Shown: positions 1 to 64,000 of the stretch, piece after piece | Layout of the letters: each line of letters opens with the position of its first letter | Position numbering within the stretch: position 1 is the first letter of the stretch | Origin: Thermorudis peleae | GTDB taxonomy: Bacteria; Chloroflexota; Chloroflexia; Thermomicrobiales; Thermomicrobiaceae | Length of the DNA: 64,000 nucleotides | Direction: 5' to 3' | Assembly (NCBI RefSeq): GCF_000744775.1 | Contig: NZ_JQMP01000003.1 | Coordinates: forward strand, 1,240,001-1,304,000 | The notes under the pieces: generated by a model | The model's database searches: none | Seen by the model: only the letters and a program-made list of their open reading frames with translations | What the model was told of the DNA's origin: nothing | Program-made: the position numbers and the translations under genes

Positions 1-528
1 ACCACCACCGACCCATAAGGGGAGCTGTGCTTGGACTGGCTTCGGCAGCAGCCGGGCATTTTCAAGGTGGACGTACTTGCCGTGAAAGGTTACTGCATCT
101 TCGGTGAGTAGGCGGCGCAATGCTTGGATGCCCTCTTCAAGTTGATCAAGCCGCTCGCGATTCGCGAGAAACGGATACCCGAAGGCCCGGTACTCTGGCT
201 CATGCCAGCCTGCGCCGAGTCCAGCTTCGAGCCGCCCGCCGCTCAAGTGATCAATGGTTGTCAGGGACTTAGCGAGAAGGCCGATATTGCGAAATTGGAC
301 GGCGAAAACCATGCAGCCAAAGCGAATGCGCTGCGTTTCGCTCGCGATCGCGCTCAGGAGAGCGACCGCTTCGAAGTGGGGAATCTCATCACTGGTTCGC
401 GCATAGAAGTGATCCCAGACCGAAAACCAGCCAAACCCTTGTGTATCAGCAAAACGCCAGAGTCGGCGAAGTTCATCAATGGTAGTATTTTGTGGACCCA
501 CGTGAATCCCAAATGTGACGCCTGCCAT
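1..528 (-). CDS. LLM-class F420-dependent oxidoreductase, 3' end cut by window edge
   Basis: The first 176 residues are visible and the frame stays open to base 1, so the C-terminus lies outside the window. The protein starts MAGVTFGIHVGPQN and shows a bacterial luciferase-like TIM-barrel N-half: a WRFADTQGFGWFSVWDHFY block, then RIRFGCMVFAVQFRN, then the family-typical LTTIDHLSGGRLEAGLGAGW, and finally LPLWVGGG. Members of this family use reduced coenzyme F420 or FMN; the substrate cannot be read from sequence. It starts 12 bases after the stop of the B3/4 gene, so it probably belongs to one transcription unit with that gene and the glycosyltransferase. The family call is secure, the cofactor is inferred. 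Confidence 0.85.
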   Translation of the reverse strand, partial: MAGVTFGIHVGPQNTTIDELRRLWRFADTQGFGWFSVWDHFYARTSDEIPHFEAVALLSAIASETQRIRFGCMVFAVQFRNIGLLAKSLTTIDHLSGGRLEAGLGAGWHEPEYRAFGYPFLANRERLDQLEEGIQALRRLLTEDAVTFHGKYVHLENARLLPKPVQAQLPLWVGGG

Positions 529-540
529 TGCTGCTCTCTC

Positions 541-1254
541 CTACTCACTCACCGTTCGCTGATCGGGTGTAAGCCAATGGATACTGACAGTAGCGCCCAG
601 CAATGAGGTCAGCATGTCTGCAAGTGCATGAGCAGCTTCACGGATTGCTGTCTCCGTCACGTCGACAAAGCCATCGATCGGAAAGAGAATGTCGCGCGAA
701 GAGAACGTTACGAGTCCTGTCCGACTTTGACGCCAAACCCAACGGCGGGTTCGAATGTCATGTTCATGGGCGTAAACGATTTCGCCGGGTGAGGGGCACT
801 CTTCCTCGTCGCTCCCCAGTGGGAGGAAGCGGTCAAGAGCTGGGTCAGCAAAGCGGACATCGATTCCTTGAGGTGCTGAAGCTAAATCATGCGCGCCGAT
901 GGGAACGAGATAGCGCAACGAGATCGCATTGGCGAGGTCAACTGCTGGGTTAATATGGGGCGGTGGATTGCCTTTGACGGAGCGTCGCACGAGTGCTTCG
1001 ACAGAACTGAGGTATGTGCTGGGTGACCACCCAAGGGCCCGGAACGTTTCACGCCAAATCGCGATTGCCGGGTGGGCTTTCGGATCACTGCCGCTGAAAC
1101 GTTCAACCGTCTCCTGTACTGTATCTTGTAGGAAAGCTTGGACTTCGGTGTTCGGCTGGGTGTTCTCGACTCCATGAGCGACGACGGCGGCGAAGCGGGC
1201 ATGGGGAATACGAGAAAAGACTTCCGACGCAATTTCGAAGATTCGGCGTGCCAT
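541..1254 (-). CDS. B3/4 (PheT-like) domain protein
   Basis: This 237-residue protein resembles the stand-alone B3/B4 tRNA-binding-domain proteins (COG3382 type) related to part of the phenylalanyl-tRNA synthetase beta chain. Supporting stretches are WRETFRALGWSPSTYLSS, NPAVDLANAISLRYLVPIG and the C-terminal DVTETAIREAAHALADML. The role of such proteins is not settled; editing of mischarged tRNA is a common guess. I chose the ATG at 1254 because AAGGGGAA lies about 8 bases upstream; a longer frame to 1296 lacks such a site. It sits 23 bases after the glycosyltransferase stop and 12 bases before the oxidoreductase start. The domain call is moderate, the function unknown. Confidence 0.7.
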   Translation of the reverse strand: MARRIFEIASEVFSRIPHARFAAVVAHGVENTQPNTEVQAFLQDTVQETVERFSGSDPKAHPAIAIWRETFRALGWSPSTYLSSVEALVRRSVKGNPPPHINPAVDLANAISLRYLVPIGAHDLASAPQGIDVRFADPALDRFLPLGSDEEECPSPGEIVYAHEHDIRTRRWVWRQSRTGLVTFSSRDILFPIDGFVDVTETAIREAAHALADMLTSLLGATVSIHWLTPDQRTVSE

Positions 1255-1277
1255 ACGGTATTTCCCCTTCCATATGG

Positions 1278-2600
1278 CTATGATGGTGTAGAGCAAATCG
1301 TGCCTTCGCGCTTTGACAGAATGCGTTCGTAGAATGTAAGGATCTCGTTGGTTACCCCATCCCAGGAGTATCGCACTGCCGCCTGTCGCGCGCCGACCTG
1401 AAGACGGGTGCGCAATTGGTGATCACGGAATCCTCGAAGGAGAGCTGCAGCAAGTTCCTCGCTATTGTCCGGCGGGACAACGAGACCTGAGATTTCATGT
1501 TCGACCGTGAATCGTAAGCCTCCAACGTGGGTCGCGATAACCGGAGTGCCGCATGCCATTGCTTCAACGGCCACCAGTCCAAAAGACTCGTAGCGTGATG
1601 GCACGACACAGAGGTCAGCAGCGCTGTAGTAGAGTGGCAGGATGTCACGCGGCTGTGATCCGAGGAACCTAACAAACGCGCTGATCCCAAGTGCATCGGC
1701 GTGTTGAACGACTCCTGCGAGATCGGCATCGTACTGCGGACCAGTTGGGGTATCTTGACGCTGGCCACCAATGAACACAAGCAACGGCTTTGGGGAGTCA
1801 ACAGGCCAGCGATCGAGCAGCCAACGCCAGGCAACGAGGAGCGTATCAATGCCTTTGATCGGGTCAATTCTGCCAACGTACAGCCCTATTGGTCCATCCG
1901 GTAAACCGAGTGCCTCGCGTGCTGCGCGCTGTGGAAATGGTCGGAAGCGCTCGAGATCGACGCCAGGAGGAACGGTACAGATTTTTTCTGGGGCAACTGC
2001 CAGTGTCTCGACCATTGCCGTTCGTTCATCTGAGTTGGCAGCTACGATGCCATCGGCAAGGCTCAGAAGCCGACGCTCAACTTGGAGTCGTATTGCTGGC
2101 TCTCGCTGGAAAGCCGCTTCACCTGGCCATTTGAGCTCACCTAGGGTATGAAACATTTGCACAAGTGGAATAGGTTGGTAGAAACGCAATAAAAATCCAG
2201 CCCATCCCGAAAGCCAGTAATGTGCGTGGATAAGCTCATAGGGCAACATGCCGCCTTGGCCGGCGAGAAAGACCAGATTCGTAACAAATTCTGGCAAATA
2301 ACAGAAAAGTTGCTCTTTGGGCAAGGGCATGGGCGGCCCAGCCTCGACGTGAAAGAGACGCACACCAGGCTCAATATGGAGGACAACCGGTTGGTCGGGG
2401 TGTTGCCGCCGCGTGAAAAGATCGACAGCAATGCCGCGTTGTGCCAGGTGATGGGCGAGTTCGCGGACGTAGACATTCATCCCACCGGCGTCGCGGTTCC
2501 CTGGCTGTTCAAGCGGAGAGGTGTGAACGGAAAGCATCGCAACGTAATGCAGAGGGGGAGGCCCGAAAAGTTGTGCTATCTTGGCCTGATGCCGCGACAC
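1278..2600 (-). CDS. GT4 glycosyltransferase (MshA / sucrose-phosphate-synthase-like)
   Basis: A 440-residue retaining GT-B glycosyltransferase. The N-terminal half begins near AMLSVHTSPLEQPGNRDAGG followed by MNVYVRELAHHLAQRG, the acceptor-domain signature of MshA-like and sucrose-phosphate-synthase-like enzymes. The C-terminal donor domain has GLYVGRIDPIKGIDTLL and the E-x7-E motif in PSRYESFGLVAVEAMACGTP. The acceptor cannot be decided; no mycothiol genes are in view. The GTG start at 2600 is chosen because GAGGAGGG sits 5 bases before it; an in-frame ATG at 2675 would run through an RNA hairpin. That ribosome-binding site is also one strand of a predicted helix (2608-2665), so translation may be controlled. 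Confidence 0.85.
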   Translation of the reverse strand: MSRHQAKIAQLFGPPPLHYVAMLSVHTSPLEQPGNRDAGGMNVYVRELAHHLAQRGIAVDLFTRRQHPDQPVVLHIEPGVRLFHVEAGPPMPLPKEQLFCYLPEFVTNLVFLAGQGGMLPYELIHAHYWLSGWAGFLLRFYQPIPLVQMFHTLGELKWPGEAAFQREPAIRLQVERRLLSLADGIVAANSDERTAMVETLAVAPEKICTVPPGVDLERFRPFPQRAAREALGLPDGPIGLYVGRIDPIKGIDTLLVAWRWLLDRWPVDSPKPLLVFIGGQRQDTPTGPQYDADLAGVVQHADALGISAFVRFLGSQPRDILPLYYSAADLCVVPSRYESFGLVAVEAMACGTPVIATHVGGLRFTVEHEISGLVVPPDNSEELAAALLRGFRDHQLRTRLQVGARQAAVRYSWDGVTNEILTFYERILSKREGTICSTPS

Positions 2601-2607
2601 GCTGTCC

Positions 2608-2665
2608 CTCCTCTGCCGATATGCCTGAGAACCGCGCAGCCGGCCATGTGGCCGGCTGGCAGGAG
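2608..2665 (-). promoter_or_regulatory. Structured leader that pairs the GT4 ribosome-binding site
   Basis: On the minus strand, a perfect 8-bp hairpin AGCCGGCC-acat-GGCCGGCT (2638-2657) is nested inside an outer helix. In the outer helix CTCC and TGCC (2665-2658) face GGCA and GGAG (2617-2614 and 2611-2608), with two bases bulged. The outer 3' strand contains the Shine-Dalgarno sequence of the GTG start at 2600. It lies in the 107-base gap between hpf and the glycosyltransferase. No riboswitch class was recognised; it could be a translational switch or just a stable junction. Confidence 0.45.
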
Positions 2666-2707
2666 TTAAACGCACAGCAATAACTATACACGTCCAGGCA
2701 AGCGCTT

Positions 2708-3280
2708 TTAGCCAAGTGTGGGCTGAATGAGACCATATTGCCCGTCTTTGCGGCGGTAGAGCACGTTAATCTGCTCATCGGCAGGATTCCAAAAAACGAA
2801 AAAGTCGTGCCCAAGCAGTTCCATTTGTTCAATTGCCTCATCTTCGGTCATGGGATAGACCGGGAAACGCTTCCGGCGTACGACCTTGGGCAAGGCTTCT
2901 TCCTCTTCTTCGATTTCGGGCTCGGCAGTGAGTAAGGCTTCTGTTTGCGCTTCAAGCACCCGCTGTGTCTGGCGATGGCGCTCGGTGGTGCGTTTTTCCA
3001 CGAACTGTTTCATGCGGCGCGCCATATGCTCAATAGCTCCATCGATCGCAAGATGGAGGTCACGGTCCCGGTGCTCAGCACGAAGAATTGCCGCTTTCGT
3101 AAGCACTGTCATTTGTGCAATGTACATTTCGCCGCCTGAGCGTTGTGGTACACGGCGTATTTCAAATCGTGTGTCAACTGCGCGGACATTTAGCCGGTCG
3201 AGCTTTTGCATGCGCTGCCGGATATAGTGGTTGAGTCCATCGGTAAGCGGTACGTCAAGCGTCCGGAGTTGGAACTCCAT
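2708..3280 (-). CDS. hpf: Long-form ribosome hibernation promoting factor
   Basis: A 190-residue protein of the long HPF/RaiA type, which dimerises 70S ribosomes into inactive 100S particles in stationary phase or stress. The N-terminal domain starts MEFQLRTLDVPLTDGLNHYI and contains the RAEHRDRDLHLAIDGAIEHM helix. After an acidic and charged linker, the C-terminal dimerisation domain reads PVYPMTEDEAIEQMELLGHD and FFVFWNPADEQINVLYRRKD. I use the ATG at 3280, with AAAGGGGG 6-8 bases upstream; a longer open frame to 3364 overlaps the tRNA-Arg gene. It precedes the glycosyltransferase on the same strand and may be co-transcribed with it. Confidence 0.95.
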   Translation of the reverse strand: MEFQLRTLDVPLTDGLNHYIRQRMQKLDRLNVRAVDTRFEIRRVPQRSGGEMYIAQMTVLTKAAILRAEHRDRDLHLAIDGAIEHMARRMKQFVEKRTTERHRQTQRVLEAQTEALLTAEPEIEEEEEALPKVVRRKRFPVYPMTEDEAIEQMELLGHDFFVFWNPADEQINVLYRRKDGQYGLIQPTLG

Positions 3281-3333
3281 CGCGTGCCCCCTTTGCTGTT
3301 TCCCGCTTGGATTCCCCCTATTGGAGGAAAGAG

Positions 3334-3407
3334 CGCCCGCGGAGGGACTCGAACCCCCGACCACAGGGCTTAGGACGCCCCGGCTCTTTCCCCTGAGCTA
3401 CGCGGGC
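3334..3407 (-). tRNA. tRNA-Arg (anticodon CCT)
   Basis: A full cloverleaf can be drawn on the minus strand: acceptor GCCCGCG/CGCGGGC, D stem GCTC/GAGC, anticodon stem GGGGC/GCCCT with loop GTCCTAA, and T arm GGGGG-TTCGAGT-CCCTC. The anticodon is CCT, reading the rare arginine codon AGG. The discriminator is G and the CCA end is not encoded. The variable region is six bases, slightly long. Confidence 0.92.
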
Positions 3408-3491
3408 AATATTCACCTCTGCCTATCCCAAGTCTAGCATGGACCTCGTTCGTGCTTCGAGAGACCGCCCGTTCATAACGCAATTCTCTGC

Positions 3492-3520
3492 TTGTCGCAC
3501 TGCCTCTCTGCCGGTATACT
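3492..3520 (+). promoter_or_regulatory. Sigma70-type promoter for tRNA-Pro (and perhaps selA)
   Basis: TTGTCG (3492-3497) and TATACT (3515-3520) are separated by exactly 17 bases. The -10 box ends 13 bases before the tRNA-Pro 5' end, a normal distance for tRNA transcription. Confidence 0.75.
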
Positions 3521-3533
3521 TAGCACCGTGTAA

Positions 3534-3610
<77 letters not shown>

Positions 3611-3613
3611 ATG

Positions 3614-3645
3614 AGAGGGCGATCATCATGATCGCCCTCTTTCTC
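3614..3645 (+). terminator. Rho-independent terminator after tRNA-Pro
   Basis: AGAGGGCGATCAT (3614-3626) is followed by its perfect complement (3628-3640) and then TTTCTCATT. The ATG at 3628 lies inside this hairpin, which argues against it as the selA start. Confidence 0.8.
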
Positions 3646-3669
3646 ATTAGTGAGCAAGGGAGATCGCTG

Positions 3670-5094
3670 ATGGACGAGCGGCAGACGGTGGCAGCTGCTT
3701 CACAGGAACGTGCAAGCGAGCTACGCAAGCTTCCTTCTGTTGCGACGCTCTTGCAGGCGGATGAACTCGCTCCGTTCGTTACAACGATGCACCACGACAC
3801 TCTCGTCCGTACGATCCAACGCGTTCTTGCCGAAAGTCGCGAAGCGATTTTGGCAGGCGAACCTGCTCCATCACACCATGAGCTCATTGCTCGGGTGCAG
3901 CACCAGTTGCAGGTTTTGTTTACTCCGAAGTTGCGTCCAGTCATTAACGCTACCGGCGTCATTTTGCATACCAACCTCGGCCGTGCTCCCTTGAGTGAGG
4001 ATGCAGCAATCGCAATGGCCGAGGCGGCTCGGTTCTATACGCCGCTCGAACTCGAACTCGAAACGGGGCGGCGTGGGGGGCGCATGCGCGAGCTTGCCAC
4101 TCTGCTGCGGGAACTAACCGGAGCTGAAGCGGCGCTCGTTGTGAACAACAATGCTGCTGCTGTGCTGCTCGTGCTAAGCGCGCTTTGCGCTGGACGTGAC
4201 GTCATCGTCTCTCGCGGCCAGGCTGTCGAGATCGGTGGAGGCTTTCGTATACCCGACGTTCTCGCTCAGAGTGGCGCGAGGCTAGTTGAGGTCGGAACGA
4301 CCAATCGTACTTACGTACGCGATTATGCAGCAGCAATTCGTCCAGAAACTGTTGCGATTCTCTCTGTGCATTGGAGCAATTTCCGCATTGTTGGCTTTAC
4401 GGTTCAACCCACGTTGTCTGAACTCGCTGAGTTGGCACATCAGCATGGCTTGTGGCTCATTGCCGATCTTGGTAGTGGCGCATTACTCGACACTGCGCGG
4501 TATGGTCTCGCTCATGAGCCGATGGTGCAGGAAGAGCTAGCTGCTGGGGCTGACCTCGTCTGTTTTTCTGGAGACAAGCTCTTAGGCGGACCACAAGCCG
4601 GGATTATTGTTGGACGACATGACCTCGTCCAGCGCGTAGCAGCGCATCCCCTTGCTCGTGCCGTACGTGCTGACAAAACGACCTTGGCAGGCCTGGCCGC
4701 GACACTTCGCCACTACCTACGAGGCGAAGCAGAACAAAAGATTCCGATTTGGCGAATGATGAGCATACCAGTAGAAGCGCTTGAACAGCGCTGTCAAACA
4801 TGGCAGCACGCTTTAGGAGCAGCGGTTGCGGCCGAGGTTGTCCCAAGCGAAGCTGCTGTTGGTGGTGGCTCGCTTCCTGGTTCAACATTGCCAAGTTGGG
4901 CATTGGCCATTCCCGAGTCCACGGCGCGTGCGCGTGGCATGAGCCTCGATGCCCTCGCAGCAGCGTTACGTAAGAACAACCCACCGGTGGTTGCACGGCT
5001 CGAAGAGCATCGATTGATGTTTGATGCTCGCACTGTTTTGCCGGAGCAAGATACTCAGCTTATTGCCATCCTCCGCCGCACGTTTTCTGTCTGA
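3670..5094 (+). CDS. selA: L-seryl-tRNA(Sec) selenium transferase
   Basis: A 474-residue SelA, a PLP enzyme that converts Ser-tRNA(Sec) to Sec-tRNA(Sec) using selenophosphate. Family blocks include RPVINATGVILHTNLGRAPL, LELETGRRGGRMRELATLLR, ALVVNNNAAAVLLVLSAL, EVGTTNRTYVRDY and the PLP-lysine region FSGDKLLGGPQAGIIVG. The length is normal. I start at ATG 3670, with AGGGAG about 7 bases before it, because the upstream ATG at 3628 is inside the tRNA-Pro terminator. The usual partners selB, selC (tRNA-Sec) and selD are not in the window. It converges with dnaG, with only 7 bases between the stops and no terminator seen there. Confidence 0.93.
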   Translation: MDERQTVAAASQERASELRKLPSVATLLQADELAPFVTTMHHDTLVRTIQRVLAESREAILAGEPAPSHHELIARVQHQLQVLFTPKLRPVINATGVILHTNLGRAPLSEDAAIAMAEAARFYTPLELELETGRRGGRMRELATLLRELTGAEAALVVNNNAAAVLLVLSALCAGRDVIVSRGQAVEIGGGFRIPDVLAQSGARLVEVGTTNRTYVRDYAAAIRPETVAILSVHWSNFRIVGFTVQPTLSELAELAHQHGLWLIADLGSGALLDTARYGLAHEPMVQEELAAGADLVCFSGDKLLGGPQAGIIVGRHDLVQRVAAHPLARAVRADKTTLAGLAATLRHYLRGEAEQKIPIWRMMSIPVEALEQRCQTWQHALGAAVAAEVVPSEAAVGGGSLPGSTLPSWALAIPESTARARGMSLDALAAALRKNNPPVVARLEEHRLMFDARTVLPEQDTQLIAILRRTFSV

Positions 5095-5101
5095 CAGACG
5101 G

Positions 5102-7018
5102 TTACATCCGCGCTTGCTCAGAACGCAGGTCGGGGAAATAGGGACTGGGGGCAGGATAAAACTCCGGATAGCGGATGCGAAGTTGTTCGAGGTGCTGGAG
5201 ATGCTCACGGACGATTTCGCGATCACCCCGTGCTTCGGCTTCTCGTATCTCCTGGTGGAGCAGCCGAACTTGCGCTTCATGCCGCTCTCGTCGTAGTCGA
5301 TGGATTGCTTGCCGAATCGTCTCGATCGTAGTGGAAGCGGGTGTTTCCGGCATTGGCGGCAGGCGATTGCGCAGTTCCTCGGCGTATTCCTGCACTTCAG
5401 GAGGCAACCATGTATTGTTGTCCTCGCGTAACTGTGACGGATCAGCTGTTCGCAGTGCCTCGAGAATGGCTGCGTTGCGTGCATCGAGTACGTCGTATTC
5501 GTCAAGCTCAGCGATCACTGATTGAGCAAGCTGCGGGTAGCGGAGACAGAGCGCGATGCATCGTTCCTCCACTGTAAGAGGTGTTCGTGTTGGCCCGGCG
5601 AGTTCGGGGACGGGACTTCGCATGCGCTGTGGTGAGCCACGTGATGTTCGCATCGCCTGGCGAACCAACTCTTCGCGAATGCTCAAGCGTCGAGCGACTT
5701 GCTGGACATAATGATCCTGTACAATTGGATCGCTAATCTCGCGCAAAATCGGAGCGATACGTTGCACGAGCGCTGAAATCGCTTGTGGCGACGTTGGAGG
5801 CTGTGTGCCAAGCAGTGCGTCAAGATAGAAATCGAACAGGGGAACAGGGTGCGTAATGGCCTGGTCCCACGCTTGCCGGTCGTTGCGAATCAGCTCATCT
5901 GGATCCTTTCCACCAACGAGCCGGGCGATGCGGAGATCAACACGTAGTGTTCGCTCGAACCGAATCATGTAGCGCACACGAGCATCGGCATCGGAGGTGG
6001 TTACCGGTACCGGGCGATCCGGTTCAGCAAGCACCTCTCGCATGACGTCCAGTCCACGAAGTGTGGCTTGTTGACCCGCTGCGTCAGCGTCAAGTGCGAG
6101 AATGATTTGATCGACGGCACGGTGTACCAGCCGAACTTGCCGCTCCGTCAATGCTGTGCCCATGGATGCTACTACGTTGGTGTAGCCGAATTGATGAGCC
6201 GTAATCGCATCAATGTAGCCCTCAACGACAATGAGCTGCCGCGTTCGGCGGATTGACTCCCAGGCGAGGTCTAACGCATACAGCACACTGCTCTTGTCGA
6301 ACAATGGAGTCTGCGGAGTATTGAGGTATTTCGGTTGAACATCACCAAGTGCCCGTCCGCCAAACCCGAGGATCTTTCCTTCACGATCGCGGATCGGAAA
6401 GATAAGGCGATTGCGAAAGCGGTCGTAGAGTGTTCCGTCCTCGCGTTGGCCGATCAGACCAACTTCGAGCAGCTCATCGCGTGTCGCCCCCTGCTTTCGT
6501 AGATGCTGGAGTAACGCGTCTCGGGTAGCTGGTGCAAACCCGAGCTGAAATCGCTCAGCTGTCTCGCGATCAATGCCACGTTGGACAAGGAGATCACGGC
6601 CAGCTGCGCCGAGTGTGGTGTTCCACAGCACATGGCTAAACCAACCAGCGGCCAGCCGATTGAGTTCAGCTAAGCGAGCTAGATGAGCATCCTGCTCTGC
6701 ACGCTGCGGGGATGGGCGGTGCAGTGTAATACCAGCGCGTTCGGCTAAGCGCTCGAGTGCTTCGCGGAAGCTCAGTTGCTCAATGCGCATCAAGAAGCTG
6801 ACTGCGTCGCCACCGACGCCACAGCCGAAGCAGTGAAACGTTTGGGTCTCGGGGAAAACGATAAAAGACGGGGTTTTCTCCTGATGGAAAGGGCAAAGCC
6901 CCTTATAATGTCGGCCAGTTTTTCGGAGGGCAACGTAGTTGCCGACAAGCTCGACAATATCTGTCGCTTCGCGAACGCGCTCAAGATCGTCTCGGCGAAA
7001 TGCACCTGCACTCGTCAT
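5102..7018 (-). CDS. dnaG: DNA primase
   Basis: A 638-residue DnaG that makes RNA primers at the replication fork. The N-terminal CHC2 zinc finger reads CPFHQEKTPSFIVFPE then HCFGCGVGGDAVSF (about residues 41-70). The catalytic core follows, with the RNA polymerase domain (GFGGRALGDVQPKYLNTPQT) and the Toprim motif VVEGYIDAITAHQFG and ALDADAAGQQAT. The C-terminal third is variable, as expected for the helicase-binding region. The ATG overlaps the stop of the dGTPase gene by 4 bases, so the two are translationally coupled. The more common neighbour, a sigma factor gene, is absent here. Confidence 0.97.
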   Translation of the reverse strand: MTSAGAFRRDDLERVREATDIVELVGNYVALRKTGRHYKGLCPFHQEKTPSFIVFPETQTFHCFGCGVGGDAVSFLMRIEQLSFREALERLAERAGITLHRPSPQRAEQDAHLARLAELNRLAAGWFSHVLWNTTLGAAGRDLLVQRGIDRETAERFQLGFAPATRDALLQHLRKQGATRDELLEVGLIGQREDGTLYDRFRNRLIFPIRDREGKILGFGGRALGDVQPKYLNTPQTPLFDKSSVLYALDLAWESIRRTRQLIVVEGYIDAITAHQFGYTNVVASMGTALTERQVRLVHRAVDQIILALDADAAGQQATLRGLDVMREVLAEPDRPVPVTTSDADARVRYMIRFERTLRVDLRIARLVGGKDPDELIRNDRQAWDQAITHPVPLFDFYLDALLGTQPPTSPQAISALVQRIAPILREISDPIVQDHYVQQVARRLSIREELVRQAMRTSRGSPQRMRSPVPELAGPTRTPLTVEERCIALCLRYPQLAQSVIAELDEYDVLDARNAAILEALRTADPSQLREDNNTWLPPEVQEYAEELRNRLPPMPETPASTTIETIRQAIHRLRRERHEAQVRLLHQEIREAEARGDREIVREHLQHLEQLRIRYPEFYPAPSPYFPDLRSEQARM

Positions 7019-8076
7019 GTTAGTACCCAGAAACGTGGAATACGCAGTTGCTCAAACTTCATGAGTGCATACCGGTCCGTCATGCTGGCGACATAGTCTG
7101 CAGCGACGCGTTCAGGGCCATCGTCGATCAGCGCGGCAGCGAATTCCTGCGGAATTTCTTCTGGATGCGTTGCATAGTGCTGAAAAAGATACTCGACGAT
7201 CGCCTCGGCTTTCTGTGTCTCAGGGGAATGATTGAGCGGTTCATACACGTGCTCAAAGAGGAATGTGCGAAGTTCATCGGCTGCTTCCCGCATGGAAGAG
7301 GAAAGCGCGATGACCTGCATGCCTGGTGTGAACGTATCGAGCAATGGTGCTGAGGTGGTAATAACATCGAGCACGAGCCGATTGATCCGCTCAGCATGCG
7401 TCTCTCCCAGGATCTGCAGCACTCGCTTCGGGATGTCAGCCAGCCGTACCATGCCCGCGCGGACTGCATCGTCGAGGTCGTGGTTGATGTACGCAATGCC
7501 ATCGCTGACTTTAACAACTTGTGCCTCTGGAGTGAGTGGCCTCCCCGCGGCTTCGCTCATAATGCTGCTGACCAGTTTTGAGTGCCGCAAAATGCCATCA
7601 CGAACAGCGTTTGTGAGATTCAGCCCGCGGCCGTCTTTCTCAATCCTGTCAACAACGCGTAAGCTCTGCTCGTTGTGGCGAAAACCTGGAAATACACGCG
7701 CAAGCGCTCGCTCACCGGTATGGCCAAACGGGGTATGGCCAAGATCGTGAGCGAGTCCAATCGCCTCGATCAGATCTTCATTTAATCGCAGGGCACGACC
7801 AATCGTGCGTGCAATCTGGGTTACTTCGAGCGTATGCGTCAGTCGCGTCCGAAAGTGATCACCGTCGGGTGCAATAAAAACCTGAGTCTTATGCTTCAGG
7901 CGACGAAAGGCTTTGGAGTGGATCACCCGATCGCGATCGCGTTGAAATGCTGTCCGTACCGCACATGGCGACTCAGGATGGGGACGAGAGGCATCCCGGC
8001 TCCGGGTAGCTGCTGGGTGCAGCCAGGCTTCTTCGCGCTCTTCAATCCACTCACGGATGCACGTAGTCGTCATCAC
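7015..8076 (-). CDS. dgt: dGTPase-like HD-domain triphosphohydrolase
   Basis: A 353-residue deoxyguanosinetriphosphate triphosphohydrolase-like protein of the HD superfamily, expected to hydrolyse dNTPs to nucleoside and triphosphate. It has the family start block RDRDRVIHSKAFRRLKHKTQ, the first metal ligand in RTRLTHTLEVTQIAR (His81) and the HD pair in LAHDLGHTPFGHTGERAL (His110, Asp111). It lies upstream of dnaG and overlaps it by an ATGA junction, a frequent arrangement in bacteria that ties dNTP-pool control to replication. Substrate range is inferred from the family. Confidence 0.92.
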   Translation of the reverse strand: MMTTTCIREWIEEREEAWLHPAATRSRDASRPHPESPCAVRTAFQRDRDRVIHSKAFRRLKHKTQVFIAPDGDHFRTRLTHTLEVTQIARTIGRALRLNEDLIEAIGLAHDLGHTPFGHTGERALARVFPGFRHNEQSLRVVDRIEKDGRGLNLTNAVRDGILRHSKLVSSIMSEAAGRPLTPEAQVVKVSDGIAYINHDLDDAVRAGMVRLADIPKRVLQILGETHAERINRLVLDVITTSAPLLDTFTPGMQVIALSSSMREAADELRTFLFEHVYEPLNHSPETQKAEAIVEYLFQHYATHPEEIPQEFAAALIDDGPERVAADYVASMTDRYALMKFEQLRIPRFWVLT

Positions 8077-8140
8077 GCGTACCGTTAACCCTTCCTTGCA
8101 ATCTAGTGTACGTACGGACAGTGCTTTTGACGAGGGTTGT

Positions 8141-8152
8141 GTTCATATGAAC
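8141..8152. promoter_or_regulatory. Perfect 12-bp palindrome in the dgt/uvrC divergent region
   Basis: GTTCATATGAAC is a perfect palindrome in the 129-base gap between the divergent dgt and uvrC starts, 54 bases before the chosen uvrC start. It could be an operator. The half-sites are in the opposite order to the Gram-positive LexA box (GAAC-N4-GTTC), so it is not called LexA. Confidence 0.3.
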
Positions 8153-8205
8153 TTTCTCGGTTAACTTGATATGGTACAGGGATGAGCTGTCTGAGGGTGC
8201 CATCA

Positions 8206-10035
8206 ATGACGAAGGAACACCTTGCTGAGCGTCTTGCTGCACTCGAAGCTGCTCCTGGGGTTTATCTGATGAAAGATGCCCAGGGAAACGTGATCTATGT
8301 TGGCAAAGCGGCGTCGTTGCGTGCTCGTGTTCGTTCATACTTCGGCTCGCGTTCGGGTATGGATGCCAAAACGCGAGAATTAGTTGAGCATATTGCTGAT
8401 TTTGAAGTCATTCGCACGGATACTGAGACTGAGGCTCTGATTCTTGAAAACGAATTAATTAAACGGTATCGCCCGCGGTATAACATCCTGCTCCGAGATG
8501 ACAAAACGTATCCCTTTATCCGCATCACCAATGAGCCATATCCACGAGTGATTGCAACGCGCCGGTTGGTACAGGATGGCAGCCGTTACTTCGGCCCATA
8601 TCCGAGCGCTGGCGCTGTACATCGTACGCTCGAACTCTTGAAGCGCCTTTTCCCCTATCGGGCATGCGATATTGAGATTACTGGTAATGCGAGCCGACCG
8701 TGCCTTTACTATCATATCGGTCGATGTGCTGGCCCATGTATTGGTGCGGTATCGCAGCAAGAATACCAGCAAATTATTGAGCACGTTATTTGTTTTCTCG
8801 AAGGCAAAGGAGACGATCTTCTTCCTGCGCTGCGCGCGCAAATGGAAGAAGCCGCCGAACGGCTGGATTTTGAGCAGGCAGCCCGATTACGCGATGAGAT
8901 TCGAGCCATTGAGCACGTTTTGCAACATCAGAAGATTGTGACCGGCCGCAATGAATCGTTTGACGTTCTTGCCGTTGCTCAGGGAGCCGGGGGTGACGCC
9001 TGTGTTCAGGTGAGCACGGTGCGCAACGGCAAGCTGCTCGGTTCAGAATCGTATATGATGGCCGGGGCGCGCGTTGACGATACGCCGAGTGCGATTCTCA
9101 CATCGTTTGTCACCCAGTTTTATCAACAGGCAGTGCAGATTCCGCCGGAGATCGTCCTGCAATATCCTGTTGACGATGAAGCGATGATTGCGGCGTGGCT
9201 TACCGAACGTCGCGGGAGTACGGTGAAGCTTACGGTGCCAAAGCGTGGGTTACGGCGTGAACTCGTCGAGATGACGCAAAAGAGCGCGCAGCAAAACCTC
9301 GAGCAGCACCGCGTGCGCTGGCTAAACGATGAGCAGCGGACAACAATGGCGTTGAGTGAACTCGCCGATGCACTGGGCTTAGATCGCTTGCCACGACGCA
9401 TTGAGTGCTTCGACGTGTCAAACTTGCACGGAACGAACGCTGTTGCTAGTATGGTGGTCTTTGAGCAAGCGAAACCGAAGAAGAGTGACTATCGGCGGTT
9501 CCAGATTAAGAGCGTCGAGGGACCGAACGACTTTGCAATGCTGCAAGAAGCAATTCGCCGTCGTTATCGACGCGCACTTACCGAGGAGCAGACAGAATCG
9601 TGGCGGTCACTTCCTGATTTAATCATTGTGGATGGTGGCAAAGGGCAACTCAACGCAGCGTGTGAAGTGCTCAGAGAATTGGGCCTTGATTTGCCGATTG
9701 CAGCATTGGCCAAAGAACATGAGGAGCTCTTTTTGCCCGATCGCCCTGACCCAATTCTCTTACCACGCGATTCGCAGGCACTCTATCTTGTCCAGCGTAT
9801 TCGCGACGAGGCACATCGCTTTGCAATCACGTTCCACCGCAAGCGCCGGGCGAAGTCGACAATTGCCTCGGTCCTTGATGAAATTCCTGGCATTGGCCCG
9901 CGTCGCCGCCGAGCGCTGTTGCGCGAGTTCGGCTCTGTGGAAGGCATTAGACAGGCGAGTGTCGAGGAGATCGCCAACGTTCCCGGGATGACGCGGGCGT
10001 TGGCTGAGCAGGTGAAAGCTGAGTTGGGAGGATAA
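8206..10035 (+). CDS. uvrC: UvrABC excinuclease subunit C
   Basis: A 609-residue UvrC, which makes both incisions in nucleotide excision repair. The GIY-YIG nuclease domain reads GVYLMKDAQGNVIYVGKAAS (about residues 15-35), followed by the LENELIKRYRPRYNILLRDD block. The UVR motif that binds UvrB is at LRAQMEEAAERLDFEQAARL. The RNase H-like second nuclease carries ECFDVSNLHGTNAVASMVVF and DLIIVDGGKGQL. Helix-hairpin-helix repeats end the protein (IPGIGPRRRRALLREFGS, ANVPGMTRALAEQVK). I chose ATG 8206 with GAGGG 8 bases upstream, which fits family length; an in-frame ATG at 8182 is possible. Confidence 0.96.
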   Translation: MTKEHLAERLAALEAAPGVYLMKDAQGNVIYVGKAASLRARVRSYFGSRSGMDAKTRELVEHIADFEVIRTDTETEALILENELIKRYRPRYNILLRDDKTYPFIRITNEPYPRVIATRRLVQDGSRYFGPYPSAGAVHRTLELLKRLFPYRACDIEITGNASRPCLYYHIGRCAGPCIGAVSQQEYQQIIEHVICFLEGKGDDLLPALRAQMEEAAERLDFEQAARLRDEIRAIEHVLQHQKIVTGRNESFDVLAVAQGAGGDACVQVSTVRNGKLLGSESYMMAGARVDDTPSAILTSFVTQFYQQAVQIPPEIVLQYPVDDEAMIAAWLTERRGSTVKLTVPKRGLRRELVEMTQKSAQQNLEQHRVRWLNDEQRTTMALSELADALGLDRLPRRIECFDVSNLHGTNAVASMVVFEQAKPKKSDYRRFQIKSVEGPNDFAMLQEAIRRRYRRALTEEQTESWRSLPDLIIVDGGKGQLNAACEVLRELGLDLPIAALAKEHEELFLPDRPDPILLPRDSQALYLVQRIRDEAHRFAITFHRKRRAKSTIASVLDEIPGIGPRRRRALLREFGSVEGIRQASVEEIANVPGMTRALAEQVKAELGG

Positions 10036-10042
10036 GAGGGCT

Positions 10043-10669
10043 GTGCCAGCAGAAATCATTCGTGCTGATGACCCCCAGATGCTTGTGCGTGCACGTGAGG
10101 TCCTGCTGAATGGCGGCTTAATTGTCTTTCCGACGGATACCGTCTATGGCGTTGCTGCTGCTGTTGAACGACCTGATGCGGTAGCGCGCCTTTATGTTGC
10201 GAAAGGGAGGCCACTTGACCGACCAATTCCCGTCTTGATCGCTTCCCTTGACCAGCTTGAGCGACTCGCTGCGACGATCGACGAGCGAGTGCGGAAACTG
10301 GCCGCCCAATTTTGGCCTGGCGCATTGACCATTGTTGTGCCAGCCCAACCGTGGCTACCGCCAGAAGTCGTGCGTGATACTGGTGCAGTTGGCGTGCGGA
10401 TGCCAGATCATCCAGTCGCGCTTGCAATCATCCGCGCCTTAGGCGGTGCACTTGCTGTGACGAGCGCAAACCGGTCAGGTGAGCGTGAAGCGCGCACAGC
10501 TGAGGAGGCCTTTGAGGCATTAGGCAATCAGGTGGAGCTTATTGTCGATGGTGGCACATGCCCGGGAGGTGTTCCATCAACGGTGATTGCCTTGACCCCA
10601 ACGGGAATAACGGTCATGCGGCATGGGGCGATTGATCCTGCCGAGATCGAACGTGCGTTGCTCTCTTAA
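10043..10669 (+). CDS. Threonylcarbamoyl-AMP synthase (TsaC/YrdC/Sua5 family)
   Basis: A 208-residue YrdC-domain protein, expected to make threonylcarbamoyl-adenylate from threonine, bicarbonate and ATP for the t6A37 modification of tRNAs reading ANN codons. Visible motifs are GLIVFPTDTVYGVAAAVE, the KGRPLDRPIPVLI loop, FWPGALTIVVPA, GAVGVRMPDHPVALAIIRAL and LAVTSANRSGE. It lacks the extra C-terminal Sua5 domain, so it is the short form. The GTG start at 10043 follows AAGAGGG closely and lies 7 bases after the uvrC stop, indicating one operon. Confidence 0.92.
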   Translation: MPAEIIRADDPQMLVRAREVLLNGGLIVFPTDTVYGVAAAVERPDAVARLYVAKGRPLDRPIPVLIASLDQLERLAATIDERVRKLAAQFWPGALTIVVPAQPWLPPEVVRDTGAVGVRMPDHPVALAIIRALGGALAVTSANRSGEREARTAEEAFEALGNQVELIVDGGTCPGGVPSTVIALTPTGITVMRHGAIDPAEIERALLS

Positions 10670-10726
10670 CCAAAATGGATCTTGTTCCCCAAATGTGGAG
10701 TGAATCACAGTACAATCAGCACGAGA

Positions 10727-10774
10727 GTGCCTGAAGGTGGGGAGGCACCACGATCGAATGTCGGTGGGCGTGGT
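10727..10774 (+). promoter_or_regulatory. Two leader hairpins before the GT28-type gene
   Basis: GTGCCT (10727-10732) can pair with AGGCAC (10743-10748), and ACCACG (10747-10752) with CGTGGT (10769-10774). The two helices share two bases, so they abut or compete. They lie in the 138-base gap between the TsaC-like gene and the glycosyltransferase. No known riboswitch class or terminator T-run is seen. Confidence 0.3.
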
Positions 10775-10807
10775 CTGCAGGTGGGACATTAAAGGAGCGT
10801 GAGCACA

Positions 10808-12019
10808 ATGCCGATGCCGTCGGATGCCCCAGTTTCACGCCCCAGCCGTTTCCTTCCGTTGTTCCGTCGCACGCGCCGACCTCCGTTGACTGTCCATACC
10901 TGGGAGTGGCGGAGAGTAACTGAGGCTGTTTCTGGAGAGAAGCAGCGGTATCGTATCTTGATTCTCTCGGCCCCAATCGGTGGTGGGCATAATGCAGCCG
11001 CACGGGTTCTCCATGCGCAGCTGAGTGCCCGCGGGCACTGTGTCACCATCCAAGACGGCTTTCGAGCAATGAGCCCTCTCCTTTGCCGTCTTTTTCAATG
11101 GATGTATCCGCGCCAGCTCAAGTATTTCCCTCTGTCTTATACAGTGCAATTTGCGCTTTCCGATCGGCGATTTGTGGCGCAAGCAGTCCGTTGGTTCTAT
11201 GGACGTTTTCGCGGTGAACGACTCTTGCGCTTTATTGAGACTCATGAACCCGATCTTGTTATTTCGACGTACCCGTTAGTTACTGCCGCGCTCGGGTATC
11301 TTCGGCGGCGCGGCCGGCTTACTCGTCCCTGTGCGGCTGTTGTCACGGATTTTGGTGTCCATCGCCTTTGGGTATCCCCAGGCGTTGACCTTCATCTCGT
11401 GCTTTCGCTCTTGCCTCAACCTGCCTTTGATGAAGTTGGTGAGACTGTGCGGCTTATGAAACCCCTCGCGAGTGATACCTTTGCCGAGCTCCCGGACCGT
11501 GACACGGCTCGTGAGCAGCTTGGCTTGCCCCCTGACGTGTTCTTTGCCCTCGTGATCGGCGGTGCGTGGGGCATTGGAAACATCGAGCGGATTGTTGCTC
11601 ATCTCGTTGAACTCGGAGTAGGAGTTCTGGTTGTCTGTGGTACGAACCGGCAGTTGGAGTGTACCTTGCGCAACCGCTATAGACAGCATCCGCTGGTGCG
11701 TGTCTACGGATGGACGGATCAGATTCCGCTGTTCATGGCGGCGGCCGATTGCTTGGTTCAGAACGCTGGTGGCATTACCTGCCTCGAGGCCATGCTAGCA
11801 CAGCGGCCGATTATCATGTATCAGCCGATTGCTGGTCATGGCAAGCGCAATGCCTGGGAGATGGAGCGAGCTGGTGCGGCTTACTACCCGCGCTCCAAGA
11901 AAGCGCTTGCCTGGCTGCTAGCGACAACACGTAACGGCTTGCAGCCGCTCCATCCCCCCTTCATCCCAAGCGAAGCTGAAGCTGCGGTCTCGCTCATCCT
12001 CGCGTTAGTTGCAGCCTGA
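10808..12019 (+). CDS. MGDG-synthase/UgtP-like glycosyltransferase (GT28 type)
   Basis: A 403-residue GT-B enzyme of the monogalactosyldiacylglycerol synthase and processive diacylglycerol glucosyltransferase group, which puts sugars on diacylglycerol at the inner membrane face. The N-terminal block ILILSAPIGGGHNAAARVLH is the family signature. Others are DLVISTYPLVTAAL, AVVTDFGVHRLWVSPGVDLH and the donor-binding DCLVQNAGGITCLEAMLAQR. I start at ATG 10808, 10 bases after AAAGGAG; a GTG at 10799 is too close to that site. The exact sugar and lipid acceptor cannot be told from sequence. The 138-base gap upstream contains the leader hairpins noted separately. Confidence 0.85.
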   Translation: MPMPSDAPVSRPSRFLPLFRRTRRPPLTVHTWEWRRVTEAVSGEKQRYRILILSAPIGGGHNAAARVLHAQLSARGHCVTIQDGFRAMSPLLCRLFQWMYPRQLKYFPLSYTVQFALSDRRFVAQAVRWFYGRFRGERLLRFIETHEPDLVISTYPLVTAALGYLRRRGRLTRPCAAVVTDFGVHRLWVSPGVDLHLVLSLLPQPAFDEVGETVRLMKPLASDTFAELPDRDTAREQLGLPPDVFFALVIGGAWGIGNIERIVAHLVELGVGVLVVCGTNRQLECTLRNRYRQHPLVRVYGWTDQIPLFMAAADCLVQNAGGITCLEAMLAQRPIIMYQPIAGHGKRNAWEMERAGAAYYPRSKKALAWLLATTRNGLQPLHPPFIPSEAEAAVSLILALVAA

Positions 12020-12054
12020 GTAACCCAGGGTTAGTCGCCATGATGGTTGATCCT

Positions 12055-13059
12055 TTATTGGACAGGCGAACGCGAGCGTTCGCCCAGATCACCTGGCTCA
12101 CCAAGCCCAGCGTATGACCCAATCATGACGCCGAATGCGCTTCCAAGCAGCCCTCCAAGAATGAAAACCAGGCTGCTACTCGTGTTTGGGGAGAACAGGC
12201 TTTTACCCAGTAGGGCAAGCAGCGCTCCAGCGAGGAATCCTGGCACGATGGCCCATCCCATGATGCGTTGAGCGCGATTTAACACTGGCTCTTCAGCGGC
12301 CTCCTCCTCTGGTGTTTCTGCCAAGGTCTGTTGGACAACGAATGCCTCGCCCATGAGTGCGCCATAGACAAGGTGCAAAATGAGGTTGCCGATTACTGGT
12401 AGCGGACCAGCGCCAAGCTTGACCCCAAAGATGCCTGCCCCCATCACTGGGAAGAAGATCACGATTGATGCAAGCCACGGGAGAAGAGCAAAGATGAGCC
12501 CACGGCGCCAGCCTGGGCCATTGAGCCGCGGTTCAAACCAGGCGGCGTAGATGACTGCCCAAATAATTCCTGCGGCAAAGTTGAGGATGATTGCAGCAGC
12601 GAGGCTCGTAAATACTCGTTGAGTGAGGAGGTTGGCCGCCAAGTGTGCAAACCACCGCTGAAGTATCGTTCCCTGCGGTAGGCTCGCCCCAAGTGGCTGG
12701 ACAATCCAGCCGTAGCTCATGAGTAACGCAACAGTGGCGCCACCAGTCCCAGCAAAACCGGCCAGAATACTTAGTGGGAGCCAGTCACGAACGCGGCCGT
12801 TGGGAAGGCGTTCGGGTTCGCGCGCCGGAGCGAGCGCAGGAGTTCGTGGGGCGCGACTGGGCTGGGAGGATGGTGTTGGTGATACGACCAACGTGGGCCG
12901 GAGTAACCCAGTGGCGACGACAATGCCCCCTATCACGATCGCTACTGCGGCGATTAGGGCTTGCGCATAGCGTCCCGAAAGCAAATGAAAGATACCAGCA
13001 GGAATAGCGAGGACGAGTAAGACGATGTACACCACATCCCACAGCGAGAAGCGTCTCAT
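12055..13059 (-). CDS. Polytopic membrane protein, unknown function
   Basis: A 334-residue integral membrane protein. Two helices start it (DVVYIVLLVLAIPAGIFHLL and LIAAVAIVIGGIVVATGLL). A Ser/Pro/Arg-rich linker follows, about residues 67-100, and then four to five more helices. The C-terminal half, with the GPGWRRGLIFALLPWLASIV and ILHLVYGALMGEAF blocks, resembles the DUF6789-type membrane family; this is a loose impression. The ATG at 13059 has AAGGAG 8 bases upstream; a longer frame to 13155 has no such site. It is divergent from the next gene across a 176-base gap. No function is assigned. Confidence 0.75.
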   Translation of the reverse strand: MRRFSLWDVVYIVLLVLAIPAGIFHLLSGRYAQALIAAVAIVIGGIVVATGLLRPTLVVSPTPSSQPSRAPRTPALAPAREPERLPNGRVRDWLPLSILAGFAGTGGATVALLMSYGWIVQPLGASLPQGTILQRWFAHLAANLLTQRVFTSLAAAIILNFAAGIIWAVIYAAWFEPRLNGPGWRRGLIFALLPWLASIVIFFPVMGAGIFGVKLGAGPLPVIGNLILHLVYGALMGEAFVVQQTLAETPEEEAAEEPVLNRAQRIMGWAIVPGFLAGALLALLGKSLFSPNTSSSLVFILGGLLGSAFGVMIGSYAGLGEPGDLGERSRSPVQ

Positions 13060-13235
13060 CGAACCGCTCCTTTCCTGGCTACTAACCCTCGAGGGTGTTT
13101 TCGCAAAGTGGAGCGCCAAATGTCTGGCAGCTCTGTCCATTGCTCCTTTCACCATGTTCGCGCTGGCATGTCAGAGTGTACCATACAGCGAATGAATATG
13201 GCGAGGATCAACGCCGGGACAAGGTGAAGTAACGG

Positions 13236-14063
13236 ATGCGTGAAAAACTCATGCTACTGCGGAACATCCGAGTTCTTCGACACGCGCTTGTTTGGGGGAT
13301 GGCTACACTTATCACTGTCATTCTCGGCATCTTGGCACGTCGTGATGGACCGCGCATTGGTGAAGTCCCATTGCTTTCGCCGTACGGCCGCCTCTATTGG
13401 CTCGTTGCGTTGGTTAGCCTGGTCCTCGTTGGCGGGGTTGCTCAATGGCAACAACGACAACGAGATGAGCATGAATTAGGTGAAGAGCCCGTCGCGTGGA
13501 TCGCGCCAGTCCTGACGATCTTGGCAGCGACCCTCGTATTGGCTGCTTATGCCGAGAGCATACGAGCGCTGGTGGTGGTTGTGCTCGGCGTCGTTTTCCT
13601 TCTTATCTGGCATACGCTGACACACCGTCTGCTGGCCGTTGAGAATCTGCAGCAGCGATTACTTGGCCAGCTTGGTCATACCCTTTTTGTCCATCTCTTG
13701 GCATTGATTCTCCTTGCGATGATTTATGTGCAGAAGTTGCGAAGTCTCTACTCCGCAGTCGCGATCGTTGTTGTGACAAGCATGCTTTCATTCTTGGCAA
13801 TGCAAGGTGTCAGCCATCCGCGTGAGCGACGTTTGCTCTATGCGATCCTAACTGGATTGATATTAGGGGAAACGACTTGGGCGCTGAACTATTGGCGAGC
13901 GACGGGGTGGCTTGGGGGTGCTGTGCTCTTTGTTTGCTTTTACTTCATTACGGGGCTCATCCTGGCACACCTGGAGCGTGCACTCCAGGTTCGTGACGTG
14001 GTGGAATATGGTGGAGTCGCGCTTCTGGCTTTTGGCATATTGACTTGGGCAATTCTACGCTAA
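13236..14063 (+). CDS. Polytopic membrane protein, unknown function
   Basis: A 275-residue protein with roughly eight hydrophobic segments, for example YWLVALVSLVLVGGVAQW, WIAPVLTILAATLVLAAYA and LVVVVLGVVFLLIWHTL, and a final LLAFGILTWAIL helix. Loops are short and arginine-rich on one side, which suggests a compact inner-membrane bundle with no soluble domain. I do not recognise the family. It is followed after 31 bases by the small acidic coiled-coil protein and then rarA, so it may head that transcription unit. The ATG at 13236 has AAGGTGA upstream. Confidence 0.75.
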   Translation: MREKLMLLRNIRVLRHALVWGMATLITVILGILARRDGPRIGEVPLLSPYGRLYWLVALVSLVLVGGVAQWQQRQRDEHELGEEPVAWIAPVLTILAATLVLAAYAESIRALVVVVLGVVFLLIWHTLTHRLLAVENLQQRLLGQLGHTLFVHLLALILLAMIYVQKLRSLYSAVAIVVVTSMLSFLAMQGVSHPRERRLLYAILTGLILGETTWALNYWRATGWLGGAVLFVCFYFITGLILAHLERALQVRDVVEYGGVALLAFGILTWAILR

Positions 14064-14094
14064 CGGGTTAGTGTAAGTATGAAGGAGCAACGCA

Positions 14095-14286
14095 ATGCAA
14101 GAAGATGAAGAGCTCGAAGATCTTACCCTTGAACTTGAAGAGCTTGAGGATCTCCGCTACGAGATGCTGGAATTAGGGATTACCAGCCTTGCAGAACTTG
14201 AGGAGCGTATTGCTGCCCTTCGCGCTCAGATTGCTGAACTCCGTGGTGAGGAGTTTCCGTCCGACGGAGATGATGACGAGGAGTAA
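14095..14286 (+). CDS. Small acidic coiled-coil protein
   Basis: A 63-residue, very acidic protein that is almost entirely predicted helix: Leu/Glu heptads such as ELEDLTLELEELEDLRYEML and LAELEERIAALRAQIAELRG, ending in an Asp/Glu tail. It has a good ribosome-binding site (GAAGGAG, 10 bases before the ATG) and lies 6 bases before rarA, which supports a real gene. The function is unknown; a small partner or scaffold protein is one guess. Confidence 0.7.
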   Translation: MQEDEELEDLTLELEELEDLRYEMLELGITSLAELEERIAALRAQIAELRGEEFPSDGDDDEE

Positions 14287-14292
14287 TCGCTG

Positions 14293-15639
14293 ATGGATCT
14301 TTTCGAGGCGCGCCGTCGCGAGTTGCTTCGGACACAATCCCCACTCGCAGAGCGGATGCGCCCCCAGAGCTTAGAGGAATTCGTCGGACAGGACCATCTT
14401 ACAGGCCCACGCGCTCTCTTGCGTCGGCTGATTGAGCGCGATCAGCTCCGGTCATTGATTCTGTGGGGACCTCCTGGTAGCGGGAAGACGACACTCGCTC
14501 GGATCATCGCGCGAACGACGCGCGCGCATTTTGTCGCACTTTCAGCAGTTACTGCGGGTGTGGCGGACCTGCGGCGGGAGGCAGCTGAAGCTCGTGAACG
14601 ACTGGGAATGCATGGCCAGCGAACGATTGTCTTCATCGATGAGATTCATCGCCTAAACCGCGCGCAGCAGGATGCGATTCTCCCCTATGTTGAAGATGGG
14701 TCAATTATCCTGATTGGAGCAACCACGGAAAATCCATCTTTCACTGTCAATGCGCCTTTGCTCTCACGAGCCCGCGTGATCGTACTTGAACCGCTGTCCG
14801 ATGATGCACTGCGTGTCATCATCCAGCGCGCGTTGACTGATCCTGATCGTGGTCTGGGGTCCCTGGGGCTTCAGCTTGATCCAGAAGCTGGCGATCTCCT
14901 CATCCGTCTCGCCAACGGTGACGCACGCTTTGCACTCAATACACTGGAATTAGCCGCACTTGGCGCAACCGGTTCGATGATTACCACACAGGATATACGT
15001 GAAGCAGCAATGCGGCGAGCTGCCGTCTATGACCGCGCGGGCGATGCGCACTACGATACGATTTCAGCATTACATAAATCAATTCGTGGCTCTGACCCCG
15101 ATGCAGCGCTCTACTGGCTTGCCCGCATGGTTGAAAACGGCGACGATCCCCTGTACATTGCTCGCCGACTCATTCGTATGGCGAGTGAGGATATTGGCCT
15201 TGCCGATCCTGCGGCGCTACTCATCGCTGTCGGCGCCTATCATGCTGTCCAGATGGTTGGATTACCGGAGGCTGCACTCGCCCTTGCTGAGGTGGCGGTG
15301 TACCTGGCACTTGCTCCAAAAAGCAATGCGCTCTATCGCGCATACACTGCAGCGCAACAGGACGTTCTCGAGGCGCCGAACGACCCGGTGCCACTCTATC
15401 TGCGCAATGCACCAACGCGGCTCATGCGCGAGCTTGGGTATGGCCGGGATTACCGCTATGCACACGATGAGCCTGATGCAATTGGAATCCAGGAGTATCT
15501 TCCGCCACGGCTGCAAGGCCGTCGCTACTATCAGCCAACGGACCGCGGAACAGAAAAGCACCTGGCACAACGGCTTGCTCAGATTCTTGCCCGACGCGCG
15601 CAAGCCCAACCGCGTCGAGATCAGGAGGAGGAACGGTGA
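14293..15639 (+). CDS. rarA: Replication-associated recombination protein A (AAA ATPase)
   Basis: A 448-residue RarA/MgsA ATPase related to clamp loaders, which acts at stalled replication forks. The N-terminus has [19 protein letters not shown]. Walker A is GPPGSGKTT (residues 59-67), followed by [20 protein letters not shown], Walker [21 protein letters not shown] and sensor 1 [20 protein letters not shown]. The C-terminal tetramerisation region includes [20 protein letters not shown] and [10 protein letters not shown]. Its stop overlaps the rph GTG start by 4 bases. Confidence 0.96.
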
Positions 15640-16385
15640 CGAGCGAGGAACCAATCACCCTTATCGGTCGTCCCGGTGGGCGTCGCAATGATGAACTGCG
15701 TCCCGTCGAGATCATTGCTGGATACTTGCCGTATGCTGAAGGCTCAGCGTTGATCAAGATGGGGAACACCCACGTCCTTTGTGCGGCTACAGTTGAAGCG
15801 CGTGTGCCAAATTTCCTGGTCGGCACAGGACGGGGGTGGATTACTGCCGAGTATGGCATGCTCCCACGGAGTAGCCGGGAGCGCATTAGCCGCGAGCGCA
15901 TGGGACCCGGAGGTCGGACAGCAGAGATCCAGCGCCTGATTGGTCGCGCCCTGCGTGCTGCCGTTGATCTTACCGCTCTGGGCGAGCGTATGATCATTAT
16001 CGATTGCGATGTTATCCAAGCCGATGGTGGAACCCGTACTGCCGCTATCACTGGCGGCTATGTTGCGTTGTACCAAGCGCTTCAGTACCTTGTCCGTGAC
16101 GGTGTGCTCACGACCTTGCCGATCGTCCGGCAAGTTGCCGCTATTAGTGTCGGCATTGTTCACGGTGAGCTGCGGCTTGATCTGGAGTATGCTGAAGATA
16201 GCCTCGCAGAAGTCGACATGAACGTGGTTATGACTGATAGCGGCCACTTTGTCGAAATTCAAGGCACTGCCGAAGGGCTGCCGTTCAGTCGTGAGCAACT
16301 AGGGTTGCTCCTTGATCTTGGCGAACGTGGCATCCGTGAGCTGATGTGGCATCAGCGGCGGGCGCTGGGGCTCCCGCTCGAATAA
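15636..16385 (+). CDS. rph: Ribonuclease PH
   Basis: A 249-residue phosphorolytic 3'-5' exoribonuclease that trims tRNA 3' ends. Typical blocks are [40 protein letters not shown], the [20 protein letters not shown] motif, [40 protein letters not shown] and [20 protein letters not shown]. The GTG start overlaps the rarA stop (GTGA), which indicates coupling. It converges with hisB, with 3 bases between the stops. Neither tRNA gene cluster is adjacent. Confidence 0.96.
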
Positions 16386-16388
16386 TGT

Positions 16389-16994
16389 CTACGTTGTTTC
16401 AATATAGCCTTTCGTCGATGGCAGTGTGTCCTGGATGCGTGCATCACGCTGCGTTGCTTGGTCGAGTGCCCGCCCGAGGGCCTTGAATACCGCTTCGACT
16501 TGATGATGAAGGTTCGTGCCATAGAGCGTGAGAATATGGACGTTGATTCTGGCTTCATAGGCGAAGCTTTCCAGGAAGTGCCGGACGAGGTCGGCGTCCA
16601 GCAGGCCAAACATTCCCGGAACAAAAGGTGAGGTCATGACAAAATAGCCTCGACCGCTACAGTCAACAGCGACATGGGCCAACGCCTCATCCATCGGCAC
16701 TGCGGCATTCCCCATGCGAACGATGCCGCGGTGATCCCCAAGCGCTGCTTTGAACGCCTGGCCAAGGCAGATTGCAACATCTTCAGTTGTATGGTGTGCA
16801 TCAATGTGAAGGTCGCCTTTCGCCTCGATGGTAAGGTCGAAGCGACCATGCTTGGCAAAAAGAGTCAGAACATGGTCAAGTGCGCCGATGCCTGTCTGAA
16901 CCATTGCCGTGCCACGTCCGTCAAGAAGTACCTCGACGGCGACACGCGTTTCTGTAGTTTCGCGCTGTATCACACCACGACGTAGCGCAGTCAT
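16389..16994 (-). CDS. hisB: Imidazoleglycerol-phosphate dehydratase
   Basis: A 201-residue stand-alone HisB, step six of histidine synthesis. The two metal-binding His clusters are visible: DLHIDAHHTTEDVAICLGQA and the second in NLHHQVEAVFKALGRAL. The FVPGMFGLLDADLVRHFLES block also fits. It lacks the histidinol phosphatase domain found in enterobacterial HisB. The ATG overlaps the hisC stop by 4 bases, so hisC and hisB form a translationally coupled pair. No other his genes are in the window. Confidence 0.96.
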   Translation of the reverse strand: MTALRRGVIQRETTETRVAVEVLLDGRGTAMVQTGIGALDHVLTLFAKHGRFDLTIEAKGDLHIDAHHTTEDVAICLGQAFKAALGDHRGIVRMGNAAVPMDEALAHVAVDCSGRGYFVMTSPFVPGMFGLLDADLVRHFLESFAYEARINVHILTLYGTNLHHQVEAVFKALGRALDQATQRDARIQDTLPSTKGYIETT

Positions 16995-18055
16995 CCGTTT
17001 GCCTCCGGCTGATAGGATTGCAGGACAGCAATAATCTGATCAGTATGCTCGGGAAGCCCAACACTGATGCGGAGACAATCTCGCAAGAGTGGATCATCAT
17101 ACTTGCGAACAAGGATGCCGTGCTGGGCAAGCCAGGCATGCACCGCATGTGCGTCGCCAACCGTAACGCGGCAAAGGATGAAGTTGCCGTGTGAAGGATA
17201 CGGTTTCAGATAGGGGATGGTGCGAAGTTTGCGGTAGAGCCGACCGCGTTCCAGGCGAAGCTGGATCACGGTCTGGAACTGAATCGCGCGATCAGCAAGT
17301 GCGGCTTCCACTGCGCGCAAAGCAGGCACGCTGACGTTAAAAGGTTGTTTGATTGTCCAGAGTCGATCCGCAAGCCAGCGTGGAAAGAGGCCATAGCCGA
17401 TGCGGAGTCCAGCAAGGCCTGCCCATTTGCTGAACGTTCGTAGAATCCCAAGGTTGTCATATTCCTGAAGCAGTGGGGCGAATGTCTGCCCTGCAAACTC
17501 ATAGTACGCTTCATCAGCTACCACAAAAATGCCGGTCTTCAGCAGTTGCTCAAGCTGATGGCGTGTCACAGGATTGCCTGTGGGGTTATTCGGTGACGCA
17601 AGGAAGATGAGGCGCGTCGTTGGACGAATCGCGCTCAGGATCTTTGGGATATCAAGGTCAAAATCTTCGTTACGGGCAACACTCTGCACTGCAGCACCAA
17701 AAAGCGGTGGGCGCGAGAGGTAGACGCCAAAGGTGGGAACAGGGACAAGAACGTCATCGCCAGGCTTGACGAGGGCAAGCAGGAGCAAGTCGATGAGTTC
17801 ATCCGAGCCATTACCGAGAATGATCTGTTCTGCAGGGATACCGGTATATTCAGCCAAAGCAGCGCGGGCACGACGTTGCATAGCATCTGGGTAAAGATGA
17901 TAGGGGAGGGGTTGCGCAAGTGCCTCACGCACGAGAGGAGAAGGTCCGTATGGATTCTCATTTGCGTCCAGCTTAATGAGCTGCTCTTCTGGAATTCCGA
18001 GAACTTCAGCTGCAGTTGCTGCATCGGCCACCGGTAGGTATGTATTCATCTGCAT
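16991..18055 (-). CDS. hisC: Histidinol-phosphate aminotransferase
   Basis: A 354-residue class I/II PLP aminotransferase acting on imidazole-acetol phosphate. Evidence: the N-terminal KLDANENPYGPSPLVREAL motif, QIILGNGSDELIDLLLLAL, FLASPNNPTGNPVT, the VVADEAYYEFAGQTF block and the PLP lysine in RTFSKWAGLAGLRIGYG. The start is uncertain: I chose ATG 18055, with another ATG at 18049, and the open frame extends to 18124 without a better site. The upstream gap to rluB is divergent and holds a small CTCCCA/TGGGAG hairpin of unclear meaning. Confidence 0.95.
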   Translation of the reverse strand: MQMNTYLPVADAATAAEVLGIPEEQLIKLDANENPYGPSPLVREALAQPLPYHLYPDAMQRRARAALAEYTGIPAEQIILGNGSDELIDLLLLALVKPGDDVLVPVPTFGVYLSRPPLFGAAVQSVARNEDFDLDIPKILSAIRPTTRLIFLASPNNPTGNPVTRHQLEQLLKTGIFVVADEAYYEFAGQTFAPLLQEYDNLGILRTFSKWAGLAGLRIGYGLFPRWLADRLWTIKQPFNVSVPALRAVEAALADRAIQFQTVIQLRLERGRLYRKLRTIPYLKPYPSHGNFILCRVTVGDAHAVHAWLAQHGILVRKYDDPLLRDCLRISVGLPEHTDQIIAVLQSYQPEANG

Positions 18056-18245
18056 TGCTTCAAGCCTTATCGTTCCAAAACCATTGCTCCCACCATGGGA
18101 GTGTTGCATCCGAGTGAGGATCATACTACGCCACGCTCATGGAGAAGAAGCAAGAGTTGTGGCAGGCACCATGGTAGGATTGCAGAAGAATGCCTGTGCG
18201 TATGCTGCCGAGCGAGTGCATGCGCATGATGCCGATGATCAAACC

Positions 18246-19154
18246 ATGGGTGAGCAGATGACAGGAATGCAGCGACTTCAACGCGTTCTTGCAGCTCGAG
18301 GAATTGCTTCTCGACGGAAGGCCGAAGCGTTAATTCAGGCTGGTCGTGTCTCAGTTGATGGCCAGATTGTGCGTGAACTCGGTGTGCGAGTCGATCCCGA
18401 GCGGCAGGATATTCGGGTGGATGGTCGCCCTCTGCCGGCGGTTCGCCCACGCTATATCATGCTCCATAAGCCGGTAGGGTATATTACTACAACTGCTGAC
18501 GAGCGTGGCCGGCAAACAGTGCTTGATCTTGTTGACGTTCCAGAACGGGTTGTACCAGTAGGGCGCCTTGATCGTGATACCTCCGGCTTGCTGTTGCTCA
18601 CAAATGATGGCGAGTTCCTCTATCGCATTACCCATCCTAGATATGAGCTTGAGAAAGCGTACGAAGCGCTCGTCGATGGATTTCCTGATGAGGAAACAAT
18701 TGAGTTGTTGCGTCGAGGTGTGAGCATTGCTGGGCGTCCTGTCGCAGTGCGCCGCGTGTCGTTGCTCCGGACGGAGCCGCGCGGTGCAGTGTTTGAAGTT
18801 GTCGTTCATGAAGGACGTAATCGGATTATTCGGCGTATGTTTGAACGGGTGGGCTATCCAGTTCTCGCATTGAAACGCACCCGGATTGGCCCGCTCACGC
18901 TTGGAACTCTTCCAGTCGGAGCCTGGCGTGACTTGACGCCTGAGGAAGTTGCGGCGCTGGCACGTGTCGTTGGCCTTGATCGGAAGGTTGTCGGAGACGA
19001 ACTACGGCGTTCCAACGTTCGACCAAGACAGGCAGAGATGACTCGGGGGAGAGGTAATGGCGCCAAGCGCTCAGCAAAGGGAGCAGCGGCCATGCCGGAT
19101 CGTTATCGCAATCGACGGTCCGGCCGCAGTGGGGAAAAGCACCGTTCTCGCTGA
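18246..19154 (+). CDS. rluB: RluB-family rRNA pseudouridine synthase
   Basis: About 302 residues: an S4 RNA-binding domain (RLQRVLAARGIASRRKAEAL, AGRVSVDGQIV) followed by the RsuA/RluB catalytic domain with the catalytic Asp in VPVGRLDRDTSGLLLLTNDG and the VVHEGRNRIIRRMFERVGYP motif. It probably modifies 23S rRNA. The start is one of ATGs 18246, 18258 or 18267; none has a strong ribosome-binding site. The last 32 or so codons overlap the cmk gene in another frame and encode an Arg/Gly/Ser-rich basic tail that looks disordered. This is a long overlap for bacteria. Confidence 0.92.
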   Translation: MGEQMTGMQRLQRVLAARGIASRRKAEALIQAGRVSVDGQIVRELGVRVDPERQDIRVDGRPLPAVRPRYIMLHKPVGYITTTADERGRQTVLDLVDVPERVVPVGRLDRDTSGLLLLTNDGEFLYRITHPRYELEKAYEALVDGFPDEETIELLRRGVSIAGRPVAVRRVSLLRTEPRGAVFEVVVHEGRNRIIRRMFERVGYPVLALKRTRIGPLTLGTLPVGAWRDLTPEEVAALARVVGLDRKVVGDELRRSNVRPRQAEMTRGRGNGAKRSAKGAAAMPDRYRNRRSGRSGEKHRSR

Positions 19155-19800
19155 ACTAGCTCGCCAGCTTAACGCGCTTCCGTTCGATACTGGCATTGTC
19201 TATCGCGCGTTGGCCTGGGCGGCGCAGCAAAACGGGATATCGCTTGACGATGAATCGCGTCTGAATTCACTTGCACAACAGCTCCAGCTTGAACTCCGCC
19301 GGGAAGAAACATCCAACGGGCTCGCTGTGCGCATTGTCGTAAACGGGCAAGATGTCTCGGAGGTAGTGCGCGCACCAGAACTCGGCGAAGCCGCCTCCCG
19401 GGTTGCTGCCTATCCAGGTGTTCGTGCTGCGCTTTTAGCTCTGCAGCGTGAGGTTGCCGCCTCAGCTGAGCGTGTTGTCATCGCTGGGCGGGATATCGGG
19501 ACGGTTGTGGTGCCTGAGGCAACGCTTAAGATCTGGCTCGACGCCTCACTTGACGAGCGCGTACGCCGACGGTATCACGAACTTCAGCAGCGAGGTGAAG
19601 AGGTTACACTGGCTGAGGTGAAGCGCGACCTCATGCAGCGTGATCAGCGAGACACTTCACGCGCCGCGGCACCGATGCAGCGCGCTGCTGATGCCATCGT
19701 TATTCAGACTGATGGACGATCGGTTCAGGACATTGTGCAGCAAATCCTTCTGTTAGCAAAGGAGCGTGCTCGCTGTGCAGACGCAGCGCGTACCGTTTGA
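19057..19800 (+). CDS. cmk: Cytidylate kinase
   Basis: A 247-residue CMP/dCMP kinase. The P-loop is GPAAVGKST (residues 21-29), followed by the family blocks NALPFDTGIVYRALAWAAQQ, VVIAGRDIGTVVVPEATLKI and RRRYHELQQRGEEVTLAEVK with the CMP-binding RDQRDTSR-type loop. The ATG at 19057 has GGGGGAGAGG a few bases upstream and gives a normal N-terminus, so the 98-base overlap with rluB is real rather than a start error. It also overlaps plsC by 26 bases. The cmk-plsC pairing is common in Gram-positive-like genomes. Confidence 0.95.
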   Translation: MAPSAQQREQRPCRIVIAIDGPAAVGKSTVLAELARQLNALPFDTGIVYRALAWAAQQNGISLDDESRLNSLAQQLQLELRREETSNGLAVRIVVNGQDVSEVVRAPELGEAASRVAAYPGVRAALLALQREVAASAERVVIAGRDIGTVVVPEATLKIWLDASLDERVRRRYHELQQRGEEVTLAEVKRDLMQRDQRDTSRAAAPMQRAADAIVIQTDGRSVQDIVQQILLLAKERARCADAARTV

Positions 19801-20527
19801 TCCAGCCTGGCGTCTTTCGCCACGCCGCAAGCTCAAGATGGCTATTTTTAAAACGGCGCGTTTCTTCATTGTGCCACTTCTGCGGCTAGTCATTCGCTTT
19901 CGGCTCGAAGGACTGGAACATGTGCCGCCATACGGCCCTGTCCTCGTCGTTGCGAACCACCTACACAATGCTGATCCTGTGCTGATCATTGCAGCCTTGC
20001 CACGCCCGGTGCTGTTTATGGCGAAGAAAGAACTTTTTAGTATTCCGATTATCTGTTGGTTTGTCCGCCAATCTGGTGCTTTCCCGGTTGATCGCGGCAA
20101 GGCTGATCGCAATGCATTGCGCCAGGCGGAGCAGTTGCTTCGTGAAGGCATGGTTGTCGGCATCTTTCCTGAGGGCACACGCTCGATCACTGGTGGCCTG
20201 ACCAAACCGCATCCGGGCGCGGCGCTCTTGGCGCTTAGGGCACAGGTGCCAGTCCTACCTGTGGCTATTACTGGCACTGAGGTCTTGCCGTTTAACGGGA
20301 AAAAGGGGCGAGTACGTGGTCGTGGCTGGCCACGTGTAACGGTGCGCGTTGGCCAACCGTTCTTCGTTAGTGCAATGACGCCGCAAGGCCAGCGACGGAC
20401 GCTCGAGGATGTTGCTGATGAAATGATGCTGCATGTTGCTCGGTTGCTTCCACCTGCGTATCGCGGCATCTATGCCCAGCATCCGCATGTCATCGTGGAT
20501 CCTGAAACTGCCGAGATCGGGCGATGA
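19775..20527 (+). CDS. plsC: 1-acylglycerol-3-phosphate O-acyltransferase (PlsC family)
   Basis: A 250-residue lysophosphatidic acid acyltransferase that completes phosphatidate synthesis at the inner membrane. The catalytic motif I is VVANHLHNADPVL (NHxxxxD), and motif III is GIFPEGTRSITGGLTKPHPG. A hydrophobic segment FIVPLLRLVIRFRL anchors the N-terminus. The GTG at 19775, 10 bases after AAAGGAG, is chosen over the GTG at 19766, which almost touches that site. The gene overlaps cmk by 26 bases upstream and the GNAT gene by an ATGA downstream. Confidence 0.93.
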   Translation: MQTQRVPFDPAWRLSPRRKLKMAIFKTARFFIVPLLRLVIRFRLEGLEHVPPYGPVLVVANHLHNADPVLIIAALPRPVLFMAKKELFSIPIICWFVRQSGAFPVDRGKADRNALRQAEQLLREGMVVGIFPEGTRSITGGLTKPHPGAALLALRAQVPVLPVAITGTEVLPFNGKKGRVRGRGWPRVTVRVGQPFFVSAMTPQGQRRTLEDVADEMMLHVARLLPPAYRGIYAQHPHVIVDPETAEIGR

Positions 20528-21105
20528 GTGTTCCCCTACCAGTGGGCTGTCAAGATATGGGAGCGCTCTATGCTTGGTGGCGCGGTGATCCCCTGCCAGC
20601 ACTTGCTCCTTTACCAGGCTTGGTAGTGCAGTGCTGTACAAAACTCCCTGGGGCACACCATGACTTGATCCAGAAACCAGAAGAGATACAAAGGCGCTGG
20701 CAAGAAGGACATCGCCTCTATCTAGCATGGATCAGGCAGCAACTCGTAGCGTTTGGTTGGGTGGCAACACGGACGGCCGAAATTGGCGAGCTGGCACTGC
20801 GGTTTTCTCTCTCCCCTGATGACCGATACCTCTGGGATTTTCTGACCATGCCATCATGGCGAGGGCAAGGAATCTACCCACGCTTGCTCCAAGCGATCCT
20901 GCGTCTTGAAGAGACAGGAAAACACTTTTGGATTGGCCATGGTCCGAATAACGTGGCATCAGCACATGGAATTCTTCGGGCGGGCTTTCGTAAGGTGATT
21001 CAGGTATGGCGCCTGCCCGATGGTAAACTGGTCTGTACTACTTGCGATGACCAGCGCGCTGAGGCTGGGGCGGCGTTGCTTGGCCTTCCTCTATGGCGAA
21101 GCTGA
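20524..21105 (+). CDS. GNAT-family N-acetyltransferase
   Basis: A 193-residue protein with a C-terminal GNAT fold. The acetyl-CoA binding motif A reads DFLTMPSWRGQGIYPRLLQA, preceded by a beta-rich segment (AWIRQQLVAFGWVATRTAEI) and followed by NVASAHGILRAGFRKVIQVW, the usual motif B. The substrate is unknown. It overlaps plsC by 4 bases, so it is the last gene of the rluB-cmk-plsC-GNAT run and converges with the DUF362 gene 8 bases downstream. Confidence 0.85.
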   Translation: MSVPLPVGCQDMGALYAWWRGDPLPALAPLPGLVVQCCTKLPGAHHDLIQKPEEIQRRWQEGHRLYLAWIRQQLVAFGWVATRTAEIGELALRFSLSPDDRYLWDFLTMPSWRGQGIYPRLLQAILRLEETGKHFWIGHGPNNVASAHGILRAGFRKVIQVWRLPDGKLVCTTCDDQRAEAGAALLGLPLWRS

Positions 21106-21113
21106 TCGATGTT

Positions 21114-22319
21114 TTAGCCTTCTCTGCGTAACTCTATCGCACGTCTCCAGTGGCGAAGGGCAAAGACCGATGCGCCAAGTCCAGCGACCCCGAGCATTCC
21201 GAGCAATGGTTTGGGAATGCGTTCTGGGATGCGGACGTTTCCGTCATCGTAGCTTTGGAAGAGTTGTCCCCATGGTGTCTCAAGGGCAGTTCGAGCAAGT
21301 TGCCGACCCACACCCGATGGCCAGAAAAGCTGGAGCTTAAGTGTTGTGAGGAGCTTTCCAACGCCTTGGGGTGAAGCGAGCTGAGCTGCCCCCTTCTGTC
21401 TCCGGCCGGTCACCGTGTTAATGACCCTGTCTTCCGGCTGGAGGTTCCAATCAGGCCCTAGCAGGTTTTCCCCAAGAATGCTCAATGCCGCGAGGTCGCT
21501 GATGCCAAGCCCTCGCTCTTGTGCTTGTTGTAGAGCAGGAATCTCCTGGGGAGGATATCCCAGGATGATCGCTCCAAGAGTGTCCACTGCGACGTGATCT
21601 GTGCTTGCCAGGATAAGGCTCCATTCTTTCAATCGCGTGTTTGCAAAACTGCTTCCTTGTCCGACCAGTGTGGCATCGACAACGGTGAGACTCCCTGCAC
21701 TGAGTTCTTGTTGCAGGGCAACCGCGTCTGCGAGGACATCAGCGATTGGCACACGGCTGAGCGCTGCTGCATGGGCATGTCCAAGCCAGAGTTGTGCTGT
21801 GCTTACCATGCCACCAGCTATTGCCATTGCTGGATGTGCTGAAAGTGCTGGCAAGTGGATGATGTTACGCTCGAGAAGCAATCGCGGCACCTTAATTCCA
21901 TCGGGGAAGAGTTGAGGGGCAACTTTAAGCGGACGCGAGGGGGTGTGGGTTACCCATTCAACCTCAGGATCGTGTAAATCGAGGTGCGAGAGGCGGTATT
22001 TATCGATAACATAGCGAAGCTTGTTCGCTTCTTCGGCCTGCAGGACGCTACCAACAAGTGGCTGATGGCAGAGAATGTAAAGTCGACTGTACCCATCAGC
22101 CTTCAGTCGTCGAACAAGGCCTTCAAGTTGCCATGGCGTTGTTGCGCTCCCGGGGCACCACATCGCAGTGGGAGTAGTAATGACGATGACAGTGTCACGG
22201 TCCTTCGGTAATGCCAGTTCGTATTCGATCAGGTGCAAAGCCCGGCCAATGTCTCCTAAGACCGTCTCTGGCCTTGTCTTGATGACAGCAACCTTGCCTT
22301 TTCCGTGAAATTCCGTCAT
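21114..22319 (-). CDS. DUF362-type protein with C-terminal membrane helix
   Basis: About 401 residues beginning MTEFHGKGKVAVIKTRPETV. The pattern of KVAVIKT, LERNIIHLPALSAHPAMAIA, LTVVDATLVGQGSSFANTR and ILASTDHVAVDTLGAIILGY fits the DUF362 family, whose members are often linked to iron-sulfur or redox proteins. No CxxC ferredoxin cluster is present in this copy. A hydrophobic stretch near the end (LLGMLGVAGLGASVFALRHW) may be a membrane anchor. The start is uncertain, since no strong ribosome-binding site is visible; the frame extends to 22376. The function is unknown. Confidence 0.7.
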   Translation of the reverse strand: MTEFHGKGKVAVIKTRPETVLGDIGRALHLIEYELALPKDRDTVIVITTPTAMWCPGSATTPWQLEGLVRRLKADGYSRLYILCHQPLVGSVLQAEEANKLRYVIDKYRLSHLDLHDPEVEWVTHTPSRPLKVAPQLFPDGIKVPRLLLERNIIHLPALSAHPAMAIAGGMVSTAQLWLGHAHAAALSRVPIADVLADAVALQQELSAGSLTVVDATLVGQGSSFANTRLKEWSLILASTDHVAVDTLGAIILGYPPQEIPALQQAQERGLGISDLAALSILGENLLGPDWNLQPEDRVINTVTGRRQKGAAQLASPQGVGKLLTTLKLQLFWPSGVGRQLARTALETPWGQLFQSYDDGNVRIPERIPKPLLGMLGVAGLGASVFALRHWRRAIELRREG

Positions 22320-22441
22320 GCTACTACTCGCTTTCTCACAGCACCGGCAGCGCACTCTCGGCTTCATCCTACTCAATGCCGTGCTTGTCCTGCTATCAAG
22401 ATCGGTGGAGAATGCAGCCGTGCTCAGCCCTGCGATAGGGG

Positions 22442-22470
22442 TTGTACGTACACCCTGGACCTGGTATGCT
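22442..22470 (+). promoter_or_regulatory. Sigma70-type promoter for the D,D-carboxypeptidase gene
   Basis: TTGTAC (22442-22447), 17 bases, TATGCT (22465-22470). The predicted start of transcription is about 70 bases before the GTG start codon. Confidence 0.5.
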
Positions 22471-22545
22471 GTGCCATGTCGTCACTGCTCTCGTCGACTG
22501 TGATCGGGATAATAGCTAGAGCGGTCGCGGAAGCGAGGGGGAAGC

Positions 22546-24183
22546 GTGCGGCGTTGGTTGTTCGTTGGGGTAACGCTCTGCATCAGTGTAGCGCTTTGGC
22601 AATCTGCAGCAGCGCAAGCAACGGAACCAGTAATTACGGCCGACTCCGCCGTTGTCTTAGATGGCCAAACTGGTGCGATCCTCTACGCTAAAGATCCTGA
22701 TACACCACGAGCGCCGGCGAGCCTTACCAAGATCTTCACGGCGATCGTTGCGCTGGAAACTGCCCCGCTTGATACCCCTTTGACGGTAACTGCTGCTGAT
22801 CTTGTTGGCGAGTCCTCGATGGGATTGCATGCGGGCGACCACTTGTCGCTGCGTACCGCTCTCTACGGCCTCTTACTCGCTTCAGGAAATGATGCGGCGA
22901 TGGTCATCGCACGTAACCTTGGAGCCGAACCCGGAGATACACCCCAACAATCAGTCGCTCGCTTTGTACGTCAGGAAAATGCCCTTGCTGAGCAGCTTGG
23001 CCTCACACATACCCATCTCGAGAATCCTCATGGGCTCGATCAAGAGGGGCATGTTTCATCTGCTCGTGACCTGGCTGTTGTTACCCGATATGCTCTGCGG
23101 AATCCACAATTTCGACGCATCATCAGCACGCGCACGTACGAAGATGGCCAATACGCCTTCTTGCAAACCAACCGATTGCTTGGTGTATATCCAGGCTTGC
23201 TTGGCGGAAAGACCGGCATCACTGATCGGGCTGGGTACTGCCTTATGGAGGTTGCTGAACGCGATGGGCACACCGTTATTGTCGTTTTACTCCATAGCAC
23301 GGCTGAGGCATGGTATGACGATGCCCGAACGTTGCTTGACTTCGGCTTTGCGCAACTAGCGAAGCAAACAGCGTTACCAACCGCTCAACCATCTCCTCTT
23401 GTGCCACTGGCGCCATCGACGCCAGTCACATCAACACAGACGAGTTCTACCTCACTATCCGTATCTCAGCCAGCGACAGGGACAACGGTCGTGATTCAGT
23501 CCGCTGGACCCGTCGCACGCGCGTTGGCTCATCCATGGCAGTGGCTCATGGCGAGTCTTGTAGCGATGGGAGGCTTCCTCTGCCTTTGGGTTGGGGCGCC
23601 AGCAACCCTCGGACTTATTGGATTGCGGCGCAGTCGACGGCGAACGGCACATACCTCGGCGCGTCGTCAGCGAAGCTGGCAGAAATCAGAATCAGTGGCC
23701 TGTGAGCGGCGTACGGAGCGGCATCCTGGCAATGTCCATCATGCGTCTATCACGCGGCAACAAAAGGCTATCTCTGGACGACATGGAAGCGATTATTCTC
23801 TCGGCGACGTATTTACCCTGCTGCCGTCTACAGATGGTTCCCCACACGTCGTCACATTCTTGCCTGCTCAGGCTCGTACTCGACGAGCAATCCGCTTGGC
23901 CTGTGAAGGAAACTACCAGGAAGCCGAACGCGAATTTCTGGATGCGCTGCGCAGTGACCGACGCTATGACTTTACCCAGTGCCCGGGCTTCTGGCAGATG
24001 CCGCCTGCAGGCTATATCGCGGCAGCTCGTGCCTACCGGCTTGTCCAGCGTACTCGCGATGCCCGAAGTCTTCTGATGGTCGTTCGTCTCAGTTTTGGTT
24101 CGACCCCGTTGCTTGATGCTGAGCTTGCGCAAATGAGCGAGGGCGTCTTCTCGCAAGCGCGTTCTTCTCCTGTGAACAGCTGA
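22546..24183 (+). CDS. dacA: D-alanyl-D-alanine carboxypeptidase (S11) with membrane helix and C-terminal extension
   Basis: A 545-residue penicillin-binding protein. A signal peptide ends near SAAAQA. The S11 domain has SxxK in RAPASLTKIFTAIVALE, SGN in LLLASGNDAAMVIARNLG and KTG in LGGKTGITDRAGYCLMEV. A Ser/Thr/Pro-rich linker follows (about residues 280-315), then a membrane helix (WLMASLVAMGGFLCLWVGA). Unusually for DacA, about 180 more residues follow: an Arg-rich segment and a TPR-like helical region (ARTRRAIRLACEGNYQEAER, AAARAYRLVQRTRDARSLLM) that should face the cytoplasm. The GTG start has GAGGGGGA 3 bases upstream. Confidence 0.93.
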   Translation: MRRWLFVGVTLCISVALWQSAAAQATEPVITADSAVVLDGQTGAILYAKDPDTPRAPASLTKIFTAIVALETAPLDTPLTVTAADLVGESSMGLHAGDHLSLRTALYGLLLASGNDAAMVIARNLGAEPGDTPQQSVARFVRQENALAEQLGLTHTHLENPHGLDQEGHVSSARDLAVVTRYALRNPQFRRIISTRTYEDGQYAFLQTNRLLGVYPGLLGGKTGITDRAGYCLMEVAERDGHTVIVVLLHSTAEAWYDDARTLLDFGFAQLAKQTALPTAQPSPLVPLAPSTPVTSTQTSSTSLSVSQPATGTTVVIQSAGPVARALAHPWQWLMASLVAMGGFLCLWVGAPATLGLIGLRRSRRRTAHTSARRQRSWQKSESVACERRTERHPGNVHHASITRQQKAISGRHGSDYSLGDVFTLLPSTDGSPHVVTFLPAQARTRRAIRLACEGNYQEAEREFLDALRSDRRYDFTQCPGFWQMPPAGYIAAARAYRLVQRTRDARSLLMVVRLSFGSTPLLDAELAQMSEGVFSQARSSPVNS

Positions 24184-24226
24184 ATTCGAAGTCCATTCCT
24201 GGGCATATTCTCATCGCGCAGTAGAC

Positions 24227-24255
24227 TTGATATAATCCGTAGCAACTGATATACT
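24227..24255 (+). promoter_or_regulatory. Extended -10 promoter of hspR-clpB
   Basis: TTGATA (24227-24232), 17 bases, TATACT (24250-24255), with TG one base before the -10 box. It lies 40 bases before the hspR ATG. A second TATAAT (24231-24236) overlaps the -35 box. I found no canonical HAIR operator (CTTGAGT-N7-ACTCAAG) here. Confidence 0.7.
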
Positions 24256-24295
24256 CATGTATGCGTAAGGGGCGGCAACCCTTGAGGGAGGAGCG

Positions 24296-24652
24296 ATGCG
24301 ACGATCAGAACCACTCTATGTCATCAGTGTTGCAGCGCGGCTTCTTGAGCTGCACCCGCAGACGCTACGGAAGTACGAGCGTGAGGGATTTATTGCTCCA
24401 TCCCGAACGCCGGGAAACCTCCGACTTTATTCCGCTGAGGATATCGAGCGTCTGCGCCAGATTAAGCATCTCGTTGAAGAGCGCGGTGTCAACCTTGCTG
24501 GCGTGCAACTCGCGCTCTCACTGACGAATCGGCTGCAGCAGTTGCGCGAACGTTGCCTTGCAATCTCAGAGCAGTATGATCGGATCTTCGACTCGGTTGT
24601 CGCTGAGATCGAGGCAATGCTTCAAGAGCTTGGCGCAAGCATTGACCAGTAA
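24296..24652 (+). CDS. hspR: MerR-family heat-shock regulator HspR
   Basis: A 118-residue MerR-type DNA-binding protein. It starts with the winged HTH ([60 protein letters not shown]) and ends in a coiled helix. It matches HspR, which represses clpB and dnaK operons in actinobacteria and relatives, and it sits directly before clpB, which supports this over other MerR proteins. The ATG has GGGAGGAG 2-3 bases upstream. Autoregulation together with clpB is inferred from the shared promoter. Confidence 0.9.
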
Positions 24653-24717
24653 GTGCCGTCGCTTACGTTACTGAATGTTGTTTTCCATTCCGAAGGCAAG
24701 GGGGTATTGACGTTTCC

Positions 24718-27330
24718 ATGAGCATGCAGCGGTTGACTGAAAAAGCACAGGAAGCATTGCTGACAGCACAGCGCGAAGCGGAGCAGCGTCGTCATGCTCA
24801 GCTTGATGTCGAGCACCTGCTCTACGCGCTCATTACCCAGACTGATGGTGTCGTGCCGCAGATCGTCTTGCGCTTGAAGCGTGATCCTCAGACCGTTCGA
24901 GCTGATCTTGAGCGAGTGCTGCAGTCGCTCCCGCGTCTGCAATATAGTGCAGAGCCAACTGTCTCGCCAGCCCTCCGCCGCACGCTCGAGCGGGCAAACG
25001 ATGAAGCGCAGGCGTTTGGCGATGAATACATCAGCACGGAGCATCTCTTGCTTGCCGCTCTTGATACGGCGCCCCGCTCGCCAGGCGTTGCGGCTTTGCT
25101 CCGGCAAGGCATTGACCGGAATGCCGTTCTCTCGGCGCTCGCGCAGATTCGCGGTGCTCAGCGGGTGACGAATCCAACGCCTGAGTCAACATATCAAGCA
25201 CTCGAGCGCTATGGTCGTGATCTGACTGCGCTCGCCCGGCAGGGGAAGTTAGATCCGGTCATTGGCCGGGATGAGGAAATTCGCCGGGTTATTCAGGTGT
25301 TGCTCCGGCGTACCAAGAATAACCCAGTCCTGATTGGTGAGCCAGGTGTTGGGAAGACGGCAATCGTCGAAGGCTTGGCTCAGCGAATTGTTCGTGGTGA
25401 CGTCCCAGAAGGGTTGAAGGACAAGCGGATTGTTCAGCTTGATCTTGCTTCAATGGTCGCCGGGGCGAAATACCGTGGGGAATTCGAAGAACGCCTCAAG
25501 GCCGTCTTGAATGAGATTCAGCAATCCGAGGGCGAAATTATTGTCTTTATCGATGAGGTGCACACAGTCGTCGGTGCGGGCGCGGCTGAAGGCGCGCTTG
25601 ATGCATCAAACATGCTCAAGCCGATGCTCGCTCGTGGTGAACTCCATGCAATCGGTGCGACGACGCTTGATGAGTATCGGAAGCATATTGAGAAGGATCC
25701 AGCTCTCGAGCGTCGCTTCCAGCCGGTCTATGTCGATGAGCCGACGGTTGAAGAGACAATCAGTATCTTGCGTGGCCTGCGTGAGCGCTACGAGTTGCAT
25801 CATCAGGTGCGTATTCTTGACTCGGCGCTTGTCGCAGCAGCTGTACTCAGCCATCGCTACATCACAAATCGCTTCCTGCCAGACAAGGCGATCGACCTTG
25901 TCGACGAGGCTGCGGCACGCCTGCGAATGGAGATTACCAGCATGCCGGCCGAGCTCGATGAGCTGATGCGCCGGATTATGCAGCTTGAGATCGAGCGTGA
26001 GGCGTTGCGCAAGGAACGGGATGAGGCATCACGTGAACGTCTCGCGAATATTGAGAAAGAACTCGCTGACCTGCGCGAGCAGGAGCAAGTTCTACGCTCG
26101 CAATGGGAGCAGGAGCGGCAAGCGCTCGAGCGGATCAGCGCACTCAAGCAGCAAATTGAACAGACACGTCATGAAATCGAGCAAGCACAGCGTGTAGCGG
26201 ATTACGCTCGTGCGTCGGAGTTGCAGTACGGACGGCTTGTCGAACTTGAGCGCCAGCTTCGCGAGGAAGAGCAGCGCCTAAGCCAAGTGCAGCATGGCCG
26301 CCGCTTGCTCAAGGAAGAGGTCGATGCTGATGACATTGCCGAGGTTGTCAGCAAGTGGACGGGCATTCCAGTCGCGAAGTTGATGGAGAGCGAAATGGAG
26401 AAGCTCGTCCACATGGAGGAGCGGCTGCATGAGCGGGTCGTTGGCCAGGACGAGGCAGTAACAGCTGTTGCCAATGCGATCCGCCGCGCTCGTGCTGGCC
26501 TGCAAGATCCGAACCGGCCATTGGGCAGCTTTATCTTCCTGGGGCCCACTGGTGTTGGCAAGACAGAGTTGGCCAAGGCGCTGGCTGAATTTCTCTTCGA
26601 CGACGAACGCGCGATGGTGCGGATCGATATGTCCGAGTACCAGGAGCGGCATACCGTTTCACGCCTCATTGGTGCGCCGCCAGGGTACGTTGGCTACGAG
26701 GAGGGTGGCCAACTCACTGAAGCGGTTCGGCGCCGGCCCTACTCGGTCGTACTCTTCGATGAGATTGAAAAGGCGCATCCGGAAGTCTTTAATGTGCTGC
26801 TCCAGGTGCTCGATGATGGTCGTCTCACCGATGGACAAGGCCGAACTGTTGACTTTCGCAATACAGTGATCATCATGACGAGCAACCTTGGGTCCTCGTA
26901 CATTATCGAAGCGGGCCCGAACGGTCAGGAACGGATGCGCGAACGGGTCATGGAAGCAGTGCGAGCGCACTTCCGTCCTGAGTTCCTGAACCGGATTGAC
27001 GAGATCATCATCTTCCATCCGCTGACCCGCGAGCAGCTCGCGGAGATCGTCGAAATCCAGCTGCGCCAGGTTCGCCAGCGCTTGCAAGAACGCCACATTA
27101 CGTTGCAGCTCACGCCGCGAGCCAAGGAGTGGCTGGCCGAGCATGGCTACGATCCGGTCTTCGGAGCACGCCCGCTCAAGCGTGTCATCCAGCGAGCGTT
27201 ACTTGACCCGCTCGCGACCAAGCTGCTGCGTGGGGAAGTGCGTGATGGGGAGACTGTCATGGTTGATGTCTCGCCAGACGGTCAACTAAGTATCCACGCA
27301 CTGCTTTCTGAAGCCGAAGTCGTTGCGTAA
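24718..27330 (+). CDS. clpB: ATP-dependent disaggregase ClpB
   Basis: An 870-residue Hsp104/ClpB chaperone that works with DnaK to dissolve protein aggregates. The N-terminal Clp repeat domain starts [23 protein letters not shown]-1 has Walker [21 protein letters not shown] and [20 protein letters not shown]. The long coiled-coil middle domain (about residues 410-530) separates ClpB from ClpC. AAA-2 has Walker [40 protein letters not shown] and sensor [18 protein letters not shown]. It is 65 bases after hspR with no promoter seen between, so heat-shock control through HspR is likely. A strong terminator follows. Confidence 0.98.
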
Positions 27331-27337
27331 TGAACAG

Positions 27338-27370
27338 ACGGGCGAGGGGACTGGAGCTTCCCTCGCCCGT
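27338..27370 (+). terminator. Rho-independent terminator after clpB
   Basis: A perfect 11-bp stem, ACGGGCGAGGG (27338-27348) with CCCTCGCCCGT (27360-27370), is followed by TTTCCCTCGTTT. Confidence 0.85.
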
Positions 27371-27401
27371 TTCCCTCGTTTGAGCGAGAGAGGTGGCAGC
27401 G

Positions 27402-27518
27402 ATGGTGGAGCTTATCAAGCTCATCTTGACCGTACTGGTGGTTGTGCTGGTTCCCTTGCTGTTCATCCTTATCTTTGATATCGCAGCACACCTTAGCGAT
27501 CTCTTTGGAGAGCGATAG
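27402..27518 (+). CDS. 38-residue single-helix membrane protein
   Basis: ATG 27402 to TAG 27518 encodes MVELIKLILTVLVVVLVPLL plus a short amphipathic tail ending AAHLSDLFGER. One hydrophobic helix of about 22 residues fills the N-terminal half. GAGAGAGG lies about 8 bases upstream, and the gene sits between the clpB terminator and the DUF2905 gene with 20 bases to the latter, so translation is plausible. The function is unknown. Confidence 0.55.
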   Translation: MVELIKLILTVLVVVLVPLLFILIFDIAAHLSDLFGER

Positions 27519-27538
27519 TTACCAGGGAGGGAGCGTGA

Positions 27539-27763
27539 ATGACCGGGCTTGATCAACTTGCCAAAGTGCTCCTCATTACTGGGCTCTGCTTTGTCGTTGT
27601 CGCGCTTGTTCTTTTGACACTCGGTCGCATTCCCTTCCTTGGACGCTTACCAGGCGATATTGTCTACCGACGCGGGAACTTCACATTCTACATGCCGTTA
27701 GCCACGATGCTTCTGCTGAGTCTCATTTTCACGCTCGTGCTCAATCTGATCTTTCGCCGATAG
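27539..27763 (+). CDS. DUF2905 small membrane protein
   Basis: A 74-residue protein with two membrane helices joined by the DUF2905 signature LGRIPFLGRLPGDIVYRRGN followed by FTFYMPLATMLLLSLI. This family is widespread and short, and has no known function. GGGAGG precedes the ATG by a few bases. It follows the 38-residue membrane protein by 20 bases, so the two are probably made from one transcript. It is unrelated in strand to the M20 peptidase gene that ends 18 bases downstream. Confidence 0.9.
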   Translation: MTGLDQLAKVLLITGLCFVVVALVLLTLGRIPFLGRLPGDIVYRRGNFTFYMPLATMLLLSLIFTLVLNLIFRR

Positions 27764-27781
27764 CTACCACGCTTGTGCTCA

Positions 27782-28990
27782 TCATCCTTCACAAGGATGA
27801 AGGAGGCGGAGCGTAGCGAGCGCATAAGCCTTGGCAGCCATGACCACGTCAGCGAGCGCTACCCATTCATCTGGCTTGTGCGCTGTTGCAGGATCTCCTG
27901 GACCATAAATAATTGTCGGAAAACCACGTGCAGCGAAGAACCGCCCATCAGTCGCCATATTGAATCCGGTTGGTGTACTCTCCAATCCAAGCTGACGGTT
28001 GACCTCCAGCATCGTTTGGACAAGCGGGCTATCAAGCGGTTGCAATGTCGCTTCTCTCCCAAGCCACTCGTAGGCTGGAGCAACCGAGACACGAATGCCA
28101 GGCATTGCCGCAACAGCTTCTTCTGCAATTGCACGCACTTCGGCGATGGCTTCTTGTGGCGTTTCCCCAGGGATCAGGCGTCGATCAATTGTAATGCTGC
28201 ACTGATCAGGCACAACATTCGTCTTGACACCGCCATGGATGATGCTAATCGTGGCTGATGAGGGAGCAGTGAAGTACGGCGCACGGCGCTGAGCGAGAAC
28301 TGGCCAGAGACGTTCGCGAAGCGCCATGATCACAAATGCCATGCCCTCGATTGCATTCACACCTTCCCAGGGGAGCGCACCATGGGCGGTACGGCCATAG
28401 GTTGTGATAATAATCCCCGTGCCACCGCGTTCACCGATACAGACGCGGTTGTCTGTTGGCTCCCCGACAATGACGAAATCTGGCTGAAGGGTAGCTTGCT
28501 CAATGAGAAACGCTGTACCGTCCTGCCCGCCGATCTCTTCATCAGCAACGGTGGTTACCACCAGTTCTCCCGCTAGTGGAACCTGGCTCCGCACGAGTGC
28601 AAGGGCTGCAACTAATTGTGCAGCCACGCTCGCTTTGTCGTCGTTGGCGCCGCGGCCATAAATTCGCCCATCGACGTAGTCTGCACCAAACGGCGGATGT
28701 GTCCAGCTTGCTTCCTCGCCGATTGGCACGACATCGAGGTGGGCGTTGAACAGGAGCGTTGGGCCCTTACCCCAACGGTAGCGCGCCACCAGGTTCGGCT
28801 TTGCTTCATCATGGGCAACGATATGAAGCGAAAATCCAGCATGGTGCAGGATGTCAGCGCAATAGCGTACTGCTTCGCGGACATCGCCAGGCGGGTTAAC
28901 TGTTGGGATACGAACAAGGTCGGTAAGGATTTGTGTGATCTCTTCCTCACGAATCTGCGCAAAAACGGCGTGCTGTGTGTCTGAGACCAT
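27782..28990 (-). CDS. M20-family metallopeptidase (ArgE/DapE type)
   Basis: A 402-residue di-zinc amidohydrolase of the ArgE/DapE/carboxypeptidase group. Metal-site motifs are LLFNAHLDVVPIG (His, Asp), GRIYGRGANDDKASVAAQLV, and the catalytic Glu pair in VVTTVADEEIGGQDGTAFLI; the dimerisation domain carries GGVKTNVVPDQCSITIDRRL. Final ligand context is PTIIYGPGDPATAHKPDEWV. The substrate cannot be set: no arginine or lysine genes are adjacent. The stop codon lies in a small inverted repeat (CATCCTT/AAGGATG) without a T-run. It is divergent from the HAD phosphatase gene. Confidence 0.9.
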   Translation of the reverse strand: MVSDTQHAVFAQIREEEITQILTDLVRIPTVNPPGDVREAVRYCADILHHAGFSLHIVAHDEAKPNLVARYRWGKGPTLLFNAHLDVVPIGEEASWTHPPFGADYVDGRIYGRGANDDKASVAAQLVAALALVRSQVPLAGELVVTTVADEEIGGQDGTAFLIEQATLQPDFVIVGEPTDNRVCIGERGGTGIIITTYGRTAHGALPWEGVNAIEGMAFVIMALRERLWPVLAQRRAPYFTAPSSATISIIHGGVKTNVVPDQCSITIDRRLIPGETPQEAIAEVRAIAEEAVAAMPGIRVSVAPAYEWLGREATLQPLDSPLVQTMLEVNRQLGLESTPTGFNMATDGRFFAARGFPTIIYGPGDPATAHKPDEWVALADVVMAAKAYALATLRLLHPCEG

Positions 28991-29126
28991 TGAAACCCTC
29001 CTTATTCCTGCTGCTCATCTTCTACGGTCTGGATTGTGCTTGGCCTATGCCCAATTTCTCGATCCCGGCAGAGGCTGTGCTATCCTCCCTCGGAGGAGGT
29101 GGCTTGTCAATCTGGAAGGAGCATGC

Positions 29127-29966
29127 ATGGCGCAGAGCACCGAGCAGGAGCAGCAGCTAATACACGCGGTAGTGCAAACAGTCCGGGGTTTTGCTTTCGA
29201 TATGGATGGCGTGCTCTACCGCGGAAATCTCCCGATGCCATTTGCCAAAGAGGTGTTGGGATATTTGGAGCAGCATAAGTTTCCGTATGTTTTGGTTACG
29301 AACAATTCAACGAGAACACCGCAGCAATATGCCGAAAAGCTTGCTGGTATGGGGATTCGCGTTCCTCCTGCGCGGATCTTGACGTCAAGCCTTGTGACAC
29401 GTGCCTGGTTGGAGCAAACCTATCCGCGTGGTACGACCATCTTTGTTGTTGGCATGGACGCACTTGCCGAAGCGCTGTTTCACGACGGTTACTTTATGCC
29501 AGCGACGACTGACGCCGCGGTGGTTGTGAGTGGAGCAGATTTTGCACTAACATACGAGAAGTTAAAAATTGCGACGCTCGCAATTCGGCGTGGGGCAGCC
29601 TATGTTGCAACGAACCCCGACCGCACATTCCCGTCTGAAGAAGGCTTAATCCCAGGAGCCGGAGCGATCATCGCTGCAATTCAGGCAGCGACCGATGTGC
29701 AACCAATTGTTATTGGCAAGCCCGAGCCAGCTATGCTGCTGCAAGCTGCCCGAATGATTGGCTGCTCGCCTGACGCGATGCTGATGGTTGGTGACCGACT
29801 CGACACTGACGTGCTTGCTGGCAAGCGTTGCGGTATGCGAACAGCTCTTGTCCTGACCGGTGTAACGACTGCCGAAGAAGTTGCCGCAAGCCAACTCATT
29901 CCCGATCTCATCTTACCAGACCTAGGTTTTCTTTTGCGTGCGTTGCAGGCGGATCAGGACGGATAA
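29127..29966 (+). CDS. HAD-superfamily IIA phosphatase (NagD-like)
   Basis: A 279-residue HAD hydrolase. Motif I is RGFAFDMDGVLYRGNLPMP (DxD nucleophile), motif II lies in VLVTNNSTRTPQQYAEKL, and motifs III/IV in VIGKPEPAMLLQAARMIG and MLMVGDRLDTDVLAGKRCG. The IIA-type cap sits between them. Relatives dephosphorylate nucleotides, 4-nitrophenyl phosphate or 2-phosphoglycolate. The ATG at 29127 has GGAAGGAG 5 bases upstream; the longer open frame is rejected. The methyltransferase gene begins directly after its stop (TAAATG), so the two are coupled. Confidence 0.92.
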   Translation: MAQSTEQEQQLIHAVVQTVRGFAFDMDGVLYRGNLPMPFAKEVLGYLEQHKFPYVLVTNNSTRTPQQYAEKLAGMGIRVPPARILTSSLVTRAWLEQTYPRGTTIFVVGMDALAEALFHDGYFMPATTDAAVVVSGADFALTYEKLKIATLAIRRGAAYVATNPDRTFPSEEGLIPGAGAIIAAIQAATDVQPIVIGKPEPAMLLQAARMIGCSPDAMLMVGDRLDTDVLAGKRCGMRTALVLTGVTTAEEVAASQLIPDLILPDLGFLLRALQADQDG

Positions 29967-30770
29967 ATGGCCTACGGCCGCTATCACGTTGAAGATCCGG
30001 GCAAGATTCAAGGGCGCGATGATGTCCGTCTCGGTGAGCGAAGTTACGCGGGCCTTCGTCTCCGCTACGCGCTCGAGAGTATCCAGCATGTTCATGGCCG
30101 AATTCTCGTTCCCGGATGTGGTGCTGGTCGATACGTTCGGGCGCTCGCTCGAGCCCGTCCAGATCTTCAGATCATTGGGGGGGATCTCAGCAAGACAGCC
30201 CTGCGGGAGGCACGACGACGTGAACGTGGGTGGTATCTTGCCCTCGATGCGACGCGACTTCCGTTCCGTGATGCGTCCTTCGATGCAGTCATCTTCTTTG
30301 ATCTCCTTGAACACGTACCGGATCCTGCGGCGATGATCCGCGAATGCAGCCGTGTGCTGCGTCCCGGCGGCATCCTCCATTGCTATGTGCCACTCGAACG
30401 ACAGCCTGGCACGTTGTACATGTTGCTAGCACAAAGCCAGCGGGTTCCGATTCGCCGCTGGAAGCGGGATCACGTTGGGCATATCCAGCACTTTGACGAT
30501 AGTACCGTATTGCGTTTGTTCTGGCATGAGCGGCTTGCAGTGCACAATCTTGCCTATAGCTTCCATTTCATCGGTCAGCTGCACGATATTCTGGACTATT
30601 GGCAGCGAGAGCGGATGAGTGGTGGAACGGGATATCTGCCCCAGTGGGCAGTGCGTATGATCTGCCGTCTCGCATTCATCTTGACGTGGAGACTCGGCTA
30701 CTGGGAAGATCGGCTGTACAAAGGTCGATGGTTCGCGTCTGGTCTCCACGTGACAGCAGTGAAGGGATAA
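29967..30770 (+). CDS. Class I SAM-dependent methyltransferase
   Basis: A 267-residue methyltransferase. The SAM-binding motif I is RILVPGCGAGRYVRALARAR, with motif post-I IIGGDLSKTALREA, then LALDATRLPFRDASFDAVIF and FFDLLEHVPDPAAMIRECSR followed by VLRPGGILHCYVPLE. The shape resembles UbiE/Coq5-like and O-methyltransferase proteins, but the C-terminal part gives no clear substrate. The start abuts the HAD phosphatase stop and the dipeptidase gene begins 3 bases after its own stop, so these three are a tight operon of unrelated-looking enzymes. Confidence 0.88.
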   Translation: MAYGRYHVEDPGKIQGRDDVRLGERSYAGLRLRYALESIQHVHGRILVPGCGAGRYVRALARARPDLQIIGGDLSKTALREARRRERGWYLALDATRLPFRDASFDAVIFFDLLEHVPDPAAMIRECSRVLRPGGILHCYVPLERQPGTLYMLLAQSQRVPIRRWKRDHVGHIQHFDDSTVLRLFWHERLAVHNLAYSFHFIGQLHDILDYWQRERMSGGTGYLPQWAVRMICRLAFILTWRLGYWEDRLYKGRWFASGLHVTAVKG

Positions 30771-30773
30771 GCG

Positions 30774-31769
30774 ATGACGATGACGGTCGCTGCGGAGAGC
30801 CGCGGAGGTGCTATCCCGATTATCGATGGGCATACTGATTACCTCTTATCATTGCGCGAAACAGGCCGAGATTTTTTAACTGAGTCGACGGTCGGACATG
30901 TTGACCTTCCGCGTGCCTTACGAGGTGGGCTCTGCGCGATGCTCTCAGCGGTCTATATCCCGTCGGATTGGCTTCCGGAGGGTGCGCTGAGTTATACGAT
31001 CAACGCGATCGATCGACTGAACACGATCATTCAGCGATCAAATGGGCGGATCGTGCTAGTGCGAGAAATCGCTGACCTGCAACGTTGCATCCGTGAGGGA
31101 ATCTTTGGCGCAATTCTGCATTACGAAGGAGCAGAGGCTATTGATCCAGACTTCTGCTTCCTTCGACTCTCGTATCAACTTGGATTGCGTTCACTTGGGC
31201 TCACATGGAGTCGTCCAAATATTTTTGCTGAAGGCGTCGGGCCGTTGAATCGGGAGCGCGGCCTCACGCAGCTTGGCCGTGAACTTGTTCGTGAATGCAA
31301 TCGCCTTGGTATTCTCCTCGATGTCTCACATCTGAACGAGGCTGGCTTTTGGGATGTACTTGAGTATTCACAGAAGCCGGTCGTTGCCAGTCATTCCAAT
31401 GCTCGAGCGCTTTGTCCCGTTGAGCGGAATTTGACTGACGATCAAATTCGTGCACTTCACCAGAAAGGTGGAGTGATTGGAATCAACTTTCATGTCGGGT
31501 TTCTCGTCGAGGGAGCAACCCGCCCGGAAGATGTCTCACTCAATCAGCTGATTGACCACATTGACTACATTGTTGGTTTGACAAGCATTGAAACCGTCGC
31601 TCTCGGCTCTGATTTTGATGGTGCAACCATGCCAAGCGAGCTTGCTGACGCAGCAAAACTCCCTGCACTGATCGCAGCCTTGCAGCAGCGTGGCTATGAT
31701 GAAGTAGCCATCCGCAAGCTCTGCTATGAAAATTGGCTTCGCGTTCTTGGTGCTGTTTGGGCAGCCTAA
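30774..31769 (+). CDS. Membrane dipeptidase-like M19 metallopeptidase
   Basis: A 331-residue renal-dipeptidase (M19) family protein with a TIM-barrel amidohydrolase fold. The first metal pair is in IPIIDGHTDYLLSLRETG, the bridging Glu in GAILHYEGAEAIDPDF, and the other ligands in LDVSHLNEAGFWDVL and PVVASHSNARALCPVERNL. The C-terminal Asp is in VALGSDFDGATMPSEL. These enzymes cleave dipeptides, often with D-residues. It is the last gene of the HAD-methyltransferase-dipeptidase run and ends in a strong terminator shared with thrS. Confidence 0.92.
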   Translation: MTMTVAAESRGGAIPIIDGHTDYLLSLRETGRDFLTESTVGHVDLPRALRGGLCAMLSAVYIPSDWLPEGALSYTINAIDRLNTIIQRSNGRIVLVREIADLQRCIREGIFGAILHYEGAEAIDPDFCFLRLSYQLGLRSLGLTWSRPNIFAEGVGPLNRERGLTQLGRELVRECNRLGILLDVSHLNEAGFWDVLEYSQKPVVASHSNARALCPVERNLTDDQIRALHQKGGVIGINFHVGFLVEGATRPEDVSLNQLIDHIDYIVGLTSIETVALGSDFDGATMPSELADAAKLPALIAALQQRGYDEVAIRKLCYENWLRVLGAVWAA

Positions 31770-31797
31770 CGGGTGGGTAGAATGCTACCCACCCGTT
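31768..31797. terminator. Bidirectional terminator between dipeptidase and thrS
   Basis: A perfect 13-bp stem AACGGGTGGGTAG (31768-31780) with CTACCCACCCGTT (31785-31797) lies between convergent genes. The stem starts inside the dipeptidase stop codon. The T-tracts are short on both sides. Confidence 0.65.
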
Positions 31798-31823
31798 CGC
31801 CTCTGCTTTGCTGCAGAGGTTGC

Positions 31824-33605
31824 TTATGGCACAAGTGCCAGTGACTTGCTGGCGATGACCGCTTGGACAAGTGCCAGAAACTGCTCGATTGGCATTGCGC
31901 CGAGATTCTCATTACTTCGTAGGCGCACGGCAACGCTGTTGCTTGCTGCCTCTTTATCACCGACGATGAGCATATAGGGAATCTTCTGCAGTTGTGCGTT
32001 GCGAATCTTGGCCTGCATGCGTTCATCACTGGTATCGAGCTCTGCCCGGATCTTCGCTTCTCGCAGTTGTTCCAATACCTGCTGGGCATAGGTGTAGTGC
32101 CGATCTGCGATCGGGATAATGATGGCTTGAACGGGCGCAAGCCAAACTGGAAATGCACCAGCGAAGTGCTCGATGAGGATGCCGATAAATCGTTCAAGTG
32201 AACCATAGATGACGCGATGAATCACGACCGGCGTTTTCTCTGTGCCATCGCGGTCAGTATAAGTGCAGTGGAAACGGCGTGGTAGCTGGAAATCCAGCTG
32301 GATTGTCCCAGTTTGCCATTGGCGACCAAGCGCGTCTTCCATAAGGATATCGATCTTCGGCCCGTAGAAGGCACCTTCGCCTTCGCCGATCAGGTATTTG
32401 CCTGGTCCGGCATGCTTGTCGAGAATGCGCTTGAGCGCTGCCTCAGCTTTATCCCAGGTTTCAAGGTCACCCATAAAGTCATCGGGCCTGGTGCCGAGAC
32501 GCAGCGTGTAGGAGAGGTCAAAAATGCCGTAGAAGAGACGCGCAATATCAAGGATGCGGTCAAATTCCTCTTCGATTTGGTCTTCGCTCACGAAGATGTG
32601 GGCGTCGTCCTGCTGGAACTTCCGGACGCGTAGCAAGCCATGGAGTGTTCCTGATCGCTCAAAGCGATGAAGGATATCGCAGTCGGCAAGGCGAAGCGGC
32701 AAGTCGCGGTAGCTTCGCTTCTTGAGGTTGAAAACGATCATTGCATTCGGGCAGTTCATCGGTTTCACGCCGTAGGTAAGATGATCCTCGATCGGGATAA
32801 TGAACATGTTTTCACGATAATGCTCCCAGTGACCTGACGTTTCCCACAGCGATTTCTCATTGATTAAGGGTGCGGCGATCTCGAGATACCCACGGCGCTC
32901 GTGCTCTTCGCGCCAAAAGGCGAGTAACGTATTGAGGACTTTCAGACCTTTGGGCAACCAGTAGGGCATGCCTGGCGCGGTTGGGTCAAAGTGAAACAAT
33001 TCAAGTTCTCGCCCCAAGCGTCGATGGTCACGGCGTTCAGCTTCAGCTAGTCGATGCAAATAGTCTTCGAGCTCAGCTTGGGTTGGCCACGATGTGCCAT
33101 AGATGCGCTGAAGCTGTGGCCGGCGCTCATCGCCTCGCCAATAGGCTCCGGCAACACGCAAGAGCTTGAATACGCCGATTTGCGACGTGTTCTCGACGTG
33201 TGGTCCGCGACAGAGGTCGGTGAAGCCATCGTGTGTGTATGTGGTGATGACTTCGTCAGGAGGAAATTCGTCGATAAGCTCGAGCTTGTATGGTTGATCA
33301 TGAAAGAGCTTGCGTGCTTCTTCGCGGCTAACGACTTGACGGATGAAGGGGTAAGCCGCTTCTTGAATCTCCCGCATGCGCTGCTCAATGGCCTCGAGGT
33401 CATCGGGGGTAAGCGGTCTAGGTAAATCGAAGTCGTAGTAAAAGCCGTCGGCAATGGCTGGGCCGATCCCAAGCTTGGCGCCGGGGAAACGCTCGAGTAC
33501 TGCTTGCGCCATCACGTGTGCACAGGAGTGGCGCATGCGCGCCAAGTACTGCTCTCGTTCGTTCTCCGGCGTAACTTGAAAGTCCATTTCCCGAGCAAGA
33601 GACAT
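31824..33605 (-). CDS. thrS: Threonyl-tRNA synthetase lacking the TGS domain
   Basis: A 593-residue class II synthetase. It begins directly in the editing domain (RMRHSCAHVMAQAVLERFPG with the HxxxH zinc motif, and TDLCRGPHVENTSQIGVFKL). The catalytic core follows: GMPYWLPKGLKVLNTLLAFW, the zinc ligand in GVKPMNCPNAMIVFNLKKRS and the RFERSGTLHGLLRVRKFQQD motif 2. The anticodon-binding domain closes the protein. The usual N-terminal TGS domain is missing. The ATG at 33605 has AAAGGAG 8 bases before it; the longer frame to 33872 only runs through the T-box leader. Control is by the T-box just upstream. Confidence 0.97.
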   Translation of the reverse strand: MSLAREMDFQVTPENEREQYLARMRHSCAHVMAQAVLERFPGAKLGIGPAIADGFYYDFDLPRPLTPDDLEAIEQRMREIQEAAYPFIRQVVSREEARKLFHDQPYKLELIDEFPPDEVITTYTHDGFTDLCRGPHVENTSQIGVFKLLRVAGAYWRGDERRPQLQRIYGTSWPTQAELEDYLHRLAEAERRDHRRLGRELELFHFDPTAPGMPYWLPKGLKVLNTLLAFWREEHERRGYLEIAAPLINEKSLWETSGHWEHYRENMFIIPIEDHLTYGVKPMNCPNAMIVFNLKKRSYRDLPLRLADCDILHRFERSGTLHGLLRVRKFQQDDAHIFVSEDQIEEEFDRILDIARLFYGIFDLSYTLRLGTRPDDFMGDLETWDKAEAALKRILDKHAGPGKYLIGEGEGAFYGPKIDILMEDALGRQWQTGTIQLDFQLPRRFHCTYTDRDGTEKTPVVIHRVIYGSLERFIGILIEHFAGAFPVWLAPVQAIIIPIADRHYTYAQQVLEQLREAKIRAELDTSDERMQAKIRNAQLQKIPYMLIVGDKEAASNSVAVRLRSNENLGAMPIEQFLALVQAVIASKSLALVP

Positions 33606-33629
33606 TGTCGTACTCCTTTCGTCGAATCG

Positions 33630-33917
33630 AAAAGGCCTGCCGCCCTTGTGGGGGCGACAGGCCTTCCTGCTGCCGTGGTTCCACCCCAGTTCTGCTGCCA
33701 TCGCCACTGAGAGCATCACGAAGGGCAGCAGCCCTCGTTCACTGTCTGATAACGGAGACCCCGGATGAACTACTTGCCTAGCGCGTTCGCTCATCAGCTC
33801 ACGGGTGGTTGCCGCCCAGTTTCTCAAGCAAGGCTTGCAGCCAGACGACCTTGCCTCTCTGATGAGAAACACTCGGACGACCTGTCCCGGTCATCGCATC
33901 ATGCGCATTCGCTTGTC
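33630..33917 (-). promoter_or_regulatory. T-box riboswitch of thrS
   Basis: On the minus strand the leader has a stem I base CTCATCAG (33866-33859) pairing with CTGATGAG (33797-33790), with a candidate specifier ACC (Thr) at 33809-33807. A stem III follows (CTGCTGCC/GGCAGCAG). The T-box core TGGGGTGGAACCACG (33688-33674) carries the UGGA bulge that pairs with the tRNA end. The terminator hairpin AAGGCCTG/CAGGCCTT (33665-33632) ends in TTTT. Uncharged tRNA-Thr should stabilise the antiterminator and switch thrS on. Confidence 0.88.
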
Positions 33918-33923
33918 GCCGGA

Positions 33924-33952
33924 ATACTACCGATGCGCAGTCGCCCCGTCAA
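33924..33952 (-). promoter_or_regulatory. Sigma70-type promoter of thrS
   Basis: Minus-strand TTGACG (33952-33947), 17 bases, TAGTAT (33929-33924). It begins only 10 bases after the tRNA-Val terminator stem. Confidence 0.75.
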
Positions 33953-33961
33953 GTAAAACAA

Positions 33962-33987
33962 AATCCCCGCCATTTGCGGCGGGGATT
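33962..33987 (-). terminator. Rho-independent terminator after tRNA-Val
   Basis: A 10-bp stem, AATCCCCGCC with GGCGGGGATT around a 6-base loop, is followed on the minus strand by TTTGTTTT. It starts at the last base of the encoded CCA. Confidence 0.85.
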
Positions 33988-33989
33988 GG

Positions 33990-34063
33990 TGGGCGGTAGT
34001 AGACTCGAACTACTGACCTCCACGATGTCAACGTGGCGCTCTAACCGACTGAGCTAACCGCCC
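33990..34063 (-). tRNA. tRNA-Val (anticodon GAC)
   Basis: The cloverleaf is complete: acceptor GGGCGGT/ACCGCCC, D stem GCTC/GAGC, anticodon stem CCACG/CGTGG with loop TTGACAT, and T arm AGTAG-TTCGAGT-CTACT. The anticodon GAC reads GUC/GUU. The discriminator is A and CCA is encoded at 33989-33987, unlike the two other tRNAs in this window. Confidence 0.95.
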
Positions 34064-34142
34064 ATATCACTGAAGAGTATACCCATCATCACACGCGGCT
34101 GCAACCCCTTTGCCGGTTGTCTGCTCGCTGCTGTTCAGTCTC

Positions 34143-34562
34143 TTAGTGTCCAAGCACAGCTACGATCTCACGCCGCGGGCGATGGGAAATGGTGACATGG
34201 CCGAAGGCGCGGAGTGCTTTGCGTGCTCGATCATAGAGCATTCGAAGTTGCAGGTCACGTACCTGCCATCGGCCGCGGAGTTGTTCGGCCATGAGTTGGC
34301 TGTCGGTGATGATATGGAGGGTTACTTGCGAAATTGGCCAGTTGTGTTGCCGTGCATGCTCTTGCGCTCGCTCTAAGGCTGCCAACAGCGTTCGATACTC
34401 AGCTTGATTGTTCGTGACCCCGTCGCCAAATTCGAGGCGCATAATCTCGTCATGCCCAAAAGAGTCACTGAGGTGAAAACTGCCATATCCAAAGCCTGGA
34501 TTACCGCGTGAGCCGCCGTCAACAACCAACGTAATGCGGGGCGTTTGCTGTTCGATCGTCAC
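34143..34562 (-). CDS. Ribonuclease HI-like protein, last catalytic Asp replaced
   Basis: About 139 residues with an RNase H fold. It has the first Asp in TLVVDGGSRGNPGFGYGSF, the Glu in VTNNQAEYRTLLAALERA and the second Asp in IITDSQLMAEQLRGRWQVRD. The C-terminus ends HRPRREIVAVLGH, where active RNase HI normally has an ADALAN-type stretch with the fourth acidic residue; here Val occupies that place. Activity is therefore doubtful. The start is uncertain: GTG 34562 follows a purine-rich stretch, and GTG 34583 is an alternative. It lies downstream of the EF-G-like gene, past a terminator-like hairpin. Confidence 0.75.
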   Translation of the reverse strand: MTIEQQTPRITLVVDGGSRGNPGFGYGSFHLSDSFGHDEIMRLEFGDGVTNNQAEYRTLLAALERAQEHARQHNWPISQVTLHIITDSQLMAEQLRGRWQVRDLQLRMLYDRARKALRAFGHVTISHRPRREIVAVLGH

Positions 34563-34605
34563 TGCTGCTTCTTTCTTACTCACACTGACATCATGCAGCA
34601 AGCAG

Positions 34606-34632
34606 ACGGGCGCGGATACCGCCCGCGCCCGT
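34606..34632 (-). terminator. Terminator-like hairpin after the EF-G-like gene
   Basis: A 10-bp stem, ACGGGCGCGG with CCGCGCCCGT around a 7-base loop, starts 36 bases after the EF-G-like stop. The following T-content is weak, so it may only reduce read-through into the RNase HI-like gene. Confidence 0.5.
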
Positions 34633-34667
34633 GTATTGCTTCGCATGAGGCATTATAGTGGATGTCC

Positions 34668-36743
34668 TTAGCTAGCCGCAGCCTGCCGTGCCTTGCTTGC
34701 CGCAATGATCTGCTCGGCAAGATGCTGTGGCACCGGCTGATAATGGCTGAATTCGGTGGTAAAGGTGCCTCGGCCTTGGGTAATGGAGCGGAGTTCGGTC
34801 GCGTACCGTTGCAACTCAGCTGCTGGAACGAGGGCTTCGATCGTCGTATAGCCGTTTCCTTCTGGTTCCATTCCCTGAACCTGGGCGCGTTTGCCGTTTA
34901 GATCATTCATGACATCGCCAGTATAGCTGTCAGGCACAGTGACGCGTAAGCGGAGGATCGGCTCAAGCAAGATCGGTTTTGCCTGAAGCGCGCCCTTCTT
35001 AAATGCCTGAGCGGCTGCAATCTTAAAGGAAATTTCAGACGAGTCAACGGTGTGATATGACCCATCGACGAGGGTGACTTTGACATTCACAACCGGATAG
35101 CCAGCAAGCACGCCTTCTTCCATAGCCTCACGGACACCTTTTTCAACAGCAGGGATGAACTGCTTGGGGACAACGCCACCGACAATCGTCTCAGCGAATG
35201 CGAACTCTGCATCAGGTAACGGCTCAAGATCGAGGAAGACATGGCCATATTGACCATGTCCACCGGTTTGCTTCTTGTGCTTGTACTCGACCCGCCGCAC
35301 TGGCACGGAAATCGTCTCGCGATAGGGAATGCGGGGAAGACTCATTTCGACATTCACGCCAAATTTGCGTGACATCCGCTCCAGCGCGATTTGCACGTGT
35401 GACTCACCGAGTCCAGAGAGGAGCGTTTCTCCAGTTTGTGGCTCACGGCTAACATGGAGCGTTGGATCTTCTTCAAGCAGCCGTTGCAACGCTGTGCCCA
35501 TCTTATCGAGGTCTGTCTTGGTCTTCGGGCTCACGGCTGCAGTAAAGACTGGGCGAGGAAACTCAATCCCAGGCAGAGTGATCGGACGGTTTGGATCACA
35601 CAGCGTCTCGCCTGTGTGGGCGTGTTGGAGTTTAGCAACTGCACCGATGTCGCCAGCGGTAAGCTGGCCAACCGGAATTTGCTCTTTGCCGCGAAGGATG
35701 AACAACTGGCCGATGCGTTCTGTCTCTCCACGCTGGGCAACAAGTACAGTTGAATCTGACCGCAAGGTGCCCGAATAGACCCGGAAGCAGGAAAGCTTAC
35801 CGACGAACGGGTCGGCGATGGTCTTGAAGATTAGTACCGCGAGTGGCCCTTGTGGGTTTGGCTCAAGGGTGATCTCCTTGCCCTCTGGCGCCTTGGCTTG
35901 CGTCGCTCTGGGGTGGGGGAAGAAATCGACGAACGCGTCAAGCAGTGGAAGCGCGCCTTTCAAGCTCGTTGCTGCGGTGACAAAGACTGGCACAAGGACA
36001 CGTTCAGCAAATGCCTGGCCGAGCGCTGCACGCAAGTCCTGCTCGGCAATAGGTTCACCATCGAGGTAGTGCATCATTAATGTTTCATCGATCTCGCAGA
36101 CGCGTTCAATGAGCTGATTTCGGGCATCTTCGACTTGATCAACAAGATCGGATGGCAGTTCAGTGGTCTGAGGGGTCCCATCGTTTGCATAGGCATAGGC
36201 TTGCCCGCTGATAACGTCGACATAACCACGGAAGGCTTTTTCCTGTCCAATGGGGATTTGGAGTGGCACAACCGCTGGCCCAAATGCTTCACGCGCTTGC
36301 GAGAGTGCTTGGGCGAAGTTTGCATTCTCGCGATCCATCTTGTTGATGACGAGAGCTCGTGGCAGCGCGTGCTTCTCGGCAAGCTGCCACATCTGCTCTG
36401 TGCCGACTTCAACGCCTGCTGATGCGTCCATCAGCAGCACGGCGGCATCGACAACACGCATTGCGCTCGCCATCTCGCCGGCGAAGTCAAAATATCCCGG
36501 GACATCCAAGAGATTAATCTTGTGTTCTCGCCACTCAATCGGCAGAATGCTTGTTGAGATCGAGATACGCCGACGTTGTTCATCCGGATCCCAGTCAGAG
36601 ACGGTCGTACCGTCTTCAACGCGGCCAAGGCGGGCAGTCGTATGGCTCACGAACAGGAGAGCTTCGCTTAACGAGGTCTTTCCTGACCCACCATGTGAAA
36701 ACAGGCCGACGTTACGCAGTCGCTCAATTGGGTACTGTTTCAC
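34668..36743 (-). CDS. EF-G-like GTPase (EF-G2 type)
   Basis: A 691-residue translational GTPase with full EF-G architecture: G domain, domain II (PFVGKLSCFRVYSGTLRSDS), domain III, and domains IV-V (YKHKKQTGGHGQYGHVFLDL, ILRLRVTVPDSYTGDVMNDL, GRGTFTTEFSHYQPVPQHLA). The P-loop reads FSHGGSGKTSLSEAL instead of the GHIDHGKT of canonical EF-G. G3 is DVPGYFDF rather than DTPGHVDF, and G4 is VINKMDRENANF. These changes mark the EF-G2/EF-G-like paralogue group, whose exact role is not settled. No rpsL-rpsG-tuf context is present, which supports a paralogue rather than the main EF-G. Confidence 0.92.
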   Translation of the reverse strand: MKQYPIERLRNVGLFSHGGSGKTSLSEALLFVSHTTARLGRVEDGTTVSDWDPDEQRRRISISTSILPIEWREHKINLLDVPGYFDFAGEMASAMRVVDAAVLLMDASAGVEVGTEQMWQLAEKHALPRALVINKMDRENANFAQALSQAREAFGPAVVPLQIPIGQEKAFRGYVDVISGQAYAYANDGTPQTTELPSDLVDQVEDARNQLIERVCEIDETLMMHYLDGEPIAEQDLRAALGQAFAERVLVPVFVTAATSLKGALPLLDAFVDFFPHPRATQAKAPEGKEITLEPNPQGPLAVLIFKTIADPFVGKLSCFRVYSGTLRSDSTVLVAQRGETERIGQLFILRGKEQIPVGQLTAGDIGAVAKLQHAHTGETLCDPNRPITLPGIEFPRPVFTAAVSPKTKTDLDKMGTALQRLLEEDPTLHVSREPQTGETLLSGLGESHVQIALERMSRKFGVNVEMSLPRIPYRETISVPVRRVEYKHKKQTGGHGQYGHVFLDLEPLPDAEFAFAETIVGGVVPKQFIPAVEKGVREAMEEGVLAGYPVVNVKVTLVDGSYHTVDSSEISFKIAAAQAFKKGALQAKPILLEPILRLRVTVPDSYTGDVMNDLNGKRAQVQGMEPEGNGYTTIEALVPAAELQRYATELRSITQGRGTFTTEFSHYQPVPQHLAEQIIAASKARQAAAS

Positions 36744-36842
36744 GGCTCCTCCTGTTCTAGCCCTAACGATGAACCGATTACCAGATCTGCTTGGGCTTTG
36801 CTCCTTGTCGCGTGCTGTACTTCGCTGATGCCTGCACCGCGT

Positions 36843-36872
36843 ATTATAGCCATGATATGAACGAGACGTGAA
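36843..36872 (-). promoter_or_regulatory. Possible promoter of the EF-G-like gene
   Basis: Minus-strand TTCACG (36872-36867), 18 bases, TATAAT (36848-36843), about 100 bases before the ATG. The -10 box is perfect and the -35 box weak. Confidence 0.45.
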
Positions 36873-36888
36873 AGTGGGGAGAGCGCAT

Positions 36889-37998
36889 ATGCTTGACCAG
36901 CTGTGGGAAAATCGGCTTTTTCTGCTGACGAAAGAACTGGCTGCATTGGATGGCGTGTCAGGTCATGAGCAGCCAGTAATTGCTCGCTTAACTGAGCTTA
37001 TCCGGCCTTATGTTCAGTCGATCGACGTTGACTCTTACGGCACTCTCTATGCATTTCGTGAGGAGGTCGCAGCTGGCCCGGTCTTAATGATTACAGCCCA
37101 TGCTGATGAAATCGGGTTGATCGTCAAGAGTATCGAACCTAATGGGTTATTACGCGTCGAGAAAGTCGGCGGTGTTATTGAAAGCCTGCTCGTTGGTCGA
37201 CGCGTGCGGGTGCGAGGACATCGTGGTGTCATCGGTGTCCGTCCTGGGCACCTGCAAACGAGTGAAGAGCAACGACTTGTGCCATCTCTTCGTGACCTCT
37301 ACGTGGACCTAGGCTATGACACTCGTGAAGAAGTCGAGGGACTTGGTATTCGCGTTGGGGATGCGATCGCCTATGAGGAACCAGTTGAACGCCTCGCAAA
37401 CGAGCGGCGCATTACAGGAAAGGCTCTCGATAATCGTATTTCGTGTGCTGTCCTCGCGTTGCTGATGGAGCGGCTCCAGCATGTTACGCTCTCCTGTCGT
37501 CTCGTAGCTGTCGTCACGGTGCAGGAGGAAGTTGGGCTCCGGGGAGCCCAAATGGCTGGATATCGGCTGAATCCTGATGCAGCAATCGTGATTGATACTG
37601 TACCGGCTGGTGGTACGCCAGATGTCGATTACTACCGTGATCTCGGGATTCGGATTGGTGCTGGACCGGTCTTGGCTTTAGCGAGCGGCATGGGTGGCGT
37701 GCGTGGACACTTGGCTCATCCCGGCATGCGCGATTTCGTTATCAAAACTGCACAGGAAGAGGGAATTCCGCTTCAGCTTGCGCTCTTTCCGCGTAGCACG
37801 TCTGACATTGCGTCGTTGCATCTCGTCCGCGGCGGTATTCCGGCAGCCGTGTTAAACATCCCGCGGCGGTATGCCCACAGTCCAGTCGAGACGCTTGATC
37901 TCGGTGATGCTCTTGCCACACTTGCCTTAGCTGAGGCCCTTGTGCGTCGTTTCAGCTCTGCCGTTTCCCTCGGATTTTTGGAAAGTGAATGGCGGTAG
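36889..37998 (+). CDS. M42-family aminopeptidase
   Basis: A 369-residue dinuclear metallo-aminopeptidase of the M42 (glutamyl aminopeptidase / tetrahedral aminopeptidase) family. Metal-site motifs are VLMITAHADEIGLIVKSI, GKALDNRISCAVLALLMERL, the catalytic Glu pair in VVTVQEEVGLRGAQMAGY and AIVIDTVPAGGTPDV; the last His is in NIPRRYAHSPVETLDL. The substrates are probably peptides from protein turnover. The ATG at 36889 has GGGGAGAG 6 bases before it; the upstream in-frame GTG at 36868 is less likely. It converges on coaX, with 7 bases between the stops. Confidence 0.93.
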   Translation: MLDQLWENRLFLLTKELAALDGVSGHEQPVIARLTELIRPYVQSIDVDSYGTLYAFREEVAAGPVLMITAHADEIGLIVKSIEPNGLLRVEKVGGVIESLLVGRRVRVRGHRGVIGVRPGHLQTSEEQRLVPSLRDLYVDLGYDTREEVEGLGIRVGDAIAYEEPVERLANERRITGKALDNRISCAVLALLMERLQHVTLSCRLVAVVTVQEEVGLRGAQMAGYRLNPDAAIVIDTVPAGGTPDVDYYRDLGIRIGAGPVLALASGMGGVRGHLAHPGMRDFVIKTAQEEGIPLQLALFPRSTSDIASLHLVRGGIPAAVLNIPRRYAHSPVETLDLGDALATLALAEALVRRFSSAVSLGFLESEWR

Positions 37999-38005
37999 AG
38001 CAGGA

Positions 38006-38779
38006 TTAGGACGTGTGGGTCAGCCGCTCGTGAATGAGGCGAATGCCGATGAGGGTAAGGTCCGGTTCATAGCGTTCAATGTCAGGTACAAGGGGAGTAA
38101 TGAGCTGGCCAAGCCCTCCGGTACTTACAATGCGCGCGGGCTTTGGAAGCTCTGCTTGAATGCGTTGGAGCAGGCCACGCACGAGTTCGGCGTACCCTAA
38201 AACTGTGCCAACTTGCATGCTTTCGATTGTGTTCTTGCCAATTGCACGTGGAGGAGCCTTGAGCTCAATGCCAATGAGGCGGGATGCCCGCTGTACGAGT
38301 GCGTCGAGTGAGACAGTCAGGCCAGGCGCGATTGCTCCGCCAAGGTATGCACCATGCTCGTCAATGACATCAAACGTCGTTGCCGTGCCAAAGTCAATGA
38401 CGATCGCTGGGCCTCCAAAAAGCTCAAAGGCCGCAACAGCATTACACAGTCGATCAGCGCCAACCTCCCGTGGATAATCGACAAGAATGGGAAGCCCAAA
38501 ATTCAGCTCTCCGTTAATGATAACTGGCTCACATCCAAGTCGTGTGCGGGCAAGCTCACGGAACGTCATTGTCAGTGCTGGGACAACACTTGCGATCGCG
38601 ACTGCTTGGATAAGTGTGAGGCGGTATCCCTCTGCCTGGGCAAGCGTTGTCAAAAGTGCCCACCATTCGTCAACCATGCGATCACGAACGGTAGCGGCGC
38701 GCCAGCGTGTTACGAGTTTTGGTCCGCTGAAAAGGCCAGCAACAATGTTTGTATTGCCAATATCAAGCGCGAGTAACAT
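38006..38779 (-). CDS. coaX: Type III pantothenate kinase
   Basis: A 257-residue CoaX, the first committed enzyme of coenzyme A synthesis. The ASKHA-fold phosphate motif is MLLALDIGNTNIVAGLFSG. Others are IASVVPALTMTFRELARTRL, VGADRLCNAVAAFELFGGPA, IVIDFGTATTFDVIDEHGAY and LGGAIAPGLTVSLDALVQRA. I use the ATG at 38779, just after GGAGGAG; an open frame extends to 38821. It is the last gene of the rseP-ispG-pfkB-queG-coaX run and lies 53 bases after queG. Confidence 0.95.
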   Translation of the reverse strand: MLLALDIGNTNIVAGLFSGPKLVTRWRAATVRDRMVDEWWALLTTLAQAEGYRLTLIQAVAIASVVPALTMTFRELARTRLGCEPVIINGELNFGLPILVDYPREVGADRLCNAVAAFELFGGPAIVIDFGTATTFDVIDEHGAYLGGAIAPGLTVSLDALVQRASRLIGIELKAPPRAIGKNTIESMQVGTVLGYAELVRGLLQRIQAELPKPARIVSTGGLGQLITPLVPDIERYEPDLTLIGIRLIHERLTHTS

Positions 38780-38832
38780 GACTCCTCCGCAGCCAATCGA
38801 CGTTCGATAACTGAGCATCATTCTAACCGAGG

Positions 38833-39999
38833 CTATACATCAACGTGAGCAGCCGTGGTTCTGTGCCTTTCGGTAAGATCCAGCGCAGTGAGCAACTCCG
38901 ACCGTACGTATGGATCCTCTTCGCGCGCAAGTGCTTGGCGGAGCGTAGGCAGCGCTGCTTGGCCACCAAGTTGCGCAAGGGCCCATGCAGCGTGACCACG
39001 AACCAGTGGGTGGGGATGCCGTGCAAGCACTTCTTCGAGCACCGCTGCATCATCTGGCCGACCGCAGTTTCCAAGGGCGATGGCTGCATTCCGCGCAAAC
39101 CCTGCCCACTTTGCACCCAAAACGGCCCGCCCGCGATAAACCGTGCGAAACTCTTCCTCTGATATGCGGAGGATCCACTCAAGACGTGGAAAGCAGTGTT
39201 CTTCACGTTCAGGCAAGAAATCTGGATCGATGGTTGATCGGGCCGCGATTGTATAGGGACAGGCTTCTTGGCAAATGTCGCACCCAAAGACCCAATTGCC
39301 CATCAATGGCCGGAGTTCGAGCGGGATGACTCCACGATGCTCGATGGTAAGGTAGGAGATGCAGCGTGGGGCATCGAGTTCGTATGGTCCAACGAGCGCT
39401 CCGGTTGGGCAAGCTGCCAGGCACGCTGCGCACCGTCCACAGCGTGGCCGAAGGGGTGGATCAGGCTCGATCGGTATATCGACAATCATCTCTCCGAGCA
39501 TCACCCAGGAGCCGTAGTGAGGAACGATGATCATGGTGTTTTTGCCATACCAGCCGAGCCCTGATCGCGCAGCAACAGCACGATCGACGATGCGTGCTGT
39601 ATCCACTAGGAAACGTGCCTCAACAGGACGACCAAGCTCTTGCTCGAGCAGAGCGTGGAGGTGTTCCATACGCTTTCGGAGCGTTCGGTGGTAGTCCTTG
39701 CCCCATGCGTAGCGTGCAATGCGTCCACGCGGAATTCCATCGTCTGGTGGCGTAATCGACGGTGTCCAATAGGGTACACCAATGCTGATGATGCTTTGGC
39801 CCGTTGGATGCAGATTGCGTGGAGTTAGCGAAAACAGAGCACGTTCCTCGGTAAACCAGTCCATCCCCCGAAGGCGGCCATCGGCGATCCGCTGGTGAAG
39901 GACAGGCCAAAGTTCCGGGAACGGCTCAGCCGTGGTAACGGCTGTCACACTCAACCCGGCAATGGCAGCAAGTTCACGCAGGCGTTGTCGCTCGATCAT
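38833..39999 (-). CDS. queG: Epoxyqueuosine reductase with HEAT-type tail
   Basis: A 388-residue cobalamin- and iron-sulfur-dependent enzyme for the last step of queuosine synthesis in tRNA. It shows FLVDTARIVDRAVAARSGLG and WYGKNTMIIVPHYGSWVMLG, then the two 4Fe-4S clusters in CGRCAACLAACPTGAL and CDICQEACPYT. The C-terminal part (about residues 300-388) is an alpha-helical HEAT-like repeat region with AAIALGNCGRPDDAAVLEEV and HAAWALAQLGGQAALPTLRQ, common in QueG. The ATG overlaps the pfkB stop by 4 bases. Other que genes are not in view. Confidence 0.95.
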   Translation of the reverse strand: MIERQRLRELAAIAGLSVTAVTTAEPFPELWPVLHQRIADGRLRGMDWFTEERALFSLTPRNLHPTGQSIISIGVPYWTPSITPPDDGIPRGRIARYAWGKDYHRTLRKRMEHLHALLEQELGRPVEARFLVDTARIVDRAVAARSGLGWYGKNTMIIVPHYGSWVMLGEMIVDIPIEPDPPLRPRCGRCAACLAACPTGALVGPYELDAPRCISYLTIEHRGVIPLELRPLMGNWVFGCDICQEACPYTIAARSTIDPDFLPEREEHCFPRLEWILRISEEEFRTVYRGRAVLGAKWAGFARNAAIALGNCGRPDDAAVLEEVLARHPHPLVRGHAAWALAQLGGQAALPTLRQALAREEDPYVRSELLTALDLTERHRTTAAHVDV

Positions 40000-40973
40000 G
40001 ATGCAGTGCTGTGCTGGACGATGTCATGCTTTTGCAGGAAGGTTTCAACTTCTTGGAGAGTTGGCAGGCTCGTCTGTGCGCCAACGGATCGCGTTGCAAG
40101 TGCTCCCACTGCATTGGCGAACTGGCCAATGCGCTCTAGTTCCCAGTGGTGGACAATGCCATAGATAACGCCAGCAGCGAAAGCATCGCCGGCACCCGTA
40201 ACGTCGACTGGCTCAATCGTAAATCCCGGAACGTGGACAACCTGCTGTGCGGTGAAGAGTGTGCATCCTCGGCTGCCTTGGCTGATCGCCCCAATCCGCA
40301 TACCCCACAGCGACATCTGTGCCTGTATGCCGGCAATCGCTTGATCAACCGTCTCTGTTCCTGTAAGTTGGCAGAATTCGTGCTCATTGCCGATCAGGAC
40401 ATCATGCTGTAACCCGAGGCGAAGTGCCGTGGCAGACGAGCAAGACAACAATGACGTAACCAAGCCCACCAGTCGACTGCGTGGAGCGATGTGTTGGGGC
40501 AAGTCGACGAGGAATTGTCGTAGCCGCTCATCATCAACGTCAACAATCAGCGCATCGCTGGCGAAGAGCTCGGTAACGGGCAAGGGGTCGCCATAGCGTG
40601 GCCGTGCACCTGGCACCCACACAATCGTCCGTTCCGGCCCCAGTTCTCCGGGGGTGATCAATACAAGGCAACGATCGCTAGGTGTTGATGGACGTGTTGA
40701 GATCCAGTCGTCAGCAAGACCACGCTGGCGCCAATCTTCCCGTAGCCGTATGCCTGCATCATCGTCCCCAACAACGCTTGCGAGCCGTACGGTACAACCA
40801 AGTTGGTGCAAGGCCACGCAAACGTTCGCCGTCGTACCACCAGGTAACTCGGCCTGCTTTTGCGCGATTGCGTAGTTGCCTGTCTGGATTAGCCGATCGA
40901 GGATGAAGAAGGTATCCCATGTCATACAGCCAACGGCGGTGATGCGTAGTCGGCGTGGGCGGGAAGTACACAT
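39996..40973 (-). CDS. PfkB-family sugar or nucleoside kinase
   Basis: A 325-residue ribokinase-fold enzyme. The N-terminal glycine motif is in QAELPGGTTANVCVALHQLG. The C-terminal anion-hole and catalytic Asp signature is PVDVTGAGDAFAAGVIYGIV, preceded by IGNEHEFCQLTGTETVDQA and ISQGSRGCTLFTAQQVVHVP. The family phosphorylates sugars such as ribose, fructose or ribofuranosyl compounds; the substrate here cannot be assigned. It sits 17 bases after ispG and overlaps queG by 4 bases, so it is part of the rseP-ispG-pfkB-queG-coaX operon. Confidence 0.88.
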   Translation of the reverse strand: MCTSRPRRLRITAVGCMTWDTFFILDRLIQTGNYAIAQKQAELPGGTTANVCVALHQLGCTVRLASVVGDDDAGIRLREDWRQRGLADDWISTRPSTPSDRCLVLITPGELGPERTIVWVPGARPRYGDPLPVTELFASDALIVDVDDERLRQFLVDLPQHIAPRSRLVGLVTSLLSCSSATALRLGLQHDVLIGNEHEFCQLTGTETVDQAIAGIQAQMSLWGMRIGAISQGSRGCTLFTAQQVVHVPGFTIEPVDVTGAGDAFAAGVIYGIVHHWELERIGQFANAVGALATRSVGAQTSLPTLQEVETFLQKHDIVQHSTAS

Positions 40974-40990
40974 GGGATGTCCCTGCCGTG

Positions 40991-42169
40991 TTACGGTGAG
41001 TTGGCTTCAATGACTGGAATGGAGATCATACGCCGCTCGGCTTGTGGTGAATCGTCGCGGGCCTGGCCATTCGCGCGCTCAGCAAGCACCAATTGGATTT
41101 CTTCCTTGAGCGCAGCGACGATTTCATCTTCTTCGACTCGCCGAACGATCTTGCCCTTGCGGAAGATGACGCCCTTGCCACGGCCAGCAGCAACGCCGAC
41201 GTCGGAGTCGCGCGCTTCGCCTGGACCGTTCACGACACATCCCATGACTGCAACCTTGATCGGCTCGCGGATCGTCTTGAGGTAGGCGTCAATCTCGTTG
41301 GCGAGCTTAAAGAGATCAACTTCGACTCGTCCGCACGTTGGACAGGCGACAAGCGTTGCGCCTCGCTGTCGCAGCCCGAGGCTCTTCAGAATCTCATAAG
41401 CAACGATAACTTCCTCAACGGGGTCGGTGGTCAAGGAAACGCGAATCGTGTCACCAATACCTTCAGCGAGCAAGGTTCCAATGCCGACGGCTGAACGAAT
41501 GGCGCCGGACTTGGGAGTGCCTGCTTCCGTTACCCCAAGGTGCAGCGGGTAATCACGAATCTTCGCCATGCGGCGATAGGCCTCGAGCATGACCGGAACT
41601 TCAAAAGCTTTCAGCGAGACAACAATGTCACCGAAGTCAAGATCCTCAAGGATACGAATATGCCCAAGCGCAGTGCGAACCATGTGCTCAGCGATGAGCT
41701 CTGTCTGTGTCGCTCCTTGGGCTGCCATCTCATCGACGAACTCGCGGGTCATCGGTGGCAGTGACCCGAAGTTTACGCCGATCCGAATGGGGACGTGGCG
41801 TTCCTTCGCTTTCTGTACTACTTCCCGGACATCTTCCGGTTTCCGAATATTGCCGGGGTTGAGGCGGAGCTTGTGAACGCCAGCTTCAAGTGCCCGGAGT
41901 GCTAAGGTATGTTCAAAGTGAATGTCAGCAACGACCGGGATCGGTGAGTGTGGAACGATATCGTTGAGTGCTGCTGCCGCGACTTTGTCGGGAACAGCAA
42001 CGCGAACAATTTCGCATCCCGCGTCAGCAAGCTCGTGAATTTGCCGCAACGTTGCTTTCGGATCGCGAGTATCGGCGGTCGTCATAGACTGCACCACAAT
42101 CGGTGCATCCCCGCCGATCTGAACATTACCAACCCATACTGGTCGTGATTTGCGTCGCTCGTATGGCAT
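40991..42169 (-). CDS. ispG: 4-hydroxy-3-methylbut-2-en-1-yl diphosphate synthase
   Basis: A 392-residue IspG (GcpE), the 4Fe-4S enzyme of the methylerythritol phosphate route to isoprenoids. The N-terminal TIM barrel shows IGGDAPIVVQSMTTADTRDP, PVVADIHFEHTLALRALEAG, KLRLNPGNIRKPEDV and IRIGVNFGSLP. Cluster cysteines are in VACPTCGRVEVDLF and VMGCVVNGPGEARDSDVGVA. The gene follows rseP by 66 bases. In many bacteria dxr-rseP-ispG form one cluster; here no dxr is present upstream, where ilvC lies instead. Confidence 0.97.
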   Translation of the reverse strand: MPYERRKSRPVWVGNVQIGGDAPIVVQSMTTADTRDPKATLRQIHELADAGCEIVRVAVPDKVAAAALNDIVPHSPIPVVADIHFEHTLALRALEAGVHKLRLNPGNIRKPEDVREVVQKAKERHVPIRIGVNFGSLPPMTREFVDEMAAQGATQTELIAEHMVRTALGHIRILEDLDFGDIVVSLKAFEVPVMLEAYRRMAKIRDYPLHLGVTEAGTPKSGAIRSAVGIGTLLAEGIGDTIRVSLTTDPVEEVIVAYEILKSLGLRQRGATLVACPTCGRVEVDLFKLANEIDAYLKTIREPIKVAVMGCVVNGPGEARDSDVGVAAGRGKGVIFRKGKIVRRVEEDEIVAALKEEIQLVLAERANGQARDDSPQAERRMISIPVIEANSP

Positions 42170-42235
42170 GGTCTCTCAGACCTCCTTAGTTGCCATTGTC
42201 AAGTCTGCCGCGTGGCGAAGCGCTTGTCGAATCGC

Positions 42236-43555
42236 TTAGGGAACCAGCGATTGTCCACTCAAGATGCGGCCGATGTCGACAAAGGCGATGAGAAACATGA
42301 ATCCGAGCAGAATGATAAAGCCGATAAGGTGCACAAGGCCCTCTTTCTCTGGGGCAATCCGTCGACCACGGATCGCCTCGACAAGGACGAAGAAGAGGCG
42401 TCCGCCGTCAAGCGCTGGGAATGGAATCAGGTTCAGAATTGCCAGGTTCAACGAGAGCAGCACCGTCAGGTTTGCAAGCGTCATCCATACAGGATTTGGG
42501 CTGATGGCAAGCAGTTCTGACGTGAGCTGGCCAATGCCAATCGGGCCAGTGACGTTCGATAAGCTTGCCTGGCCGCGGAGTAGCATTGCCAGGCCAACGA
42601 TCATGCCACCGAGCAAGCTGAATGTTTGTGCAATGCCACGAACGGGAATCTGCCACAGTGGAAGCGGCCGGGCGATGACCTCTTGCCGGATGACTGTGCC
42701 AATATGGAGCTGGCTTTGCGCTGGTGAACGCTCAGGTACTTGAATCGTTACCTTCAGAGGTTGCCCATCACGGATGATCTGCATGGTCGTCGTCTGTTGC
42801 GCATAGCGCTCAAGCGCAAGCCAGTAAATTGCGGCATCGTCGATGGTGTAATCGCCAATTTGCGTGACTTCATCGCCTGGCCGAATTCCCGCGTTGGCAG
42901 CTGGGGAACGGGGGTCAACGTCGGCGACCGTGATATGCGCTTTGGGCGCTGTAGCAATACGGACACCGGTCCGGCCCTGGCCAGCTGGAGGCTGCTCGCG
43001 CGGTACTACCGTTGACTGAATGCGCTGACTGCCTCGCTGTAAGACAACTGGCATTGGGCGCCCAGCATACGACTGGGTGATGGCGAGGAGTTGATCGACG
43101 CTCGTAATGGTTTGGCCGCCAACTTGGAGGAAGCGATCCCCCGGTTGCCAACCAGCCGCTGCTGCTGGCGAGTCAGGTGCAACTTCGGCGATGTAGACGT
43201 GCTCTTCAGGCTTCCCCTGTGCCGCGACTAAGACCATCATGAGAATAACGGCAATCACGACATTCATCAGCGCACCAGCGGCGAAGAAGATCGCACGTTG
43301 CCAGCGTGCCTTTGTCTGCAAGCTACCTGGTTCGAGGCTCCGACTATCTTCTCCAAGCACCCGGACGAAGCCACCGAGTGGGATAAGGTTCAATGAATAG
43401 AGTACGCCACCCCGCCGGATACCGAAGAGGCGCGGTGGTAGTCCGATACCGAATTCAAGAACCGTGATGCCGAAGAGACGTGCGGCGAGGAAATGGCCCA
43501 GTTCGTGTACTAAGATCAGGAACGCGAGAATCGGAATAACGTAGAGCGCTGACAC
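42236..43555 (-). CDS. rseP: RIP zinc metalloprotease RseP (site-2 protease)
   Basis: A 439-residue intramembrane protease that cleaves membrane substrates such as anti-sigma factors. The HExxH zinc motif is in the first helix, FLILVHELGHFLAARLFG (His17, Glu18, His21). Then come YSLNLIPLGGFVRVLGEDS and two PDZ domains (DSPAAAAGWQPGDRFLQVGG and SPAANAGIRPGDEVTQIGDY). The third zinc ligand is the Asp in NLIPFPALDGGRLFFVLVEA. The GTG start at 43555 has GAAGG 7 bases upstream. A promoter with a 17-base spacer lies 50 bases before it. Confidence 0.95.
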   Translation of the reverse strand: MSALYVIPILAFLILVHELGHFLAARLFGITVLEFGIGLPPRLFGIRRGGVLYSLNLIPLGGFVRVLGEDSRSLEPGSLQTKARWQRAIFFAAGALMNVVIAVILMMVLVAAQGKPEEHVYIAEVAPDSPAAAAGWQPGDRFLQVGGQTITSVDQLLAITQSYAGRPMPVVLQRGSQRIQSTVVPREQPPAGQGRTGVRIATAPKAHITVADVDPRSPAANAGIRPGDEVTQIGDYTIDDAAIYWLALERYAQQTTTMQIIRDGQPLKVTIQVPERSPAQSQLHIGTVIRQEVIARPLPLWQIPVRGIAQTFSLLGGMIVGLAMLLRGQASLSNVTGPIGIGQLTSELLAISPNPVWMTLANLTVLLSLNLAILNLIPFPALDGGRLFFVLVEAIRGRRIAPEKEGLVHLIGFIILLGFMFLIAFVDIGRILSGQSLVP

Positions 43556-43604
43556 GGTCTAACCTTCAATCGTGCTCGTGGTAGCACGCTTGCTACCACG
43601 GCTA

Positions 43605-43633
43605 ACTGTAGCCCGGTGAGCCCCAAGCGTCAA
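43605..43633 (-). promoter_or_regulatory. Sigma70-type promoter of rseP operon
   Basis: Minus-strand TTGACG (43633-43628), 17 bases, TACAGT (43610-43605). The predicted transcript begins in a perfect 10-bp hairpin, CGTGGTAGCA-agcg-TGCTACCACG (43600-43577), which may stabilise the 5' end. Confidence 0.65.
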
Positions 43634-43741
43634 CGTCGATGTGCTGTCACACCGACGCTGTTGTTCAGGAGCGAGTGCCGCATTGCGCCGGGTATCTGAA
43701 CATACCTCCATGTACCGTCTGAGTACGGCGATCAAGGCAAT

Positions 43742-43776
43742 CAGGCACGCCCTGGATATATTCCAGGGCGTGCCTG
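43742..43776 (-). terminator. Hairpin terminator after ilvC
   Basis: A perfect 15-bp stem, CAGGCACGCCCTGGA and complement, has a 5-base loop and starts 24 bases after the ilvC stop. There is no strong T-run, so termination may be partial or the hairpin may protect the 3' end. Confidence 0.55.
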
Positions 43777-43799
43777 CGGAATGGCCTGCTGCCGGCATG

Positions 43800-44807
43800 T
43801 TATGAAGGGATTTCCCGTGCCTTTAACCAGGGCATCATTGCCCGCAGTTGCTCGCCAACCTTCTCGATGGGGTGATTGAGCGCCTCCTGGCGCATGCGGT
43901 AGAAGTTCGGGCGCCCGTTTTCGTTCTCGGCGATCCACTGCTGGGCAAAGCGTCCGCTTTGAATGTCTTGCAGGATCTGGTGCATCGTCTCACGGACGCG
44001 CTCGTCAATAATTTTCGGCCCGCTTACGTAGTCGCCGTATTCAGCAGTATCGCTGACCGAATAGCGCATGAACTTGAGGCCACCTTCGTAGATCAGGTCA
44101 ACGATGAGCTTCAGTTCATTCAGGACCTCGAAGTAGGCCAACTCCGGCTGGTAACCAGCCTCGACAAGCGTCTCAAACCCCGCGAGGATCAAGTGGCTGA
44201 CGCCGCCGCAGAGGACGGCTTGCTCACCGAAGAGGTCGGTCTCGGTTTCTTCCTTGAATGTCGTTTCCAGTACGCCAGCTTTCGTGCACCCAAGGCCCTT
44301 GGCGTAGGCGAGGGCAATCTGCTTCGCCTGGCCGCTTGCGTCTTGATGAACAGCCAGAAGCGCTGGCACACCGATGCCCTGAGTGAAGAGGTCGCGCAAC
44401 ACATGCCCTGGGCTCTTCGGAGCGATCATGGTGACGTCGACATCGGGCGGTGGGACAATGCGGCCATAGTGAATGTTGAACCCATGGGCGAACATCAGCA
44501 CTTTGCCTGGCTTGAGCTCAGGAGCGACATGCTCGTCGTAGACGGGCTTTTGGACGTGGTCGGGAATGAGCATCGAGATGACATCGGCTCGCGCGGCTGC
44601 TTCGCGAACAGGCAAGACGTCGAAGCCATCGGCTTGCGCACGTTCGCGACTGCGGCTGCCTTCGTGCAAGCCGACGACGACCGTGATGCCGCTGTCACGA
44701 AGATTTTGGGCATGGGCATGCCCTTGACTGCCGTACCCTAAGACGGCAACCGTCTTCCCTTGCAGGTACGAGAGATCAGCGTCTTTATCGTAGTAGATAA
44801 CGGCCAT
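43800..44807 (-). CDS. ilvC: Ketol-acid reductoisomerase (class I)
   Basis: A 335-residue KARI, the second common step of valine and isoleucine synthesis. The NADPH-binding Rossmann motif is [20 protein letters not shown], followed by [20 protein letters not shown], whose charged residues fit NADPH preference. The metal-site region has [20 protein letters not shown] followed by [16 protein letters not shown] and [20 protein letters not shown]. The length is that of the short class I form. It is the third gene of ilvB-ilvN-ilvC, 31 bases after ilvN, and so falls under the leader attenuator upstream of ilvB. Confidence 0.98.
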
Positions 44808-44838
44808 ACCCCTCCGTCCTTCACACTCAGCCGCTGGC

Positions 44839-45357
44839 TTATGCGACGACCTGCGGCTCCTTGACCATCACTGCACGGCTGCCTCGTGCCATGGCGACGA
44901 CGCCCGTCCGCGCGACTTCTTTGATGCCGTATGGTCGGATCATCGTCAAGAGGGATTCGATTTTCTCTGACGGCCCAGTGACCTCGATGATTAACGAATC
45001 AGGGGCTGCATCAACGATGCGTGCCCGGTAGACATCCGTGACCAAGCGCATAATGTCAGAGCGTGTCCGCTCTGTTGCGGTTACTTTAACAAGGGCTAAT
45101 TCGCGCTGAATGAGATTCTCGTCGGTCACGTCTTGGATCTTGATGACTTCAAGAATTTTGTACAGTTGCTTAACGAGTTGTTCGATCTTCTGATCGTCTC
45201 CTTTCGCGACCAACGTGATGCGCGATAATCCAGACGTCTCACTTGGGCCGACGGCAATGCTATCGATGTTGAACCCACGTTGCCGAAAAAGGCTAACGAT
45301 CCGGTTCATCACGCCAGGCTTGTCTTCGACGAGCACGACCAGCGTGTGGCTGCGCAC
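44839..45357 (-). CDS. ilvN: Acetolactate synthase small (regulatory) subunit
   Basis: A 172-residue regulatory subunit. The N-terminal ACT domain starts [20 protein letters not shown] with [20 protein letters not shown]. This part binds valine for feedback inhibition in relatives. The C-terminal half ([40 protein letters not shown]) is the second conserved domain. The GTG start at 45357 lies only 3 bases after the ilvB stop, so translation is coupled to that of the large subunit. Confidence 0.96.
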
Positions 45358-45360
45358 GGC

Positions 45361-47094
45361 CTACCATTCCCCTTCCGGCTCATCGATCATCTCGCGGAAC
45401 GAGCCGCCTGACGGAATCATTGGATACACGTTCTCTTCCTGATTCACCACGAATTCGATCAGCGCTGGGCCGCGGAAAGACTGGGCCCACGTAATTGCTT
45501 CATCGACTTCAGCCGGACGTGTCACCCGCCGCGCCGGCATGCGGTAGGCCTGGCCAAGCAGGACATAATCCGGGCTGCTGATTGGGGTCTCAGAGTAGTT
45601 CCGGTTGTGGAACAACTGCTGCCATTGTCGCACCATGCCGAGATAGCCGTTGTTAATAATAGCCACCTTAACGTTGCATCCCTCATCGACGATAGTGGCG
45701 AATTCGTGGAGTGTCATCTGCACGCCACCATCGCCAACAACGCACCAGACCTCGGCTTCCGGCCTGCCGAGCGCCACGCCCATCGCTGCCGGCACAGCAA
45801 AGCCCATCGTGCCCAGCCCGCCAGAGGTGATCCACTGGTTGGGGTAATCACAGCGATAGATTTGGGCAGCCCACATCTGGTGCTGACCGACATCGGTGAC
45901 CACGAGCGCGCGCCCCTCAGTGAGCGCATGCAAGCGGGCCATCACGTACTGCGGTTGCAAAGCTCCGTTGGGGCCGGATGGCTCCGTGCGAATTGGTCGA
46001 TACCAGCTGCGGATCTGCTCCAGCCATTCGTCATGGCGCAATGGTTCGAGTTCTTCGAGGAGCAGCTTCAGGGCTTCGCGCGCATCGCCCACAACCGGGA
46101 CTTCAGTCTTCAGCACTTTCCCGATCTCAGCAGGATCGATATCGATGTGGATGATCTTGGCGTGCGGGGCGAACTCGCTCGGTCGTCCGGTAACGCGATC
46201 GTCAAACCGCATGCCGATCCCGATGATCAAATCGGCTTCGTGGATGGCCCGGTTCGCATGTGCATACCCGTGCATCCCAACCATGCCTAGGCAGAGCGGA
46301 TGCGAAGCAGGGAAGCCGCCGATGCCGAGGAGAGTTAGCCCGACTGGAATCTGCGTGCGCTCTGCAAAGGCGATCAACTCTGACGTCGCTCCACTGATGA
46401 GAATGCCGTGGCCAGCGAGGATCAGCGGGCGCTCGGACTGGCGAATTAATTCGGCGGCTTTGCGAATTTGTCGCCGATGCGGAACGATTGTTGGCTTGTA
46501 TCCTGGAAGGTTGAGCGGCTGCGGAGGGGCAAGATACCCCTTTGCGAGCTGTACATCTTTCGGAATATCGACAAGCACAGGGCCGGGGCGACCGCTCCGC
46601 GCTAGGTAAAACGCTTTCTGAATTGCCGGACCGATTTCCTCTACACTACGGATGACCATGTTGTACTTGGTAATCGGGATGGTGATGCCGGTAATGTCGG
46701 TTTCTTGAAAAGCGTCCATGCCAATCACATTCTGAGGCACTTGACCGGTAATGGCGACAATCGGAACCGAGTCCATCATTGCCGTAGCGATGCCCGTGAC
46801 CAGGTTGGTCGCTCCTGGTCCCGACGTTGCCAAACACACGCCGACTTTGCCTGTGGCGCGCGCGTAGCCATCTGCGGCATGGGCAGCACCTTGCTCATGA
46901 CGCACAAGGACGTGGTGGATCGGAAACTCCGGCAAAACGTCATAGAGAGGGATAACGGCTCCACCCGGGTAGCCAAAGATGAGATCGACTCCCTCGCGCA
47001 CGAGTGCTTGACAGATGAGCCGAGCACCGAGTTGTGGTCCAGCATGCGTTTCGGCTGTCGTGGGCGGCGATGTTGGACGCGTTTCAACGGCCAT
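45361..47094 (-). CDS. ilvB: Acetolactate synthase large (catalytic) subunit
   Basis: A 577-residue ThDP/FAD enzyme for the first step of branched-chain amino acid synthesis. The catalytic Glu is in VLVRHEQGAAHAADGYARAT, the FAD region in GMRFDDRVTGRPSEFAPHAK and the ThDP-Mg motif in VVGDGGVQMTLHEFATIVDE, with NIx-type end VKVAIINNGYLGMVRQWQQL. The ATG at 47094 has AGGGAGGA 8 bases upstream. The start lies 38 bases after the attenuator terminator stem. Large and small subunit genes are adjacent, as usual. Confidence 0.97.
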   Translation of the reverse strand: MAVETRPTSPPTTAETHAGPQLGARLICQALVREGVDLIFGYPGGAVIPLYDVLPEFPIHHVLVRHEQGAAHAADGYARATGKVGVCLATSGPGATNLVTGIATAMMDSVPIVAITGQVPQNVIGMDAFQETDITGITIPITKYNMVIRSVEEIGPAIQKAFYLARSGRPGPVLVDIPKDVQLAKGYLAPPQPLNLPGYKPTIVPHRRQIRKAAELIRQSERPLILAGHGILISGATSELIAFAERTQIPVGLTLLGIGGFPASHPLCLGMVGMHGYAHANRAIHEADLIIGIGMRFDDRVTGRPSEFAPHAKIIHIDIDPAEIGKVLKTEVPVVGDAREALKLLLEELEPLRHDEWLEQIRSWYRPIRTEPSGPNGALQPQYVMARLHALTEGRALVVTDVGQHQMWAAQIYRCDYPNQWITSGGLGTMGFAVPAAMGVALGRPEAEVWCVVGDGGVQMTLHEFATIVDEGCNVKVAIINNGYLGMVRQWQQLFHNRNYSETPISSPDYVLLGQAYRMPARRVTRPAEVDEAITWAQSFRGPALIEFVVNQEENVYPMIPSGGSFREMIDEPEGEW

Positions 47095-47131
47095 CGGTTT
47101 GATCCTCCCTTCACCCTTCCAGGTAAACAAT

Positions 47132-47214
47132 TGAGCCTCCCGCGTTCGGGAGGCTCACGAGTCTGCTGCTTGCGTTCCGTTTTGCGTTACGGCCTCGCCC
47201 TGCCTCCCGAACGC
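47132..47214 (-). promoter_or_regulatory. ilv attenuator: terminator and competing antiterminator
   Basis: Minus strand: the terminator is TGAGCCTCCCG-aacg-CGGGAGGCTCA (47157-47132) followed by ATTGTTT. An upstream segment GCGTTCGGGAGGC (47214-47202), inside the leader-peptide frame, is perfectly complementary over 13 bases to GCCTCCCGAACGC (47154-47142), which is the terminator's 5' arm and loop. The two helices cannot coexist. This is the layout of translation-coupled attenuation. Confidence 0.85.
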
Positions 47215-47357
47215 CCGAGTGGCTCCGTAATGCCTACTACGATGCTAAGGAGGAGAAGAGCGAGCGAAGAGACAAGGATAGCATGAGCACTAACCAGCCG
47301 CACGCTATTCGGCTGGTGCAACAGCATCGCTTGTTGCCGTGATTGCCCTGTGCTCAC
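47187..47357 (-). CDS. ilv leader peptide, 56 codons
   Basis: GTG 47357 to TAA 47187, with AAGGAG exactly 8 bases before the start. Residues 27-43 read ILVSSLALLLLSIVVGI: 12 of 17 are Leu, Ile or Val. This is the control-codon cluster expected for branched-chain amino acid attenuation. The rest is polar, ending in a basic tail. The antiterminator strand (47214-47202) lies at codons 48-52, just beyond a ribosome stalled in the cluster, and would be covered by a ribosome waiting at the stop codon. An internal in-frame ATG at 47327 could also start the peptide. The gene precedes ilvBNC and has its own strong promoter. Confidence 0.85.
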   Translation of the reverse strand: MSTGQSRQQAMLLHQPNSVRLVSAHAILVSSLALLLLSIVVGITEPLGRSGGRARP

Positions 47358-47383
47358 GCACCCGTCTCCTTACCGTTAGCATC

Positions 47384-47412
47384 AGCGTAGCAGGCATTCG
47401 CTGTGCTGTCAA
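47384..47412 (-). promoter_or_regulatory. Sigma70-type promoter of the ilv operon
   Basis: Minus-strand TTGACA (47412-47407), 17 bases, TACGCT (47389-47384). Transcription should start near 47377, giving a leader of about 280 bases. Between here and the permease gene ending at 47568 I see nothing recognisable. Confidence 0.8.
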
Positions 47413-47567
47413 GCCCTACGTTCGGCCAATTCCCGCCCGTGAGGCGATGGTGGGCCGCTGGTGGGGGTGAGCAGGTAATGACCATTCGTCGCGCTGCAAG
47501 TGCACCGCGGCCATGCAATCCCTGTCGTGTTGCATCGGTACCGCTCACTTACTTGGACACAAGCCAC

Positions 47568-48515
47568 TTAGTCCGACAACCGCGGATCAAGCGCGTCACG
47601 AAGGCCATTCCCAAAGAGGTTAATGGCCAAGACAGTAATGTAGATCATAAATCCCGGAATGAAGACGAGCCACCAAGCGCGCGAGAGATACTGCTGCGCC
47701 TCGTTGAGCATGTTGCCCCAGGAAGGCGTTGGAACATGGACGCCAAGCCCAAGGAAGCTGAGTGCGGCCTCTGTGAGAATAAACGCAGGAATGGCCAGGG
47801 TGGCCCAGACGATGATGATCGGTGTGAGGTTCGGCACCATATGCCGGAAAATAACCCGTGCGTCGGAGGCGCCTAACACGCGTGCGGCCATGACATAATC
47901 GCGACTCTTTAAGCTCAAGACTTCGCCGCGGATCAATCGGGCAAGTCCCATCCAGCTGAAGAGTGCGATGACAAAGGCTAGCCCAATCCAGTTCACCTGG
48001 AAGAGCGAATTGACGAAAATGAGCAGGAATAGGGCTGGAAAGGCGAGTAGGATATCGACGAGCCGCATAATGATGGAATCAACAAGACCACCATAATAGC
48101 CGGCGATTGCTCCCATCGGCACGCCGATCAAGAGCGCACTCGCTGTGGCGAGAATACCGACTGTCATCGAGACACGGCCACCGTAAGCGAGGCGGGTGAG
48201 GATATCGCGGCCGAGGTTGTCGCTGCCTAAGATGTACCCATCGGTGAAGGGTGGCTCAAGGCCGTGCAACAGCGACTGGTCCGCGTAGCTTTTATGCGTG
48301 ATGAAGTGGGAAATCAGCGGAGCACCGTAACTGAACGCCATAATGAGGACTGTCACAATCAAGGAGAGGACTGCCAAACGGTTACGGCGAAAGCGCATCC
48401 AGGCTTGTTCGAAGTAGCCGCGTTGCTTCGTTCGTGCTGCCCGGCTTAAGTCTGGCCGGACAAGGACACCCGCTTCACCTGACGCTGAGCCAAACTGTCG
48501 TTCTGCCTCGACCAT
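47568..48515 (-). CDS. ABC transporter permease, DppC/OppC type
   Basis: A 315-residue inner-membrane permease of the peptide/nickel importer family. The N-terminal OppC-type segment AWMRFRRNRLAVLSLIVTVL holds the first helix. The periplasmic loop has GSDNLGRDILTRLAYGGRVS, typical of the family, and the EAA loop is MAARVLGASDARVIFRHMVP. Five further helices follow, ending near LAINLFGNGLRDALDPRL. It is the last of three importer genes (binding protein, DppB type, DppC type). No ATPase genes of the importer are in the window. Confidence 0.95.
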   Translation of the reverse strand: MVEAERQFGSASGEAGVLVRPDLSRAARTKQRGYFEQAWMRFRRNRLAVLSLIVTVLIMAFSYGAPLISHFITHKSYADQSLLHGLEPPFTDGYILGSDNLGRDILTRLAYGGRVSMTVGILATASALLIGVPMGAIAGYYGGLVDSIIMRLVDILLAFPALFLLIFVNSLFQVNWIGLAFVIALFSWMGLARLIRGEVLSLKSRDYVMAARVLGASDARVIFRHMVPNLTPIIIVWATLAIPAFILTEAALSFLGLGVHVPTPSWGNMLNEAQQYLSRAWWLVFIPGFMIYITVLAINLFGNGLRDALDPRLSD

Positions 48516-48544
48516 GATTCTCTACCCTTTCCTGCTGTGCGCTG

Positions 48545-49513
48545 CTAATCAAAGCGCACGCGCGGGTCAAGCTGGGCATAGACAATGTCTGCCAACAGGT
48601 TTGCGAGCACCGTCAGGATCGAGATGAACAGCACGGTATCCATAATCACGGTATAGTCACGCTTGAACGTTGAGTCGACGATCAGTCGTCCAAGACCATT
48701 CCACGAGAAAATCGTTTCAGTGATCACGGCGCCGCTGAAGAGTCCGGGGAGATCGAGTCCCAACAGCGTCACTAAGGGCAGAATCGCATTGCGAAAGCCG
48801 TGGCGGAAGATGACCAAGCGCTGTGGCAAGCCCTTCGCCTCGGCAATGCGCATATAGTCTTGCCGCAAGACTTCAAGCATTTGCGAGCGGATATAGCGCG
48901 TCCACCCGGCTGTCTGAACGAAGGCGAGGGTGAACGCCGGCATGATCAAGTGGATGATGCGGTCGCCGATACCCCCACCACTTCGCAGGTCGTACATGCC
49001 GCCAGGCGGGAGACTCGGCAGACCCCACTCGCGGAATTTGACGGAGAAAACAATGATGAGCATCAGACCCAGCCAGAACGTTGGAACGGCAAAGCCTGCT
49101 ACAGCGCCAACTGTGGTGATCTGGTCGAACCAGGAATTACGCTTCACAGCAGCGAACACACCAATGGGGATTGAAACAAGGAGTGCCAAAAGGAGGGATG
49201 TACCGGTCAGCAAGAGCGTGTTCGGCAGCTTTTCCATGATGAGCTTGCTGACGGGTTGATAGGTCACCAGCGAGATACCAAGGTCACCGCGGGCAATGTT
49301 GCTCAGCCACTGGAAGTAACGAATGTAGATCGGTTGGTCAAGGCCAAGCTGATGACGGATTCGCGCAATATCTTCTGGCCGAATGCCCGGCTGGAATGCC
49401 AGGTCGGATAGCGGGCTCCCAGGCACAAGGTTGGCAATGGCGAAGGTCACGAAGGTAATGCCAATGACAATTGGGATGAGTTGAATGAGACGCCAGAGGA
49501 TGTAGCGACCCAT
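48545..49513 (-). CDS. ABC transporter permease, DppB/OppB type
   Basis: A 322-residue peptide-importer permease. Its N-terminus RYILWRLIQLIPIVIGITFV and the loop GIRPEDIARIRHQLGLDQPI are classic OppB features. The EAA loop is RIAEAKGLPQRLVIFRHGFR followed by NAILPLVTLLGLDLPGLFSG and ETIFSWNGLGRLIVDSTFKR. About six membrane helices. It lies 29 bases upstream of the DppC-type gene and 77 bases after the binding-protein stop, with an intercistronic hairpin between. Confidence 0.95.
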   Translation of the reverse strand: MGRYILWRLIQLIPIVIGITFVTFAIANLVPGSPLSDLAFQPGIRPEDIARIRHQLGLDQPIYIRYFQWLSNIARGDLGISLVTYQPVSKLIMEKLPNTLLLTGTSLLLALLVSIPIGVFAAVKRNSWFDQITTVGAVAGFAVPTFWLGLMLIIVFSVKFREWGLPSLPPGGMYDLRSGGGIGDRIIHLIMPAFTLAFVQTAGWTRYIRSQMLEVLRQDYMRIAEAKGLPQRLVIFRHGFRNAILPLVTLLGLDLPGLFSGAVITETIFSWNGLGRLIVDSTFKRDYTVIMDTVLFISILTVLANLLADIVYAQLDPRVRFD

Positions 49514-49539
49514 ACGACGTGCCTTCCATTACGCAATCA

Positions 49540-49575
49540 GCGAGGCGAGGAGGGGATTCCCCTCGCTCGCCTCGC
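49540..49575 (-). terminator. Intercistronic hairpin after the binding-protein gene
   Basis: A 10-bp outer stem GCGAGGCGAG/CTCGCCTCGC (49540-49549 with 49566-49575) continues, past one unpaired base, into an inner GAGGGG/CCCCTC stem with loop ATT. There is no T-run, so it more likely stabilises the upstream message than stops transcription, giving more binding protein than permease. Confidence 0.5.
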
Positions 49576-49590
49576 CATTGACCGCATGCA

Positions 49591-51402
49591 CTAGCTTTCT
49601 ACCCACCACTGATGGGCATTGAAGCGGTCGTCAACGGCATTCGGGAAGAGGTTATGGACGCGCTTGTTAACGACCGCGATTGCCTGCGGAAAATCGAGGA
49701 TCGCGTTTGGCAAATCCTCCATAATGATGTTCTGCATCTGGGTGTAGAGATCCTTGCGCTTCTGGACATCGGTTGTCTTGATAGCTTCGTCGAGGAGTTG
49801 ATCGACCTGCGGGTTACTGTACTTGTTCATGTTAAACCCGCCTTCGTAGGCCGAGCTCTTCCACATGGTGCTTTGATCAGGGTCGACATCCCAGACGAAG
49901 CCGACGAGGAACATTTCGAAATCCTTGCTACCGGTGATGCGGTTGAGGAAGGCATTCCATTCTTCTGTCTGCGGCTTGCATTCGACGCCGATCTTCTTCC
50001 ACTGCTCTTGGAAGACGGCAACGTACTGTTCGCGAATCTTGTTGCCAGCATTGGTGTAGACCGTGAAGGAGAGCCGCTTGCCATTCTTCTGCCGGATACC
50101 GTCAGGGCCAGGTGTCCAGCCAGCCTGGTCAAGCAGTTGCTTGGCCTTATCCGGGTTGTACTCGTACTTCAGCTTGATCGCGTCAGGATTATATGCCCAG
50201 GAGAGAACTGGCATGGTGCCGACCGCAACCCGGCCGTAACCAAGCCGGATCGACTTGATCATCGCTTCGCGATCGAGAGCGTAGAGCAATGCCTGCCGAA
50301 CTTCTTTCTCTTGGAACAGCGTCGTCTTCTGTGGGTCAAGCTGGTAGGAGTAGAACGTGAATGAGAAGGTGTCATAGACCACCACATTGAGGTTCGGCTG
50401 GCTCTTGATATCTTGCACTTGAGAAGGATCAATCCCACCGTAATCAATCTCACCAGTCTTGAGTTGCTGTGCGACAACGTTCGAATCAGGAACGACCTTG
50501 TAGATGTAGCGGTCAAGGTTTGGCTCGCCCTGCCAGTACTTGGGGTTCTTCACCAGCGTGATGTGGTCATCCTTGACCCATTCCTCGAACATGAACGGAC
50601 CAGTACCGATGGTACGACCTTTCTGCCCAGTCGAGAATGGATCTTTTGCCAAATTTGCTGGTTGCACGTCTTTCAAGATGTGCTGAGGAATAATACCGTA
50701 GACCGTATTCGAGACAAGGAACGGAGCAGCTGGCGCATTCAGCGTGAACTTGATCGTGTGATCATCAACGACGTCTACCGACTTAACCCGTTCAGTCAAT
50801 TCAGCAGTGCGCGGCGACTTGGTGTCCTTATTCATGAGCATGTCGTAAGTGAACTTGACGTCGTTGGCAGTGAATGGCTGGCCGTCTTGCCAGTTGATGC
50901 CCTTGCGAAGCATGAAGGTGTATGTGATACCGTCCGAGGAAATGTCCCACTTCTCTGCTAAACGTCCAGCGGGTAGCACAGTTTGGGGGTCAATAAAGAT
51001 CATGCCTTCAAAAATGAGCCCGGATACGGCACCCGATGCGGTGTCACTGACAAGAACGGGATTCAGGGTCTTCGCGTCAGCGAAGCTCCCTTCAATCAGA
51101 GTGCCACCTTTGTGCTTCGCTGGCTCAATGGTGAATTTCTGCCCAGTCGCTGTTGCCGCAGCCGAAGGTGTCGCGCCGGCCGTCGCCGCAGCGGTTGGAC
51201 TCCCCATGCTTGTGCCACCAGTCGTTGGCGAAGCCTGCTGGGCCGGCGCTTTGGTTGCTTGAGCCGGAGCAGCCGTTGGTGTGGCATTGCCGCCCCCGCC
51301 GCATGCCGCAAGGAGCGCTGCGCCGGAGACCCCTACGCCGAGTGCCAAGGCTCGACGCAGCATTTGTCGTCGGGTCAAGGGACCCCGCAAAAATTGCTGC
51401 AC
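49591..51402 (-). CDS. Extracytoplasmic peptide-binding lipoprotein (SBP family 5)
   Basis: A 603-residue substrate-binding protein. The N-terminus has a twin-arginine-like signal (LTRRQMLRRALALGVGVSGA) and a lipobox ALLAACGG, so it is an anchored lipoprotein. A Thr/Ala/Pro-rich linker follows to about residue 85. The SBP_bac_5 domain has GGTLIEGSFADAKTLNPVLV, LAEKWDISSDGITYTFMLRK and GINWQDGQPFTANDVKFTYD, then QALLYALDREAMIKSIRLGY. It probably brings oligopeptides to the two permeases downstream. Its transcript has a long leader with a promoter at 51748, a 33-codon ORF and a terminator hairpin. Confidence 0.95.
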   Translation of the reverse strand: MQQFLRGPLTRRQMLRRALALGVGVSGAALLAACGGGGNATPTAAPAQATKAPAQQASPTTGGTSMGSPTAAATAGATPSAAATATGQKFTIEPAKHKGGTLIEGSFADAKTLNPVLVSDTASGAVSGLIFEGMIFIDPQTVLPAGRLAEKWDISSDGITYTFMLRKGINWQDGQPFTANDVKFTYDMLMNKDTKSPRTAELTERVKSVDVVDDHTIKFTLNAPAAPFLVSNTVYGIIPQHILKDVQPANLAKDPFSTGQKGRTIGTGPFMFEEWVKDDHITLVKNPKYWQGEPNLDRYIYKVVPDSNVVAQQLKTGEIDYGGIDPSQVQDIKSQPNLNVVVYDTFSFTFYSYQLDPQKTTLFQEKEVRQALLYALDREAMIKSIRLGYGRVAVGTMPVLSWAYNPDAIKLKYEYNPDKAKQLLDQAGWTPGPDGIRQKNGKRLSFTVYTNAGNKIREQYVAVFQEQWKKIGVECKPQTEEWNAFLNRITGSKDFEMFLVGFVWDVDPDQSTMWKSSAYEGGFNMNKYSNPQVDQLLDEAIKTTDVQKRKDLYTQMQNIIMEDLPNAILDFPQAIAVVNKRVHNLFPNAVDDRFNAHQWWVES

Positions 51403-51542
51403 CTGGTTTCCCTATTCCATCGTCGGCTGTCCTTTCCTTCCTCACTCACGTGCCAATCCAACTGACTTCCACTGCGACATACCGATCGACAACCGCGGCG
51501 GCTCTCCTCCTCTCCATTGCTCTTACGTACCCCATGAAAAAA

Positions 51543-51559
51543 GCCGCCGTTACGGCGGT
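51543..51559 (-). terminator. Rho-independent terminator in the binding-protein leader
   Basis: Minus strand: CCGCCG-taa-CGGCGG followed by CTTTTTT. It lies about 140 bases before the binding-protein start and 7 bases after the stop of the small hydrophobic ORF, so it acts either as that ORF's own terminator or as an attenuator. Confidence 0.75.
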
Positions 51560-51565
51560 AATGCA

Positions 51566-51667
51566 CTACGGAAACACAAACAGAAACCCGTATAGGGCGA
51601 GCAAAATGGGAAAGCGCAGCGCGAAGATGTGAGCAAATCTTCCTTGAAGCTGCCGTGCACCTTGCAC
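51566..51667 (-). CDS. Possible 33-residue hydrophobic leader ORF
   Basis: GTG 51667 to TAG 51566 encodes a short basic N-terminus and then HIFALRFPILLALYGFLFVF, a near-ideal membrane helix, ending in Pro and the stop. GAAGGA lies about 12 bases upstream, a long spacing. The ORF sits between a good promoter (51748-51720) and a terminator (51559-51543), so the promoter, ORF and terminator could form a self-contained small gene or a leader of the ABC operon. Translation is unproven. Confidence 0.35.
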   Translation of the reverse strand: MQGARQLQGRFAHIFALRFPILLALYGFLFVFP

Positions 51668-51719
51668 TGGTATCCGTCTGTCCTTCTCCAGCCATATATT
51701 GCAGCGGCTAGCCAGCGCA

Positions 51720-51748
51720 AGTATAGCTTATGTCAGCTCCGATGACAA
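51720..51748 (-). promoter_or_regulatory. Sigma70-type promoter of the ABC operon leader
   Basis: Minus-strand TTGTCA (51748-51743), 17 bases, TATACT (51725-51720). It gives a leader of about 310 bases before the binding-protein start. Confidence 0.7.
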
Positions 51749-51763
51749 CCCTTCTGACACCAT

Positions 51764-52348
51764 TTAGATCAAACGACCGGGAAGTCGGCGGGCAGCGTCT
51801 TGGAACGCTTTGGCGTCGTGTGGCGCAAGTGCAGCGATTTGCCCAATGAGCGTGTTAATGCGAGCAATGGCGTCGAGGAGATACTGGTCTGGTGCATGCT
51901 CTTCAAGGCCACGGCTGTGGTCAAGTGGGTCACGCCAGAGCTCGAAAGGGCGCCCTGGAGCAGTTGAGGGGCGAACTAACGCTGCGAACGGGCTGGCGGC
52001 GTCTTTGGCCTCGAGCCACCAGAGCCAGCCTTCTTCCGGTTGGGCCGCTTGGTCAAGCAGGTCAAGAGTACGGCTTGGGGCTTCAACAGAACGGAACCGC
52101 TCGCGAAGGTTACGCCGGGAGAGACGTGAGGCTGGCAACGGCTGAGGAAGGAGCAAGTTGAGGCCATGGAGTGCGGCCGTCAGCGCTTTGAGCGCCTGAT
52201 CAATGCCAGCACAGATAGCTGCTTCGACGCGCACCTGATCTTTGGCCTCAATTGCCATCGCTGCCTCACGAGCGTGGTAGCGTGCTCCTTCCAGCCGCAG
52301 GTGAGCCTGTTGTTGCGTCGGTAGCTTTTCGAGTCCGCTGTTGTTCAT
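51764..52348 (-). CDS. Unknown helical protein
   Basis: A 194-residue protein starting MNNSGLEKLPTQQQAHLRLE. The N-terminal half is helical, with Ala-rich segments (ARYHAREAAMAIEAKDQVRV, ICAGIDQALKALTAALHGLN) reminiscent of HEPN or four-helix proteins; a tryptophan-rich patch (EEGWLWWLEAKDA) follows. No signal peptide or membrane helix is seen. The ATG at 52348 has GGAGGAGG 7 bases upstream, which fixes the start; the longer open frame to 52816 crosses the SAM riboswitch and is rejected. I do not recognise the family. It is transcribed away from metX. Confidence 0.7.
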   Translation of the reverse strand: MNNSGLEKLPTQQQAHLRLEGARYHAREAAMAIEAKDQVRVEAAICAGIDQALKALTAALHGLNLLLPQPLPASRLSRRNLRERFRSVEAPSRTLDLLDQAAQPEEGWLWWLEAKDAASPFAALVRPSTAPGRPFELWRDPLDHSRGLEEHAPDQYLLDAIARINTLIGQIAALAPHDAKAFQDAARRLPGRLI

Positions 52349-52601
52349 GGGTAACCTCCTCCCGGCATCATAGCCCCTCAGTATGGTCCGAACAACAACG
52401 TGTTTGCAAGGGTGAACACTGTATTGTCTTCTCCTGCTTGGCGGACGTGCCTGCGCCTGGGCGTAGTGACGTGCCGAAAACGAGGGCAGTGGTGGTACAG
52501 TGCCGGAAGGACTGCCAAGCGCAATCCCGTACATAACGTGCCTCCAAACTGCTCTTGCTGAGCTTTGTAATAGCAACGGCGCCATGTTACCGCAGACGCT
52601 C

Positions 52602-52630
52602 TTGACATCGTGGTATTCTTCTGCTATCCT
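52602..52630 (+). promoter_or_regulatory. Sigma70-type promoter of metX
   Basis: TTGACA (52602-52607), 17 bases, TATCCT (52625-52630), just before the SAM riboswitch. In the remaining 250 bases up to the minus-strand gene start at 52348 I see no feature. Confidence 0.8.
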
Positions 52631-52653
52631 GATCGGCAACAACGCAAGAGGCC

Positions 52654-52763
52654 GGCGCTCATCAAGAGCGGTGGAGGGAACGGCCCGACGAAACCCGGCA
52701 ACCAGCGCGCCAGCGCCAGGTGCCAATGCCGGCGGAGTGCAGAAGCTCCGCACGATGAGCGCC
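52654..52763 (+). promoter_or_regulatory. SAM-I riboswitch (S box) of metX
   Basis: P1 is GGCGCTCATC (52654-52663) with GATGAGCGCC (52754-52763). Inside are the class signatures ATCAAGAGCGGTGGAGGGAA, GGCCCGACGAAACCCGGCAA with CC, and AGGTGCCAATGCC. A terminator follows within 12 bases. High S-adenosylmethionine should turn metX transcription off. Confidence 0.95.
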
Positions 52764-52774
52764 GAAAAGAATGC

Positions 52775-52802
52775 CCTCCACCTTTGTGTGGAGGTTTTCT
52801 TT
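52775..52802 (+). terminator. Terminator of the SAM-I riboswitch
   Basis: CCTCCAC (52775-52781), 6-base loop, GTGGAGG (52788-52794), then TTTTCTTT. Confidence 0.88.
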
Positions 52803-52912
52803 ACTCCCTCCACCACAACCAGTGATTACTCGACGGCGATTGCGCTGTGCGAGGGGAGAGTTTGTCGCACATCCCATATTTGGATGGTGCATTGGAGGGA
52901 GCAGACGCACCG

Positions 52913-54040
52913 ATGACCGTAACAGCTGTGACCGCCCCGTGTATTACAACACCAACGATTGCCCGCATTGCGACGCCGGATAATCCCTTCGTTACTGAAG
53001 GAGGGGCTGTTCTTCCTATCGTTGACATTGCTTACGAAACCTGGGGAACACTGTCACCAACCCGCGATAATGTGGTGATTGTCGCCCACGCATTGACGGG
53101 CAACAGCCATGTTGCGTCCCACGGCCTAGGTGATGAGCCAGGTTGGTGGGAGCCAATGGTTGGCCCTGGGGCGCCGATTGATACGAACCGCTACTTCGTG
53201 ATCTGTAGCAATATCCTCGGCAGCTGTTATGGCTCGACTGGCCCCCGCTCGATTGATCCGCTGACTGGCCGCCGCTATAACCTCCGCTTTCCCAAGATCA
53301 CTGTCCGGGATATTGTGAATGCCCAAGCACGGTTGCTTGACCTCCTCGGCATTCAGAAAGTCTTTGCTGTGGTCGGTGGCTCCCTTGGAGGCATGCAGGT
53401 GCTCGAGTGGGCAGCGATGTATCCCGAGCGCGTCGAGCGCATTATCCCGATCGCTGCATCTGGCCAATTCAGCGATCAAGGCATTGCATATAACGAAGTG
53501 CAGCGGCGTGTCATCATGCTCGATCCTGCGTGGAACAACGGAGAATATGAGGATGGTCAGGGACCGGCAACGGGTCTAGCGATTGCCCGGATGCTCGGTG
53601 TCATCACCTACCAGTCTGATGAACTCATGACGGCGAGGTTCCATCGCCGCGAAGAGGCGCGGTATACCGCATGGCCAGAATTTCTCGGCCGGTACGACGT
53701 TGAGGGTTATTTGCATTACCAGGGCGAGAAGCTCGTCCGGCGCTTCGATGCCAACAGCTACCTCTATCTGACACGGGCGATGGATTCACACGACCTGGGC
53801 CGGGGACGCGGTGGCTACGATGCCGGCCTCGACCGCATCACCGCGCGCGTGCTTGCCATTGGCATTCGCTCCGATATCCTCTTCTGGCCAGCGCAAATCC
53901 GCGACATGGTTGAGCGGCTGGCACGCCTTGGCAAAGACGTGACCTATTGGGAGCTTGATTCTCCCAATGGCCACGATGCGTTCTTAAAGGACTTTGACCA
54001 GATTGGTCCAGTGATTGCCGCGTTCCTCAGTTGTCCGTAA
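52913..54040 (+). CDS. metX: Homoserine O-acetyltransferase
   Basis: A 375-residue alpha/beta hydrolase that acylates homoserine for methionine synthesis. MetX features are VDIAYETWGTLSPTRDNVVI, VAHALTGNSHVASH, WWEPMVGPGAPIDTNRYFVI and CSNILGSCYGSTGPRSIDP. The nucleophile elbow is VVGGSLGGMQVLEWAAMYPE; the late triad His is in DSPNGHDAFLKDF. The ATG at 52913 has GGAGGGAG about 11 bases upstream; an in-frame GTG at 52847 is less likely. The acyl donor (acetyl- or succinyl-CoA) is not certain. It is under a SAM-I riboswitch and next to hom and asd, the two enzymes that make homoserine. Confidence 0.95.
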   Translation: MTVTAVTAPCITTPTIARIATPDNPFVTEGGAVLPIVDIAYETWGTLSPTRDNVVIVAHALTGNSHVASHGLGDEPGWWEPMVGPGAPIDTNRYFVICSNILGSCYGSTGPRSIDPLTGRRYNLRFPKITVRDIVNAQARLLDLLGIQKVFAVVGGSLGGMQVLEWAAMYPERVERIIPIAASGQFSDQGIAYNEVQRRVIMLDPAWNNGEYEDGQGPATGLAIARMLGVITYQSDELMTARFHRREEARYTAWPEFLGRYDVEGYLHYQGEKLVRRFDANSYLYLTRAMDSHDLGRGRGGYDAGLDRITARVLAIGIRSDILFWPAQIRDMVERLARLGKDVTYWELDSPNGHDAFLKDFDQIGPVIAAFLSCP

Positions 54041-54046
54041 GGCGGC

Positions 54047-55051
54047 CTATGCTGGCGCGATCGCCGGCGTTAGTGCGCCGCCAAACCGGATTGCATCAAG
54101 CACATCGCTCACGATTGCACTCGCCGTCGGTAGTGGGCCTGCGCCTTGTCCGTAGAGGACGACAGTGCCGACGCGGTCGCCTGTTACCTCGATGGCATTA
54201 AAGTTCAGGCGCACGTGGGCGAGTAAGCTATCGCCCGGGACAAACTCCGGTGCAACGCGGAGGCGCCAGGTGCCGTTTTCCTCAGTGGCCTGAGCCAAGA
54301 GTTTTATTACGCCGCCGCGACGGCGCGCTTCAGCAATTTCCTCCGGCGTGACCTGCGTTATCCCGATCCGCTCAATGTTCTCAGGATGGATCTGCTTCTT
54401 GGCAGCAAGCGATGCGAGAATCGCCAGCTTGTATGCTGCGTCGTAGCCTTCGACATCGGCTGTCGAGTCGGGTTCAGCGTACCCAAGACGCTGTGCCTCC
54501 TGCAGCGCCTCGTGATACGGAGTGCTGTGCTCAGCCATCTGCGTGAGAATAAAGTTCGTCGTGCCGTTAACAATGCCGCGAAGCTGGCTCACGCGGTTGG
54601 TCGCAAGGATTTGCCGAAGGCTCGCCATGAGAGGAATGCCGCCGCCGACGCTCGCCTCAAAGAGCAACGCGCGATTGTTCGCTCGTGCTATGGCGGAGAG
54701 GGCAGCGAAATGCTTCGCAAGCGCCTCTTTGTTTGCTGTCACGACATGCTTGCCGCGTTCAAGGGCTGCGTGCATGATACTGGCTGCTGGTTCCTCCCCA
54801 CCGAGTACTTCAACGACAACGTCGACGTTGGGATCGGCGAGGGCTGGTTCGGCACTAGTGATTGCTTGTTCAGGGCGGAGTCCGGCTGCTTTGACCCGCT
54901 CGATCGACCGTGCCATCGCATAGCGGATCGTGAGCTGGATGCCAGTTTGCTCCGCGATCCGATCACTCTGCTCGTGAATCAACCGGACGACAGCGCGCCC
55001 GATTGTGCCGACTCCGAGGATTGCTAGGTTGACGGTTTTCAGTTGTTCCAT
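54047..55051 (-). CDS. hom: Homoserine dehydrogenase, short form without ACT domain
   Basis: A 334-residue NAD(P)-dependent enzyme making homoserine from aspartate semialdehyde. The Rossmann motif is VNLAILGVGTIGRAVVRLIH, followed by VVVEVLGGEEPAASIMHAAL, GKHVVTANKEALAKHFAALS, EASVGGGIPLMASLRQILAT and the catalytic-domain block ANGTTNFIL-like GIVNGTTNFILTQMAE with GYAEPDSTADVEGYDAAYKL. The C-terminal ACT domain of many bacterial enzymes is missing, so threonine feedback may be absent. The ATG at 55051 has AAAGGA 7 bases before it. It is divergent from asd with overlapping promoters. Confidence 0.96.
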   Translation of the reverse strand: MEQLKTVNLAILGVGTIGRAVVRLIHEQSDRIAEQTGIQLTIRYAMARSIERVKAAGLRPEQAITSAEPALADPNVDVVVEVLGGEEPAASIMHAALERGKHVVTANKEALAKHFAALSAIARANNRALLFEASVGGGIPLMASLRQILATNRVSQLRGIVNGTTNFILTQMAEHSTPYHEALQEAQRLGYAEPDSTADVEGYDAAYKLAILASLAAKKQIHPENIERIGITQVTPEEIAEARRRGGVIKLLAQATEENGTWRLRVAPEFVPGDSLLAHVRLNFNAIEVTGDRVGTVVLYGQGAGPLPTASAIVSDVLDAIRFGGALTPAIAPA

Positions 55052-55074
55052 TTCCAATCCTTTCACTGTGGTCC

Positions 55075-55103
55075 TTGACAACGTCATATTCTGTTGCTAC
55101 AGT
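55075..55103 (+). promoter_or_regulatory. Sigma70-type promoter of asd
   Basis: TTGACA (55075-55080), 17 bases, TACAGT (55098-55103). It starts 24 bases upstream of the hom start codon, on the other strand, and predicts a leader of about 240 bases before asd. Confidence 0.75.
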
Positions 55104-55114
55104 CAGCCTAACAA
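55086..55114 (-). promoter_or_regulatory. Possible promoter of hom, overlapping that of asd
   Basis: Minus-strand TTGTTA (55114-55109), 17 bases, GAATAT (55091-55086). It overlaps the asd promoter on the other strand, so simultaneous use should interfere. Confidence 0.45.
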
Positions 55115-55160
55115 CGACCTCCAGCGTATGAGCTGGACGGCGTGAACGCAAGAGGCGAGT

Positions 55161-55241
55161 ATGCAACGTCGAATACTGATCCAGAACGGAACACAGTGGA
55201 CTACTAAGCCCGCCGGCGATCAGGCGGGCGGTCACGGGTAG
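55161..55241 (+). CDS. Possible 26-residue leader peptide of asd
   Basis: ATG 55161 to TAG 55241, with AGAGGCGAG just upstream. It encodes a peptide containing NGTQWTTKPAG, so three Thr and one Lys codon lie together; both amino acids are end products of the aspartate pathway. Its 3' half overlaps a 7-bp hairpin (55208-55229). The ORF is small and the control logic does not fit the classic scheme neatly, so translation is uncertain. Confidence 0.35.
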   Translation: MQRRILIQNGTQWTTKPAGDQAGGHG

Positions 55242-55300
55242 TGCGCGACCGTTTGCATGATCGGCCGGCAGAGGATGCCTCCTCTGCCGGCTTTTTCTGT
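55208..55300 (+). promoter_or_regulatory. asd leader: competing helices and terminator
   Basis: The terminator GCCGGCAGAGGA-tgcc-TCCTCTGCCGGC (55264-55291) is followed by TTTTTCTGT. Upstream, GCCGGCGATC (55212-55221) can pair with GATC-g-GCCGGC (55259-55269), which would break the terminator, and is itself held in a hairpin GCCCGCC/GGCGGGC (55208-55229). The order of mutually exclusive helices is that of an attenuator. No known riboswitch or T-box core was found. The 300 bases between hom and asd hold only this leader and the two promoters. Confidence 0.65.
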
Positions 55301-55351
55301 ATGGCGAGCAAGGCAGAGTTCGGGGTAACGAGGAAGTGGAAGGAGGATGGA

Positions 55352-56404
55352 ATGCCAGACCGTCTTGATGTTGCCGTACTCGGAGCAACGGGCAGTGTTG
55401 GGCAGCGTTTTGTCCAGCTTCTGGCTGATCACCCCTGGTTTCGGCTCGCTGAGCTTGTCGGCAGTGAGCGCTCAGCTGGCAAGCGATACAGCGACGTCTG
55501 CGACTGGCGGATTAGCGCGCGGCCGCCCGAGAGCGTGCTCAACCTGCCAGTGAAGCACTACGAAGAGCCGCTGCAGAGTCCCATCGTCTTTTCTGCCTTG
55601 CCCGGTGGTGTGGCCGGGCCAATTGAAGAAGCACTCGCTCGCGATGGCAAGAAAGTGTTTACTAATGCTCGCGACCATCGCATGGACCCGGATGTGCCGT
55701 TGCTCATCCCCGAAGTGAACCCTGACCACGCGCGCGCGATTGAAGTGCAGCGGCAGCAGCGGGGATGGCGTGAGGGCTTCATCGTTGCCAACCCAAACTG
55801 CTCAACCATCCACCTTGTGCTTGCCCTCAAGCCGTTACATGACGCATTTGGTATCACGCACGGGATTGTGACGACGCTTCAGGCTGCCTCGGGTGCAGGA
55901 TATCCTGGTGTGCCCTCGCTCGATCTGATCGACAATGTAATCCCCTTCATCGGAGGCGAAGAAGAGAAGATTGAGCGGGAAACGCGCAAATTGCTCGGAC
56001 AATGGGATGGAGCCAAGTTCATTGATGCCGAGGTTACCCTAAGCGCTCATTGCAACCGCGTGCCCGTTCGGGATGGGCATCTCGAAACGGTGAGCGTGAA
56101 GTTCGCTCGCCACGCGACACCGTCTGACGTCGCCGAGGTGCTCGCATCATTCCGTGCGCAGCCACAAGAACTCGGCTTGCCAACTGCACCGAAGCAGCCA
56201 GTCGTTGTTCTCGACCTGCCAGATCGTCCTCAACCTGTCTTGGACCGCGACATCGAAGGTGGGATGGCTTCAGTCGTGGGGCGAATCCGCCCGTGCTCAG
56301 TCTTGGATGTGCGCTTTGTTGTGCTTGGACATAACACGATTCGGGGTGCGGCTGGCGCCTCAGTATTGAACGCCGAGCTTTTCTATCGCCAAGGGCTGCT
56401 GTAG
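55352..56404 (+). CDS. asd: Aspartate-semialdehyde dehydrogenase, archaeal/fungal-type
   Basis: A 350-residue NADPH-dependent enzyme reducing aspartyl phosphate to the semialdehyde, the branch point to lysine, threonine and methionine. The Rossmann motif is DVAVLGATGSVGQRFVQLLA. The catalytic Cys is in IVANPNCSTIHLVLALKPLH; TLQAASGAGYPGVPSLDLID and AHCNRVPVRDGHLETVSVKF also match. The sequence follows the archaeal/fungal subgroup more than the enterobacterial one. The ATG at 55352 has AAGGAGG 6 bases upstream. It lies downstream of a terminator-containing leader. Confidence 0.95.
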   Translation: MPDRLDVAVLGATGSVGQRFVQLLADHPWFRLAELVGSERSAGKRYSDVCDWRISARPPESVLNLPVKHYEEPLQSPIVFSALPGGVAGPIEEALARDGKKVFTNARDHRMDPDVPLLIPEVNPDHARAIEVQRQQRGWREGFIVANPNCSTIHLVLALKPLHDAFGITHGIVTTLQAASGAGYPGVPSLDLIDNVIPFIGGEEEKIERETRKLLGQWDGAKFIDAEVTLSAHCNRVPVRDGHLETVSVKFARHATPSDVAEVLASFRAQPQELGLPTAPKQPVVVLDLPDRPQPVLDRDIEGGMASVVGRIRPCSVLDVRFVVLGHNTIRGAAGASVLNAELFYRQGLL

Positions 56405-56492
56405 GGTAGACGATACCGAGAAAGGTGGTGTGGGTGCTCATTGGGTTTGCCAAGTGGGCACCCACGCTTCCTCTGCGGGAGTTGATGCGGTG

Positions 56493-57599
56493 ATGCGTCC
56501 ACGAGCGCGCGAAGTTGGACTGCGAATCGGCCAACTGCCTCCCGGAAAGCAGAACACGATCACGGACGTTCCGGGCGTCTTGGTTGGCCATGTCACAAAA
56601 ATTGCTGGAGAAGGACCGCTCGTCCCTGGAATGGGCCCAGTACGAACTGGTGTGACCGTAATCCTGCCTCATGAAGGGAATCTCTTCCGTGAGAAAGTCC
56701 CTGGAGCCATTTTTACGCTCAATGGCTTCGGTAAGCCACTGGGTATTGCCCAAGTTGCTGAGCTTGGCCGCATCGAAACCCCAATTGCATTAACCAACAC
56801 GCTTGCTGTGCCCCGTGTTGCTGACGGACTCATCGACCACGCATTGCGGCAGAATCCTGATATCGGGGTGACGACGTCAACGGTCAATCCACTCGTGTTT
56901 GAATGCTCCGACGCTTGGCTGAATGACATTCAGGGCCGTCACGTAACGCCTGCCGATGTTCTCGAAGCAATTGACCGTGCGCAACGTCCCAGCCTCGACG
57001 AGGGGAATGTTGGGGCGGGAACGGGCATGATGCTCTTTGGTTTCAAAGGTGGCATTGGCACCGCATCACGCTGTCTGCCAGCAGAGCTTGGAGGGTATAC
57101 CATCGGGGCACTGGTGTTAGGCAATTTCGGGCGTAAGGAGCAGTTGCGGATTGCTGGTGTGCCGATCGGTATGTTGCTGTCTAACCAGCAGGCAGATAAA
57201 CAACCGGAAGAGCGTGGCTCAGTCATCGTCGTGCTTGCAACCGATGCCCCGCTGCTCGATCGTGAACTCAGCCGGATTGCCCGCCGCGGCGCGCTCGGTT
57301 TGGCCCGAACAGGGGCTATTGGCGGGCACGGGAGTGGTGACTTCATTGTTGCCTTTTCGACGGCCCTTCGGTTCGCCCACGCAAACGCGGACAGCCGGAC
57401 AGTAACGGTCACCATCCTTCGAGAGGATCCGGTGGTGATGGATGCGCTCTTCCAGGCTGCAATTGAGGCAACCGAAGAGGCGGTTGTCAATGCCTTGTTC
57501 CGTGCCGAAACAATGACCGGCCGCGATTGGCATACCGCGCAGGCATTGCCGCTTGACGAGACACTTGCCCTCCTGCGCCAGGCTGGTGTCATAGCGTAA
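56493..57599 (+). CDS. P1-family self-processing aminopeptidase (DmpA-like)
   Basis: A 368-residue N-terminal-nucleophile hydrolase of the DmpA/BapA family, which cleaves itself into two chains and releases N-terminal residues, sometimes beta-amino acids. Family blocks are NTITDVPGVLVGHVTKIAGE, TGVTVILPHEGNLFREKVPG, AIFTLNGFGKPLGIAQVAEL, GNVGAGTGMMLFGFKGGIGT and the autoprocessing Gly-Ser in IGGHGSGDFIVAFSTALRFA. ATG 56493 fits the family N-terminus; the frame opens at a GTG at 56430. It follows asd by about 90 bases and converges with the trehalose-phosphate synthase-like gene. Confidence 0.9.
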   Translation: MRPRAREVGLRIGQLPPGKQNTITDVPGVLVGHVTKIAGEGPLVPGMGPVRTGVTVILPHEGNLFREKVPGAIFTLNGFGKPLGIAQVAELGRIETPIALTNTLAVPRVADGLIDHALRQNPDIGVTTSTVNPLVFECSDAWLNDIQGRHVTPADVLEAIDRAQRPSLDEGNVGAGTGMMLFGFKGGIGTASRCLPAELGGYTIGALVLGNFGRKEQLRIAGVPIGMLLSNQQADKQPEERGSVIVVLATDAPLLDRELSRIARRGALGLARTGAIGGHGSGDFIVAFSTALRFAHANADSRTVTVTILREDPVVMDALFQAAIEATEEAVVNALFRAETMTGRDWHTAQALPLDETLALLRQAGVIA

Positions 57600-57622
57600 G
57601 GCGTCATGCCTCGCTGTGCTGG

Positions 57623-59182
57623 CTATACTCGCGCGAGTTCGGCAAGATCAGCAAGCTGGTCAACGAGCCAGCGCTTGAGGTCATGCTCAATAACCAGCTG
57701 GCGGAGAGCTTGGGCGCGTCGTTTTCGTTCAGCCTCCGGCATCGTTAGGCCAGCATAGAGTGCTTGTGCGGTGCCTTCAATATCTGTTGGTGAGACGGTA
57801 AGTGCCCAGCGGCCAAGCTGCTGATAGGCTCCAGCGCCTTCTGAAAGGACCAAGACACCGTTGCGTTGGTTCAACAGTGCCCCTTCTTTGGCCACGAGGT
57901 TCATGCCGTCAAAGATTGCATTTACCAGAAGCACATCATAGTGCTTCATCGCGGCAAGCGCGCGAGGATAGTCGTCTCCAATGAAAAGAGAAATTGGTTG
58001 CCAGTGGATTCCTTCGTGCTCGGCGACATTCGCATACTTAGCGTTGATGCGACCAACGACGGCATTGATGTCGTCGAGGTAATCAATATATTCAGCGACT
58101 TCCAGGCGCGACGGTACAAGAAATGCCAGGAAGTTGACGCGACCGAGAAGCTCAGGATGCGCTTCAAGTAAGCGGTCATAAGCGAGGAAGCCGCGAACAA
58201 TGTTCTTACTCGGCTCTGCACGGTCAACGCGCATGATCGTATATTCGTTGAAATACTGGCGAAGGTGTTCCTCGTGCTTTCGGGCATCCTCGCTTTCCGC
58301 GACCTGGAGGACATGCGCTGGGTCAATGGAGATCGGGTAGACACGAACATGGGTGGTTCGCCCCTGATATATGATCTCACCAGTGCGATAGTTCACCTCA
58401 ATCTGGTCAAGGTTCGCTTCGCACGTGTTCATGAAGCTCCGAGCGTGGCGTGGGGTTTGAAAACCGACGACGTCGTTGCAAAGAAGGCTTTCGCAAATAG
58501 CCTGGCGCATAGCGCGCGGTAGGAGCCGCCAGTAGTCTTGATCGGGCCATGGGATGTGAATGAATTGTTGGATCACGATGGTTGGCAACCGCTCGCGCAA
58601 GAACCGTGGAACGAGGTAGAGGTGATAATCCTGCAGCAGGACTACTGGTGGCCTGGACGTCGCTTCAATCGCGGCGGCAATTTCCTGGGCGAAAAGTTGA
58701 TTGACAACGACGTAACCTTCTTCCCAGGCGTACCACGTCAGTGCATCAACGTCAGGAGCGCGGGGCGTATCCCAGAGATAGTGCTGAAGAAACCAGAGCA
58801 ACGGATTGGCGATGCGGTTGTAGTAGCCAGCGTAGGCTTCAGGAGAGGGCAGAACGAAGCGGATACGAAATTCGCCTCCTGGCACGGTGATGACTGGTTC
58901 ACCGGCTTCGAGAGCCAAGGATGCACGAAGTCGATCGCCATCGGTCATCGCGCACGCGACCCAGATTGCGTCAGTGTAGCGGCTTGCAGCGCTCATTGCC
59001 GTGACAACGCCGCCCGAACCTCGCTTGGTTGTCAGAGTCCCATCTGGAGCAACGTGAAATTCAACGGGACCGCGATTTGATGCGATAACCAGGGCGACTC
59101 GGTCGAGGAATGACCGGACATGTTCGGGCAGCTCCAGCAGGGTATCGCGAAAGCCGTTCGCATGAGGCTGTTCGTCGGGCAC
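57623..59182 (-). CDS. GT20 trehalose-6-phosphate-synthase-like glycosyltransferase
   Basis: A 519-residue GT20 enzyme related to OtsA, which joins glucose from a nucleotide sugar to glucose 6-phosphate. Family blocks are LVIASNRGPVEFHVAPDG, PPVVLLQDYHLYLVPRFLRE, QQFIHIPWPDQDYWRLLPRA, ICESLLCNDVVGFQTPRHAR and DGMNLVAKEGALLNQRNGVL. The donor-site block reads MRVDRAEPSKNIVRGF where OtsA has VDRLDYSKG, and SNRGP replaces SNRLP. These differences mark a divergent subgroup, so the acceptor could be something other than glucose 6-phosphate. The GTG at 59182 follows GGAGGA by 4 bases. No trehalose phosphatase gene is adjacent. Confidence 0.8.
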   Translation of the reverse strand: MPDEQPHANGFRDTLLELPEHVRSFLDRVALVIASNRGPVEFHVAPDGTLTTKRGSGGVVTAMSAASRYTDAIWVACAMTDGDRLRASLALEAGEPVITVPGGEFRIRFVLPSPEAYAGYYNRIANPLLWFLQHYLWDTPRAPDVDALTWYAWEEGYVVVNQLFAQEIAAAIEATSRPPVVLLQDYHLYLVPRFLRERLPTIVIQQFIHIPWPDQDYWRLLPRAMRQAICESLLCNDVVGFQTPRHARSFMNTCEANLDQIEVNYRTGEIIYQGRTTHVRVYPISIDPAHVLQVAESEDARKHEEHLRQYFNEYTIMRVDRAEPSKNIVRGFLAYDRLLEAHPELLGRVNFLAFLVPSRLEVAEYIDYLDDINAVVGRINAKYANVAEHEGIHWQPISLFIGDDYPRALAAMKHYDVLLVNAIFDGMNLVAKEGALLNQRNGVLVLSEGAGAYQQLGRWALTVSPTDIEGTAQALYAGLTMPEAERKRRAQALRQLVIEHDLKRWLVDQLADLAELARV

Positions 59183-59390
59183 TCTTCCTCCTTTTCGCTC
59201 CACTGGCGTTCCATGCCAGGCGCGTGCCTTGGAATGATGCGAGGAAATCGCTACTGGCTTTGTCTCTCTGAATCGATTCTACTCGAAATCATCCCCGCCG
59301 CGCTCTTGCGTGATAATGCAATCCCCGTTATTCTCGTGCGCGTACGACGTAGGGAATGGTGACGCTCATACAATCTTGGGGCATAGGTGC

Positions 59391-59678
59391 ATGGCAACCC
59401 GGTGTTGCCCGTATTGTGGCAGTTCAGACGGCGAGCTTGTTTCGCGCTCGTTGACGCGTGCCGTCGTCCAGCCGCACCAGTTTTGGCTTTGTCGGCGATG
59501 TGGGCGGAAAGCCTACGAGATTATTAGCTGTACTGGACGAGAGCTGCGTCTCTATATGCTGGAACCGGGCAAGACCTTTACAAAAGAAGGCCAAGAGTAT
59601 GTCGTGCAGCGGGTGCTTCGGGCTGGAGATCGCGAGTACCTCCTCTACGTGCGTCCATGTCCGGAGCATGAATCGTAG
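59391..59678 (+). CDS. Small zinc-ribbon-like protein
   Basis: A 95-residue protein beginning MATRCCPYCGSSDGELVSRS with a second knuckle at WLCRRCGRKAYEII, so two CxxC pairs form a likely zinc ribbon. The C-terminal half (LRLYMLEPGKTFTKEGQEYV) is predicted beta-rich. No strong ribosome-binding site precedes the ATG and the open frame extends upstream to 59310, so the start is uncertain. It lies between divergent and convergent genes with no operon partner. The function is unknown. Confidence 0.6.
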   Translation: MATRCCPYCGSSDGELVSRSLTRAVVQPHQFWLCRRCGRKAYEIISCTGRELRLYMLEPGKTFTKEGQEYVVQRVLRAGDREYLLYVRPCPEHES

Positions 59679-59734
59679 TGCGCGGGTTCATGTGCACATG
59701 GATAGTGCAGTAGCTTCTTGGGTAACGAGAAAAA

Positions 59735-59770
59735 GAAGCCCCATGCGCTACGTTCAGCGCATGGGGCTTC
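59735..59770 (-). terminator. Rho-independent terminator after the cupredoxin gene
   Basis: A perfect 14-bp stem GAAGCCCCATGCGC/GCGCATGGGGCTTC has an 8-base loop. On the minus strand it runs directly into TTTTTCTC. On the plus strand it may also end the zinc-ribbon transcript. Confidence 0.85.
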
Positions 59771-59791
59771 CGCACATATCCTGCTTTATGC

Positions 59792-60211
59792 TTACTGTAC
59801 CTTCAGGGTGCCAACCATACCAAGCTCTTTGTGCCCGGGGACGTCGCAGTAAAACTGGTAATCGCCGGGCTGAGATGGTGCAGTGAATTTAATGTCTTCG
59901 CTTTTGCCCGGATCAAGCAAGGATCCCTTGACGACGTTGTCGATCACAAAGTCGTGCTGAAGTGTGCCTTTATTCTGGAAATGAACCGTTACCTGCTGCC
60001 CAGCTTTTACGGTAATGGTATTGGGATCATACTTGTATTCTGTTGCGGTAACGGTAATTGTGCCGCTCCCGCCGCCAGACGAACTCCCGCCACCACTGCT
60101 CCCGCCGCCACATGCTGCCAGGAGCGCGCTCGCAGCCGGGACAGCCAGACCGAAGGCAGCGGCCTTCGCCAAGAATCCCCGGCGCGTCAATCGTGTTAGG
60201 GTCTGTACCAT
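59792..60211 (-). CDS. Cupredoxin (plastocyanin-like) lipoprotein
   Basis: A 139-residue exported blue-copper-type protein. The N-terminus is a twin-arginine signal (LTRRGFLAKAAAFGLAVPAA) ending in the lipobox ALLAACGG, followed by a Gly/Ser spacer. The beta-sandwich domain contains ITVKAGQQVTVHFQNKGTLQ with ligand His in LQHDF and the Cys-His-Met loop YQFYCDVPGHKELGMVGTLK, so all four type I copper ligands are present. It likely carries electrons outside the membrane; the partner is unknown. The ATG at 60211 has GAGGAGG 6 bases upstream. Confidence 0.92.
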   Translation of the reverse strand: MVQTLTRLTRRGFLAKAAAFGLAVPAASALLAACGGGSSGGGSSSGGGSGTITVTATEYKYDPNTITVKAGQQVTVHFQNKGTLQHDFVIDNVVKGSLLDPGKSEDIKFTAPSQPGDYQFYCDVPGHKELGMVGTLKVQ

Positions 60212-60333
60212 TGCAAGCCTCCTCTGCGGAGTATCCCTACATTCCACACTCACCGCCAGACAGCCGTAGGCGCATCCGGATGCTCCGTCAGCGCCGCACC
60301 AGGAAAAGATTATACATCACGCAAGAACATCTG

Positions 60334-60364
60334 AAGGGTTGTCAGGAATTTCCTGACAACCCTT
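60334..60364. repeat. Perfect 14-bp inverted repeat between suf genes and cupredoxin gene
   Basis: AAGGGTTGTCAGGA and its complement flank a 3-base spacer. It lies in the 255-base gap between the DUF59 stop and the cupredoxin start. It could terminate the suf transcript, although the flanking T-content is poor, or be an operator for the cupredoxin gene. A TATAAT (minus strand) lies just on the cupredoxin side. Confidence 0.5.
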
Positions 60365-60466
60365 CACCGTCCTTTTGCTTCCTAGTATTCACTGCTTGTC
60401 ATAAAAGCTCTGCGGAGAGCAGAACTCGTGCAGAGGTTCTTACGGTATTCTCGTTACAAGAAGATG

Positions 60467-60787
60467 TTACCAAATCCCCAACTCTTCTTTCGCTGCTTCG
60501 CTCATCATGTCGGGGGTCCAGGGTGGTGACCAGACCAAATTGATATCGATCTCGCCGATATTCGGCAGATCTGCCAGGGCCTGTTGAATTTCCTCGACCA
60601 GAATCGGCCCGAGCGGACAACCAAATGAGGTCAGCGTCATGGTGATGAGCACGTCGGTCTTACCGTCGTGCTCATCAAGGTCAATGCCGTAGATTAAGCC
60701 GAGATCGACCACGTTAATGCCAATTTCAGGGTCATAGACCTGTTCTCGTAGGCGCTCACGGACGTCGTCTTCTGTGAAGTGCGGCAT
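60467..60787 (-). CDS. DUF59 metal-sulfur cluster assembly factor (SufT-like)
   Basis: A 106-residue MIP18/PaaD-type protein starting MPHFTEDDVRERLREQVYDP with EIGINVVDLGLIYGIDLDEH. It has the conserved cysteine in TMTLTSFGCPLGPILVEEIQ and the SPPWTPDMMSEAAKEELG tail. In suf operons this family helps load iron-sulfur clusters onto target proteins. The ATG at 60787 has AAAGGAG 10 bases before it. It is the last gene of the sufD-sufS-sufU-DUF59 run, 45 bases after sufU. Confidence 0.93.
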   Translation of the reverse strand: MPHFTEDDVRERLREQVYDPEIGINVVDLGLIYGIDLDEHDGKTDVLITMTLTSFGCPLGPILVEEIQQALADLPNIGEIDINLVWSPPWTPDMMSEAAKEELGIW

Positions 60788-60832
60788 GGCTGGCCGTCTC
60801 CTTTCGTTCACCGGGATGGTACGATACAGGAT

Positions 60833-61213
60833 TTAGGATGGCCATTCGTTGAGGCCATAGGCGGCGGCCTTGAGGACTTTTAGGCTCAGCAGCGCGCACT
60901 TGCGACGCGCTGGGCTAATAGGGATGCCTAATTCCTCAAGAAGGTCATCTGCCGTCAGCTGCTTCACGGCTTCAAGATCTTGGCCTTTGACCATCTCAGT
61001 CAAAATCGACGCCGCGGCTTGGCTAATGGCACACCCCCGTCCAGTGAAGGCGATCTCGGTGATCTTGCCATCGCGAATGCGAAGATCGATCCGAATGCGA
61101 TCACCACAGAGCGGGTTGCTGTCTTCAAAACTCCGGTCAGCCGGATCAAGCGTGCCGTAGTTACGCGGGTGTTCATAATGGTCAAGGATGTGTTCACGAT
61201 AGAGATCGGACAT
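60833..61213 (-). CDS. sufU: Iron-sulfur scaffold / sulfur-acceptor protein SufU
   Basis: A 126-residue IscU-like protein. The three ligand cysteines are in DSNPLCGDRIRIDLRI, GRGCAISQAAASILTEM and PARRKCALLSLKVLKAAA. Between the second and third cysteine lies the extra insertion (QDLEAVKQLTADDLLEELGI) found in SufU of Gram-positive-type bacteria. There SufU is a zinc-dependent sulfurtransferase for SufS. It lies 55 bases after sufS. Confidence 0.96.
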   Translation of the reverse strand: MSDLYREHILDHYEHPRNYGTLDPADRSFEDSNPLCGDRIRIDLRIRDGKITEIAFTGRGCAISQAAASILTEMVKGQDLEAVKQLTADDLLEELGIPISPARRKCALLSLKVLKAAAYGLNEWPS

Positions 61214-61268
61214 TGGTGATGCCCTCCGTTAGCACCCGATCGTCTCGGGTATATCCAATTCTATCCCC

Positions 61269-62522
61269 TTAGGAAACACGGAATGTATGCCGGACCAGGA
61301 GAAGACCTTCAACCAGGCGATCGATATCTTCAACAGTGTTGTAAAGGTAGAAGCTTGCGCGGGCCGTCGCGACGACGCCAAGCCGGTGCATCAAGGGCTG
61401 CGCACAGTGGTGCCCTGCGCGAATAGCGACACCAACTTCAACGTCGAGGATGCTCGCGATGTCGTGGGGATGGACTGTACCGAGCGTGAAGCTCACAACG
61501 CCACTGCGATCGTCGCCGCGCGGACCGTAGAGGGTGATGCCAGGGATTTCATCAAGGCGTGCAAGCGCGTAGTCGAGCAAGGCTCGCTCGTGTTGATGGA
61601 TAGCTGTCATCCCCACGTGCTGTAAGTAGTCAATGGCAGCGCCGAGGGCAACAGCATCAGCTACGCTTGGCGTTCCCGCTTCAAACTTGGCGGGAGGATC
61701 AGCCCAGGTTGAGCCTTCGAGGGTCACTGTGCGGATCATGTCGCCGCCACCGAGAAATGGTGGCATTGTTTCCAGGATAGCTCGCTTAGCGTAGAGCACG
61801 CCGATGCCCATTGGACCAAGCATTTTATGCCCGGAGAAGACGTAAAAGTCACAGTCCATTGCCTGGACGTCAATCGGAAGGTGTGGCGCAGCCTGGGCAC
61901 CGTCGATCAGTACCAGTGCCCCAGCCTGGTGTGCCTTATGCACCACGGTGGTGACAGGTGTGATAGTACCAAGGACGTTAGAAACGTGGGTGAGACTTAC
62001 CAGTTTGACATTGCCGCGCTCAAGCCACGTGTCCAGTTGCTCGAGCCGGAGCCGGCCGGTGTCGTCAATGTCGAGGTACCGGAGGATAATGCCACGTTCC
62101 TGGGCGAGGATTTGCCATGGAACGATGTTGCTGTGATGCTCCATCACGCTAAGGACGACGACATCACCTGACTGAAGGTTCGCTCGAGCCCAGCTATAAG
62201 CAACCAGGTTAATCCCCTCGGTTGTATTGCGGACAAAGATACATTCACGCGGATCAGCGGCATGAATGAATGCGGCCACCTTGGCCCGCGCTTCGTCGTA
62301 GGCCAGGGTGGCCGCTTCGCTCAGCTCATACACGCCGCGATGAATATTCGCGTTGATCGTGGTGTAGAACTGGGCCAGGGCATCAATGACCTGTCGTGGT
62401 TTTTGTGACGTTGCCCCACTGTCGAGATAGACAAGCGGTTTGTCGCCACGGACACGTCGTTCGAAAATGGGAAAGTCTTGGCGGATCTTGGCAACGTCAA
62501 GCATTGTTTGCGAGGGGCCCAT
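61269..62522 (-). CDS. sufS: Cysteine desulfurase SufS
   Basis: A 417-residue PLP enzyme that takes sulfur from cysteine for iron-sulfur cluster assembly. The N-terminus reads VAKIRQDFPIFERRVRGDKP with LVYLDSGATSQKPRQVIDAL. The PLP region is VLIDGAQAAPHLPIDVQAMD and the PLP lysine is in YVFSGHKMLGPMGIGVLYAK. The active-site Cys is in AIRAGHHCAQPLMHRLGV. The ATG at 62522 is chosen because AGGGCAGGG precedes it; ATGs at 62504 and 62540 are alternatives. It follows sufD by about 20 bases. Confidence 0.96.
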   Translation of the reverse strand: MGPSQTMLDVAKIRQDFPIFERRVRGDKPLVYLDSGATSQKPRQVIDALAQFYTTINANIHRGVYELSEAATLAYDEARAKVAAFIHAADPRECIFVRNTTEGINLVAYSWARANLQSGDVVVLSVMEHHSNIVPWQILAQERGIILRYLDIDDTGRLRLEQLDTWLERGNVKLVSLTHVSNVLGTITPVTTVVHKAHQAGALVLIDGAQAAPHLPIDVQAMDCDFYVFSGHKMLGPMGIGVLYAKRAILETMPPFLGGGDMIRTVTLEGSTWADPPAKFEAGTPSVADAVALGAAIDYLQHVGMTAIHQHERALLDYALARLDEIPGITLYGPRGDDRSGVVSFTLGTVHPHDIASILDVEVGVAIRAGHHCAQPLMHRLGVVATARASFYLYNTVEDIDRLVEGLLLVRHTFRVS

Positions 62523-62544
62523 CGATGCCCTGCCCTTCATTTCA

Positions 62545-63882
62545 CTAGAGTCCAAGCTTGCGATCGATCGCGCGTCGGACCGTCTCTTGTACTTCGGGCA
62601 CCGGAACGCGCTCGATAACCTCGTCGAAGAAGCCGTCGACAATCAGCTTAACGGCTTCAGTGCGGTTGATACCACGGCTCATAAGATAGAAGATGTATTC
62701 CTCTTCCACTTGCCCCACTGTTGCCCCGTGTGTGCACCGGACGTCGTTTGCGCCGATTTCCAGTTTGGGCATGGTGTCAGCACGCGCTGTGGGCGACAGC
62801 ACGAGGTTGCGGTTGGCCTGGTAGGCATCCGTCCGCTGCGCGTGCGGGAAGACCTTGATGAGCCCAGCGAAGACGGTGCGCGCGCGATCCTTAAGTGCCC
62901 CCTTGTAGAGCAAATCGCTTGTCGCATACGGTGAGATGTGCCATTGCCGTGTCTGGTGGTCGAAGTGCTGGTTGTCGTCAGCAAAGTAGAGCCCGAGCAA
63001 CTCGGCTGTTGCACCAGGCCCAACCAGATCACTGGCGATGTAGGCTTTGCTCAGTCGAGAACCAAGGGCAACATTCAACGTATTGAGGATGGCGTCCTGG
63101 TGAACGTGCCCTTCCTGGGTCGTGAAGTTCCAGACCGAGCGCCCCCAGTCCTGCAGCTGAATGTAGCGGACCTGGGCACCTTCGCCGACGTAGAGTTCGA
63201 CGACATTGGAGGCGATCAGCGGCTCGTCAACGGTCGGTGATGCCCAGGTATCGATCAAGACGACCGAGGCACCTTCTTCGACGATTACGAGGGTATGGGC
63301 AAAGATGCCAGTGTTCGGCGTTTCTGCCCAGACAAAGCTCCGTAGCGGCAGTTCAACCTGAACGTTCTTGGGGACATACAAGAACGTGCCGCCGCTCCAA
63401 AAAGCCGCATGTAGAGCAGTGAATTTGTTGGTATCAGGCTTAACGATCTCAGTCATGAAGAAGCGCTGGACGAGTTCTGGAACTTCCGCGATCGCTGTCC
63501 CAAGGTCTGTGAAAATCACACCTTGTTCACGCAGCGCTGGGTCAAGCGTGGCAAAGGCTGGAGCAGCATCGACTTGGACGACAAGGCCGAGTCGCCGCGC
63601 TTCATCGCCCAGGATCTCGATCAGCGCTGGTGGCAACTCATCAACGCTGGCGACACGACGCTCGAGCGCCCCATAAGGCTTGACAGTATCGATCGGTAGT
63701 CGGCGGATATCGGTGCGCCGCCAGTCTTCATCGGTGCGGCTTGGCATCGGGATCTGTTCATAAAGCGCCCAGGCTTCGAGGCGCTTGGCGCGGACCCAGT
63801 CTGGCTCCTGCCGTTGCCATGAGAGTGCTTCAACAGCCTCGCGCGAGAAGCCGCGAGTTAACTCGGCAGTGACTGTGCTCAT
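62545..63882 (-). CDS. sufD: Fe-S cluster assembly protein SufD
   Basis: A 445-residue SufB/SufD-family protein, part of the SufBCD scaffold. The N-terminal helical part has DWVRAKRLEAWALYEQIPMP and DEDWRRTDIRRLPID. The beta-helix core includes VQVELPLRSFVWAETPNTGI, TLVIVEEGASVVLIDTWASP and LGSRLSKAYIASDLVGPGAT. The C-terminal signature is MPKLEIGANDVRCTHGATVG and EEEYIFYLMSRGINRTEAVK. It lacks the extra cysteines typical of SufB, and fits SufD better. sufB and sufC must lie elsewhere, probably upstream beyond base 64000. The start is ATG 63882 or GTG 63894. Confidence 0.93.
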   Translation of the reverse strand: MSTVTAELTRGFSREAVEALSWQRQEPDWVRAKRLEAWALYEQIPMPSRTDEDWRRTDIRRLPIDTVKPYGALERRVASVDELPPALIEILGDEARRLGLVVQVDAAPAFATLDPALREQGVIFTDLGTAIAEVPELVQRFFMTEIVKPDTNKFTALHAAFWSGGTFLYVPKNVQVELPLRSFVWAETPNTGIFAHTLVIVEEGASVVLIDTWASPTVDEPLIASNVVELYVGEGAQVRYIQLQDWGRSVWNFTTQEGHVHQDAILNTLNVALGSRLSKAYIASDLVGPGATAELLGLYFADDNQHFDHQTRQWHISPYATSDLLYKGALKDRARTVFAGLIKVFPHAQRTDAYQANRNLVLSPTARADTMPKLEIGANDVRCTHGATVGQVEEEYIFYLMSRGINRTEAVKLIVDGFFDEVIERVPVPEVQETVRRAIDRKLGL

Positions 63883-63939
63883 TCGTCTGCTCACCCTCCG
63901 TTCTGTGCCTGGCTCGTGGACAACACGATGACATGAAGA

Positions 63940-63976
63940 GGCCGCTGGCTGGCGGAATCATGCCCAGCCAGCGGCC
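63940..63976 (-). terminator. Hairpin upstream of sufD
   Basis: A 13-bp stem GGCCGCTGGCTGG with CCAGCCAGCGGCC around an 11-base loop ends about 57 bases before sufD; TCTTC follows on the minus strand. It may terminate the gene before sufD or separate two parts of the suf operon. Confidence 0.45.
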
Positions 63977-64000
63977 CAGCCCCCGACCTGATCAGCCGAC

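Follow-up and report, generated by a model that had tools for sequence, protein, structure and literature searches.

Transcription attenuation mediated by a translating ribosome is a classical mode of control for the ilv operons of enterobacteria. In the ilvL and leuL leaders of Escherichia coli and Salmonella, alternative 1:2, 2:3 and 3:4 pairings are coupled to biased control codons, and ilv-operon attenuation in this group is also covered by PMC1183508. Attenuation of ilv genes has been described in Corynebacterium (PMC10272879, PMC11857589) and ilvB leader attenuation has been predicted in other Actinobacteria (PMC1262725). A survey from 2010 noted that leader-peptide systems had until then been known from Proteobacteria and Actinobacteria alone, to which Firmicutes were added (PMC2965389). 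For Chloroflexi, T-boxes have been reported for the ileS and trp genes of Dehalococcoides (PMC2494555). No earlier description of a leader-peptide attenuator in Chloroflexi/Chloroflexota was found in the open-access literature searched, most subscription papers lying outside it; the initial annotation of this locus, made from the sequence alone, had likewise known of none in what it took to be a Chloroflexota lineage.

The leader considered here precedes ilvBNC in the window, the whole 64,000-nucleotide stretch of Thermorudis peleae DNA that was analyzed. Like the ilvBNC attenuator of Corynebacterium glutamicum and the ilvB-II motif (PMC10272879, PMC11857589), it has the operon order ilvBNC, an upstream ORF rich in branched-chain amino acid (BCAA) codons, and competition among terminator, antiterminator and anti-antiterminator. 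The corynebacterial ORF usually has 15-17 codons, whereas the leaders of Thermomicrobiales mostly have ~27-60; also unlike its counterpart, the window antiterminator takes in both the 5′ arm and the loop of the terminator, and no related Rfam family was matched. The actinobacterial ilvB leaders share with it an ORF with Ile, Val and Leu codons that overlaps a terminator before ilvB (Seliverstov et al. 2005, PMC1262725). Their mode of regulation is unclear in that study, whereas the window leader has an explicit, covarying alternative pairing. A similar leader before ilvB of Streptomyces coelicolor is reported to have been insensitive to codon changes (PMC1262725), which counts against an attenuator reading. 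With the enterobacterial leaders (PMC1183508) the window leader shares the pairing logic and the biased control codons, but the leu leader there is biased to CUA and the Thermomicrobiales leaders to GTA, CTT and ATT, and sequences and gene order differ. The ilvB-OMG and Leptospira ilvB motifs have been proposed as BCAA-rich upstream ORFs before ilvB in other phyla (PMC10272879); the window leader matches no Rfam model. It may thus be regarded as a sequence-unrelated addition to the classical ribosome-mediated attenuators, one that would extend a mechanism known mainly from Proteobacteria, Actinobacteria and some Firmicutes to Chloroflexota.

Anatomy and predicted switching of the ilvBNC leader

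All elements of the locus lie on the minus strand. The promoter consists of a -35 box, TTGACA (47407..47412), and a -10 box, TACGCT (47384..47389), separated by a 17-nt spacer; the -10 box is weak and absent from the promoter scan's list. A Shine-Dalgarno sequence, AAGGAG (47366..47371), stands 8 nt before the GTG start codon at 47357 of a 56-codon leader ORF (47187..47357, stop codon included), which encodes VSTGQSRQQAMLLHQPNSVRLVSAHAILVSSLALLLLSIVVGITEPLGRSGGRARP. Codons 27-43 (47229..47279) form the control-codon cluster, in which 12 of 17 residues are Leu, Ile or Val and which includes GTA GTA, CTT, CTC, ATC and ATT. Twenty-nine nucleotides past the stop codon lies a GC-rich intrinsic terminator, TGAGCCTCCCG-AACG-CGGGAGGCTCA (47132..47157), with an 11-bp stem, an AACG loop and the weak U-tract ATTGTTTAC; the tract is stronger in family f3. 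The ribosome binding site of ilvB, AGGGAGG (47104..47110), follows. The three genes of the operon were identified by equivalog models as ilvB, acetolactate synthase large subunit (45361..47094; TIGR00118, 767 bits), ilvN, its small subunit (44839..45357; TIGR00119), and ilvC, ketol-acid reductoisomerase (43800..44807; TIGR00465).

The alternative pairing is set by two further segments. Segment 2, GCGTTCGGGAGGC (47202..47214, codons 48-52), is the 5′ strand of the putative antiterminator and a perfect 13-base complement of GCCTCCCGAACGC, the 5′ arm plus loop of the terminator, which would form the 3′ strand. Segment 1, CTCGCTCTTCTCCTCC (47249..47264), is predicted to pair with segment 2 if no ribosome covers it. 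The promoter, the ORF with its Shine-Dalgarno sequence, the composition of residues 27-43, the 13-base complement and the terminator were all found as first annotated. The leader RNA folds more stably than its shuffles (z = -5.2), none of 200 shuffles matched the best complement of segment 2 by score, and its duplex energy reached p = 0.003, the floor for 300 shuffles.

Taken with the conservation, covariation and codon choice described below, which are read from DNA sequence, this anatomy makes it very probable that ilvBNC is controlled by a ribosome-mediated, leader-peptide transcription attenuator, as the initial annotation had proposed. In the cell, stalling, termination and the amino acid response would then proceed as follows. 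A ribosome would translate the 56-codon ORF while RNA polymerase transcribes the leader. With ample charged Leu-, Ile- and Val-tRNA, it would reach the stop codon and cover segment 2, leaving the 5′ arm free, so that the terminator forms and transcription ends before ilvB. Should one of these charged tRNAs run short, the ribosome would stall at codons ~32-43, blocking segment 1 and freeing segment 2, which could form its 13 bp with the 5′ arm and loop before the 3′ arm is made, giving read-through. If the ORF were not translated, segments 1 and 2 would pair and the terminator would form by default. The pathway would thus appear to be transcribed only when Leu, Ile and Val run short.

These states were also obtained by constrained folding, an equilibrium calculation in which the ribosome is assumed to cover 9 nt beyond the A-site codon and the RNA downstream is folded codon by codon. 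In the window leader, P(antiterminator) is 0.92-1.00 with the A-site at codons 32-44, and P(terminator) is 0.92-0.96 once the ribosome has reached codon 46 or any later position up to the stop codon. Without a ribosome P(terminator) is 0.92, because segment 1 pairs with segment 2. The leader combines a cluster of end-product codons, an intrinsic terminator and a mutually exclusive antiterminator with, by folding prediction, a terminator that forms by default in the absence of translation. Across the order, the contrast between stalled and terminating states (P(terminator) <0.3 when stalled, >0.7 at the stop codon) was predicted in 19 of 26 genera and a ribosome-free P(terminator) >0.7 in 22 of 26; equilibrium folding gave no switch in 7 of the 26, which counts against the attenuator.

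The terminator could alternatively be driven by a riboswitch that binds a ligand or a tRNA, such as a T-box or a ppGpp riboswitch, with the ORF incidental. T-boxes are common in these genomes, with one before leuA, and ppGpp riboswitches govern ilv genes elsewhere (PMC10272879). However, the leader has no Rfam match at any useful score: scans at the gathering cut-off and with E up to 5 returned chance matches only, the T-box (RF00230), which senses tRNA charging, was not found in it, and no covariance model of the amino-acid leader families, ilvB-OMG included, matched with E up to 5. Nor is a conserved aptamer seen outside the ORF tail and the terminator, whereas the open frame and its control codons are conserved. 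A riboswitch is accordingly considered exceedingly improbable here.

Conservation and covariation across the order

Among named organisms, the closest relatives of the window genome are Thermomicrobium and Sphaerobacter, in line with the Chloroflexota placement first suggested. A DNA-level search with the leader found the terminator alone conserved in close relatives, and the comparison was therefore anchored on the IlvB protein. The protein was found in 60 relatives, every one of the same order (Thermomicrobium/Sphaerobacter-like, Chloroflexota), and the regions upstream of ilvB were compared in 49 genomes, the window's own included. In nearly all 49, a dense Leu/Ile/Val cluster lies within a short ORF, and a GCCTCCC...GGGAGGC hairpin comes after the ORF. 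An automatic rule assigned 43 of them. Four of the six others have the same leader just below threshold, one has the leader but yielded no terminator, and for the sixth (G027) the pattern of segment 2 and terminator was found separately. A fixed detector of an ILV-rich ORF plus a T-tailed hairpin recognized 35 of the 49 real upstream regions, compared with 0-1 of 49 in each of five rounds of dinucleotide shuffles and 0 of 49 on the reverse strand. The leader ORFs lie at the same place in relatives, and 41 of 43 genomes keep a promoter of the form TTGACA-N16..19-TAnnnT at a similar distance from the leader, with TAGGCT, TACTAT or TATGAT as -10 box. A clear Shine-Dalgarno sequence precedes only 14 of the 43 leader ORFs, which counts against the attenuator reading.

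Segment 2 usually starts ~9-16 nt past the last control codon, near the stop codon. Duplex energies were computed for pairing of the terminator's 5′ arm plus loop with the sequence that follows the control codons. In 16 of 26 genera the duplex of a leader's own segment 2 with its own arm and loop was significant against shuffles (p <= 0.05; Fisher 7e-18). Matched partners averaged -20.7 kcal/mol and permuted partners -17.8 kcal/mol, and none of 20,000 permutations over the 26 genera was as good. When the core was held constant and only the following 6 nt (stem top plus loop) varied, 2 of 20,000 permutations did as well. Because the terminator stem does not involve the loop, the covariation supports the antiterminator in a largely independent way. 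One instance is genus g4, where the arm reads CCTCCGG and segment 2 CGGAGG, while other genera have CCTCCC and GGGAGG. Leaders such as G026 and G030, whose segment 2 has only weak complements, count against the pairing. Absence of conservation of the ORF, its BCAA codons or the complement had been named at the outset as grounds for abandoning the attenuator; on comparison the order proved to conserve all three, and in the case of the complement through covariation.

The evidence is weaker for short ILV-rich ORFs that precede ilvB in further families of the class and in certain other Chloroflexota. These class-level matches (families f7, f8, f11, f13 and f14; Ktedonobacteria, Caldilineae) are suggestive but were not taken as proof, several being without a good complement.

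Control codons and the encoded peptide

The clusters favor codons that are rare in the genes they precede. Among 40 distinct leaders, GTA makes up 75% of cluster Val codons vs 1% in the ilvB genes of the same lineage, CTT 36% of Leu codons vs 7%, and ATT 64% of Ile codons vs 14%; CTG is avoided (9% vs 43%). The preference follows the reading frame: when each genus is represented by one leader, the in-frame count of GTA is 43, with 0 in the other frames, that of CTT is 39 vs 2 and 2, and that of ATT is 56 vs 1 and 1. The order of the codons varies between clades, so what is kept is codon identity and not one fixed RNA string. At the level of sequence, this choice demonstrates selection acting on the control codons as such. 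Theory holds that attenuators choose, among synonyms, those codons that respond most strongly to starvation (PMC1183508), and the bias to rare GTA, CTT and ATT would offer a natural test of it in a distant lineage. The window genome has tRNA-Val(UAC) for GTA, besides Val GAC and CAC, and reads CTC and CTT with tRNA-Leu(GAG). From the theory (PMC1183508), tRNA-Val(UAC) and tRNA-Leu(GAG) would be expected to lose their charge first. The genes for tRNA-Phe(GAA), tRNA-Val(UAC) and tRNA-Leu(GAG) adjoin in this genome (contig C3:1446576-1446837), so that the readers of the leader-favored GTA and CTC/CTT codons are neighbors.

The same data bear on the possibility that the ORF product itself functions as a small hydrophobic (membrane) protein, with the hairpin serving as an ordinary terminator or in RNA stability. 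The hydrophobicity of the cluster, AILVSSLALLLLSIVVGI, would suffice for a membrane segment, and conservation is seen in the C-terminal part of the ORF, but the N-terminal halves differ between genera, the end of the ORF covaries with the arm and loop of the terminator, and the extreme synonymous choice (GTA 75% vs 1%) is unexplained by protein function. The leaders of leuA and cimA, moreover, match their own pathways in amino acid. A small-protein function is thus judged highly improbable.

In family f3, the codons past LVLI in the ilvB leaders (those of G033 and G043, for example) encode LPIIGS or LPIGS and fold into a hairpin within the ORF, CTCCCG-ATT(AT)-CGGGAG, which is kept across genera and is possibly a pause hairpin. 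The persistence of the motif LVLI-x-LP-[IV]-GS across genera of this family would also suit nascent-peptide arrest, in which the peptide, perhaps with a ligand, stalls the ribosome in place of slow decoding of starved codons. Arrest nevertheless merits very little credence: the conservation of LPIGS is explained by the hairpin that it encodes (CTCCCG-ATT-GGGAGC), and between clades L, I and V replace one another freely in the cluster, with the rare codons retained. Slow decoding of the control codons remains the preferred explanation of the predicted stalling.

Sister leaders at leuA and cimA

A search of the relatives for the pattern of segment 2 plus terminator also matched leuA, cimA and leuS operons. 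The extent of the system had been underestimated when it was annotated at ilvBNC alone, as putative sister attenuators also precede leuA and cimA in this genome. The start codon of leuA (TIGR00973) is at 657607 of contig C4, and a T-box (RF00230, 108 bits) lies before the gene at C4:657867-658096; the locus with both T-box and leader peptide is C4:657607-658096. The T-box, absent from the ilvB leader, is followed here by a second attenuator, of the leader-peptide type. The leader ORF 3′ of it ends in SLLAGLVLSQPRGGATRSAGMRQR and a stop codon, with CTT CTT ... CTC GTC CTT, and the terminator CGGCCTCCC-CGCGC-GGGAGGCCG lies shortly before leuA. The same tandem of a T-box and a Leu-codon leader is found at leuA in genera g2, g3 and g6. 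At cimA, which encodes citramalate synthase of the isoleucine pathway (TIGR00977; start codon at C3:1233737), the leader (C3:1233530-1233737) contains IRILAIIRPRLGG, with ATC, ATT and ATT, and a terminator at C3:1233672-1233699.

The agreement between leader and pathway recurs in relatives, which carry SLLRLSLSRPRGGA with CTT/CTC before leuA and IAIIGIIRPRVAG with ATT/ATC before cimA. In the leuA and cimA leaders a GC-rich hairpin (GGCCCC...GGGGCC or GCCCCGC...GCGGGGC) directly follows the control codons. Equilibrium folding of the window genome's own leaders gave only a partial switch at leuA and none at cimA, and support is consequently lower than for ilvB. The leuA leaders of family f2 were set aside: they have a GGCCCC-type hairpin along with Leu codons, but a second terminator is lacking. 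In genus g3 (L166, L172) the pattern also follows the T-box of leuS, a gene left out of the window genome's set since its own leuS has a T-box only.

These leaders would probably form an amino-acid-specific attenuation regulon of branched-chain synthesis in Thermomicrobiales, in which ilvBNC senses Leu, Ile and Val, cimA Ile and leuA Leu, the last with two unrelated sensors of tRNA charging in series. From the stretch GAACUCGC, the T-box specifier would seem to be CUC; with CUU and CUC codons in the leuA leader, a single tRNA-Leu(GAG) could be sensed in both states, uncharged and charged. The tandem, the most novel part of the set, would allow the sensing of uncharged and charged tRNA to be compared on one transcript.

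Two other RNA elements were seen in the window. A T-box leader lies directly before thrS (33647-33903, minus strand); at 77.7 bits it is under the gathering score of 93, and the default Rfam scan did not report it. A SAM riboswitch (52656-52761, plus strand; 85 bits) stands upstream of an ORF at 52847-54040 that looks like a homoserine O-acetyltransferase gene.
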